Assembly: GCA_022567295.1 (NCBI GenBank)
Contig: JADFHE010000002.1
Location: 65,196 to 107,018 of the forward strand
Reading direction: 5' to 3'
Length of the DNA stretch: 41,823 nt
DNA from: Pseudomonadota bacterium
Lineage (GTDB): Bacteria > Pseudomonadota > Gammaproteobacteria > Steroidobacterales > Woeseiaceae
In this document: positions 1 through 41,823 of the stretch, in pieces
How the letters are laid out: the number at the start of each line of letters is the position of its first letter
Position numbering within the stretch: the stretch's first letter is position 1
The notes under the pieces: model-generated
Databases searched by the model: none
Told to the model about the DNA's origin: nothing
Seen by the model: the letters and a program-made list of their open reading frames with translations, nothing else
Program-made: the position numbers and the translations under genes

Positions 1-4
1 ATCA

Positions 5-1015
5 ATGAAACTGCAACAACTAAAATACCTACTGGCTATTGTCGACAACGGTTTGAATATCACCGCTGCCGCAGAACGTATGTACACAAGCCAGCCCGGC
101 GTTAGCAAGCAGCTGAAACTCCTCGAAGAAGAGCTGGGCATGCAGTTATTCACACGCAAAGGCAAAAGCCTTGGTGGCATAACGCCTGCCGGCCATCAGG
201 TCATCGGTCGGGCAAGAATCATCATGCGCGAAGCCGAAAATATCCGCAGTCTGGCCTCAGACTACTACGAGGAAAAGGAGGGTTCGCTATCGATTGCAAC
301 GACGCACACGCAGGCTCGTTACGTGTTGCCCGATATCGTGGCTGAATTTCGTAAGCGGTTCCCAAAGGTCGGGCTCAACCTCCACCAGGGAACCTCTGAA
401 CAAATCGCCGACATGGTAGCCGCCAATGATATCGACTTCGCGATTGCTACGGGCTCGAGTGAGCTGTTCGCCGATTTAATGTTAGTGCCGAGCTACCGCT
501 GGGACCGCGCAATCGTCGTTCCAAAAGGCCACGACCTCACCAAGCTTAATCGCAGAATTACGCTGCATGATCTCGCTAAGTTCCCGCTCGTCACTTATGT
601 GTTTAGTTTCGGTGGGCAATCTTCGCTGAAGCGCGCATTCGAGGACGAAGGCCTGGAGCCCGACGTCGTCTTTACGGCTCGCGATGCCGACGTCATCAAG
701 ACCTATGTTCGAATGGGCCTGGGTGTCGGCATAGTCGCGAGCATGGCAGCCGATTGCACGAACAATAAAGACCTGCAGGTGATCGATGCGGAAGGGTTGT
801 TCCCACGCAGCACAACCTGGATCGGCTACCGGAAAGACGCGGTGCTTCGTCGCTATATGTTTGATTTTATTCAATTATTTGCGCCGCACGTCTCATCTCA
901 GCAGCTCGACAACATTCGTCGCGCGACGTCGCAGGAAGACATCGATGAAATGTTCGACGCATCGAAATTACCGGTCCGCGGTGGCTGCGAGGAAGGCGTT
1001 ACTGAAGCTGCCTGA
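5..1015 (+). CDS. cysB: CysB-type LysR-family regulator of sulfur assimilation
   Basis: LysR-family activator, 336 residues, close to the usual 324 of CysB. An N-terminal winged helix-turn-helix (about residues 1-60, with TAAAERMYTSQPGVSKQLK) is followed by a periplasmic-binding-protein-like effector domain. The stretch TTHTQARYVLP starts at residue 99 and places T100, T102 and Q103 where CysB binds sulfate or acetylserine ligands; a Thr also sits at 149. In known CysB proteins N-acetylserine activates and sulfide or thiosulfate antagonise. The gene runs tail-to-tail into cysH, 6 bp apart, so regulator and target operon are linked, which supports the CysB assignment over Cbl. Only 4 bases precede the start, so its promoter lies outside the window. 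Confidence 0.93.
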   Translation: MKLQQLKYLLAIVDNGLNITAAAERMYTSQPGVSKQLKLLEEELGMQLFTRKGKSLGGITPAGHQVIGRARIIMREAENIRSLASDYYEEKEGSLSIATTHTQARYVLPDIVAEFRKRFPKVGLNLHQGTSEQIADMVAANDIDFAIATGSSELFADLMLVPSYRWDRAIVVPKGHDLTKLNRRITLHDLAKFPLVTYVFSFGGQSSLKRAFEDEGLEPDVVFTARDADVIKTYVRMGLGVGIVASMAADCTNNKDLQVIDAEGLFPRSTTWIGYRKDAVLRRYMFDFIQLFAPHVSSQQLDNIRRATSQEDIDEMFDASKLPVRGGCEEGVTEAA

Positions 1016-1021
1016 AATTCT

Positions 1022-1702
1022 TTATGCGGACTTCACCTCGGCAATCGACTTGCCAAAATCCAGTTCGTGCAGGCCACATTCACGCTTGAGTCCAAAGAAA
1101 CGCGTTTCCTCGATTGAGTCGACTTCTGCCAGCGATTTCGTCGTGTGTACGTCGCCGATCGAAACGTAGCCTTTTTCCCACAACGGGTGATACGGCAGCT
1201 TATGTTCTTGCAGATAATTGAAAACATCTTTGTCGGTCCAGTCGGCGATCGGGTACACCTTAAATCGATCGCCCGACGACTCAATGAACGGAATTTTCGC
1301 CCGATCGATTGACTGGTTGCGTCGCAGTCCGGAAAACCACGTACCGACATTCAGTTCTTCGATTGCACGTTGCATCGGTTCGACCTTATTGTTCTGGTTA
1401 TAGTCCTCAAGACCACGCAAGTCCTGTTCCCACCGTTTACCGTATCGAGCCTCTTGCCAGGCGTTCGAAATCTCTGGCTGGAAGACTTTGAGGTTAAGCG
1501 CCAGCCGGTCGGTCAATTCGTCGATGAACCGATAGGTTTCCGGGAACAGGTAACCCGTATCGATCAGCACGACCGATATATCCGGTTTCTGTCGCGTTAC
1601 GAGATGCAACATGACGGCAGACTGAGCACCGAAGCTGGAACTTACAATATGTTGCCCCGGCAATGTTCTTAGCGCCGATGCAACTCTGTCTTCAGCTGTC
1701 AT
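1022..1702 (-). CDS. cysH: Phosphoadenylyl-sulfate (PAPS) reductase
   Basis: Reduces PAPS to sulfite and adenosine 3',5'-bisphosphate using thioredoxin or glutaredoxin; cytoplasmic. The [14 protein letters not shown] stretch (about residues 21-34) is the nucleotide-binding loop, and the C-terminal ECGLHEL carries the catalytic Cys209. It is the only cysteine in the protein: the CC...CxxC ligands of the iron-sulfur APS reductases are absent, so this is the PAPS-specific, cluster-free type found in enterobacteria. The start overlaps the end of cysI by 11 nt, indicating a translationally coupled third gene of a cysJIH operon. Length 226 residues, slightly shorter than the 244 of E. coli. Confidence 0.94.
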
Positions 1703-3386
1703 GGATATGCCTCCCTGCCGTTACTTCCCGCACTGCGCCGGTACGGACAAGGAAATCGCCGAAATGCTCAGCCTCGTTCTTGTCCGCAGCAAATCTTGCG
1801 AACAACGGGTCAAGCGCTGCCAGAATTTCTTGTTCGTTCGCATTATCGAGGTAGGGTGCGCCCAAACGCTCGCCGGCAAATCCTGCGCCCAGGAATATCG
1901 TGTATCGACCGGGGCCCTTGCCGACCAGTCCAATCTCTGCGATATACGGTCGCGCGCACCCATTTGGGCAACCCGTCATGCGTATCGTTATCGGCTCATC
2001 GGCGAGGCCATGCAGTTTCAACCCGGCATCCAGCTTGTCGATCAGCGACGGCAGATAGCGCTCGCTTTCGGCCATAGCCAGCCCGCAGGTCGGGAACGCA
2101 ACGCAGGCCATGGAATTGAGTCGCAGCGGACTAGCGCGCGTACTGTTTTTGATACCGTGCTCGACCAGTATCGATTCAATTTTCTTTTTGTCCGCGCCAG
2201 CAACCTTGCTGATGATCAGATTCTGATTCGGTGTGAGTCGAAATTCCACGTTATGCAGTTGCGCAATAGTGCGTAGCCCACTGAGCAATCGTCGATCACC
2301 GACATCGCCTATCCGACCGTTCTCTACGAACAATCCGTAGTGCCAGGCACCGACATCGTCCTGCTGCCAGCCGTAAACATCGCCATTCGCGACAAATGCG
2401 TATTTTTCCGCCGCTGCAAACGTCACTCCGGAACGCTTTTCGACCTCTTCACGAAACCACTCAACTCCACCATCATCGATCGTGTACTTGAGGCGTGCAT
2501 GCTTGCGATTGGTTCTGTCGCCGTTATCGCGCTGCGTCGTGACGATCGCCTCGGCGACCGCAAGCACATCTTGGAATTTGATAAACCCAAGGACGTCGCC
2601 GAGTCGCGGGTAGGTATCGGTTTCGCCATGGCTCATGCCCATGCCACCGCCAACCGTCACGTTGAACCCGGCAATGCTCCCATCTCTGATTATCGTTATG
2701 AAGCCCAGGTCCTGGGCAAACACATCCACGTCGTTCTGCGGTGGAATGACAAACGCTACTTTAAATTTGCGCGGTAGGTAGGTATCACCGTATATCGGCT
2801 CAATCTCGGCTTTCGACGATTGAATTTTTTCGCCATCCAACCAAATCTCGTGGTACGCACGACTTTTCGGCATCAGGTGTTCGGACAGTGCCTCGGCGTA
2901 CTGTTGAACTTCACGGTGTATCGACGATAACGAGGGCAGCGGTGGCGACATGACATTGCGATTCACGTCTCCGCATGCCGCAATTGTATCGAGTGTCAAC
3001 TGGTTGATCTCGGCGATCGTCTGTTTGAGGTTGCGCTTGACGACACCGTGATACTGGATCGCCTGGCGGGTTGTCAGACGAATCGTTTGATTGGCGTGCG
3101 TCGTCGCAATTCGATCCAGACCTAACCATTGGGTAGTCGTCAGGAGCCCGCCAGGGATACGCGCCCGAATCATGAAGCTGTACGCTGGCTCGAGTTTCTG
3201 GCGTTTGCGCTCGCTGCGAATGTCGCGGTCGTCCTGCTGATAGATGCCATGGAATTTGGACAACTGAGTATCGGGCTCGGAAATTGCTCCTGTCAGCGGA
3301 TCGACAAGCCCTTCCGCGATCGTGCCGCGCAGATGCCGACTCGCTGCTTTGATGTTCTCGACTTCCGTCACGCCTTGACCGCTCAT
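1692..3386 (-). CDS. cysI: Sulfite reductase (NADPH) hemoprotein beta subunit
   Basis: Carries out the six-electron reduction of sulfite to sulfide at a siroheme coupled to a [4Fe-4S] cluster. The cluster ligands are visible as C428-x5-C434 (CVAFPTC) and C473-x3-C477 (CPNGC), the same spacing as in E. coli CysI with an offset of six residues. Two ferredoxin-like and two siroheme domains are expected in 564 residues, the usual length (about 570). The start codon overlaps the cysJ stop by one base (TGATG), and the 3' end overlaps cysH by 11 nt. The partner flavoprotein is encoded directly upstream. No anomalies were seen. Confidence 0.96.
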
Positions 3387-5179
3387 CAGTACACGTCGCG
3401 CTGGTAGCGCCCTGCGGCGCGCAGCTCCTTGAGCTTCTCTGCAGCCGCACCCTCGTCAAGACCGCCGTGAGAAACAAGTACGTCGATAAGCGCATCATTG
3501 ACGTCCCCCGCCATTACCTTGGCGTCACCACAGACGTAAATAGCCGCACCTTTTTGAATCCATCGATACAACTCGGCACCGTTTTCACGAATCCGGTCCT
3601 GCACGTAGATTTTCTGTCGTTGATCGCGTGAAAATGCGACGTCGAGTCGCTGCAGGTGCCCCTCTCTCAGGTGTCGTTGCCATTCGAGCTGGTACAGGAA
3701 GTCGCTACCGAAGTTGCGATCGCCGAAGAACAACCAGTTACCACCCTTCGCATTCTGTTCGGCACGCTCTTCCACGAATGCACGAAACGGAGCAACACCG
3801 GTACCGGGGCCGATCATGATAATCGGGACGTCAGGTCCGGGTAGCCGAAAACGGGTATTGCGTTCTACGAACACCGAGACCGTGTCGCCAGCTTGCGAGC
3901 GTTCGGCCAGCTGCGTGGACGCGGCACCCCAGTGTTCTCTGCCAAAAGCGTCATAATGCACTGCCGCGACAGTCAGGTGAACTTCATCAGGGTTCGCAAC
4001 AAGGCTCGATGATATCGAATACGACCTCGGGATCAGGCGGCGTAACATGTCAACAAATTGTTGTGCGTCGATTGCGGCCGGATAATGGCGAATAACGTCA
4101 ATAATTTGATGATTGTCCACGAAACCGGTAAGTGTTGACGGATCTCCTGTATCCAGTAACGACGATAACGTTTCGTCACCTGCAACGGCAGCCCAGGCTC
4201 GCAGGAACCCCAGATTAATGGCCGTAATCTCAAGTGACTGTCGTAATGCGTCTGCCAGTTTTAGCGATTCATTGCGTACGGAAACGACAGCGTCACTTTC
4301 CAGGCTTAGCACCGACAGCAATTCCGCAACCAATTGCGGTGGGTTCTCCACGACAACGGCCAGGGAATCGCCTGGCTCGTAGGTCAGCCCGGAGCCTTCA
4401 ATCGACAATTCGATGTGGCGGACGTCCTTGCTCGAAGATCCACCGGTTATTTTCTGATTGACGAGAACTTCGGCCGGAAAAGGGTTGTTTTTATCGTATG
4501 CCGACACACTCTCAACTGCGCGCAGCAATGGCACGGCTGGCATGTTGCCTCTGTCGAGCAGGCTGGGCAGCCCCGAAATGACACGTTCCGACCAAGCGTG
4601 TGCCAGATCGTCGTAGTCAAGATCGCACTCAGTCAGCACAGCAAATCGTTCCGCGCCCAGTTCACTCAGACGCGTATCGAATTCGCGGCCCGTTTGGCAG
4701 AAATTGACATAGCTGCTGTCACCCAGTGCCAGCACCGAGTACTTCAGGTCCGCCAGCTTCGGGGCCCTTTTCGACATCAGGAACTCGTAAAAGAGTTCGG
4801 CATCATCCGGTGGCTCACCTTCGCCGTGCGTGCTGATGACAATCGTCACGAGCGACTCGCGCTTTAGATTTGCCGGTTTGTATTCAGCCAGGCTCACGGC
4901 GTTCGCGGCAAACCCCTGTGACGCAGCCTGGCGTGCCAGCGCCCTGGCAATCTCCTCACCATTGCCAGTCTGCGAGCCAAACAGGATGGTCAGCTTATCG
5001 TCGCTGCCGGTAACAGGAGTGATGGCGGCGGGCGCCGCATGGTCTCCGGCTGCGGCCAGCCCCGCCGTATAACCCGATATCCACTGCAATTGTTGCGGCG
5101 ACAATCCGGACACCGCCGTGTGCAGATTATTCGCCTGTTCAGCGTCCAGCGGCAAAACGCCAGTGGGCAAACCACTCAT
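3386..5179 (-). CDS. cysJ: Sulfite reductase (NADPH) flavoprotein alpha subunit
   Basis: Diflavin reductase that passes electrons from NADPH through FAD and FMN to CysI. In order: an N-terminal helical leader, a flavodoxin domain starting with GSQTGNGEEIARALA, an FAD domain with PRSYSISSS, and an NADPH domain with GPGTGVAPFRAFVEER. It ends in GRYQRDVY, the typical C-terminus with terminal Tyr. I chose the ATG at 5179 (597 residues; E. coli 599) because CAGGAG lies 8-9 nt before it. Two ATGs a few codons upstream (5203 and 5200) lack a ribosome binding site. First gene of the cysJIH operon. Confidence 0.95.
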   Translation of the reverse strand: MSGLPTGVLPLDAEQANNLHTAVSGLSPQQLQWISGYTAGLAAAGDHAAPAAITPVTGSDDKLTILFGSQTGNGEEIARALARQAASQGFAANAVSLAEYKPANLKRESLVTIVISTHGEGEPPDDAELFYEFLMSKRAPKLADLKYSVLALGDSSYVNFCQTGREFDTRLSELGAERFAVLTECDLDYDDLAHAWSERVISGLPSLLDRGNMPAVPLLRAVESVSAYDKNNPFPAEVLVNQKITGGSSSKDVRHIELSIEGSGLTYEPGDSLAVVVENPPQLVAELLSVLSLESDAVVSVRNESLKLADALRQSLEITAINLGFLRAWAAVAGDETLSSLLDTGDPSTLTGFVDNHQIIDVIRHYPAAIDAQQFVDMLRRLIPRSYSISSSLVANPDEVHLTVAAVHYDAFGREHWGAASTQLAERSQAGDTVSVFVERNTRFRLPGPDVPIIMIGPGTGVAPFRAFVEERAEQNAKGGNWLFFGDRNFGSDFLYQLEWQRHLREGHLQRLDVAFSRDQRQKIYVQDRIRENGAELYRWIQKGAAIYVCGDAKVMAGDVNDALIDVLVSHGGLDEGAAAEKLKELRAAGRYQRDVY

Positions 5180-5275
5180 CGCAGCAACTCCTGAATACAT
5201 CAAGACCGCGCTGCAATGCGCGGCCAGTCGAAGTTACCTTAGGGGGGTGCCGTTACGACGTGAACGGTTTGTTGG

Positions 5276-5304
5276 TTATCCGCTTATAACGAGCGCTTAT
5301 ATCG
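5276..5304 (-). promoter_or_regulatory. Possible CysB-binding/promoter region of cysJIH
   Basis: The 135 bp between the SH3-protein stop and the chosen cysJ start must hold the cysJIH promoter. Within it, CGCTTAT occurs twice on the plus strand (5281-5287 and 5294-5300), a direct repeat with 13-nt periodicity in a locally AT-rich stretch. CysB sites are long and poorly conserved, so this is a candidate only. I could not fix a convincing -10/-35 pair. Confidence 0.3.
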
Positions 5305-5314
5305 CGCATTCTCA

Positions 5315-5914
5315 CTAGTAAATGCGGATACCACCGTGGCGCAAGCGACTGCGGCGATCGACCCACCACAGCCCGAGCAGGAAGCCGACAATCAGACAAA
5401 CTCCGGTCGCAGCGGCGACCCAGCTCAACGGCAGGCTGCCCTTGTATTGTTCTTTGAGGCCCGCGACGCTGGCATTTTCCTCTTCAAGTTCAGCGATGCG
5501 TGCATTGGTGTCGGTGAGCTGCGATTCGAATTGCGCTGCGTCGTTTCTCAATGCCGCGATTGTCGCTGCAGGCGCGGCAAATGATCGTTTGGTCTGTTCC
5601 AGGTCCGCTGCCAATGCGTCGCGTTCAGCAATCGTTTCGGCAACAATCAGCTTAGCCGGCTTGTCGTTGACCAGGTAGGCCGCCTTGACCCAACCTTCTG
5701 TCGCATCGGGCAAGCGCACGTTGGCGTAGTTTCGGTCGCGCGACATTATCTCCATCTCCTGACCGCTCTCGAGCGTCCGAAACGGCCGCCCGCTGGTATC
5801 CGCAGCCTCGTAAAGGCCAAGCCGAAGGTTGTCTGTAACGTATGCTGTTTCGGCCACTGCTGTCAGTGGCGACAGCGCCAACAGCCCGATAAGTCCCCAA
5901 AACCCTGGACGCAT
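5315..5914 (-). CDS. SH3-domain protein with coiled coil and C-terminal anchor (TIGR04211/YgiM-like)
   Basis: A 199-residue exported protein. A signal peptide (MRPGFWGLIGLLALSPLTAVAE) is followed by a bacterial SH3 domain (about residues 25-90, with AAYLVNDKPA at its end), then a coiled coil (about 95-160, rich in E, L, A and R). A C-terminal membrane helix (WVAAATGVCLIVGFLLGLWW) and a basic tail RRSRLRHGG come last. This is the YgiM/TIGR04211 layout, in which the SH3 domain faces the periplasm. The start at 5914 is preceded by GGAGAGAG. It lies 56 bp behind the PBP4 gene on the same strand and may be its last co-transcribed partner. The precise function of the family is unknown. Confidence 0.8.
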   Translation of the reverse strand: MRPGFWGLIGLLALSPLTAVAETAYVTDNLRLGLYEAADTSGRPFRTLESGQEMEIMSRDRNYANVRLPDATEGWVKAAYLVNDKPAKLIVAETIAERDALAADLEQTKRSFAAPAATIAALRNDAAQFESQLTDTNARIAELEEENASVAGLKEQYKGSLPLSWVAAATGVCLIVGFLLGLWWVDRRSRLRHGGIRIY

Positions 5915-5970
5915 TTTCTCTCTCCATAGCACGCCGCGAGTGTACTACACGCAACGCTGAAGTCGCTGAC

Positions 5971-7380
5971 CTATTGCTCGTAAAGCCAGCGCAGCAACGC
6001 CTCCTGTACTTCTTCGCCTGGGCCACGATGAATATTTTCAAAGTTTTGCATCGCTACAATTACGAATCGACGTCCGGATCTTGATTGCAGGTAACCTGCA
6101 ATTGCCGTGACATGATCGAGCGAGCCCGTTTTTAAATGCGCCTTGCCCAGCAGGTCCGCATCGTTGAAGCGGCGGCGAAGCGTTCCATCCAGACCCGACA
6201 GTGCCATGGAGGCAAGATATTCCGGCATGTACGGCTGCCGCCACGCAAACTGCAACATTTCCGCCATGTCTTTGGCTGTCGTTCGGGTGTTTCTCGACAG
6301 TCCCGCGCCATTCTCTATGGCAATTTTCGTCGACGCGAGTCCATTATCCGTCAGCCACTTTGAAATCACTGCCTTGCCGCTTTCCTCGGTGCCCGGCGCA
6401 CCGTTCGCCTCGGCGCCCAGCGTATACAACAACTGCCGGACCATGACGTTATTGCTGTGTTTGTTGATGCGCGCGATCATATCAGTGAGCGGCAGCGAGT
6501 CGAACGACAACAGCGGTTCGGCATCTTCTTCTACGATGACGTTTCGCCAACCGCCCTCGAACAAACCACCCGAGTCTCGCCACAGGGAGCCAAATAGCCC
6601 ATAGACGAACTCATTGTGGGTCAGCGCCGCTCTGTCCATGGAATAACGATCGCAGCCGCTGGGAAACTGCCCCGAAAACGTCACCTCGTCAATCGCATTG
6701 TTGGCCGTAATGGTGATGCCGCGTTGATAGCCACGGCAGCGGCCATTGGCAAGGCCGAGCCGATTCTTGACGCCAAGGTTTTCAAGCGGCGGGTCCAGTC
6801 GAACCTTGACCGTACCTGCTTCGTGATCGGGTTCGAACCAGTACCTCACAACCTTGAAATTCATGAGCAGCGCGTTAGGCGCGACGTTATACGCACGCAG
6901 CGGCTGGCGATCGAAAGCCGCCGGGTCATAATCTCCGACGTCAAACCAACTGTCATCGAGCAGCAAATCCCCTGTTATTTCCCGCACACCGGCGTGTCGG
7001 ATGTTGCGCAACAATTGCCAGACACGTTCGGTAACCAGAAACGGATCGCCATAGCCCTTGAGCAGCAGATCACCATCGAGTCGGCCGCTGCTGAGCTTCC
7101 CCTTTGCGTACACGTCGGTGCGCCAGCGATAGGCGGGGCCCAGAACATCCAGCGCGACAAGTGTCGTCAATAACTTGATGGTTGATGCGGGATTGCGTGC
7201 TTCGTCGCTTCGCCATTGCAGAACCGTTTCACCCGTTTCGACGTCAGCGACAAACACACTCAGCGAATCGTGTGCAATATTCCGCGCGTCCAAAGCACTG
7301 CGGATACGGCCGGGCAGCTCCGTTTCTGCGGCCTGCACACTCATCGCCAGTACCAGCACCAGGGTTGCGAACCGTCTCAT
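5971..7380 (-). CDS. dacB: D-alanyl-D-alanine carboxypeptidase/endopeptidase (PBP4 family)
   Basis: Periplasmic class C penicillin-binding protein that trims and cleaves peptidoglycan cross-links. After a signal peptide (cleavage near VQAAE), the three active-site motifs are present: S66-T-I-K69, SNN in KHSNNVMVRQ, and KTG in HLKTGSLDHV. The long insertion between the first two motifs is typical of PBP4. Length 469 residues, normal (E. coli 477). Its ATG overlaps the stop of the upstream TVP38 gene by 4 nt, so the two are translationally coupled. The context with a membrane protein and a sigma-54 activator suggests regulated cell-wall remodelling; that is inference. Confidence 0.93.
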   Translation of the reverse strand: MRRFATLVLVLAMSVQAAETELPGRIRSALDARNIAHDSLSVFVADVETGETVLQWRSDEARNPASTIKLLTTLVALDVLGPAYRWRTDVYAKGKLSSGRLDGDLLLKGYGDPFLVTERVWQLLRNIRHAGVREITGDLLLDDSWFDVGDYDPAAFDRQPLRAYNVAPNALLMNFKVVRYWFEPDHEAGTVKVRLDPPLENLGVKNRLGLANGRCRGYQRGITITANNAIDEVTFSGQFPSGCDRYSMDRAALTHNEFVYGLFGSLWRDSGGLFEGGWRNVIVEEDAEPLLSFDSLPLTDMIARINKHSNNVMVRQLLYTLGAEANGAPGTEESGKAVISKWLTDNGLASTKIAIENGAGLSRNTRTTAKDMAEMLQFAWRQPYMPEYLASMALSGLDGTLRRRFNDADLLGKAHLKTGSLDHVTAIAGYLQSRSGRRFVIVAMQNFENIHRGPGEEVQEALLRWLYEQ

Positions 7381-8087
7381 ACTGTCGATTCCATTTTTTC
7401 CTGATTATTCAGATGTCTCTCCAGGACGCGAGTTGCCGTACGGTGAATCACCAAGGCCGCAGCAATAACCGCAATGAGGCCGGCACCCAATATCCAGTAT
7501 CCCAGCTCTGGCGGAGCCGCCTCTCCCGACAGTATCTGACCCATATCGCGAGCCAAGGTGCCGACATAGACAAACAGAGCAACGGCCGGCAGCATCCCGA
7601 TTCCAGTTGCGAACAGGTGTGTGCGCGCATTCACCGAGGTTGCACCGTATGCGTAGTTCAACAGGTTAAACGGGATGATGAGAGACAGTCGCGTCAGAAT
7701 AACGACCAGAAAAGCCCGCTCGCGCAGTGCGGCCTCAAGCGCTCGCATGCGTCGCTTGTCTGACACCTTTTTTCGTACCCAGGGCCGCGCGACCCAACGA
7801 CCGAACTCGAACGCGCATTGCGCTCCCAGTGGAATAGCGAACACCGCGAAAACGAATCCCGGCAGGAATCCGAACAGGAAACCACCGATCATCATTACTA
7901 CAGAGCCCGGCAGAAACAACACGGTTCCGACCACAACAAAAACCATGTAAACAATCGGACCGGCTACCGGATGTTGTCGGCCCCAGTCCACCAGCAGCGC
8001 GACCCACTCCGACAGAGGGAACAGATAGAGGCTGGCCGCCATTGCAACGATGACCAGCAGCAGACTGATTCTGTTCCCAGACGCCAC
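7377..8087 (-). CDS. TVP38/TMEM64 (DedA-superfamily/VTT) membrane protein
   Basis: Inner-membrane protein of 236 residues. The VTT/SNARE-associated core is recognisable: GTVLFLPGSVVMMIGGFLFG, then FEFGRWVARPWV, and the arginine-bearing LTRLSLIIPFNLLNYAYG segment; about six hydrophobic segments in all. Relatives are implicated in lipid scrambling or undecaprenyl-phosphate recycling, but the substrate of this subgroup is not known. It starts with GTG, which overlaps the stop of the sigma-54 activator by one base (TAGTG), and its end overlaps dacB by 4 nt. It is therefore the middle gene of a coupled activator-TVP38-PBP4 operon. Confidence 0.88.
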   Translation of the reverse strand: MASGNRISLLLVIVAMAASLYLFPLSEWVALLVDWGRQHPVAGPIVYMVFVVVGTVLFLPGSVVMMIGGFLFGFLPGFVFAVFAIPLGAQCAFEFGRWVARPWVRKKVSDKRRMRALEAALRERAFLVVILTRLSLIIPFNLLNYAYGATSVNARTHLFATGIGMLPAVALFVYVGTLARDMGQILSGEAAPPELGYWILGAGLIAVIAAALVIHRTATRVLERHLNNQEKMESTV

Positions 8088-9886
8088 TAGCGACGCACCG
8101 GCTTCCTGATCTTCAAGGTTCGAATCCTGTCGGCCAGTGTCGTCGGCCGAACGCCGAGCAGTTCAGCCGCCCCTCCGGGGCCCGACACCTTCCAGTTCGC
8201 CTGCTCCAGCGCCCTAACAGTATTGTTCCGTTGATACTCCCGCATATTCTTTTCGGTCAGCACTTCATTATTGGTCAATGCGACTTCAGCAATTTCATCG
8301 ATTTCAGATTTAAGTCCCGGCATCGACAGATCCAGTCGCAGAACCTTTCCGGTTGAGAGAATGACAGCACGCTCGATTACATTCTTCAATTCACGCACGT
8401 TACCGGGCCAGTTGTAGGCGCGAAGATTAGCAGTTTGCGCGCGCGTCAAAGCCAGGCCTTCACGGCCAAAATCGGTACAGGTCTGCTCTAGAAAGTGTTG
8501 CGCGAGTTGCACTATGTCCTCGCCACGCTCACGCAATGGCGGCACGTCGATAGGAAAAACGCTGATTCGGTAGAAGAGGTCCTCGCGAAAATCGCCGTCA
8601 ACAATAAGTTGTTCGAGGTTTCGATTGGTAGCCACTATGACACGAACATCGACGCGGCGAGTAATGTCATCACCGACACGCTCGAATTCGCTCTCCTGCA
8701 AAACCCGCAATAACTTGCCTTGCAGTTCCATTGGTATTTCGCCAATTTCATCAAGGAAAATCGTTCCGCCGTCAGCTAGCTGAAACCGGCCAATCCTGTC
8801 TCGATGTGCGCCCGTGAAGGCGCCTCTCACATGGCCAAAGAATTCGCTCTCAAACAATTCCTTGGGAATGGACGCACAGTTGACCTTGACCAGCGGCCCG
8901 TCTGCACGGGGACTTTGCAGGTGGATAGCATGCGCTACGAGTTCTTTACCGACACCGGACTCGCCCTGCACGAGAACGGTCGCCGGCGTTTCGGCTACGG
9001 CCTCCACCCTCTTCATCATCCGGCGCAGCGCGGGGCTGGTACCCACGATGTGACCGAAGTTCATCGCAACATTTACTTCTTCACGAAGGTAATCGCGTTC
9101 GCGCTCCAACTCTTCCCGAAGTCTCGCGTTCTCGGCCAACGTGCGACGGAGATCTCTTTCAGCCCGGCGGCGATCGGTCACATCTTTGGAGGCAACCAGC
9201 ATTTGGTCAACCTTGCCGTCCTCATCGCGATGCGAAATTGCTGACATGACAAGATCAAGAACAGTGCCATCTTTTGCCAGCATCTGGCGTTCAAGATTGT
9301 TGAAGTCACCCTCGCTGATCAAGTCTTTCATGCGTCCATCGGCGTAATATTTTCGATCGCGTACGCTGAAGAAATCGGTGATAGGTCTGCCGACAACGTC
9401 TGCTCTTTGGAATCCCAGTTTCTGTAACCAATGATCAGTAACGGTAACGATCAGGCCATCGCCGTCAACCGTGTGCAGCATTGCGGGGGTTGCCCGGTAC
9501 AACGTCCGGTATTTGAAGTTTGCCCGCGCCTGATCGGATATCTCCGCGTACATGGCAACGGTACGCAAAAATTCTCCTTCGCGGTCGTATTCAACAATCG
9601 CATTGGTCATGCAGTCGACGACCTCTCCCGATTTTGTGACAAAGCTTATGGGCTTGTCTTCGAGTTTTCCGGTCCGCCGCAAAGCCGGTCGTAACTCATC
9701 ACGAACGCGAGCAGCGCTTTCCGGCGTTGTGAACTCTTCCGGACTTCGGCCAACCATGTCGTCGCGGTCGTAACCCAGCCTCGCAAGCATCGCGTCATTT
9801 ACATCAAGGTACACGCCATCCTCAGCAATGGATGTCGCCATCGCCGGCGACTTGCGAAACAGCCATTGATAGTCGTCTTGGGTCAT
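8087..9886 (-). CDS. Sigma-54-dependent activator with two PAS sensor domains
   Basis: A 599-residue enhancer-binding protein. Two PAS domains (about residues 8-120 and 125-240), a charged coiled-coil linker (about 240-275) and a AAA+ domain (about 280-510) come in order. The AAA+ domain has Walker A GESGVGKE near 308, the sigma-54-contacting GAFTGA loop near 355, and Walker B TIFLDE near 376. A C-terminal Fis-type helix-turn-helix of FhlA type (GGAAELLGVRPTTLADRIRTL) follows. PAS instead of a receiver domain means it senses a small molecule, redox state or ligand rather than being phosphorylated. I prefer the ATG at 9886; a GTG at 9895 is possible, and neither has a clear ribosome binding site. 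The three operators just upstream suggest autoregulation. Confidence 0.92.
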   Translation of the reverse strand: MTQDDYQWLFRKSPAMATSIAEDGVYLDVNDAMLARLGYDRDDMVGRSPEEFTTPESAARVRDELRPALRRTGKLEDKPISFVTKSGEVVDCMTNAIVEYDREGEFLRTVAMYAEISDQARANFKYRTLYRATPAMLHTVDGDGLIVTVTDHWLQKLGFQRADVVGRPITDFFSVRDRKYYADGRMKDLISEGDFNNLERQMLAKDGTVLDLVMSAISHRDEDGKVDQMLVASKDVTDRRRAERDLRRTLAENARLREELERERDYLREEVNVAMNFGHIVGTSPALRRMMKRVEAVAETPATVLVQGESGVGKELVAHAIHLQSPRADGPLVKVNCASIPKELFESEFFGHVRGAFTGAHRDRIGRFQLADGGTIFLDEIGEIPMELQGKLLRVLQESEFERVGDDITRRVDVRVIVATNRNLEQLIVDGDFREDLFYRISVFPIDVPPLRERGEDIVQLAQHFLEQTCTDFGREGLALTRAQTANLRAYNWPGNVRELKNVIERAVILSTGKVLRLDLSMPGLKSEIDEIAEVALTNNEVLTEKNMREYQRNNTVRALEQANWKVSGPGGAAELLGVRPTTLADRIRTLKIRKPVRR

Positions 9887-9900
9887 TACGCGCACAGTCT

Positions 9901-9955
9901 ATACGGTTTTTCGTAAATAGTGTTACGGATTTTCGTAATTTACGATATTCCGTAA
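9901..9955. promoter_or_regulatory. Three tandem inverted repeats, likely activator binding sites
   Basis: Three copies of TTACG-N6-CGTAA occur in a row: 9901-9916 (first arm imperfect, ATACG), 9923-9938 (perfect) and 9940-9955 (perfect). All have the same 6-nt spacer; centres are 22 and 17 bp apart. They fill the space immediately upstream of the activator gene and lie about 50-100 bp before the sigma-54 promoter at 10002. This is the usual distance for upstream activating sites. The stretch to the promoter is AT-rich and could bend. Binding by the neighbouring activator is inferred from position. Confidence 0.8.
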
Positions 9956-10001
9956 TATCGATAAACGAGATAAGACTTTGTTTTAAAAGCTTTTTCAAAG
10001 T

Positions 10002-10017
10002 TGGCATGGCTTGTGCA
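10002..10017 (+). promoter_or_regulatory. Sigma-54 (-24/-12) promoter
   Basis: TGGCATGGCTTGTGCA matches the sigma-54 consensus TGGCAC-N5-TTGCA. The invariant GG (-24) and GC (-12) are correctly spaced, with only two mismatches (T for C, G for T). It points toward the small peptide gene at 10091, giving an expected start near 10028 and a leader of about 60 nt. The adjacent sigma-54 activator gene and the three upstream operators strongly support a real promoter. Confidence 0.85.
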
Positions 10018-10090
10018 TTATGAAGATCGAAACCTAACTATTCGCTGCGGCCCACGAACCGTGCGGCGCTGCCCAAACAAGGACATCATC

Positions 10091-10228
10091 ATGAAAAGCA
10101 AAATTTTTGAGAACGGACTCGCCATTTTGGGCGCTTTGATAATCATCGTCGGCGTTTCTGCCGCTGCCAATACGGCACTGGCTGGCAACATGGGCACACT
10201 TGAAATGCATCGTTCAGCCCAAAAGTAA
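10091..10228 (+). CDS. 45-residue exported or membrane-anchored peptide under sigma-54 control
   Basis: Small gene with a good ribosome binding site (AAGGA, about 8 nt before the ATG). The product has a short basic/polar N-terminus (MKSKIFENG), one hydrophobic segment (about residues 9-28) and an A-L-A motif at 29-31. A 14-residue polar tail GNMGTLEMHRSAQK follows. It can be read as a signal peptide cut after Ala31 that releases a tiny peptide, or as a single-pass membrane peptide. I do not recognise a family. It is divergent from the sigma-54 activator and directly behind the -24/-12 promoter, so it is likely the activator's main target. The reading frame extends upstream to 10001, but that start would lie inside the promoter. 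Confidence 0.72.
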   Translation: MKSKIFENGLAILGALIIIVGVSAAANTALAGNMGTLEMHRSAQK

Positions 10229-10619
10229 GGCCGTAACGAATCCTCTCCGGTAACTTGCCGGCCAGATCTCTCCCCCTGACATTCTGGCTGGCGACTCCGG
10301 GGACTCACCGACAGGAAGACGGTGAAAAACGGACCAGGATGGTCCGGCGGCACCCCCCTGCCGTTATCTTTGAGGCGCCGGAGACCGTTCCGTATCGGAT
10401 CGGCCCGCTGAATCAACTTCTGAATTCAGTTCTTCGGCGCCTTTATTTATCTCGGTTGAGAATCCCTGTGCTGTTCGGCACGATGGCCGCGATGCTCTGC
10501 ACCGCGCAGACTGATCATTACCCGGAGCTGCCGTAACCAGTGGCGCACCCATGCGACTTCGTCCGTTTTCAACCGTCAGATGAACGGCCTGTCTGATCTT
10601 TGCCCAAGCGATCGTTAAG
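10229..10619 (+). other. 391-bp region without a convincing gene; holds three hairpins
   Basis: No supported coding region. A frame open from 10255 to 10536 gives a low-complexity, basic, unrecognisable product without a good ribosome binding site, so I do not call it. The notable content is the hairpin group at 10305-10371, described separately. A short CCGG-N7-CCGG palindrome lies near 10248-10262. The right part (about 10440-10619) shows nothing I can interpret; it is downstream of both flanking genes, which converge here. Confidence 0.6.
10305..10371 (+). ncRNA. Possible CsrA-binding RNA: two hairpins with CAGGA(A/T)G, then a terminator-like hairpin
   Basis: Hairpin 1 pairs TCACCG (10305-10310) with CGGTGA (10320-10325) around the loop ACAGGAAGA. 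Hairpin 2 pairs CGGACC (10330-10335) with GGTCCG (10341-10346) around AGGAT. Hairpin 3 pairs CGGCA (10348-10352) with TGCCG (10359-10363) around six C and is followed by TTATCTTT. CAGGAAG and CAGGATG are forms of the CsrB/CsrC repeat that binds CsrA/RsmA, which needs GGA in a loop. It could be the 3' untranslated part of the sigma-54 transcript or a separate small RNA. Only two sites are present, far fewer than in CsrB. Confidence 0.4.
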
Positions 10620-11528
10620 TCACGTGTCGCCAATCGAAAGGTGCAAGTCCAGGAACTCGAGCGTCCGACGCCATGCGTCCTCTGCTGAGTCAGCCTCATA
10701 ATTTCGGCCCGTCGGGTTAGCAAATGCATGCCCGACGCCCGGGTATACATGGATATCGTGGTTCTTGCGCAGTCGCTGCAGCGCATCTCTGAACGCCTCC
10801 ACGGACTCGACCTTGATGCTACGGTCTTCTGCACCAAACAGGCCCAGAATGGGAGCACCTATCGGGCGCAACAGATCCTCGTCAGCCGTGACCTGGCCGT
10901 AATAGATAACGGCTGCATCCAGCCCTTCAGGGAAGAGTTGCGCTGTGTTCAATGACCAGCCACCACCGAAACACCAGCCGATCGAACCGACCCGCGGTGC
11001 GCTAGCACTTATGCTGACAAACGCGAAAGCGGCTCGGATGTTTTCTTTGGCCGGCTCAGGGTCTTCGATCACCTCCATCATGAGTGCCCGAGCCATTCCA
11101 GCCGTATTGGCCACTTCGCCATGGAAGAGATCGACCGCGAATACGATGTAGCCTTCACCAGCGAGCCGATTAGCCATGGACCGAATATTGTCATTCAGTC
11201 CCCACCATTCGTGGATCATGATGACCGCTGGCAGTGGTTCAAACATATCCGCAGGCGCTGAAAAAAAGCCGTAGACCAACTCGTTCTTGTACTCCGTGTA
11301 GGCCATGGTTTGTGAAATAACAGGCCGCGCAGGCCTGACCTCCGCCCCGGCACTTGGCTCGGTGGTATCGTCGGCATGCTCGTTGAACATCGCGTCAGCA
11401 TTGGCGAGTGCAGCCGCTGTCGCAGTATCAGCAGCGCCGGACTGGCCGGAATCGCAGCCACCAAGTAACGATGCCCAAAACCAGATCATTGAAATAAGTC
11501 CAGTGAGCGAAATCCTGCCCCTATTCAT
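10620..11528 (-). CDS. Dienelactone hydrolase-family lipoprotein
   Basis: A 302-residue alpha/beta hydrolase. The lipoprotein signal ends in LLGGC, so it is probably membrane-tethered outside the cytoplasm. The dienelactone hydrolase fold is seen in VIMIHEWWGLNDNIRSMANRLA (oxyanion region), GSIGWCFGGGWSLN (nucleophile Cys in G-x-C-x-G), the Asp in GAEDRSI and the His in GVGHAF, giving a Cys-Asp-His triad. The start at 11528 has AGGAAAG 7-8 nt upstream; the open frame reaches further 5' but would run into the antiporter gene. Divergent from the Kef-type antiporter with 132 bp between. True substrate unknown; DLH-family members act on many esters. Confidence 0.87.
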   Translation of the reverse strand: MNRGRISLTGLISMIWFWASLLGGCDSGQSGAADTATAAALANADAMFNEHADDTTEPSAGAEVRPARPVISQTMAYTEYKNELVYGFFSAPADMFEPLPAVIMIHEWWGLNDNIRSMANRLAGEGYIVFAVDLFHGEVANTAGMARALMMEVIEDPEPAKENIRAAFAFVSISASAPRVGSIGWCFGGGWSLNTAQLFPEGLDAAVIYYGQVTADEDLLRPIGAPILGLFGAEDRSIKVESVEAFRDALQRLRKNHDIHVYPGVGHAFANPTGRNYEADSAEDAWRRTLEFLDLHLSIGDT

Positions 11529-11660
11529 ATGTCTTTCCTGTCCAAACGGTCCAGATTTTCGCCGCGACAACTGCGGCGGCGAAACCCAGTGTAATAGAAA
11601 ATTGAGGCAATAGGCGATGCCTGCTTTAGACTGTGCCGTTGCCAATAAAACGGAGCTGGA

Positions 11661-13430
11661 ATGACCTTGCTTGTCCAGACGCTGATTTTCCTGCTTGCCG
11701 CGGTTATCGCCGTGCCACTCAGCCGGCGCCTTGGTCTTGGCTCCGTACTCGGCTACCTCGCAGCCGGAATCATCATCGGCCCATTCGGTTTTGCCTTTGT
11801 CCGCGACCCTGACTACATTTTTCACTTTGCCGAGCTCGGCGTTGTGTTCCTGCTTTTTATTGTGGGGCTTGAGCTTAAACCTTCCCGACTCTGGGTGCTC
11901 CGACGCATCGTATTCGGCCTCGGCGCTGCACAGGTCTTCACCTCGGCGCTCGCTATCGCATTGGTTGCCTGGGTATTCGGCTTCAGCATGAATACTGCGA
12001 TCGTTGCCGGACTGATACTTGGGCTGTCGTCCACGGCGTTCGTATTGCAGATGCTGGCCGAGAAAAAGCAGCTCAGTACGAGTCACGGCCGGTCCGCATT
12101 TTCCATACTATTGTTTCAGGATCTGGTGGCGATTCCGCTGATCGCGGTATTGCCATTACTCGGCCCCAATGCGTCGTTCGACGATGGCGTCAATTTTATG
12201 CAGCTTGGGCTGATGGCCGCGACGATCGGCGGGCTCATTATTGGTGGGCGCTATTTTCTCTCACCAGCACTTAGAGTGGCAGCAAGATCGGGGATTCCAG
12301 AAATCTTTACGGCGACGGCATTGCTGGTCGTCATCGGTGCCGCGCTGCTCATGCAAGTAGCCGGCATGTCGATGGTTCTCGGTGCATTTATCGCGGGCAT
12401 GATGCTCGCCGACTCGGAGTACCGCCATCAGCTCGAAGCTGACATCGCTCCATTCAAGGGTTTATTGCTCGGGCTCTTCTTCATAGCCGTCGGCATGTCT
12501 GTCAACGTCGGACTGCTTCTGGAAATCCCAGGGCGGATCATCTTGATAGTTACGTTGCTCATGGTCACGAAGGCCATCGTCCTGTTTCCGCTGGCACTGC
12601 TGTTCGGATTGTGTAACCGCGCCGCAGCGCTGAAACTTTCTGCCGTTCTCGCCCAAGGCGGTGAATTCGCTTTTGTACTGCTCGCTATCGCTGCCGGCGA
12701 GTCGGTGTTGCCACAGTCCGTTATCGACGAATTGATACTTGCGGTCGCGATCTCAATGCTGATGACGCCGTTTATTTATGCAGCAGCCGAAGCTGCCGGT
12801 GGAAAAATAACAAAACCGGATGAACGAGAATTCGACGTGCCCGCAGACAACCACAAGGAAGTATTGATCGTTGGCTTCGGCCGCGTGGGTCAGGTCATCG
12901 GCCGCCTGCTAAATATCGTCGGCAACTCCTTCACGGCATTGGAGCTGGATTCGTCACAAGTCGAATTTGTACGGCGATACGGCGCGACGGTGCACTACGG
13001 AGACGCTTCCCGGCTGGAAGTGCTGCGAGCCGCCGGTGCCGAGCACGCGAAGATATTTGTCCTGGCAGTATCTGACCTGGAAGAATCGATGAAAATAGCC
13101 GAAGCTGTCTTGCGCAACTTTCCACACCTGACAATAGTCGCACGAGCACGCAACCGCCGGCACGCGCACAAGCTGATGAGTCTGGGAATCGAACACATTT
13201 TCCGCGAGACGTTGTTGTCGAGCCTGGCAATGTCAGAGCATATACTGAAAAGTCTTGGCCAGAGTCCAGAAGACGCGAAGCACATTATTGATACTTTTTA
13301 CGAACGGGATTCACGACTGCTCACCGAGCAACACGCAATACACGATTCGGAAGAAAAATTGATTCAATCAGCGAAAGATACTGCAGCAGAACTTGAGTCT
13401 TTGCTGCGACGCGACAAGCGAGAAAATTAG
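11661..13430 (+). CDS. CPA2-family monovalent cation:proton antiporter with RCK domain (Kef type)
   Basis: Inner-membrane K+ (or Na+)/H+ antiporter, 589 residues. The N-terminal two thirds holds 12-13 hydrophobic segments, including LGLSSTAFVLQMLAEK and LFQDLVAIPLIAVLPLL, typical of CPA2 exchangers. An RCK/TrkA-N nucleotide-binding domain starts near residue 395 (VLIVGFGRVGQVIGRLL, a Rossmann GxGxxG, then YGDASRLEVLRAAGA). GGAG precedes the ATG. KefB and KefC are gated by glutathione adducts with an ancillary quinone reductase; no KefF/KefG-like gene is nearby, so glutathione control is unproven. I leave the symbol empty because KefB, KefC and YbaL types cannot be told apart here. Confidence 0.9.
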   Translation: MTLLVQTLIFLLAAVIAVPLSRRLGLGSVLGYLAAGIIIGPFGFAFVRDPDYIFHFAELGVVFLLFIVGLELKPSRLWVLRRIVFGLGAAQVFTSALAIALVAWVFGFSMNTAIVAGLILGLSSTAFVLQMLAEKKQLSTSHGRSAFSILLFQDLVAIPLIAVLPLLGPNASFDDGVNFMQLGLMAATIGGLIIGGRYFLSPALRVAARSGIPEIFTATALLVVIGAALLMQVAGMSMVLGAFIAGMMLADSEYRHQLEADIAPFKGLLLGLFFIAVGMSVNVGLLLEIPGRIILIVTLLMVTKAIVLFPLALLFGLCNRAAALKLSAVLAQGGEFAFVLLAIAAGESVLPQSVIDELILAVAISMLMTPFIYAAAEAAGGKITKPDEREFDVPADNHKEVLIVGFGRVGQVIGRLLNIVGNSFTALELDSSQVEFVRRYGATVHYGDASRLEVLRAAGAEHAKIFVLAVSDLEESMKIAEAVLRNFPHLTIVARARNRRHAHKLMSLGIEHIFRETLLSSLAMSEHILKSLGQSPEDAKHIIDTFYERDSRLLTEQHAIHDSEEKLIQSAKDTAAELESLLRRDKREN

Positions 13431-13438
13431 CGCCTCGG

Positions 13439-13594
13439 TTACCATTCGTCGTCGTCGTTCCATTCCTTTAATTTGCTTTTATCGACTTGATCCCACTGCC
13501 GGTCGCTCTGCCGCATGTAGCCCACTACCTTCGCAATTGTGTAGATAACGACGAGCGCAATAAAGACTAAGAGAAATGTCAGCCCATCAGGCAT
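13439..13594 (-). CDS. Small single-pass membrane protein (51 residues)
   Basis: The N-terminus MPDGLTFLLVFIALVVIYTIAK is one membrane helix, followed by a charged, Trp-containing cytoplasmic-type tail ending KLKEWNDDDEW. I chose the ATG at 13594 because GAGG lies about 8 nt upstream and the helix then sits at the N-terminus. A longer frame to 13663 would add 23 unlikely residues over the MATE gene. It ends 8 bp from the antiporter stop, convergent with it, and is divergent from the MATE gene. I do not recognise a named family. Confidence 0.68.
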   Translation of the reverse strand: MPDGLTFLLVFIALVVIYTIAKVVGYMRQSDRQWDQVDKSKLKEWNDDDEW

Positions 13595-13627
13595 GATAGC
13601 AACCTCGTGGTGTACCGATGCATTGTA

Positions 13628-15043
13628 ATGAACAACACTATCGAACAACAATCGCTCTGGCACCGCACCACGTCCTTCGTGCGCGAGGCGCTGCGCGACA
13701 ATGACGAGGATTTCACGTCAGGCCCCATCGGTCGAGCTCTCGGCCTGCTTGCCATTCCGATGATGCTCGAAATGGCGATGGAATCGATCTTCGCTGTCGT
13801 TGATATCGCGTTTGTCTCACGCCTGGGAACCGATGCCATCGCTGCGGTTGGAATTACTGAAGCGCTTATTACTGTCTTGTACGGGATAGCAATTGGCCTC
13901 GGCATGGGTCTGACCGCGATGGTGTCGCGCAGGATTGGCGCAAACGATGCTGTCGGCGCAGCTCAGGTAACCGGACAAGCGATCTGGATCGGCGCATTAT
14001 TATCTGTCGCGATCGGCATCGCTGGCGTCGCCTATGCGCGCGATCTATTGGAGATAATGGGCGCTTCGCCTAGCGTCGTGGAGCAAGGCACGGGATTTAC
14101 CGCCGTTCTGCTTGGCGGGTCAGTCAGCATCATCTATTTGTTCCTGTTGAACGCCGCGTTTCGCGGCGCTGGCGACGCGACCGTCGCACTGCGGTCACTC
14201 TGTCTGGCCAACGGCATCAATATCGTTCTGGATCCCTGCCTTATTTTTGGGCTCGGGCCCTTTCCGGAGATGGGCGTCACCGGCGCTGCTGTCGCAACAA
14301 CGATCGGCCGCGGTATTGGTGTTTTGTATCAGCTTTGGTACCTCATGAACGGCCGCGGCCGAATTAAGTTTCATTCGCGATATTTGCGATTCAATCTATC
14401 ACTTGCGCTGCGCATGGTTCGAATCTCGATTGGGGGAATCGGCCAGTTCATCATTGCGACGGCAAGCTGGATTGCCGTGATGCGTATCGTGGCAATCTAC
14501 GGCAGCAGTGCGATCGCTGCGTACACGATCGCGCTGCGCATGATGGAATTCATCTTCCTGCCAGCCTGGGGACTGGGTAATGCCGCAGCAACGCTTGTTG
14601 GTCAGAATCTCGGCGCCAACAAACCGGACCGTGCAGAAAAATCTGCCTGGAAGGCTGCAAAATACAATGCAATCTTCATGACCGTTACAGGCATATTATT
14701 AATCATCTTCGCAGAATTTATTACCGGGCTTTTCACAAACGAACCGGACGTGCTGAGGTGGGGCACGAGTTGCATGCAGATACTGGGTCTTGGATTCCCA
14801 ATGTACGCGATTGGCATGGTCGTCGTGCAGGCATTGAATGGGGCGGGCGATACCACCACACCGGTAGTGCTGAACCTGATCTGTTTCTGGCTCGTACAGA
14901 TACCTGCAGCGTATTGGCTCGCGACGAAAATGTCACTCGGCCCGAATGGTGCCTTTATCGCGATAGTTGTTGCAGAATCGCTGTTGACCATCCTCGCAGC
15001 AATCATGTTTCGAAGAGGTACCTGGAAACTGCAGGCAGTTTAA
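13628..15043 (+). CDS. MATE-family efflux transporter
   Basis: Multidrug/toxin extrusion antiporter of the inner membrane, about 471 residues with 12 predicted helices. Two homologous halves begin at GPIGRALGLLAIPMMLEMAM and around LSLALRMVRISIGGIGQF. Signature segments include NAAFRGAGDATVALRSL and the second-half counterpart QALNGAGDTTTPVVLNL. Exports cationic compounds in exchange for H+ or Na+. The start is uncertain: the ATG at 13628 gives a normal N-terminus, and a GTG at 13607 would add seven residues. Neither has a strong ribosome binding site. The neighbouring ABC ATPase starts about 100 bp downstream. Confidence 0.92.
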   Translation: MNNTIEQQSLWHRTTSFVREALRDNDEDFTSGPIGRALGLLAIPMMLEMAMESIFAVVDIAFVSRLGTDAIAAVGITEALITVLYGIAIGLGMGLTAMVSRRIGANDAVGAAQVTGQAIWIGALLSVAIGIAGVAYARDLLEIMGASPSVVEQGTGFTAVLLGGSVSIIYLFLLNAAFRGAGDATVALRSLCLANGINIVLDPCLIFGLGPFPEMGVTGAAVATTIGRGIGVLYQLWYLMNGRGRIKFHSRYLRFNLSLALRMVRISIGGIGQFIIATASWIAVMRIVAIYGSSAIAAYTIALRMMEFIFLPAWGLGNAAATLVGQNLGANKPDRAEKSAWKAAKYNAIFMTVTGILLIIFAEFITGLFTNEPDVLRWGTSCMQILGLGFPMYAIGMVVVQALNGAGDTTTPVVLNLICFWLVQIPAAYWLATKMSLGPNGAFIAIVVAESLLTILAAIMFRRGTWKLQAV

Positions 15044-15146
15044 GCCAGCGTTTTCGCACCGGCTGCATAACTCAAGGACAACTTGATGACGGACTTATCT
15101 GGACGCCGAATAATTTCAGCAGTGAAATTCAGGATCACTTGACCCG

Positions 15147-15947
15147 GTGTCGGACGCCAAGCTCATAGAAATACGTGACGCGACAATTTGGCGCGGCTCA
15201 AGCTGTGTTTTCAAGAATTTCAATCTCGACATCGAACAGCACGAGCGCGTGGCGATACTCGGCCCAAACGGGTCAGGCAAAACAACGCTCCTAAAAATTA
15301 TCAATCGTGAGCTGTACCCTGTAGTCAATCCTGGCACCTACGTGCGTATTCTTGGGAAGGAAAATTGGAACGTCTGGGAATTGCGCAAGCAGATCGGTAT
15401 CGTGTCGAACGACTTGCAACAACGCTACACGCCGACAACGTCAGCCATCGAAGTCGTCGTTTCCGGGTTTCACTCCAGTATCGGAGTCCACGGCGTTCTC
15501 GCCAATCGCGTTACGCCTGAGCAAGTGGGCGCAGCAACAAGATCGCTTTCCGATATGGGCATCGAGTCTTTACGCAATACACCGTTAAAGCGCATGTCCT
15601 CAGGCGAGCAGCGCCGCTGCATGCTGGCGCGCGCGCTAGTCCATGACCCAAACACGCTCATTCTCGATGAACCGACGTCAGGACTGGATTTCGCTGCCAG
15701 CTTCGACTATCTCGATCGTATCCGACGACTCGCTCAGAAAGGTCGCAATATAGTCATCGTGACGCACCATCTGAATGAGATACCGCCGGAAGTTGATCGC
15801 GTCATCCTGCTGCAAGACGGAAAAATCGCAGCTGACGGGTCGAAGTCCAGTGTTCTGGCCAGTGAAATACTCAGCAGTGTTTACGAGACACCGATTCGTG
15901 TTGCCGAGATTGACGGTTACTACCTGGCCTACCCGGGCGAGGCCTGA
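15147..15947 (+). CDS. Stand-alone ABC transporter ATP-binding protein (ModF/YlmA-like)
   Basis: A 266-residue ATPase with all motifs: Walker A GPNGSGKTT (39-47), signature MSSGEQ (150-155), Walker B LILDEP (171-176) and the H-loop His207 in VTHH. The sequence resembles the YlmA/ModF-like group, in which the ATPase occurs without an adjacent permease. None is encoded here, so the transported substrate, if any, is unknown. It starts with GTG (MSDAKLIEIRDATIW). Same strand as the MATE gene upstream and the NERD gene downstream, but with gaps of about 100 and 65 bp, so an operon is not certain. Confidence 0.85.
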   Translation: MSDAKLIEIRDATIWRGSSCVFKNFNLDIEQHERVAILGPNGSGKTTLLKIINRELYPVVNPGTYVRILGKENWNVWELRKQIGIVSNDLQQRYTPTTSAIEVVVSGFHSSIGVHGVLANRVTPEQVGAATRSLSDMGIESLRNTPLKRMSSGEQRRCMLARALVHDPNTLILDEPTSGLDFAASFDYLDRIRRLAQKGRNIVIVTHHLNEIPPEVDRVILLQDGKIAADGSKSSVLASEILSSVYETPIRVAEIDGYYLAYPGEA

Positions 15948-16011
15948 CCAAGATTCAAAACCGTGACCTGATACGATACATCGGGTGCTTCCTGAGCCTA
16001 TTCTGCTTACT

Positions 16012-16719
16012 ATGCTGAAGATCGCACGAACAATTCTTAATGGAGTGCCGCTGATCGCATTGCCGGCGCTTGCCGCTGAAGGCGAATTTCAGACTGGCAT
16101 CACCAGCGTCGGTTCGGCGAAGTTTCTGTTCACGCTAGCGGCAGCACTATTTCTGACACTGGTTTTCCGCTCGACGGCCAACCACCTCGCACGATTTGTA
16201 ACCGCAAAGATCGGACAGTGGCGTATACGGGCCGCACTCGCCAGGCGCAGCCCCGACGTTTTGCATGATTTCATACTGCCCGGTGCCTACGGAGGTCTTG
16301 CGAAAATTGACCACGCGATCCTCACCGCGGGCGGCATTCTCTGTATTCAGACAAAACACTATAACGGCGTTGTTTTCGGCAGCGAAGATGAAGCGCAGTG
16401 GACCAATGTCGACGGTATCAAGCGTCGTCGTTTTCTGAACCCACTGATTCAGAACGAAGGTCGAACACGCGCACTGCGGAAAGCTGTGCCCGACGTGCCC
16501 GTCGCCAACCTCGTCATATTCACAGGATCTGTCGAGTTCACATCAGCACCGCCCAAGAATGTCATTCACGTGAACAAACTGGAAAGTTACATCGCCAAGT
16601 TCGTTTTTGGACCCAGCAAGATCGACGATTGGCATGCTGTCTGGTTGACCGTTAACGCTGCGGCCATGACCGACGCGGACACGCGCAAAGACTTCAAGGC
16701 GCAAGTCGGATTCGGCTAG
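16012..16719 (+). CDS. NERD-domain protein, membrane-anchored
   Basis: A 235-residue protein. A hydrophobic N-terminal signal (MLKIARTILNGVPLIALPALAAE) and a second hydrophobic helix (FLFTLAAALFLTLVF, about residues 38-52) precede a NERD (nuclease-related) domain (about 80-200). In it, DHAILTAGGILCIQTKHYNGVVFG gives the D...Q-x-K pattern of this PD-(D/E)xK-like fold. Members are often linked to DNA processing, but activity is mostly unproven. Start: ATG 16012 is preferred; a GTG at 15985 would add nine residues. No clear ribosome binding site is seen for either. Not obviously linked in function to its neighbours. Confidence 0.78.
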   Translation: MLKIARTILNGVPLIALPALAAEGEFQTGITSVGSAKFLFTLAAALFLTLVFRSTANHLARFVTAKIGQWRIRAALARRSPDVLHDFILPGAYGGLAKIDHAILTAGGILCIQTKHYNGVVFGSEDEAQWTNVDGIKRRRFLNPLIQNEGRTRALRKAVPDVPVANLVIFTGSVEFTSAPPKNVIHVNKLESYIAKFVFGPSKIDDWHAVWLTVNAAAMTDADTRKDFKAQVGFG

Positions 16720-16788
16720 ACCAACCCGGCACGCGGCGTCAACGCCGATGTTCTATACTCAGCCGCGACGCAAGCTGAGGCATAGCGA

Positions 16789-17997
16789 ATGGAAACCACC
16801 CGGGCTCTGATTTCATCACCGATAGGCGTTTTAGCAGTTCTTTGTTTGGTCGCTGCCTTTTTCTTCCTGCTGGCCCAGGTAAGTAAAGCCAAGCTGTTTA
16901 ATTACGTACCGCCGTTGTTGTTTATTTACGCAACGCCGGTACTGCTTAATACCTTTGACGTAATTCCCAGTGATTCGCCGATCTATTCAGGACTGAGCCA
17001 GTACGCACTCCCAGCTTTCATTGTGTTGATGCTGATTAAGGTCAATGTTCCAGCCGTTGTGAAAATCATGGGCAAAGGCCTCCTTGTAATGCTAATGGGT
17101 ACGGCTGGCGTGATGATTGGTGGAATTGTTGCGTATGCGGCAGTAAGTCCGTGGCTAACGGACGGGACCTGGAGAGCGGTTGGTGCACTCGCCGGCAGCT
17201 GGATCGGTGGCACGGCCAATATGGCTGCGGTGGGTGAAATGCTTGGAGCAACAGGCGATCACATGGGACTTGCCATTATTGCGGACAACCTTGTCTATAT
17301 CGTCTGGTTGCCGCTGCTACTGATTTCGAGAGATTACGCAGACCAGTTCAACCGCTGGGCCCGAGTTCCCGAGGATCGCATCACAGCCATGGACGCGGCT
17401 GCTGATATGCATATCGAAGAAGATCAGGCCCCGACCATGCCACAGTATCTGTATCTCGTCGCAATTGTCATCGGCATTACGTGGGTAGGTAATACTTTAT
17501 CACCTGGAATTTCTGAGTGGATAGTCGCACACGTTCCCGATAAAATTCAGCCAGCGTTCGGCGTGACGACAATACGAGTTCTCCTTGTGACGACGATAGC
17601 ACTGACACTATCTACAACCCCGGTCTCAAGGTTGCCTAATTCAACTGCTATTGGCACCGCAATCGTGTACGTATTCGTTGCGGGAATGGGAGCACGCGCA
17701 TCACTTGCAGGACTGGGATCGGATGCCCCGATATTCGTTGCTGGCGCATTTATCTGGATTACTATTCATGGCTTGTTTTGCCTGGCCGGCGCCTGGATAT
17801 TCCGAGTTGACGTTCACAGCGTGGCCATAGCATCAGCGGCAAATATTGGCGCTGCAGCTTCAGCACCCATTGTTGCGGGACATCACCGACCCAGCCTGGT
17901 CCCGGTTTCCATTCTTATGGCGCTTATTGGTTATGCGCTGGGTAACTACCTGGCTCCGCTTGTTGGTTACGGCGCGCAGCTCATCTCCGGCCAGTAG
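16789..17997 (+). CDS. DUF819-family membrane protein (YjcL-like)
   Basis: Inner-membrane protein of 402 residues with about ten hydrophobic segments. The family pattern is clear from the N-terminus (KLFNYVPPLLFIYATPVLLN) and the glycine-rich SWIGGTANMAAVGEMLG, repeated in the second half as AIASAANIGAAASAPIVAG. DUF819 proteins are thought to be carboxylate- or sodium-solute-type permeases, but no substrate is established. The GAGGC sequence precedes the ATG. The next gene begins 2 bp after its stop, so the metallo-hydrolase is probably co-transcribed. Confidence 0.88.
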   Translation: METTRALISSPIGVLAVLCLVAAFFFLLAQVSKAKLFNYVPPLLFIYATPVLLNTFDVIPSDSPIYSGLSQYALPAFIVLMLIKVNVPAVVKIMGKGLLVMLMGTAGVMIGGIVAYAAVSPWLTDGTWRAVGALAGSWIGGTANMAAVGEMLGATGDHMGLAIIADNLVYIVWLPLLLISRDYADQFNRWARVPEDRITAMDAAADMHIEEDQAPTMPQYLYLVAIVIGITWVGNTLSPGISEWIVAHVPDKIQPAFGVTTIRVLLVTTIALTLSTTPVSRLPNSTAIGTAIVYVFVAGMGARASLAGLGSDAPIFVAGAFIWITIHGLFCLAGAWIFRVDVHSVAIASAANIGAAASAPIVAGHHRPSLVPVSILMALIGYALGNYLAPLVGYGAQLISGQ

Positions 17998-17999
17998 CA

Positions 18000-19028
18000 A
18001 TGTGGGTGACGTACGCCAAGCGTGCCGTATTTTCGATCGTCGTAATCGTCGTGGTGATCAGTGTCGCCGCCGTATTGCTTTGGCGCAACCGACCCAGCCT
18101 TGACGCGATCGAGTGGCCTGCGCCGGCGATCGCCTCGGCAGCAACCTCTGATTCGGTAACCGTGACCTGGTTGGGGGTTACGACTTTGCTGTTCGACGAC
18201 GGTGAAACGCAAATACTCATCGACGGGTTTTTTTCGCGACCCACCCTGGCGGATATTCTGTTACGACGCCGGGTTAACAACGACGCAGCGATAATCGATT
18301 ACGCCATGAATAAGTTTCGGATGCGACGTCTCGCAGCCATTATTCCTGTCCACAGCCATTTCGATCATGCGATGGATGTCGGCGCGATCGCAAATCGGTC
18401 AAGCGCATCAATTCTGGGATCCGAATCAACCGCGCAAATTGCTCGCGGGGCTGGCGTCCCCGAGGATCAGATTACCGTCGTAGAGCAGGAGGCGAGTTTC
18501 GAGTTCGGCAATTTTCGCGTCACATTGCGGCCGGCCGGACACGCGCCGATTGGCTGGCGGGGCGCCGTTCCGTTGGATGGAGAGATAGAAGCACCATTGA
18601 AAATGCCGCAGCCCATAACGGCCTGGCGCATGGGTGGTGCCTATACCGTGATAATAGAACACCCACAAGGTACAGCGCTGGTGCAGGGTAGCGCCGCCTA
18701 CAAGAAATACGAGCTACAGGATATCGCGGCGGATGTCGTTTTTCTTGGTGTCGCCCAACTGGGCGCTTTGGGCCGGGATTACGCTGAATTGTACTGGCAA
18801 CATACCGTGACAGCGACTGGCAGCCACAGCGTCTATCCGATTCATTTCGACGACTACACGCAACCGTTCGGGGTGGTGGCATTGCCGCCGAAGATTATCG
18901 ATAACTTCGATACGACCGCTAGCTGGCTCAACGAATTCCGCCGGCGCTGGGACAGCGATGCATCGTTATTTATGCCGGAGTTTGGCAAGCCTATCGCTAT
19001 CTTCTCTCAACCCGCTGCAGAGTCCTGA
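18000..19028 (+). CDS. Membrane-anchored metallo-beta-lactamase-fold hydrolase
   Basis: A 342-residue protein with an N-terminal membrane anchor (about residues 8-28, FSIVVIVVVISVAAVLLW) and an MBL-fold domain. The zinc motif HxHxDH is present as HSHFDH (118-123). Further candidate metal ligands are His in RPAGHAPIG and the C-terminal SVYPIHFDDY. The UlaG/ComEC-like MBL group is closest by feel; substrate unknown. It follows the DUF819 gene by 2 bp. Its 3' end overlaps the convergent GIY-YIG gene by 22 nt. Confidence 0.84.
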   Translation: MWVTYAKRAVFSIVVIVVVISVAAVLLWRNRPSLDAIEWPAPAIASAATSDSVTVTWLGVTTLLFDDGETQILIDGFFSRPTLADILLRRRVNNDAAIIDYAMNKFRMRRLAAIIPVHSHFDHAMDVGAIANRSSASILGSESTAQIARGAGVPEDQITVVEQEASFEFGNFRVTLRPAGHAPIGWRGAVPLDGEIEAPLKMPQPITAWRMGGAYTVIIEHPQGTALVQGSAAYKKYELQDIAADVVFLGVAQLGALGRDYAELYWQHTVTATGSHSVYPIHFDDYTQPFGVVALPPKIIDNFDTTASWLNEFRRRWDSDASLFMPEFGKPIAIFSQPAAES

Positions 19029-19306
19029 TCCGCAATCAGTTCCGACAACGTCGCGCGGCCGTCGATCAATGCTCGTTTGGCGGCGCGACTGAGTTGCTTG
19101 ATCCGATATTCGACCTGGGACGCCACCGACCTGTCGCCTGCCGCTTTGGAGTACACCAGCGTTAATGGTCCGCGACCCTTCAGGTACTTCGCGCCGCGTG
19201 GGCTACATTCATGTTCGATTATGCGCCGATCAACGTCCGCAGCGATTCCTGTGTAGTACGTATTGTCGGCACAGCGCACGATGTAAACGCTGTATACAGT
19301 GTCCAC
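19007..19306 (-). CDS. GIY-YIG nuclease-superfamily protein (YhbQ-like)
   Basis: Small GIY-YIG-domain protein. The core reads VYSVYIVRCADNTYYTGIAADVDRRIIEHE: the GIY and YIG elements appear as VYIV and YTG, followed by the conserved Arg and His, then RGAKYLKGRGPLTLVYSK. This is the YhbQ/UPF0213 group, whose nuclease activity is weak or unproven. I use a GTG start at 19306 (99 residues), which begins at the domain edge and 5 bp after the DUF1272 stop. A frame open to 19414 would add a proline/alanine-rich leader read out of frame through DUF1272. Last gene of the acyltransferase group. Confidence 0.8.
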   Translation of the reverse strand: MDTVYSVYIVRCADNTYYTGIAADVDRRIIEHECSPRGAKYLKGRGPLTLVYSKAAGDRSVASQVEYRIKQLSRAAKRALIDGRATLSELIADQDSAAG

Positions 19307-19311
19307 CCTAG

Positions 19312-19542
19312 TCAGCCGCCGCTGCGAACTTGCCGGCTCGCCGGCGGGTATTTCTGCAACAGGCTGGCTGGCCGTATCGGTCGCGGCTCGAGGTTGCCGC
19401 CACAATTCGGACAAACACCCTTAAGGTCACTATTAACGCAATCGCTACAAAACGTGCACTCGAAGGTGCAAATCATGGCGTCAGTAGAATCGGCGGGTAG
19501 ACCCCTGTCGCAGCGCTCGCATCTTGGCCGGAGTTGCAGCAT
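19312..19542 (-). CDS. DUF1272 zinc-ribbon protein
   Basis: A 76-residue cytoplasmic protein with eight cysteines in pairs: CERC (8-11), CTFECTFCSDC (about 25-35) and CPNC (44-47). The pattern fits the DUF1272 family, which very likely binds two zinc ions. The starting MLQLRPRCERCDRGLPADS is highly typical. Function unknown. It starts 3 bp after the Imm10-like gene and ends 5 bp before the GIY-YIG gene, so all are presumably one transcript. Confidence 0.88.
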   Translation of the reverse strand: MLQLRPRCERCDRGLPADSTDAMICTFECTFCSDCVNSDLKGVCPNCGGNLEPRPIRPASLLQKYPPASRQVRSGG

Positions 19543-19545
19543 GGA

Positions 19546-19917
19546 TCAGGCGTTACCGCCCACTAACGTGTCGCCAAATACACGAAAAGCTCCCGCCTCA
19601 ATACTTTCGAGATTTTCTGTCGTATCCGCCCAGGTCAGCACGATATCGGAAACATCATCAAGTTCTTTGGCTGGCTCATGCAACCTCAACGTCAATACAT
19701 TACCGTTCAACGCGGCTTCACGAATCAAGTTGTGCCCACCAAACTGTTGCTCATTGATTTCGATGTAAATGGATTCGTCGAAATCTTCGTCGATAGTGCG
19801 CATCAATAACAGATAGTCAGAAATGTCACCTTCATCCGTCGTCTTTGCAAAAAACAACATGGTGGTGTTGTCGCGAACATCGAATGCAACGGTGTCGTAC
19901 TCTCTGCTATCAGCCAT
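19546..19917 (-). CDS. Imm10-like protein, function uncertain
   Basis: A 123-residue acidic protein without signal peptide. Features that recall the Imm10 immunity-protein family are an opening beta-rich stretch with FFAKTTDEGDISDYLLLMR, then ESIYIEINEQQFGGHNLI (compare the family's YxEINDQ...GG pattern), and LTLRL and DIVLTW strands. It could be an orphan immunity protein, or a housekeeping relative. No polymorphic toxin gene is next to it. The start overlaps the acyltransferase end by 8 nt, so expression is coupled. The family assignment rests on motif memory only. Confidence 0.55.
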   Translation of the reverse strand: MADSREYDTVAFDVRDNTTMLFFAKTTDEGDISDYLLLMRTIDEDFDESIYIEINEQQFGGHNLIREAALNGNVLTLRLHEPAKELDDVSDIVLTWADTTENLESIEAGAFRVFGDTLVGGNA

Positions 19918-20806
19918 TAGCTTCCCTCGTTTTGGCGATTATCTCATCTTTCTCCGTCCACGTTTCGCTCAACCAGGAATGCAATCGTTTCCGATACACC
20001 CGGTCACTCTCATAATTCCCCGTTACAAGCCATTCCTCCAGCTTTCGTTCACGTATGTCAGCTACGACATGAACGTTTCGACCACAACACATGTCCCAGA
20101 ATCTCGTTGCGCCGTCTGGATAGACCAGTGTGACGTCAACAATGCTGGTAAAAAGCTTCCCCATCGACGACAGCGCGATGGCCAAACCTCCGGCTCGCGG
20201 CTGCAGCAGGTTTCGGTATGGCGACTTTCGATCAACTCGTTTTTCTTCCGAAAAGCGTGTTCCTTCAATAAAATTCAGAATAGCAGTCGGCGTATCGCGA
20301 AATTTCTCGCACGCGCGGCGCGTCGTTTCAAGATCCTTGCCTTTCATGTGCGGGTTCCTCGTAAGATACGACGGCGAAAAGCGCTTCATGAACGGCATGT
20401 CCATCGCCCACCACGCGACGCCTAACAACGGAAACCAGATGAGTTCCTGTTTGATGAAGAATTTCAGGAACGGAATGCGGCGATTGAACACTGCCTGGAG
20501 AATTACTATGTCGACCCACGTCTGGTGGTTCACGATAACGAGGTACCAGCCGTCACGCCGCAGACTCTCCAGCCCGTGAATTTTCAGCGTGACCGACCCC
20601 GCAGTTTTCATGATCAGCGTATTGATGCTTATCCAGTTTTCACCTGTCGCCATGAGGGTGCGCGTGAGGAAACGACGCAACATTGGCACCGGCAGTATCA
20701 ATTTTAGTATCGCTAACAGAATGACGGGCACAAACCAGAAAATCGTGTTGATCGTGAACCCACCAAAAAGGAGTACGCCACGAAGATTGCGAATAAAGGC
20801 TTTCAC
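19910..20806 (-). CDS. Lysophospholipid acyltransferase family protein (PlsC/YihG-like)
   Basis: Membrane-bound acyltransferase of 298 residues that probably acylates a lysophospholipid such as 1-acyl-glycerol-3-phosphate. Two hydrophobic segments at the N-terminus are followed by the PlsC domain. Motif I H-x4-D is at 94-99 (HQTWVD), motif II-like IPFLKFFIKQELIWFPLLG follows, and motif III EGTR is at 181-184. The long C-terminus (RKRLHSWLSETWTEKDEI) matches the YihG group, a secondary acyltransferase in E. coli. Start codon GTG at 20806. It heads a four-gene minus-strand unit with the Imm10-like, DUF1272 and GIY-YIG genes. Confidence 0.88.
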   Translation of the reverse strand: MKAFIRNLRGVLLFGGFTINTIFWFVPVILLAILKLILPVPMLRRFLTRTLMATGENWISINTLIMKTAGSVTLKIHGLESLRRDGWYLVIVNHQTWVDIVILQAVFNRRIPFLKFFIKQELIWFPLLGVAWWAMDMPFMKRFSPSYLTRNPHMKGKDLETTRRACEKFRDTPTAILNFIEGTRFSEEKRVDRKSPYRNLLQPRAGGLAIALSSMGKLFTSIVDVTLVYPDGATRFWDMCCGRNVHVVADIRERKLEEWLVTGNYESDRVYRKRLHSWLSETWTEKDEIIAKTREANG

Positions 20807-20905
20807 AGCAATTGATAGCTCGCCCCAAAGAGCTACATCTTAGCCTGAAACTCGGTGGCCGGCGTGGCGCTTGCCGCACTCGAAGCCTTGCAGTACCGTG
20901 ACCAG

Positions 20906-21241
20906 ATGAGCAAACGCATGACAGCGGAGAAGGCACTGCAGGCCGCCGAGGATTCAGAGGACGGACAATACGGTGTGCTGCTCGAAAACGGCAGCATGGA
21001 ACTCGGGTACTACCGACCAATCGGTTCCGATGACCAGCAGCCCCACGAGCAGGACGAAATTTACATCGTGCGTTCAGGTAGCGGCACGTTTGTGCGCGGG
21101 GAAGAGACGATTGTGTTTGAGCCTGGCGATGCGCTGTTCGTTGCGGCGCACGTCGAGCATCGTTTCACCGATTTTAGCAACGACTTCGCGGCCTGGGTCG
21201 TTTTTTATGGCCCGGAAGGAGGCGAGACGTGCGACTCGTAG
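20906..21241 (+). CDS. Cupin-domain protein
   Basis: A single-domain cupin of about 111 residues. The two cupin motifs are recognisable: EQDEIYIVRSGSGTFVRGEE (motif 1, with some metal ligands replaced; H...E...G partly retained) and EPGDALFVAAHVEHRFTDF (motif 2 with the conserved His). Metal binding and substrate are unknown. I chose ATG 20906; the frame is open back to 20855. The next gene overlaps its end by 13 nt with a strong ribosome binding site, so it leads a compact four-gene unit. Confidence 0.82.
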   Translation: MSKRMTAEKALQAAEDSEDGQYGVLLENGSMELGYYRPIGSDDQQPHEQDEIYIVRSGSGTFVRGEETIVFEPGDALFVAAHVEHRFTDFSNDFAAWVVFYGPEGGETCDS

Positions 21242-21690
21242 CAATATTATTGTTGGCCAGCCTGCCAGCGAGTGCGGTAGACATTTCCCGCTTGAGCTGG
21301 CTGTCCGGGTGCTGGACATACAACAACAAAGAGACCGGTTCCGGCGAGTATTGGATGCCGCCGGCCGGCGGAACGATGTTCGCGGTGAGCCGAATAGTGA
21401 AAGATTCGCAGACCGTAGCCTTCGAATACTTGAAAATCGTAACAACCGACTCGGGGTCCCTTGCCCTGATCGCCACGCCTTCAGGGCAGGATACCGCGCG
21501 CTTTGACTTGCTCAACCTGTCTGATGACGAGGTGGTATTTGAGAATCCCGAACACGATTTCCCGCAGCGCATCTTGTATCGGCTGACTGGCAACCAACCG
21601 CTGGGACGAATTGAAGGCAAATCCAGCGGCCATGACATTACCGTTGATTTCCCCATGACCCGTACGGATTGCGAGGAATTCGGCCAGTGA
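21229..21690 (+). CDS. DUF6265-family exported protein
   Basis: A 153-residue protein with a cleavable signal peptide (MRLVAILLLASLPASAVD) and the DUF6265 core: LSWLSGCWTYNNKETGSGEYWMPP, then FENPEHDFPQRILYRL. The GCW and NPEHDFPQRI stretches are family hallmarks. The fold is probably a lipocalin-like barrel, and function is unknown. The start is GTG at 21229, supported by AGGAGG 7 nt upstream, and lies inside the cupin gene's end. Its stop overlaps the next gene's GTG (GTGA). Confidence 0.86.
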   Translation: MRLVAILLLASLPASAVDISRLSWLSGCWTYNNKETGSGEYWMPPAGGTMFAVSRIVKDSQTVAFEYLKIVTTDSGSLALIATPSGQDTARFDLLNLSDDEVVFENPEHDFPQRILYRLTGNQPLGRIEGKSSGHDITVDFPMTRTDCEEFGQ

Positions 21691-22439
21691 GCTGGCGCTC
21701 CGCGCTGCCGGCCGGTGTGGCTGTTGTTGTTCTCATCGTTGTTGTAATGACCGATCCGGTTCCACAGGATCCGCTCTATCATGTGTTCGCCGATCAACGG
21801 TCAATGATCGGAATTCCGAATTTCATGAATGTGATGTCGAATTTGCCGTTTCTGGTTATCGGCATCATGGGGTGGCGAATTATCATCGTAAACGAAGAAA
21901 CTGTAACGGCAACGACAAAATTGGCCTGGATCGTCTTCTTTTTCAGCATTGCACTGACCGCATTCGGCTCCGGTTTTTTCCATCTGCGTCCCGACAACGA
22001 ATCGCTGGTCTGGGACCGGCTGCCGATGACGATCGGGTTTATGAGTCTGGTTTCGATCGTCGTTTCCGAGTATTTCTCACCCATGCTGGGCAGGAAGTTA
22101 TTACCTGGGTTGCTGCTTGTTGGTATCGGCTCCGTCGCCTACTGGGCTTACACGGAATCCCTGGGTGCCGGTGACCTTCGCCCGTATGCCGTCGTGCAGT
22201 TTCTTCCCATGCTGTTAATTCCGTTAGTAATTTCCCTTTATTGGTCGCGCAGTGACCTCGGCCGCTATATCTGGTGGATGGTCGGTTTTTATCTTGCGGC
22301 CAAGGTCGCCGAATTCTACGACGTCGACCTGTATGCGGCAGGCAACCTCATCAGCGGTCATTCGCTCAAACATCTTGCGGCATCGCTCGCGCCCGCGAGC
22401 CTGCTGTACGGATTGATGCGAAGACGCGGTCGTGGCTGA
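21687..22439 (+). CDS. Ceramidase-like membrane protein (CREST superfamily)
   Basis: A 250-residue integral membrane protein with about seven helices. The pattern of alkaline-ceramidase-like hydrolases of the CREST superfamily is seen: NVMSNLPFLVIGIMG, the GSGFFHLRPDNESLVWDRLPM segment (His and Asp as expected for the zinc site) and HSLKHLAASLAP with the C-terminal His pair. Bacterial members probably hydrolyse lipid amides, but the substrate is unknown. Start GTG 21687 overlaps the previous stop, with GAGGAA upstream; an open frame begins at 21669. Its end overlaps the GFA gene by 8 nt. Confidence 0.8.
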   Translation: MSWRSALPAGVAVVVLIVVVMTDPVPQDPLYHVFADQRSMIGIPNFMNVMSNLPFLVIGIMGWRIIIVNEETVTATTKLAWIVFFFSIALTAFGSGFFHLRPDNESLVWDRLPMTIGFMSLVSIVVSEYFSPMLGRKLLPGLLLVGIGSVAYWAYTESLGAGDLRPYAVVQFLPMLLIPLVISLYWSRSDLGRYIWWMVGFYLAAKVAEFYDVDLYAAGNLISGHSLKHLAASLAPASLLYGLMRRRGRG

Positions 22440-22863
22440 AGGCGTCTACGAGGGCTGCTGTCACTGCGGTGCGATCGGCTTTTCCTACCTGTGTTCCATT
22501 GCTCCTGCGAGCTGGTCTGTTCGTGCCTGCCAGTGCCGCTTCTGTCGGTCTCACGATGCTCTGAGTACTTCCGATGCCAGCGCACGGATCGAGTTTCTCG
22601 CAACCGACCCGGCACAGCTAAGTCGTTACAGATTCGGCCTGATGACGGCCGACTTTCTACTGTGCCGGACCTGTGGTGTCTACATCGGCGCGGTCATCGA
22701 AACGGACAACGGACGATTTGGAATTATCAATACCCATGCGCTGCTGCCAGAACCGGAGAATCTTTCGAGCCCCGCACCGGTTAGCTATGACGGCGAAGCC
22801 AAAGATGGCCGCGTTGCACGGCGTGAACAGCGCTGGTCGCCCGTGACCCGCGTGCCCTGGTAG
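22432..22863 (+). CDS. GFA/CENP-V-family zinc protein
   Basis: A 143-residue cytoplasmic protein of the glutathione-dependent formaldehyde-activating (GFA, Mss4-like) family. Zinc ligands are visible as GCCHCGAIGFSY, ACQCRFCRSH and LLCRTCGVYIG, in the usual order. The original enzymatic role of this family is disputed, so this is a family assignment only. The start is GTG at 22432, within the end of the ceramidase-like gene. Last member of the cupin-DUF6265-ceramidase-GFA series; folD follows after 78 bp. Confidence 0.86.
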   Translation: MAEGVYEGCCHCGAIGFSYLCSIAPASWSVRACQCRFCRSHDALSTSDASARIEFLATDPAQLSRYRFGLMTADFLLCRTCGVYIGAVIETDNGRFGIINTHALLPEPENLSSPAPVSYDGEAKDGRVARREQRWSPVTRVPW

Positions 22864-22941
22864 AAACCCAAACCACACAGCGTTACCATGCGTCCGCCGG
22901 CAGCCGCCGGTCTTACTTCAAATGCTAAGGACTAACGAATA

Positions 22942-23838
22942 ATGACGGTTGCAAGACGAATTGATGGCAAGGCCAAGGCTGCGGAGCTCGCTGTGTCGAT
23001 TACCAGCGACGCGTCGACATTGCTGGTTGAGCATGGCATCAGGCCAGGACTCGCCGTTGTCATTGTTGGCGAGGACCCGGCGAGCCAGGTCTATGTACGA
23101 AACAAGAAGCGTACTGCCGAGTCGTGTGGGTTTCATTCGGTGCAGCGCACTCTGGCGGACGACGCGTCACAGACAGATGTACTGCAACTCATTGAGGATC
23201 TTAACGGCGACGCTGCCATCCACGGAATTCTCGTGCAGCTTCCTCTGCCGGAGCACCTGGATGAACAAGCAATTACGCAGGCGATTGAACCATCGAAAGA
23301 TGTCGACGGATTTCATTTCGTCAACATTGGCAAGTTGACGGCCGGCCGAACGTCCGATGCCTTCGTGCCATGCACTCCGGCTGCTTGCATGCTGATGATC
23401 GAGGATGAAATTGGTAGCGATCTCTCCGGAAAAAATGCCGTCGTAATCGGCCGCTCGAATATCGTTGGCAAGCCGATGGCGTCGTTGCTGATAAAGGCCA
23501 ACGCAACGGTAACTATCACCCACAGTCGTACGAAAGACTTGCCACAAGTCGTTGCCGGCGCTGACATCGTCGTTGCAGCCGTCGGTCGTCCGAACATGGT
23601 CAAAGCCGACTGGATTAAAGAGGGTGCCATTGTTATCGACGTCGGCATCAATCGCGTCGAGAAGACAGTTGATGGCGAGACCAAGATGGGTTTGACCGGT
23701 GACGTTGATTATGATGCTGTCTGCGCCGTTGCCGGTGCGATTACACCGGTCCCGGGCGGCGTCGGTCCGATGACAATCATAATGTTAATGGCAAACACAT
23801 TGCGCTCCGCGCGCTTCTCAGCCGGGCTTGAAGGCTAA
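22942..23838 (+). CDS. folD: Bifunctional methylenetetrahydrofolate dehydrogenase/cyclohydrolase
   Basis: Interconverts 5,10-methylene-THF, methenyl-THF and 10-formyl-THF with NADP(H); cytoplasmic, supplying one-carbon units. 298 residues, a normal length (E. coli 288). The signatures are all present: [13 protein letters not shown] with the catalytic Lys, [25 protein letters not shown], the NADP loop [13 protein letters not shown] and the C-terminal [19 protein letters not shown] lies about 9 nt before the ATG. The 278 bp behind it contain only short purine-rich palindromes and no clear terminator. Confidence 0.96.
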
Positions 23839-24116
23839 GCGATAGTCGACGGATATCGAGATCACCCGGAGCATCAGTGTAACGCTCAAACAAACCATAA
23901 CGAGATCAGGAGCGCCTCCTCATCAGTACTAACGGCGTGTACCGGGATGACAGCCAGGAGGACAGGGATCAGGCTACGCCATTAAGTTATTTTGTTGCAA
24001 CGCGGACTAGCCTGTTGTTGCACCGCTCAGACCGCAGTGTCTTGCGCAACAAGATGTGCGATCAGCAGTGTTATTCTCGGTTTATGCAAATGAACTCATA
24101 GTCAGGTGACGCGATA

Positions 24117-24515
24117 ATGTTCAGTTACATTCGGGAATGCAAAAGGGCTGTTGGCCCAATGGCACTCCTTGCAACTTTGACGACGTCCGCAGCGTGTACA
24201 TCGACATCGTTGCTTCCCGATCCATTGGCAGCCGGTTGGAACGGCCTCCCGGTCTGCGAACGATTGCACGAGGATTCTGAGCAAAGAATTCTCCGTTGCG
24301 CCTTCCCGCCCGGCGCGGGACATGAACGCCATTATCATGCCCCTCATTTTGGCTACGCGATCGCAGGTGGCCGAATGAAGATTACTGATGGAAATGGGGT
24401 TCGCGAGGTTGACTTAACGACGGGAAGCAGCTTTACCAGCGACGGTGTCATCTGGCACGAAGTGGTAAATATCGGCGACACAACAACCGTATACCTTATT
24501 ATCGAGCCAAAATGA
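24117..24515 (+). CDS. Exported cupin-domain protein
   Basis: A 132-residue protein. The hydrophobic N-terminus and TSAAC motif (Cys near residue 27) suggest a signal peptide, possibly a lipoprotein with a poor lipobox. The cupin part has RCAFPPGAGHERHYHAPHFGYAIAGG (motif 1 with several His) and SDGVIWHEVVNIGDT (motif 2), a typical small metal-binding barrel. AGGTG precedes the ATG. Its stop overlaps the start of the next gene (ATGA), so both are co-translated. Substrate unknown. Confidence 0.78.
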   Translation: MFSYIRECKRAVGPMALLATLTTSAACTSTSLLPDPLAAGWNGLPVCERLHEDSEQRILRCAFPPGAGHERHYHAPHFGYAIAGGRMKITDGNGVREVDLTTGSSFTSDGVIWHEVVNIGDTTTVYLIIEPK

Positions 24516-25126
24516 CGATCAGGTTTTCAACATTTCTGTGTCTCTTCTGCCTCTCTGCTTCAGACCTAAGTCTCGCGGAGCAGTCACCTTACGAAATCGC
24601 GGGTCAACTGGATCACGGCTATCTGCTGATCCGTATTCTGGCATCAAGTAGCGAAAAAATTGCCAGATTTGAATTCACAAGTTACGGCACCGGTTACGTC
24701 GTAAAGATACGGCCTGAAACGTGCGAGTCGGCGGGTTCGAACGCTCGAATTTGTTTGGTAATTTTGCCGTCGGGGCGTTACTTTTGGAGCAAGTATGAAT
24801 CCGAATACCGCATTGGCCTCGAGCATTCAACGCTTCAGGATCCAGCAATCAGGCGGGAAGCCCCAAGCTCTGCAAGTGACACTTTCGAGATAATTGCCGG
24901 CGCCATCAACTACATCGGCGACTGGGAAATGAGGATTCGGACGGAAGATTTCACCGCGCACCGCCGATGGTCGGTTGAAATCAGTCAGAACAAAAAAACG
25001 CTGGAACGACTATTCGAACATTTTCCTGAGTATGCCAACCAGTATGAAATCTACCTCTCCATGATGGGCAAGAAAGCAGTTTCCCTGCAAGAATTCTTAA
25101 GAATCGTTGCAGAGCATTCAGACTAA
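24512..25126 (+). CDS. Exported protein of unknown function
   Basis: A 204-residue protein with a signal peptide (MTIRFSTFLCLFCLSASDLSLAE). The mature part looks like a beta-rich domain (about 30-150, with GHGYLLIRILAS-like strands and NYIGDWEMRIRTEDF) followed by a short helical tail with a hydrophobic pattern (LERLFEHFPEYANQYEIYLS). Two Cys (CESAGSNARIC) may form a disulfide. I recognise no family. It overlaps the cupin gene by 4 nt and converges with the TonB-domain gene, overlapping by 4 nt. Confidence 0.65.
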   Translation: MTIRFSTFLCLFCLSASDLSLAEQSPYEIAGQLDHGYLLIRILASSSEKIARFEFTSYGTGYVVKIRPETCESAGSNARICLVILPSGRYFWSKYESEYRIGLEHSTLQDPAIRREAPSSASDTFEIIAGAINYIGDWEMRIRTEDFTAHRRWSVEISQNKKTLERLFEHFPEYANQYEIYLSMMGKKAVSLQEFLRIVAEHSD

Positions 25127-25533
25127 GCGTTTGTCTGCTGCCGCCGGGACGATGCAGCCTGCTCTTCAACCGGCTCCAGCGAAAACACGAACGTTCGGCA
25201 GGACTTTATCGCTTGCAGCACTTCATCTTCACCAAGTGGTCGAAAGGTTGAAGCTTTAACGGCACGAATCGACGGCCTTTCAAAGGTTCTGTTGGTGCTA
25301 TGCCGAACCGCAATGCGACGGGTTCGTCCCAACCTGTCGATATCGAAACAGACTTGTACCCGACCTTCAATGCGGTCACGTCTTGCCTTGTGCGGGTATT
25401 TTGGCGCAACCGTTTGCAATGGCAGGCGATGCGTACTGTTATCGATAATGCGGGCGAGTAGCGACCCCTCATCGGCACCGAGAACAGGTGTGAGCACAAT
25501 GAATGCCAGCAACAATGACCATCGCCGCATCAA
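25123..25533 (-). CDS. Exported protein with TonB C-terminal domain
   Basis: A 136-residue protein: signal peptide (MMRRWSLLLAFIVLTPVLGAD) then a TonB C-terminal domain (about 38-115). The domain pattern is PKYPHKARRDRIEGRVQVCFDIDRLGRTRRIAV, with the expected Y-P...A...G-x-V...G. It lacks the membrane anchor and Pro-rich spacer of true TonB, so it is probably not an energy transducer. Stand-alone domains of this kind are common but poorly understood. The start overlaps the TPR gene's stop by 4 nt, linking the two. Confidence 0.8.
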   Translation of the reverse strand: MMRRWSLLLAFIVLTPVLGADEGSLLARIIDNSTHRLPLQTVAPKYPHKARRDRIEGRVQVCFDIDRLGRTRRIAVRHSTNRTFERPSIRAVKASTFRPLGEDEVLQAIKSCRTFVFSLEPVEEQAASSRRQQTNA

Positions 25534-26057
25534 TCTGGGTCCTCGACCGGCGACAGCGGTTCAATGCGTCGGTCGTCGATAATAATATATTCCCTGACAG
25601 GACTAACTTCATCGAGGTACATACCTTTTACTTCTTTGAGGTTCTCCGACCTAGGGTTCAGCTCCTGCCCTCTATTGATGTCGGCTTCGGCTTCCTCGAA
25701 TCGCTCAAGTTTAAGATAGACGATCGCCCGATTATTATAGGTTCGCCAATGATACGGATCGTGCTCAAGAACCCAATTGCAATGCTCCAGCGCAGTTCTC
25801 AGTTGATCGATCAGCAGAAAACCGGCGCAAAGATTTGCGTGCCCGATCTTTTTCTCGCGTCGTCCGTGCGCAGCCTTCAGGCCCTGCATGGTCAACCGCA
25901 CGCCCTCTTCGCTGTCACCGGCCATGAGCGCGTTGGCGCCGTCGTAAAGGAAGATATTGCGCGGGCCGATAACAGTCTTCGACCCTGGACCGTCCTCGGC
26001 ATACGCGTGAATCACTGCCAGCGATAGAATCGCAAGCAAGATTATGCGCTTGGTCAT
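25530..26057 (-). CDS. Exported TPR-repeat protein
   Basis: A 175-residue protein with a signal peptide (MTKRIILLAILSLAVIHAYAED) and about three tetratricopeptide-like helix pairs, including ANLCAGFLLIDQLRTALEHCNWVLEHDP and NNRAIVYLKLERFEEAEADINRGQELNP. Such repeats mediate protein-protein contacts in the periplasm. The 3' end overlaps the TonB-domain gene, so the two may work as a pair. Ligand unknown. The 76 bp between this start and the upstream CBS gene hold no obvious promoter. Confidence 0.82.
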   Translation of the reverse strand: MTKRIILLAILSLAVIHAYAEDGPGSKTVIGPRNIFLYDGANALMAGDSEEGVRLTMQGLKAAHGRREKKIGHANLCAGFLLIDQLRTALEHCNWVLEHDPYHWRTYNNRAIVYLKLERFEEAEADINRGQELNPRSENLKEVKGMYLDEVSPVREYIIIDDRRIEPLSPVEDPD

Positions 26058-26133
26058 CGCCTAGCCTTCGACGTCCGGATGCTGGGTGAAGAAATCTGAC
26101 TTGCCAGTGTTCACGTGCTTAATTTTTTCGTCA

Positions 26134-26562
26134 TCAGCCACTAATGTAATGTTCCAGCTGTTCGATCTCTTCTTTCTGGTCCGAAATGATTGCCTGGACC
26201 AAATCACCGATCGAAATCATTCCAGTGACCACTCCGTCATCGACAACCGGAAGATGTCGGATTTTACGCTCGGTCATGACAGTCATGCAGTCATTAACCG
26301 TATCTTGCGATGATGCTGTGCAGACGTCGGTCGTCATGATTTCGCCCACCTCGGTGGACTCGGACGAACGCCCTTTGATGATCACTTTCCGGGCGTAGTC
26401 GCGCTCGGTCACAATACCCTTGAGCTCATCACCCTGCATGACCAGCAGCGAACCCACGGTCTTGTCGGCCATGCGTCTGATCGCATCGAGGACCGACGTT
26501 TCAGCCGTTATAGTGATAATCTCCCGGCCCTTTGAGTCGAGCAGATGCTGTACCAGTTTCAT
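26134..26562 (-). CDS. CBS-domain-pair protein
   Basis: A 142-residue cytoplasmic protein made of two CBS domains (about residues 8-62 and 72-130), seen in SVLDAIRRMADKTVGSLLVM, GIVTERDYARKV and NDCMTVMTERKIRHLPVVDDGVVTGMISIGDLV. CBS pairs usually bind adenosyl ligands (AMP, ATP, SAM) and regulate partners. AGGGGAG precedes the ATG at 26562; a longer frame to 26598 is less likely. It stands alone, with no fused enzyme domain, so the partner is unknown. Confidence 0.9.
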   Translation of the reverse strand: MKLVQHLLDSKGREIITITAETSVLDAIRRMADKTVGSLLVMQGDELKGIVTERDYARKVIIKGRSSESTEVGEIMTTDVCTASSQDTVNDCMTVMTERKIRHLPVVDDGVVTGMISIGDLVQAIISDQKEEIEQLEHYISG

Positions 26563-26630
26563 GCTGTCTCCCCTTATTTGTGCCCGCTCCGCGGGCATGC
26601 TTATGAGGAGATATTAGCATTTATGGTGCT

Positions 26631-27341
26631 TCAGGTTTCCTGCTCGACCGTCCCGCGTATGTCGGAGAACGACAGGCTGCCGCTGCCATCGTCAGTGATG
26701 ATCAAATCATTTTCGACGTCGGATACCCTGATGCTGCCTGACCCGTCGTCGATGGTCACTGACCCCGCAATGTGCCTGACGCTGATACTGCCGGAGCCAT
26801 CCACAATCGAAACATCGCCGGCGACATTCACGATGTCGATCGAACCGGAGCCATCAACGATTTTTAGGTCGGCTACGTTGCTCACATCGATCAAACCAGA
26901 GCCGTCGTCGATGATTACCCCGCCGAAAACGTTCGCTACGTCGATCGAACCAGAACCATCATCGATACTGACTGCCATGCTCTGCGGAACGCTGATCTCA
27001 AGATCAATATGCGAGTCGGTGCCGAATCCCATAAACCCACTGTCAAACCATGCTTCAAGCCGCGCTTCGCCGTGTTTTCGTTGCAGCGACAGTGTCATGT
27101 CTTTCGCTATGATTTTGAGCGCATCGTCCTCGTTCGTGTCCGGAACTACGATGGTCGCCTTAACAGTAATTCTGTTGAGCCCGTCAACGCCGGCCACGTC
27201 CATGCTGCCAGCCCCAGCTTTGATCGACAGCCGGCTAATTCCGTCCGAGCCCAGGTCCAGATCGCGGAGTTCTTCATAGTCCGTCCAGCCAGGAAGGGCC
27301 AGGCTTGCGACGAACATCGTCATTACAATAAAGCTGCGCAT
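26631..27341 (-). CDS. Exported DUF4097-like beta-solenoid protein with DGSG repeats
   Basis: A 236-residue protein with a signal peptide (MRSFIVMTMFVASLALPGWT) and a DUF4097/DUF2807-like adhesin domain. The C-terminal half consists of six repeats of 17-19 residues, each opening with DGSG (for example DGSGSIDVANV), which should stack as a beta solenoid. The N-terminal half (about 25-115) shows the usual GAGSMDVAGVDG lead-in. AAGGAG lies about 7 nt before the ATG. It is flanked by the CBS gene and an amidohydrolase, without tight coupling to either. Function unknown. Confidence 0.8.
   Translation of the reverse strand: MRSFIVMTMFVASLALPGWTDYEELRDLDLGSDGISRLSIKAGAGSMDVAGVDGLNRITVKATIVVPDTNEDDALKIIAKDMTLSLQRKHGEARLEAWFDSGFMGFGTDSHIDLEISVPQSMAVSIDDGSGSIDVANVFGGVIIDDGSGLIDVSNVADLKIVDGSGSIDIVNVAGDVSIVDGSGSISVRHIAGSVTIDDGSGSIRVSDVENDLIITDDGSGSLSFSDIRGTVEQET
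26683..26975 (-). repeat. Six tandem DGSG-coding repeats inside the DUF4097-like gene
   Basis: The plus-strand marker CC(A/G)TC of the DGSG codons recurs at about 26686, 26743, 26797, 26851, 26902 and 26956. That is a period of 51-57 nt with intact reading frame. Codon-third-position changes between copies suggest long maintenance rather than recent expansion. Confidence 0.8.
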
Positions 27342-27439
27342 AAGAATCTCCTTTTTTCCGTTTTCTTAAGTCTTCAATACACACTAGACGCACGTCGGCC
27401 AGCATTGGTTGCAAACCGAATGAAAATACCGTGTGCAGG

Positions 27440-28798
27440 CTAGCGGCCTTCCTGGACCTCGAAACGCTTGAGTCGAGCCGCCAGTTCGCTTGCCGGCAGC
27501 CACTGGCCACGCAACATGACGCCGTGGATTCTTTCGGCATTTCGAATCTCAACCAGTGGATTAGCGTCCAGCAGGATCAGGTCAGCGTCTTTACCTTCAG
27601 CAACAACGCCCGCATTTGACCCCAGAAACTCTGCGACGGCCGCGGTTCCCGTACGCAATGCCTGGTAGGGACTCAGCCCGGCTGCAACCAATGCTCCGAG
27701 TTCTCGGTGCGTTGAGAACCCCGGAACGTTAAATGTCTGCGGTGCATCGGAACCAAGCAGCAGGCCGGCGCCAGCCCGATGCAATTCCAGAATAATACGT
27801 CGCCGCAACTTGATGGCGAGCGCTGCGGTGTCCGAATCGAAACCTCTCTCGCTCAGCTGGGCTTCTTTGCTGGCAATCCAGTTATCGAGCGTTGCGGCAG
27901 ATACATAGCGCATTTCCGGTCGCTGCCTGAGTTCGGCGACCGGCGTGTCGTCGATCAGCTGCTCGATCAAAACTTCTGTCGGCACGTTCCAGGTGCCGGC
28001 CTCGGCGGTCGCCACTGCGATCGCAGGGATTTGCTCGGCATTCAGTTCACCCGCAAGCATCACGTCGAAGAACCCCCCATAGCCACCGTATCCATGACTG
28101 CCCGCGGGCAGAAGCGCCGCAAAATACCCATCCAAATGGTCGATCGTTGTCATCTTGAACTGCAACGCCTGATAAACGCCGACCGCAACCGGAACATGGC
28201 CCGCATAGGGCATGCCAATCTCGTTTGCCGTTCTTGCAAGCGCGACAAACTCATCGCCACTGAGGCCCGGATGAAGTTTTATGAAATCGTATCCGGCCGC
28301 TTGCTGTTCACGCACTTGCCGGGCCGCATCGGCCGCACCGGAAACTGAGCGGCCATTGAGCGACGGGCCAGATGTCACAAGCCGTGGACCGAATAGCTCG
28401 CCGCTCTCGAATTGACTTCTCAACTGCAGGTGACTGGATCGGCCCAGCATGCCGCGAATGGTTGTTATGCCTTTAGCAACAAACAGCGTCGCCATTCTGT
28501 CGACCTGCTCAGGCTCGGTACTGGTCACATGCGCGTGCATTTCCGCCAGGCCCGGCATCAGGTATCGATCAGTACCATCGACGATCGTTGCTCCCTTCGG
28601 GACCGGTACATTATCGACATGCCCGATTTTCGATATTGTGCCCTCCACAACTATGACCGTCTGCTGTAACCGTACATCCTCGGTGGACATCGGTACGACG
28701 TTGACGTTGACGAAGACCGTAACCTCGGCACGAATTGTGGTGGCAGCGAACAGGCAGATCGTCGCTGACATGAGAATTTTTGGAATCGATTTGATCAC
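27440..28798 (-). CDS. Exported amidohydrolase-family protein
   Basis: A 452-residue metal-dependent hydrolase with a signal peptide (MIKSIPKILMSATICLFAATTIRAE). The amidohydrolase pattern is seen in YLMPGLAEMHAHVTS (the HxH metal motif near residue 88), FIKLHPG (where the bridging Lys would be), AGHVPVAVG, a further His in MTTIDHLDGY, LLLGSDAP (the catalytic Asp) and the C-terminal GKDADLILLDANP. It belongs to the exported imidazolonepropionase/prolidase-like group; substrate unknown. GTG start overlapping the end of the dehydratase gene by 4 nt (GTGA), so the two are probably co-expressed. Confidence 0.86.
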   Translation of the reverse strand: MIKSIPKILMSATICLFAATTIRAEVTVFVNVNVVPMSTEDVRLQQTVIVVEGTISKIGHVDNVPVPKGATIVDGTDRYLMPGLAEMHAHVTSTEPEQVDRMATLFVAKGITTIRGMLGRSSHLQLRSQFESGELFGPRLVTSGPSLNGRSVSGAADAARQVREQQAAGYDFIKLHPGLSGDEFVALARTANEIGMPYAGHVPVAVGVYQALQFKMTTIDHLDGYFAALLPAGSHGYGGYGGFFDVMLAGELNAEQIPAIAVATAEAGTWNVPTEVLIEQLIDDTPVAELRQRPEMRYVSAATLDNWIASKEAQLSERGFDSDTAALAIKLRRRIILELHRAGAGLLLGSDAPQTFNVPGFSTHRELGALVAAGLSPYQALRTGTAAVAEFLGSNAGVVAEGKDADLILLDANPLVEIRNAERIHGVMLRGQWLPASELAARLKRFEVQEGR

Positions 28799-29781
28799 TT
28801 GACGTTCTCAGTCAACTTTCTGACCCGGGCCAGCGTTTCATCACTGATATTTCCGCCGCAAATAATCGCAACAACATTTCGACCAGCGACTTCTTCACGT
28901 CGCGAGAACATGCCGGCTATGGCGACACCGGCAGCGCCTTCAATTTCGTGACCTTCTTTTTCCATATAAAGTCGCATCGCAGCCGCAATTTGCTCTTCGT
29001 CGACGATCACAAATTCATCGACGACTGCCTGGTTCAGCGGGAATGTAATGGCCCCAGCTTCAATGCCGCCGGCGGTACCGTCCGATAAGGTTGCATCACT
29101 GGGTAGATCAAGTATTTCACCCGCTGCAATCGAATGGGCCATGACGGCTGACGCTTTCGGCTGACAGCCATAGACCTGAATCGCGGGATTGTGCGTTTTG
29201 AGCACACTGCCGACACCACCAATCAGTCCGCCGCCGCCAACCGCAATAAACACGGCATCAATCGACGGCAATTGTTCGATGATCTCGACACCACACGTTC
29301 CCTGTCCCGCGATGACTTGCTCATCGTTGTAGGGAGACAGAAACAGCATGCCGTTTTGCTCAGCGTACTCGCGTGCATGCTGCTCTGTATCCAGGCCATC
29401 GGTGCCAAAATACCGCACCTCACCGTCGTAGCGTTTGATGTTGTCAACTTTCGTATCAGACGTCTTTTCAGGTACGAAGATGACCCCCGTGGTACCCAGC
29501 TTTTGCATTGCGCAGGCGACGGCCGCGCCGTGGTTCCCGGTTGAGGCGGCAACACAACCTTTGGCGCGTTCTTCACCTGTCAACGTCATCAGGCGATTGG
29601 TTGCGCCACGCAATTTGAATGAACCCGTGGTTTGCAAGTTCTCCAGCTTGAAGAAAACGTCGGCCGCCAGCAGGTCACTGAAAGCATCCGATCTGTTCAG
29701 TCCAGTGCGTTCAATCCGCCCGGCTATACGCTTCGCAGCCGCTGCCGCGGCGTCTGCCGTTCTTTGAATGTTGTCCGTCAT
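28795..29781 (-). CDS. Threonine/serine dehydratase family PLP enzyme
   Basis: A 328-residue fold-type II PLP enzyme. The PLP lysine is in TGSFKLRGA (Lys56), the substrate loop STGNHGAAVA follows, and the phosphate-binding glycine loop is GGGGLIGGVGS. There is no C-terminal ACT regulatory domain, so it is of the catabolic/TdcB size class. The reaction is probably deamination of threonine or serine to a 2-oxo acid; related enzymes act on other hydroxyamino acids (for example ectoine degradation). It is first in a two-gene unit with the amidohydrolase and divergent from the riboswitch-controlled oxidase. Confidence 0.85.
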   Translation of the reverse strand: MTDNIQRTADAAAAAAKRIAGRIERTGLNRSDAFSDLLAADVFFKLENLQTTGSFKLRGATNRLMTLTGEERAKGCVAASTGNHGAAVACAMQKLGTTGVIFVPEKTSDTKVDNIKRYDGEVRYFGTDGLDTEQHAREYAEQNGMLFLSPYNDEQVIAGQGTCGVEIIEQLPSIDAVFIAVGGGGLIGGVGSVLKTHNPAIQVYGCQPKASAVMAHSIAAGEILDLPSDATLSDGTAGGIEAGAITFPLNQAVVDEFVIVDEEQIAAAMRLYMEKEGHEIEGAAGVAIAGMFSRREEVAGRNVVAIICGGNISDETLARVRKLTENVK

Positions 29782-29902
29782 TGGACCAATCTAGCGCGGT
29801 ACGGCGTCTCAGACCACTTACAGCACATGTTTTTGACAATAAGCGGCCAGGTTTTCAGTTCCTTGCATGGCCTACCCGCCTATGCAACGATAATCCTGCA
29901 AT

Positions 29903-29981
29903 TGAAAAGGGCACACCTGCCAAAAGGCAGCGTCGCAAAGCCACCGGTCTACGGGCACCAACCTAAGACAGCGGAGTTACC
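29903..29981 (+). promoter_or_regulatory. c-di-GMP-I (GEMM-I) riboswitch
   Basis: The core of the GEMM-I RNA is recognisable in order: AAAAGGGCACACC (consensus GGCAAACC, one change), a stem CTGCC-AAAA-GGCAG, then TCGCAAAGCC with the conserved GCAAAGCC (consensus ACGCAAAGCC), CCGGTCTACGG, and CCTAAGACAGCGGAGTTACC. GTCT/AGAC form the second stem. CCTAAG with TACGG resembles an 11-nt tetraloop receptor. The position equivalent to Vc2 G20 (29910) is G, favouring c-di-GMP over cGAMP. The GGAG ribosome binding site (29973-29976) lies in the 3' conserved strand, so control is probably at translation of the oxidase gene. Confidence 0.83.
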
Positions 29982-29984
29982 AAT

Positions 29985-31337
29985 ATGAAGTCACATGGAT
30001 TTCGTGACACGGGCAGGACCGATCGCCGCCCCGCACTTCCCGGTGTTCATACACCAACCAGTCTCGCGCATCTGATGCGCTGTCTCGACAGCAACGCCAA
30101 CATCGCCGCACCGCTACGTCCGAGAGGCGCCGGTAGCTCTGCGACGGATTGCAATGTCGCAACGATGGGCACTGTCATCAGTACGATCGGTCTCGATCGA
30201 ATCATTCGTATCGACACCTACAACCACGCGGTTACAGTAGAGGCCGGAGTGCGACTGGGGACCCTCATCGCCGCATTGGCCGATGAGGATCTGGAGCTCA
30301 TCGGCAATTTCGATCAGACCGAACGAACCATCGGCGGTGCTATCGCCTCACCTTGTATGGGCCCCGGTATCGGCAGCCAGGCGTCAATGCTCTCAACTCA
30401 GGTGCTCAGCATGAAGGCGGTAACGGCGGCCGGTAAAATCATGAAGATTACGAACACTCAGAAGCATCTGCTTAGCGCCTTTCGATTAAGTTATGGCATG
30501 TTGGGAGTGATCTTCGAAGTAACACTGCGGGTCCGCCAGATGGCCACCTTTTCGGCTAGTCATCGCAGCCTGGATATCGATACCTTTGCACAGGTTTCGG
30601 ACCGGCTGGCCACGGGTAACATCGGGCTCAAGTTTTATCTGATGCCGCACCGAAATCATGTCTACCTGGATTTGCGCCACTATGAGACCGCCACCGGCAA
30701 CGCCTACAGCGCTCCATGGAAAATCAAAGACTGGGGTGAAAGTACGGTACTACCGAACGTATTCAAGTCACTCAGCCGCGTCTTGCCGATTCCGTCGGTT
30801 CGCTACCGCCTGATCGACTCGATTTCCGCAACGACGCACGACCTCGTGAATTCAAGGCTCGTTCGGTCGGGCAACAACGCCACCGCGGGCGGGCGACATC
30901 GGCGAAGAACGCCCCGTAACCTGCTGTATTCGACGTGGTGCTTCCCAGCCTCTGATTTCTCGCTGGTCGTGAAGGCCTATGCCCAGTTCTGTCGCGACAA
31001 CTTTGAACGTACGGCTTACCGGTGCGACTTACCGGCGCTCGGAGTTCGTGTGGCCAAAGACAACACGGCACTGCTGTCACCCTCTTTCGACGAGCCTGTG
31101 ATCGCGCTGCAGACCGTTTCTACCCAGCAGCGTGGATGGGACGATTTCGTCCTCGATCTGTCGGAGTTCGCCGAGAACTGGGGCGGCACACCGGTGTTCA
31201 ATCAAACGCTCGCGGCACGCGATGACTGCGTCTCGCAGATCTACAGCGAGCGGCTGGAGTTTTTCAAGAAGATCCGGCGGCAGCTCGATCCGGGCGGCCG
31301 GTTTCTGAATCCGTACTTGGCACGATATTTCAAATAA
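29985..31337 (+). CDS. FAD-linked oxidase (ALO/D-arabinono-lactone oxidase-like)
   Basis: A 450-residue flavoprotein. An N-terminal FAD-binding type 4 domain (about 25-195) shows RPRGAGSSATDCNVATMG, VTVEAGVRLGTLIAALA and ERTIGGAIASPCMGPGIGSQASMLSTQV. A C-terminal ALO-type domain (about 230-450) ends GGRFLNPYLARYFK. It resembles sugar-1,4-lactone oxidases and related alcohol oxidases; substrate unknown, and a covalent-FAD His is not evident at the usual place. There is no signal peptide. The ribosome binding site GGAG, 8 nt upstream, lies inside a c-di-GMP riboswitch, so its synthesis should follow c-di-GMP levels. Monocistronic. Confidence 0.82.
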   Translation: MKSHGFRDTGRTDRRPALPGVHTPTSLAHLMRCLDSNANIAAPLRPRGAGSSATDCNVATMGTVISTIGLDRIIRIDTYNHAVTVEAGVRLGTLIAALADEDLELIGNFDQTERTIGGAIASPCMGPGIGSQASMLSTQVLSMKAVTAAGKIMKITNTQKHLLSAFRLSYGMLGVIFEVTLRVRQMATFSASHRSLDIDTFAQVSDRLATGNIGLKFYLMPHRNHVYLDLRHYETATGNAYSAPWKIKDWGESTVLPNVFKSLSRVLPIPSVRYRLIDSISATTHDLVNSRLVRSGNNATAGGRHRRRTPRNLLYSTWCFPASDFSLVVKAYAQFCRDNFERTAYRCDLPALGVRVAKDNTALLSPSFDEPVIALQTVSTQQRGWDDFVLDLSEFAENWGGTPVFNQTLAARDDCVSQIYSERLEFFKKIRRQLDPGGRFLNPYLARYFK

Positions 31338-31526
31338 ACACTCAGTTCTGCGCGGTTTTTCGACTCGCTGCAGCAGAACGTCTGCCTCCCCACGATCCGG
31401 CGCTTATTCAACCAGTTGTTTTTATTTGTATTTTTCTCGTTGCTGATTTTTTTGCAACCCTATGGCTAGCGTATATGTCGAACCGATACCAGGCCTCGCC
31501 CCGATAATACGGTGCACGAGATAACA

Positions 31527-31790
31527 ATGGACGTAGAAACAGTTTGCCTCGGAATGCTGACCGATGGAGCAGCCTCCGGCTACGAGCTTAAGAAGCAATT
31601 CGAGTCAACGTTTGGGCATTTCTTCGCCGCAGGGTACGGCTCGATTGACCCGGCGTTGTCGTCACTTGCGGGTCAGGGCTTGGTCACCTGCGAACACATT
31701 GCGCAAGACGGGAAACCGGACCGCAGCGACGTTCAAAACATCCTGCAACAGTATCAATCCAAAACCGGGTTTCGTGCATCTAATGGTTGA
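31527..31790 (+). CDS. Truncated PadR-family regulator (probable remnant)
   Basis: An 87-residue frame with an intact PadR winged-helix domain: VETVCLGMLTDGAASGYELKKQFE and AAGYGSIDPALSSLAGQGLVTCEHIAQDGKPDR. After KPDR, where relatives continue with KVY...T-AG and another ~100 residues, the sequence turns into DVQNILQQYQSKTGFRASNG and stops. No other frame restores the family, so this is a deletion rather than a simple frameshift. An intact GSIYPAL motif here reads GSIDPAL. Full-length homologues commonly sit before RND efflux operons, as here. It may still bind DNA, or be dead. ATG 31527 preferred over GTG 31512. Confidence 0.68.
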   Translation: MDVETVCLGMLTDGAASGYELKKQFESTFGHFFAAGYGSIDPALSSLAGQGLVTCEHIAQDGKPDRSDVQNILQQYQSKTGFRASNG

Positions 31791-31879
31791 GTGGTCGCGA
31801 TGACCGCTGGATATTTAACTCTAACGTTTTGATTTCATTATAGGGTTGGATCAGAGGATCCAAATTGGGAAGCTGTTGG

Positions 31880-31919
31880 TTGCGTTATACCGATCTAGTG
31901 TTATACTCAACTACAACAC
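31880..31919 (+). promoter_or_regulatory. Likely sigma-70 promoter and operator of the efflux operon
   Basis: TTGCGT (31880-31885) and TATACT (31902-31907), 16 bp apart, form a good promoter in an AT-rich stretch just upstream of the first adaptor gene. An inverted repeat GTGTT-N12-AACAC (31898-31919) covers the -10 and the likely start site, as an operator would. PadR proteins bind dyads of this size, so it may be the site of the truncated regulator or of a homologue elsewhere. Binding is inferred. Confidence 0.5.
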
Positions 31920-31942
31920 CATACTAGGTTAATACCGAAAAC

Positions 31943-33028
31943 ATGAAAATGAAAAATCCGATACCTGCCGTTATTTTCGCCGTCGCACTATCCAGTAGCG
32001 CACTGATCTCTGGATGCGGCGTTGGCGAGGCCAGTGTCGCTGATGCCGACGATATTGAGGCAGCAACGCCCGTACCCGTTGAAACAACCACGCCTGTCCG
32101 CGCAGACATTTACGCGACCTACGCTGCCAGCGCCTCGATTTTTTCGGATGCGGATGCACCCGTGACCGCCCGCGTGGCAGGCGAAGTCGTCGAGCTGGCA
32201 GTCGAAGAAGGCGATCGTGTGGATGCAGGGCAGATACTCGCGCGTCTTGACGGTGAGCGCCTGCGCCTCGAAATGCTGGCAGCTAACGCGAATTTGAAGC
32301 GCGCGAAAAAAGAGTACCAGCGCAACGTCGACCTGCATGCACGTGGCCTGGTTAGCGCTGCGATGTTCGAAGGCCTGAAATTCGATCTCGCATCCCTGAC
32401 AGCGACTTACGACCTCAAACGCCTTAATTACGATTATTCGAACATACGCGCGACGATTTCGGGCGTGGTCTCCTCCCGGGAGATCAAGTCCGGTCAGAAT
32501 CTTAGCGTCGGCCAGGTTGCTTTTCGGATCACGGAAACATCGGAGTTGATGGCCTACCTGCAGATTCCCCAGGCTGAACTAACCAAGTTTGACGTGGGTT
32601 ATGCCGCGACGGTTAAGGTCGCATCGATGCCGCAGGTCGATTTTGCAGCAACGATTGTTCGTATCAGCCCGACCATTGATACCCGCAACGGCACGTTCCG
32701 CGCCACGGCGATAATTGACAACACGGCAGGCGATCTTGCTCCTGGGATGTTCGGCCGATTCACGATTGCGTACGAAAAACATGCCAATGCACTCATAATT
32801 CCAGCTCATGCATTGCTCGATGAAGACGATGAAACGACGGTCTACGTTGTGCGCAATGGCGAAGTCGTGCGCCGCAAAGTCCAGATCGGCATAGAAAACA
32901 GTGGGCAGGTCGAAATTCTAGGCGGTTTGCAAGACGACGATCAAATTGTCGTTGTCGGGCATTCAGGCCTGCGCGATGGCAGCAAAGTGCTCGCCAGTGC
33001 AGCTGACCGGGACCGATTCACGGGCTGA
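31943..33028 (+). CDS. RND efflux periplasmic adaptor (MFP), first copy
   Basis: A 361-residue membrane-fusion protein, a lipoprotein (lipobox LISGC, Cys25). The acidic linker is followed by PVPVETTTPVRADIYATYAA, a lipoyl/barrel-sandwich half (ARVAGEVVELAVEEGDRVDAGQILARLDGERL), an alpha-helical hairpin (about 115-170), and the second lipoyl half (IRATISGVVSSREIKSGQNLSVGQ). Beta-barrel and membrane-proximal domains (MFGRFTIAYEKHANALIIPAHAL) come last. It links an inner-membrane RND pump to an outer-membrane channel. First gene of a four-gene unit and clearly paralogous to the next gene. Confidence 0.92.
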   Translation: MKMKNPIPAVIFAVALSSSALISGCGVGEASVADADDIEAATPVPVETTTPVRADIYATYAASASIFSDADAPVTARVAGEVVELAVEEGDRVDAGQILARLDGERLRLEMLAANANLKRAKKEYQRNVDLHARGLVSAAMFEGLKFDLASLTATYDLKRLNYDYSNIRATISGVVSSREIKSGQNLSVGQVAFRITETSELMAYLQIPQAELTKFDVGYAATVKVASMPQVDFAATIVRISPTIDTRNGTFRATAIIDNTAGDLAPGMFGRFTIAYEKHANALIIPAHALLDEDDETTVYVVRNGEVVRRKVQIGIENSGQVEILGGLQDDDQIVVVGHSGLRDGSKVLASAADRDRFTG

Positions 33029-33092
33029 TCTGATCCCTGCCTGGGTCGCAATAAGAAATGGCCGCCGCGGCAGGAGCATAAGGGGATACCGA

Positions 33093-34160
33093 ATGAAGCT
33101 ATTTCGCATTGGCTCGACAGCGTTCGCGTGTGTCTTGCTGATAAGCGCTTGTCAACAGGGTGACCAAGTTGAAGATGACCCGCCCGATGAGGATGAGACG
33201 CCTCCGGTTCCTGTCGAAACCAGCGTTCCGGTTCGCGGCGACATCTACGCAACCTATTCCGGAACAGCGCCGATTGAGGCTTTCGCAGAGGCCGATGTTA
33301 TCGCAAAGGTCGACGGAGAAATTCGCAAACTGCACGTCGAGGAAGGCGACTTGGTCAAAAAAGATCAGGTTCTCGCCACACTGGACGGCGACCGCCTGCG
33401 ACTGGAGCTCAGCGAATCACAGGCGCGTCTCAGGAAAATGCAGCGCGATTTCGAGCGCAACAAAGAACTGCAGGAAAAAGGCCTGATCAGCGAGGGTGAC
33501 TTTGAGAAAATCCAGTACGACCTGGAAGCACTTGAGGCGTCTTTCAATCTTGCCAGTCTCGAGCTCAACTACACCCAAATTCGTGCGCCGATCGACGGTG
33601 TGGTATCCGAGCGCTACACAAAGCTGGGCAACACCATTAAGAGCGGTGACCCGGTTTATCGAGTCACCAGTCTCGATCCGCTAGTTGCTTACATGTTTGT
33701 GCCCGAGCGCGAATTTCGCCAGATCGCGGCGGGACAACCGGTGCACATCGAAATCGACGCTCTTCCCGGATCGCCGATCCTCGCCGCCGTCACTCGAATC
33801 AGCCCAATTGTCGATCCTGCGACTGGAACATTCAAGATCACAATAGAGCTGCGGGGCGCCGAACTACGCATCAAACCTGGAATGTTCGCTCGCATCAGCA
33901 TTGTTTACGACAAGCATGAGAGCGTGTTGCAAGTCCCGCGCAGCGCAGTCATGGAAAGTGCCGGTATATTGTCTGTTTTTGTTGTCGAGGACGAAATAGG
34001 CATTCGCAAGGAAGTCCAGACCGGTTTTAGCAGTGACGGCATGGTCGAAATCACCACTGGCCTATCAGACGATGAGCAAGTAATCACCGTAGGGCACATA
34101 GGCCTCAAGAACGAATCGACGGTCGTTGTGATCAATGTGCCGGAAGAGGACGTCGAATAA
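33093..34160 (+). CDS. RND efflux periplasmic adaptor (MFP), second copy
   Basis: A 355-residue lipoprotein adaptor (lipobox LISAC, Cys20) with the same domain order as the gene before it. Shared motifs include VPVETSVPVRGDIYATYSG and KVDGEIRKLHVEEGDLVKKDQ, so the pair arose by duplication but has diverged. The acidic stretch after the lipobox (EDDPPDEDETPP) is unusually rich in D, E and P. ATG 33093 has AGGGG upstream; the frame itself is open to 32946. Its stop shares a base with the ATG of the first pump (TAATG), so it is coupled to that pump. Confidence 0.93.
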   Translation: MKLFRIGSTAFACVLLISACQQGDQVEDDPPDEDETPPVPVETSVPVRGDIYATYSGTAPIEAFAEADVIAKVDGEIRKLHVEEGDLVKKDQVLATLDGDRLRLELSESQARLRKMQRDFERNKELQEKGLISEGDFEKIQYDLEALEASFNLASLELNYTQIRAPIDGVVSERYTKLGNTIKSGDPVYRVTSLDPLVAYMFVPEREFRQIAAGQPVHIEIDALPGSPILAAVTRISPIVDPATGTFKITIELRGAELRIKPGMFARISIVYDKHESVLQVPRSAVMESAGILSVFVVEDEIGIRKEVQTGFSSDGMVEITTGLSDDEQVITVGHIGLKNESTVVVINVPEEDVE

Positions 34161-37100
34161 TGCGTCGTCTTATCGAAATCGCAACGGAGCGCCGCGTCAC
34201 AATCGTTATGCTCATGACGGCTATTGTTCTGTTCGGCATGGTGTCTCTTTCCCGCCTTAGTTTGAATTTGCTGCCCGATATTTCGTATCCGACGCTCACG
34301 GTCCGCGCGGAACTCACGGGCGCTGCACCTGCAGAAATTGAAAACCTTCTCAGCAAACCAATCGAAGAAGCAGTAGGCGTAGTTCGAAACGTTCGACTGG
34401 TTCGTTCAGTTTCCCGCTCCGGTCAGTCCGACGTCACAATTGAGTTTTTGTGGGGCACCGACATGGACATGGCAGGAGTCGATGTCCGCGAAAAGCTCGA
34501 CATCCTGTTCCTGCCTCTGGAGTCCAGTCGCCCACTGCTATTGCGATTCGACCCCTCCTCTGAGCCGATCGTCCGGCTCGGTCTGTTGTATAAGGACGAT
34601 GCTGAAGCAGAATCTACGGAAGCTCGACTAAAGGCCCTGCGTCGTCTGGCCGAAGACCGAATCAAGGCAGAACTTGAAGCCGAAGAAGGCACGGCCGCGG
34701 TGAAAGTCAGTGGCGGTCTCGAGGACGAAATTCAGATCCGGGTGGACCAGCAAAAGCTTTCGCAACTCGGTATCAGCATTGAGCAGATCGCCCAGCGCAT
34801 ACGTGCCGAGAACGTCAATTTATCGGGTGGTCGACTTGAAGAAGGCAATCAGCGCTTTCTTGTTCGAACAGTGAACGAATTTCAGGACGTTGACGAATTC
34901 CGCGACGCAATCGTTGCCTATGTGGCCGATCGCCCAGTCTACTTGCGTGATGTGGCGACCGTTAAACGAGGTTACAAAGATCGAGAGGCCATCACACGTG
35001 TCAATGGGCAGGAATCGGTCGAGCTCGCTATCTACAAAGAAGGCGACGCTAATACCGTCCAGGTGGCTGAACGAATTGAACGTCGCCTGGAGGGGCTCCG
35101 TGAGTCGTTGCCTGAGGACATTGAACTCATCACGATTTACGACCAGTCGACATTTATCTCTTCGGCTATCGACGATGTCCGGCTGGCCGCGATCCTGGGT
35201 GGTTTGATCGCAGTATTCGTACTCTATGGCTTCCTGCGAGATGCACGCGCAACGACCATCATCGGTATCGCAATACCGGTTTCAGTCATTGGCACGTTCC
35301 TGTTGATGTACACGAATGATATTTCACTGAACATCATGTCTCTGGGAGGAATCGCGCTCGCCGTCGGCATGCTGGTAGATAATTCGATTGTCGTGCTCGA
35401 AAACATTGTACGCAAGAAGGAACAAGGCGAAGGCATTGTCGAGGCAGCACGAAATGGTACGACGGAGGTTGCCTCAGCAGTTGTAGCGGCGACGCTAACG
35501 ACCATCGCCGTATTTTTCCCAATGGTGTTTATCAGCGGTATTGCCGGACAGTTATTCAGAGATCAGGCGCTGACCGTCACATTCGCGCTGATATTTTCGC
35601 TGATAATCGCGCTGACGCTGATTCCGATGCTGGCATCGTTGGGAGCTCAAAGCAGGTACGACGATGGCGGAGATAATCAACCCGCCAACTGGTTCACACG
35701 ATCCGTTGCTTCTGTCGTGAGAATACTTAGCTTTGTAATTTTCGTCATACGCAAAATTTTCTGGATACTACTCTGGGTCCCCACCTGGCTGATACAGGGA
35801 TTCTACAGGGCGATCGCCGCCGTCTACCCGGGAATATTGTGCTGGTCGTTGCAACATCGCCTGGCCGTGATCGTTATTTCTATCGCGCTGTTCGTGTCGA
35901 CGATGGCTCTGGTGCCACGCCTTGGAACGGAATTGATACCACAGTTTTCACAAGGCGAATTCACGGTCAATCTGAGGTTGCCACCCGGGATGCCATTGGC
36001 CGCAACAGACAAGGCCATACAGGTTGCTCAAAGTGCTGCAGCCAAAATCGATGCAGTGAAACTGAATTACTCCGTTGCCGGTACCGGCAACAGACTCGAC
36101 GCAAACCCGGTTGACGCCGGCGACAATACCGGCTCGCTCAGCATTACGCTTCAAGAAGGATCGGGTCGTGAAGCAGAGAACCGGACAATCGCGGCAATGC
36201 GCGCCGATCTGTCAACTCTGCCCGGCGTTCAATACGAGTTTACGCGACCGTCCCTGCTGTCATTCGGCAGCCCATTGCAGATTGAAATTTCAGGCTATGA
36301 TCTTGACAGCCTTGAGCGCGTCAGTCAGTCGGTCATGCAGGCAATGTCTGCCTCTGATCGTTTTACGGACATAAAAACATCCATCGAAAGCGGTAACCCT
36401 GAAATACAAATCGTATTTGATCAGGAGCGTGCCGCGAAACTCGGACTCGCCGTTCGCGATATCGCGAATAGTGTAGTCGCGAATGTTCGTGGAGAACTCG
36501 CGACTCGATATACATGGCGCGATAAGAAAATCGACGTTCTGGTGAGTAGTGTTGACACACGTCATTCCAGTATTGACGAAATTCGTCATTTGATCATCAA
36601 CCCAACGTCGGAACGTCCGGTTACTCTTGATGCCGTTGCTGACGTCACTATCTCAAAGGGACCGGCGGAGATACGCCGCATTGCCCAGGAACGAGTCGCA
36701 GTAATTACAGCCAATCTCGCTTACGGAGACTTGGGCGCCGCCGCTGCAGAAGCGAACGACATTTTGAGTAGAACGCCGATGCCGGCAGACATCAGTGCCG
36801 TCGTGTCCGGTCAGAGCGAGGAAATGCAGAATTCGTTTCAGTCGATGAAATTCGCATTGGCGCTCGCCGTGTTCCTCGTCTATCTGGTCATGGCGTCACA
36901 ATTCGAATCACTTATTCACCCGTTCGTTATTCTATTTACGATTCCGCTAGCATTGATCGGTGCGGTACTCGCGTTATTCATTACAGGCACTTCGATCAAC
37001 ATCGTGGCTTTCATTGGCATCATTATGCTGGCCGGTATTGTTGTCAACAACGCGATCGTGCTCGTCGATCTGATCAACCAGTTGCAAGCTCAGGGTAAGG

Positions 37101-37324
37101 AGCGCCTCGATTCGATTCTCGAGGCCGGCACCACACGTTTGCGGCCCATCTTGATGACGTCGCTGACGACGACGCTCGGTTTGTTGCCAATGGCGATGGG
37201 ATTCGGTGAAGGATCCGAGGTTCGCACGCCCATGGCGATTACGGTTATTGGTGGCCTGACGGTCTCAACATTTCTTACGCTAGTAGTAATTCCAGTCGTC
37301 TACTCACTGCTGGACAGAAAATGA
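34160..37324 (+). CDS. RND efflux pump inner-membrane subunit, first copy
   Basis: A 1054-residue HAE-type RND transporter with 12 membrane helices and two large periplasmic loops. It trimerises and expels hydrophobic compounds using the proton gradient. In TM4 the relay reads GMLVDNSIVVLEN: Asp407 is kept but the second Asp of AcrB (408) is Asn. In TM10 GIVVNNAIVLVDLIN has Asn963 where AcrB has Lys940. Segment GPAEIRRIAQERVAVI is the typical second porter-domain stretch. The insert after TM6 (about 495-540) is hydrophobic and longer than in AcrB. Stop overlaps the next pump's ATG (ATGA). Confidence 0.94.
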   Translation: MRRLIEIATERRVTIVMLMTAIVLFGMVSLSRLSLNLLPDISYPTLTVRAELTGAAPAEIENLLSKPIEEAVGVVRNVRLVRSVSRSGQSDVTIEFLWGTDMDMAGVDVREKLDILFLPLESSRPLLLRFDPSSEPIVRLGLLYKDDAEAESTEARLKALRRLAEDRIKAELEAEEGTAAVKVSGGLEDEIQIRVDQQKLSQLGISIEQIAQRIRAENVNLSGGRLEEGNQRFLVRTVNEFQDVDEFRDAIVAYVADRPVYLRDVATVKRGYKDREAITRVNGQESVELAIYKEGDANTVQVAERIERRLEGLRESLPEDIELITIYDQSTFISSAIDDVRLAAILGGLIAVFVLYGFLRDARATTIIGIAIPVSVIGTFLLMYTNDISLNIMSLGGIALAVGMLVDNSIVVLENIVRKKEQGEGIVEAARNGTTEVASAVVAATLTTIAVFFPMVFISGIAGQLFRDQALTVTFALIFSLIIALTLIPMLASLGAQSRYDDGGDNQPANWFTRSVASVVRILSFVIFVIRKIFWILLWVPTWLIQGFYRAIAAVYPGILCWSLQHRLAVIVISIALFVSTMALVPRLGTELIPQFSQGEFTVNLRLPPGMPLAATDKAIQVAQSAAAKIDAVKLNYSVAGTGNRLDANPVDAGDNTGSLSITLQEGSGREAENRTIAAMRADLSTLPGVQYEFTRPSLLSFGSPLQIEISGYDLDSLERVSQSVMQAMSASDRFTDIKTSIESGNPEIQIVFDQERAAKLGLAVRDIANSVVANVRGELATRYTWRDKKIDVLVSSVDTRHSSIDEIRHLIINPTSERPVTLDAVADVTISKGPAEIRRIAQERVAVITANLAYGDLGAAAAEANDILSRTPMPADISAVVSGQSEEMQNSFQSMKFALALAVFLVYLVMASQFESLIHPFVILFTIPLALIGAVLALFITGTSINIVAFIGIIMLAGIVVNNAIVLVDLINQLQAQGKERLDSILEAGTTRLRPILMTSLTTTLGLLPMAMGFGEGSEVRTPMAITVIGGLTVSTFLTLVVIPVVYSLLDRK

Positions 37325-40300
37325 AACATACTGAAGTTGCGTTGCGTCGCCCGGTCACAACTATTGTCGTATTCGTAGCTTTGGCCCTGATCGGCCTACT
37401 CGCGGCGCGGCTGTTGCCGCTGGAGAAATTTCCGGATATCGAGTTCCCCGGAATTTTCATACAAATTCCGTATGCTGGTTCTACACCTGAGGAAATCGAA
37501 CGGCTGATAACCCGTCCCGTGGAAGACGCGCTCGCAACACTGTCAGGAGTCGAGCGCATGTTCTCAAGCTCCGATGAAAACCAGTCGCAGATTTTTCTTC
37601 AGTTCGGCTGGGATCAAAGCATGGGTCCCAAGGGTATTGAGGCCCGGGCCAAAGTCGACAGCATCCGTCATCTACTGCCACAGGACGTGCGTCGGGTCCT
37701 GGTATTTACAGGCTCGCTGGGTGACCAGCCCGTGCTGCAGCTCAGGATCTCATCGGAACGTGACTTATCGAAAAGTTACGAGATGCTTAACCGCCTGCTG
37801 ACGCGACGACTCGAACGCATTGAAGGCGTTTCACGTGTTGAACTTCAAGGCGTTGATGCTCGTGAAATCCGAATTCTTCTGAATCCCGACCGACTTGCAG
37901 CTCACGGTGTCGATATCGCAAGCGTCCGCGACTTGCTGATACGCAGCAATTTCGCCGTCAGCGCTGGCAAGATCACAGTGGGAAATCAGCGATTCAGCGT
38001 GCGGCCGAGCGGTGAATTCGGCTCGGTCGATGAAATACGGAATCTGTTCATCAACAGTAGTGGTCTTCGCTTGCGCGACGTTGCCGATGTTGAACTTCGC
38101 ACTCCCGAGCGCAACTATGGTCGCCATCTGGATAAGCAGTACGCCATCGGAGTTGCTATCAGCAAGGCAACCGGTTCGAATATGGTCGATGTTACTGACC
38201 GGGTTATTGCCGAGGTCGAGAAGATCAGCAAACTGCCACAGATGAACGGAATCAATATTTTCTCGTTGGATAATCAGGGCGACAGCGTTCGTGAGTCGCT
38301 CGGTGATCTGCTAAGCGCCGGTGCTCTGGGCGGTCTGCTGGCAGTATTCGTTCTGTACCTTTTCCTGCGCCAGGCCACAACGACGTTAATTGTTACGGCC
38401 TCTGTTCCATTTTCGCTATTGATAACGCTGGGCGCGCTGTACTTCGCCGGGCTGACTCTAAACATACTCTCGATGATGGGCTTGATGCTCGCCGTGGGCA
38501 TGCTCGTCGATAATGCAGTTGTTGTCACAGAGAGTATTTTTCGGCACCGGACCGAAAACCCGGATAAGCCATTCGAGGCAACCATAAACGGGGTCAAGGA
38601 AGTTGGCCTTGCCGTAACTGCCGGAACAGCGACAACCATCATCGTATTCGCGCCCATGATTTTCGGCGCCCAAACCGATATTACAATTTTCCTCACGCAT
38701 GTTGCGATAACGATCATCGTTGCGCTGCTCGCTTCGCTCTTAATCGCGCAGACCCTGGTTCCGATGCTCGCAGCGCGTATTGCGGTACCGCCGCAACCCA
38801 GATCTGGAGCGTGGATTTCACGTCTCACGTCACGTTATGTGGTTAGTCTGGAATGGATTCTTGGACACCGCTGGTGGACTGCACTGGGCATCTTCCTTGT
38901 GTGCGTTATCGGCGTGCTTCCGTTGGCGCTCGACCTCGTCAAGTTCGATATGTTTCCCCAGGACGTCGGTCGGCGGCTGTTTATGCCCTACCACGTCGAG
39001 GCACAGTATCCGCTCGAACGCATTGAGCAATCCGTCGACAAGATTGAAGATTACTTGTATGCGCATCAGGAAGAATTCAATATTCGTTCGGTATACAGCT
39101 ACTACGATCAGGGGCGTGCCGAGTCCACCATATTGCTGACGAGTGAGGACGACGCGACACTATCCACGAAGGAGATCATCAAGTTAATCGAAGCGGATCT
39201 CCCGCACATAGCGATAGGCAAACCGAGTTTTTCGTTTGATCAACAAGGCGGCGGCGACGGATTTACCATTCAGATTAGCGGTGATTCAACCGAGGTTCTG
39301 AATGAACTATCGATCGGCATCATTAGGGCCTTGTCTACTGTGGAAGGTCTCAAAGACGTACGCAGTGATGGCGAGTCTGGTAATAAGGAGATACGCGTCA
39401 TAATTGATCGTACGCGGGCGGCGAACGTCGGGTTGTCGGCACAGGCCATTGCTCAGGCTGTAAGTGTCGCGATGCGCGGCGAGAATCTACGAGATTTTCG
39501 TGGCGAGAACGGCGAAATTGCGGTTCGACTGGCGTTTCGGGAAAGCGACAAGCAAAGCATTGAGCAGCTTGCCAACTTACCTTTGTACACCTCCGATGGC
39601 CGCCGCATCACCCTCGGAACAGTCGCTTCACTGCGTGTTGGCCGGTCCCCCGACATTATCAGACGCACCGACCGGCAAACCGCCGTCATCTTGTCGGCGA
39701 ATCTCGAAGAAGATGTCAGCGCGGAGGATGTGCGACCACGAGTCAACAGTCTGATGGATCAGATTGAATTACCACCTGGCTACAGCTGGAAAGAAGGTCG
39801 CGGCTTCGAGCGACAGGATGAGACCGCCGATATGATGCTGACCAATATTATCTTGGGCGTGGCCTGCATCTTTCTTGTGATGGCGGCACTGTTTGAATCG
39901 TTAATTTTGCCCTTCTCGATCATCCTCGGCTCGATCGTATTTTCGATATTTGGAGTATTCCTGTTCTTTGCGGTAACTGGTACTACGTTCTCTTTCATGG
40001 CGATGATCGGCATCATGATTCTGATAGGCGTTGTGGTAAATAACGGTATCGTGCTGGTCGATCACATCAACAACCTGCGACAGGAAGGCGTGTCTCGCGA
40101 CAAAGCTATCGTCATCGCCGGTCGTGACCGGCTGCGCCCAATTTTGATGACGGTTGCAACAACAATCGTCGGACTGGCGCCCCTCGCAATGAGTACCACA
40201 CAGGTGGGTGGCGACGGACCGCCTTACTTCCCGATGGCCAGGGCAATTATCGGTGGGCTGGCATTTTCGACAGTCGTGTCATTGCTCGTGGTCCCGGCAC

Positions 40301-40392
40301 TGTACGTCTACTTTGACAGCCTTGCTGCCTGGGGGAGAAAAGTTATGCGCACGGCCCGCCAGGAGCGTACGCATGCGATCGGCGAAGCCTAG
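37321..40392 (+). CDS. RND efflux pump inner-membrane subunit, second copy
   Basis: A 1023-residue HAE-type RND transporter, a distinct paralogue of the preceding pump. It begins with KHTEVALRRPVTTIVVFVALALIG and has TM4 GMLVDNAVVVTESI (Asp397, Asn398) and TM10 VVNNGIVLVDHINNL. The relay substitutions are therefore the same as in the first pump. Porter-domain sequences such as FSFDQQGGGDGFTIQISG are more divergent, suggesting a different substrate. The pair with two adaptors resembles the MdtB/MdtC arrangement, in which two RNDs form mixed trimers. No outer-membrane channel gene is in the window. Its end overlaps the GlyGly-CTERM gene by 4 nt (convergent). Confidence 0.93.
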   Translation: MKHTEVALRRPVTTIVVFVALALIGLLAARLLPLEKFPDIEFPGIFIQIPYAGSTPEEIERLITRPVEDALATLSGVERMFSSSDENQSQIFLQFGWDQSMGPKGIEARAKVDSIRHLLPQDVRRVLVFTGSLGDQPVLQLRISSERDLSKSYEMLNRLLTRRLERIEGVSRVELQGVDAREIRILLNPDRLAAHGVDIASVRDLLIRSNFAVSAGKITVGNQRFSVRPSGEFGSVDEIRNLFINSSGLRLRDVADVELRTPERNYGRHLDKQYAIGVAISKATGSNMVDVTDRVIAEVEKISKLPQMNGINIFSLDNQGDSVRESLGDLLSAGALGGLLAVFVLYLFLRQATTTLIVTASVPFSLLITLGALYFAGLTLNILSMMGLMLAVGMLVDNAVVVTESIFRHRTENPDKPFEATINGVKEVGLAVTAGTATTIIVFAPMIFGAQTDITIFLTHVAITIIVALLASLLIAQTLVPMLAARIAVPPQPRSGAWISRLTSRYVVSLEWILGHRWWTALGIFLVCVIGVLPLALDLVKFDMFPQDVGRRLFMPYHVEAQYPLERIEQSVDKIEDYLYAHQEEFNIRSVYSYYDQGRAESTILLTSEDDATLSTKEIIKLIEADLPHIAIGKPSFSFDQQGGGDGFTIQISGDSTEVLNELSIGIIRALSTVEGLKDVRSDGESGNKEIRVIIDRTRAANVGLSAQAIAQAVSVAMRGENLRDFRGENGEIAVRLAFRESDKQSIEQLANLPLYTSDGRRITLGTVASLRVGRSPDIIRRTDRQTAVILSANLEEDVSAEDVRPRVNSLMDQIELPPGYSWKEGRGFERQDETADMMLTNIILGVACIFLVMAALFESLILPFSIILGSIVFSIFGVFLFFAVTGTTFSFMAMIGIMILIGVVVNNGIVLVDHINNLRQEGVSRDKAIVIAGRDRLRPILMTVATTIVGLAPLAMSTTQVGGDGPPYFPMARAIIGGLAFSTVVSLLVVPALYVYFDSLAAWGRKVMRTARQERTHAIGEA

Positions 40393-41156
40393 CCCACAAG
40401 TCGTAATTGTCGTGCAAAACCGACCACACCCAGCAGAGCCATTAACGCGAACCAACTGAACGATCCGCCACCGCCGTGATTGACGATGATTGTTGTACCG
40501 AACGGCGTATCGCGGCCCGCATCCTCGAGCGGCAAGAAAGATAATTCTGACGATTCGTCGGGCCCGATACTCGCAACGAAGGCGCCATCATAGGCATCGA
40601 ACAATTCGATAAGAATATCGTAGTCGCCGGTCGGGTAGCCGGAAACGAGTTCGCTTTCGATAAAATACTCGTCGTCCCCCGAAGCCCCGAAAATCGTGAA
40701 ATTTTCGGTTACGACAAACTCGTTCCACGGGCCATACTCGTAGCTCAGGTAGATCACCGCATAGACGTCCGCCGCACTAAAGTAGGTGTCTGCGTCGAAG
40801 GTCAAATCGATCCCACGGTAATAGCCGTCGCGGTCCAAGTCCGCGAAAAGTTCCACGTCGACATCGTAGAACCAGAAATCATCATGCGTTGACTGGGATT
40901 GACCGGCAGATAAATTCTGCTGTCCACTGGCCCGTGAAGATGACTTCCGATCGCCGACAGTAATCAGCGGTTCGAATTCGTCATGCGAAATCGTGCCGCC
41001 GCCTACCGAGCCGCGCTGAATGTTCTGGCCCTGTGAGGTCGTGTTAAGACGCTGTTCCGGACTCTCTTCGGCGCACACAACTGGGGCGCCGGCCATTAAC
41101 GGAAATGCTAACGAAAAATACCAGAGCAAACTAATCCTTCGTATTTGAATTTTCAT
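40389..41156 (-). CDS. Choice-of-anchor H family protein with GlyGly-CTERM sorting tail
   Basis: A 255-residue exported protein. After a signal peptide (MKIQIRRISLLWYFSLAFPL...VCAEE) the conserved domain has DFWFYDVDVELFADLDRDGYYRGIDLTFDADTYF, YLSYEYGPWNEF, GASGDDEYFIESELVSGYPTGDYDILIELFDAYDGAFVASIGPDESSELSFLPLED. These match the choice-of-anchor H type. The C-terminus (NHGGGGSFSWFALMALLGVVGFARQLR) is a GlyGly-CTERM: a Gly run, a membrane helix and basic residues, normally cut by a rhombosortase. Neither that protease nor a secretion gene is in the window. Strong AGGAGG-like ribosome binding site before 41156. Confidence 0.85.
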   Translation of the reverse strand: MKIQIRRISLLWYFSLAFPLMAGAPVVCAEESPEQRLNTTSQGQNIQRGSVGGGTISHDEFEPLITVGDRKSSSRASGQQNLSAGQSQSTHDDFWFYDVDVELFADLDRDGYYRGIDLTFDADTYFSAADVYAVIYLSYEYGPWNEFVVTENFTIFGASGDDEYFIESELVSGYPTGDYDILIELFDAYDGAFVASIGPDESSELSFLPLEDAGRDTPFGTTIIVNHGGGGSFSWFALMALLGVVGFARQLRLVG

Positions 41157-41286
41157 TTTCCTGCCTCCTGCACTTTGCGACTCCATTAGAACCTGTCGTC
41201 GCTGAATCCCGGCTGAAGCTGTTTGTTTAGTAGAAAACTCATGCGATCATGTTCAGCTCACATTCAGAAAACGATGACACAAAGAA

Positions 41287-41823
41287 GTGATTCAGACATC
41301 CAAACCCGATCACGTCGGCAAAGCCATCGCTTGGTTACTAATGGGCGTAACGGGCGGGCTCGGTCTGGATTTGTGCGCAAAGGAAATTCTACTGACCTAT
41401 TCGCTGCATGAATTCGTACTTTTGCGCAGCATCATAGGTGTGGCGATATTTCTGGCGCTCGCACCATGGGCGTTCGGCGGCTTTCGCATGTTGCGGACAA
41501 CACGCTGGGGGTGGCATGCCTTACGAACCGTGCTCGCGGTGGGTGCGATGTTCGGTTTTTTTTATGGCCTGTCCCGCATGCCACTCGTGAACGCGTTGAC
41601 ACTCGGATTCACGGCCCCTTTGATGGTGACGGCATTGTCAGTGCCGTTTTTAGGCGATCACGTTGGCTGGCACCGCTGGATGGCAGTTAGCGCCGGATTT
41701 GTCGGTACGCTGATCATGCTACAACCCGGTAGTGGTGAAATCTCGTTCGCATCTGTTGCTATTCTGATCGCGGCTTTTTGTTATGCCTGCCAGGCAATCA
41801 CTGCGCGTTATCTCGCAACGGAG
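41287..41823 (+). CDS. DMT-superfamily (EamA) transporter, cut by the window end
   Basis: The reading frame continues past the last base, so only the first ~179 residues are seen. It has at least five membrane helices (GVTGGLGLDLCAKEILLTYS, RSIIGVAIFLALAPWAFGG, RTVLAVGAMFGFFYGLSRMP, LTLGFTAPLMVTALSVPFLG, MAVSAGFVGTLIMLQPG) and the EamA pattern LGDHVGWHRWMAVSAGF. This family exports small metabolites or takes up nucleotide-sugar-like compounds; substrate unknown. Start is uncertain: GTG 41287 gives an 18-residue leader; ATG 41341 is possible. Divergent from the GlyGly-CTERM gene. Confidence 0.82.
   Translation, partial: MIQTSKPDHVGKAIAWLLMGVTGGLGLDLCAKEILLTYSLHEFVLLRSIIGVAIFLALAPWAFGGFRMLRTTRWGWHALRTVLAVGAMFGFFYGLSRMPLVNALTLGFTAPLMVTALSVPFLGDHVGWHRWMAVSAGFVGTLIMLQPGSGEISFASVAILIAAFCYACQAITARYLATE

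Follow-up and report, generated by a model that had tools for sequence, protein, structure and literature searches.

A sigma-54 activator locus of Woeseiaceae with a putative regulatory RNA encoded behind a small peptide gene

The window (the whole stretch of 41,823 nucleotides that was analysed, from a draft genome of the gammaproteobacterial family Woeseiaceae) holds a sigma-54 activator gene and, next to it, three palindromic sites, a -24/-12 promoter and a 45-codon open reading frame (ORF). Behind this ORF, positions 10244-10450 encode a structured RNA that ends in a Rho-independent terminator. With moderate confidence, we consider that the locus probably specifies a sigma-54-controlled regulatory RNA that is made together with a small membrane peptide. 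An earlier reading of this DNA, made from its letters and translations (hereafter the sequence-only reading), had described a compact module of operators, promoter and peptide gene. Its observations were confirmed: palindromes, promoter element and small ORF all lie where it had placed them. From its interpretation, a local unit made up of the sigma-54 activator with its own operator, promoter and target is well supported, because the unit is conserved and is jointly absent with rpoN. Meanwhile, the idea of a self-contained signalling unit of about 330 bp centred on the peptide is not well supported, and the RNA, which extends beyond the region considered earlier, is the more important element.

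Based on these findings, we propose that a PAS-domain enhancer-binding protein would occupy the three upstream sites and, helped by IHF-like bending, would switch on one sigma-54 promoter. A single transcript of ~420 nt would follow, coding for a small peptide, exported or in the membrane, and continuing through the structured RNA to the intrinsic terminator. The RNA, possibly after release from the mRNA, would regulate in trans, its C-rich loops pairing with other mRNAs at G-rich ribosome-binding regions, and the GGA loops would perhaps additionally bind CsrA.

Table 1 Positions of the activator gene, control sites, ORF and RNA elements in the window
Feature	Position	Strand	Remarks
PAS-PAS-AAA+-HTH sigma-54 activator	8087..9886	-	599 aa, ATG start; Pfam domains
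Activator site 1, ATACGGTTTTTCGTAA	9901..9916		ATACG...CGTAA, 9/10; at least 8/10 in 82/83 loci
Activator site 2, TTACGGATTTTCGTAA	9923..9938		Perfect palindrome; at least 8/10 in 79/83 loci
Activator site 3, TTACGATATTCCGTAA	9940..9955		Perfect palindrome; at least 8/10 in 82/83 loci
IHF-like site, TAAGACTTTGTTTT	9971..9984	+	Between activator sites and promoter; TAA-N4-TTGTTTT
Sigma-54 -24/-12 promoter, TGGCATGGCTTGTGCA	10002..10017	+	TGGCA[CT]-N6-TGCA in 83/83 loci
45-codon ORF	10091..10228	+	AAGGA ribosome site; hydrophobic N-terminal signal or membrane segment
Hairpin A, outer stem and long stem, C-rich loop TCTCTCCCCC	10244..10303	+	Loop CCCC 45/45; double changes in 8/11 pairs
Hairpin with GGA loop, TCACCG ACAGGAAGA CGGTGA	10305..10325	+	Double changes in 4/4 counted pairs; GGA 41/45
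Hairpin with AGGAT loop, CGGACC AGGAT GGTCCG	10330..10346	+	Double changes in 3/5 pairs; GGA 36/45
Hairpin with C-rich loop, GCGGCA CCCCCC TGCCGT	10347..10364	+	98.9% of cells paired; CCCC 45/45; no double changes
Branched Rho-independent terminator, two inner hairpins, U-rich tail	10371..10450	+	Outer stem 98.5% paired; double changes in 2/9 pairs

The activator matched the Pfam families PAS, Sigma54_activat (1.8e-70) and AAA_lid_14, along with a weak match to HTH_8 (E 0.036, under the family cut-off). A GAFTGA motif at residue 355 and both the Walker A and Walker B motifs were found. With its AAA+ sigma-54 domain and these motifs, the protein falls among the sigma-54 enhancer-binding regulators. 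Its relatives in the loci that were read displayed 57-88% identity, and matches with E values of 1e-80 or better were obtained in 89 of 101 Woeseiaceae genomes; a few of them were only partial or more distant.

Conservation of the control region was assessed in 83 loci, namely those read that contain the start of the activator gene. Left out before this count were two copies of the window's own locus (L001 and L002) and two loci in which the regulator start fell outside the best match (L086 and L089). Each site was scored per locus as the best match at most 2 bp from its expected place. The near-consensus -24/-12 promoter of the sequence-only reading was present in every locus (Table 1), and likewise in 37 of 37 named-record loci that have a close activator together with its start, a set that overlaps the 83. 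Sites and promoter are identically spaced in 68 of the 83 loci. Within these 68, the sites, the IHF-like stretch and the promoter stand out against DNA that varies for the most part, both in the gaps separating them and past the promoter. The IHF-like site is conserved at 0.87-1.0 in its TAA columns and at 0.69-1.0 in its TTGTTTT columns, and we take it to fit the IHF consensus with one mismatch. The arrangement of operators and promoter is not due to chance, because it is conserved in 83 homologous loci, 68 of them with identical spacing. The sequence-only reading had made its case depend in part on such conservation, and the repeats and the promoter are indeed retained across the homologous loci. 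Its description of three TTACG-N6-CGTAA repeats of identical spacing holds in part: the internal N6 is constant and sites 2 and 3 are perfect, but site 1 has one mismatch and the site starts are 22 and 17 bp apart. Transcription is expected to start near 10028.

Perfect TTACG-N6-CGTAA palindromes occur at four places in the 3.0-Mb draft genome to which the window belongs, two of which are sites 2 and 3. As candidates for further activator targets, the remaining two (L090 and L091) lack the conserved TTY half. A refined operator pattern with one mismatch allowed matched the genome at 100 places (the reversed control at 72) and revealed no second close cluster of operators there. Hence, the activator appears to have one clustered target.

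The distribution of rpoN was also examined, and the gene was detected in 89 of 101 Woeseiaceae genomes, the window's own included. The activator list and the rpoN list, each with 89 of 101 genomes, are not identical. All nine draft genomes of genus g5, which are partly incomplete (two of nine at 90% or more), gave no match for rpoN, the activator or the RNA. These genomes (G004, G015, G020, G023, G026, G029, G032, G035 and G038) are small drafts of 1.1-2.0 Mb. Three further drafts (G061, G076 and G044) gave no rpoN match either; G061 and G044 nevertheless displayed regulator and RNA matches. Of the 12 genomes in which no activator was matched, two drafts (G025 and G094) do have rpoN; in two other drafts (G085 and G046) rpoN is present and the activator match is only weaker or partial.

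The small gene with a good ribosome binding site that the sequence-only reading had noticed was recovered throughout the family. An ORF was picked in 82 of the 83 loci, the exception being L038, whose contig ends inside the ORF and which was dropped before the ORF count. A ribosome-site match precedes the ORF in 78 of 82 loci, although this site and the hydrophobic start are partly built in, because the picking script prefers both. From counted changes, dN/dS was ~0.29 for the 45-aa group, 0.36 for the 94-aa group, 0.40 for the 49-52-aa group, 0.42 for the 30-37-aa group, and 0.69 for the far group. Judging from these ratios, the 45-residue peptide is under purifying selection at the coding level, which argues that the transcript is not solely an RNA. 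Inspection by eye points to possible cleavage of the peptide after ALA. No fitting entry for the peptide family was found in Pfam, nor in NCBIfam for the window peptide; as far as these two collections reach, this agrees with the earlier remark that no system with this peptide has been described.

The peptide is the most variable part within the family, with ORF lengths of 30-99 residues, while the promoter and the C-rich hairpin A are constant. Distant members terminate in a LDLDIRLIGPTSVKIA-like strand, of which a trace is left in three 51-aa forms, and the 30-aa forms stop at the membrane segment. When mapped by parsimony onto the activator tree (80 sequences), the long ORF class needs eight changes, at least three of which are forced by well-supported branches. 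The most distant member (L083) carries the long ORF form, and the length of its branch makes its place in the tree uncertain. In these comparisons, the 45-residue peptide resembles a truncated version of an exported protein of 80-99 residues, and we interpret the short forms as having repeatedly lost its mature part.

The RNA stretch of the window folds at -101.8 kcal/mol (z -6.0), and a folded region common to the relatives lies between stop codon and U-tract. The U-tract and the G-U pairs indicate that the + strand fits as the RNA strand. We aligned 45 same-genus RNAs (alignment A1), hand-chosen from 76 that were delimited by pattern (L006 was re-cut by hand). RNAalifold yielded 29 pairs from these sequences, 14 of them with double changes. 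A structure of 46 pairs was then composed of the RNAalifold pairs plus the outer stem and the inner terminator hairpins, for which we drew on the single fold and on the alignment. In this structure 94.2% of 1837 cells pair, compared with 28-49% for slid structures. Double changes occurred in 24 of 46 pairs and 115 cells, against 13.7 and 34.9 in shuffles, with none of 500 shuffles as high; the test used the same sequences from which the structure was drawn up, and since all of them are same-genus RNAs, these figures speak for the genus of the window. The inner helices of the terminator displayed double changes in 3/6 and 4/7 pairs and are gapped in about 16 of the 45 rows, which lack them. The evidence for the hairpin at 10347-10364 is its conservation, because a double change was never seen there.

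The occurrence of GGA in the two loops (Table 1) compares with 12.7 and 8.2 expected from permuted loop letters. In the window these GGAs begin at 10314 and 10337, 23 nt apart. The C-runs stay while the GGA hairpins are missing in many loci of other genera. A GGA hairpin in the 5′-UTR was kept out of the model; it was seen in 5/49 and 2/32 loci (0.8 expected in each), the window not being among them. The pattern for the terminator found none in six of 82 loci, of which three (L026, L063 and L071) are short upstream stretches and one (L082) has a terminator that the pattern overlooked. In the other two (L060 and L066, from g3), hairpin A with its C-run is all that is left, and a same-direction ORF resembling an exported protein replaces the later hairpins and the terminator. 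In another locus (L084), the small hairpins ATACAGGGATGTAT and GCACAGGGATGTGC alternate and repeat after the terminator, ~410-500 nt past the -24 element.

A second hand-chosen set (A2) comprised 36 sequences, four of them from other genera. The covariance model covered the part before the terminator in 36 sequences and had no pairs for the first GGA hairpin. It matched 76 of 101 family genomes, i.e. the 36 model sources and 40 others. The match is single in 75 of the 76 genomes, and 75 of 77 matches lie on the contig of the activator when the listed places are compared. Some of the 25 genomes without a match carry a diverged form of the RNA (e.g., L075 and L061). Scans of wider samples, run with stricter filters that lose weak matches, gave matches in 70 of 296 genomes of the order, one of them outside the family (G249), and in 2 of 369 genomes of the class, both of the window's genus and none outside Woeseiaceae. 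The match in G249 lies on the same contig as L100 and is identical in sequence; misbinning and transfer are indistinguishable here, because the contig spans 6.2 kb and the bin has 6% contamination.

No Rfam family fits the RNA, with no gathering matches in 16 loci and none in L074 at E values up to 5. Two microRNA matches of the window (E 2.7 and 3.4, in a search to E 5) were dismissed as chance, being far below gathering. In the open-access literature searched, we found no on-topic small RNA report for Woeseia, as judged by title, nothing joining Woeseiaceae with RpoN or with noncoding RNA, and nothing on a dual-function sRNA with a small protein and sigma 54.

The sequence-only reading had fitted the regulator and its target into about 330 bp. 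Instead, the transcript most likely runs on for ~220 nt past the ORF, through the covarying RNA to the terminator. The next full gene in the window is of the dienelactone-hydrolase type (DLH), on the opposite strand and convergent. It is convergent also in 30 of 39 named loci, i.e., wherever it was found; thus, the RNA is not a leader of the following gene in those loci. A convergent PGPGW-family gene lies between in both loci tested (L116 and L118), and the ORF listing held no intervening gene in L097 and L102. In the window, positions 10462-10560 of the - strand contain what is left of the C-terminal portion of a PGPGW-family gene, with 60.6% identity to the L118 protein over 33 residues and no longer match within the stretch searched. 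The neighbourhood at 5971-8087 and 10620-13430 of the window is conserved among the 39 named loci, within the limits set by stretch ends: dacB was found in 30/39, a VTT-domain gene in 24/39, DLH in 30/39 and a KefB-like exchanger in 16/39. Several of the more distant loci yielded no VTT gene.

To look at candidate targets of the C-rich loops, we counted GGGGGAGA-N2-9-ATG in 26 same-genus genomes and obtained 116 occurrences, against 14 for the reversed pattern, an excess that ordinary ribosome sites alone may explain. Start regions were retrieved for 92 of the 116 target places (90 stretches) and for 72 of 83 control places (70 stretches); the 24 target and 11 control places left out came mostly from genomes late in the lists. 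Every counted ORF (at least 100 aa, or, if the frame stayed open at the stretch end, at least 20 aa) was scanned for the TonB Plug domain. This domain was present in 16 of 57 ORFs behind the motif, and in 2 of the 38 ORFs preceded by the scrambled GGAGGGGA (Fisher p 0.0066), in a comparison that is post hoc and based on partial retrieval. It was suggested by the first 30 loci, which gave 5/16 ORFs, and the later stretches gave 11/41. Orthologs in this test are not independent, and 5 of the 38 control ORFs form one set of ABC-transporter orthologs. An earlier count with 17 gave p 0.0035, or 0.013 after rough collapse of orthologs. One more ORF (L286) is receptor-like by eye, has no Plug domain and stands outside the 16. 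Genomes without an RNA match had the domain in 0/10 ORFs, too few for comparison. These counts make TonB-receptor mRNAs a weak lead as targets of the RNA. Two species share GGGGGAGAAAAGT[T/C]ATG (L200 and L201), which heads a 15-codon ORF only.

The window's genome encodes both CsrA and Hfq. The two GGA hairpins, enriched in the same-genus set and not in all genera, would fit CsrA binding. The CsrA consensus is RUACARGGAUGU, and the second GGA hairpin presumably resembles it, as compared by eye.

Several other explanations must be weighed against a regulatory RNA made with a peptide. The peptide could be the product, with the structured region serving merely as a 3′ UTR in mRNA protection, cis CsrA binding or termination, which we regard as possible though somewhat unlikely. 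The ORF itself speaks for this, being found in 82/83 loci with a ribosome site in 78/82 and with dN/dS of 0.29-0.42 in all groups except the farthest, at 0.69, as does the position of the RNA directly behind the ORF with the terminator at its end. However, a stability element has no obvious need for a C-run kept in two loops in 45/45 sequences, and repeated loss of the mature part from the ORF (eight changes, three forced) seems to have left the RNA in place. It is less probable still, and in our view clearly unlikely, that acting as a CsrA sponge, in the manner of CsrB/RsmZ or McaS, is the main role of the RNA, with the C-rich loops being secondary. The strong excess of GGA in the two loops over permutation (41/45 and 36/45 versus 12.7 and 8.2), the CsrA gene and the 23-nt distance between the loop GGAs of the window would agree with a sponge, but the RNA has two GGA hairpins only, and these are absent from many loci of other genera that keep the C-runs.

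The sequence-only reading had seen a self-contained signalling unit, in which the exported peptide would be the signal sensed by the PAS protein. We consider this highly improbable. The signal-like N-terminus, a possible tail of 14 residues (by eye) and the status of this locus as the regulator's sole clustered target in the genome are consistent with it, but the regulator keeps 57-88% identity among relatives whose peptides have different tails or none, nothing connects the peptide with the PAS domain, and nothing was found that marks this most variable part of the unit as a signal. Returning to the regulatory RNA, a fuller version can be formulated: a lineage-wide dual-function RNA of ~420 nt that would combine an envelope peptide, silencing of TonB-receptor mRNAs through the C-rich loops and titration of CsrA through the GGA loops. 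This version is speculative, and we hold it to be doubtful.

Parts of this arrangement are reminiscent of known systems. The small RNAs Qrr (via LuxO) and CrcZ (via CbrB) are made from sigma-54 promoters through an enhancer-binding protein, and differ from the Woeseiaceae unit in having other activators, other structures and no known peptide. CsrB, RsmZ and McaS also expose GGA in hairpin loops, whereas the Woeseiaceae RNA has just two GGA hairpins, not family-wide, next to C-rich loops. The small RNA glmY of Escherichia coli is driven by a sigma-54 promoter with three upstream QseF sites and IHF, beside the activator's own genes (PMC6075780). The Woeseiaceae locus shares with glmY the three activator sites, an IHF(-like) site, the sigma-54 promoter and the adjoining activator; it differs in that the activator is a PAS protein without a receiver domain, the operators are TTACG-N6-CGTAA rather than TGT-N12-ACA, an ORF separates the promoter from the RNA, and no Rfam family matches that RNA. 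Meanwhile, the small RNA sX13 of Xanthomonas has three stem-loops with 4C, 4C and 5C loops, which act on G-rich motifs at ribosome-binding regions, the 4C and 5C loops repressing mRNAs with G-rich start regions (PMC3771888). The C-runs in two hairpin loops of the Woeseiaceae RNA (45/45 each) are alike; there is no sequence-family match, and sigma-54 control, a preceding ORF, GGA loops and a branched terminator set the Woeseiaceae RNA apart. We found no account in the open-access literature searched of a glmY-like promoter, sX13-like loops, a co-encoded peptide and a PAS activator together.

These findings have implications for the Woeseiaceae, a little-studied marine family known mainly from metagenomes, to which they add a structured RNA without a match in Rfam 15 that is present across most sampled genomes, in a promoter setting with a logic open to direct tests. 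If true, the dual-function RNA would join three regulatory layers in one sensor-controlled sigma-54 transcript. A coding part that seems to shrink repeatedly while the RNA persists would offer a case for the origin of dual-function RNAs. If the target lead holds, a cue sensed by the PAS protein would be linked to outer-membrane nutrient uptake.

A layout similar to the Woeseiaceae unit was seen in a record labelled as Nitrosomonas (L127), in which a 43% identical PAS activator is divergent from a small exported protein that is EF-hand-like by eye. Within 1 kb upstream of this activator gene, none of the Woeseiaceae palindromes occurs, and a TGGCAC element precedes the other cargo.
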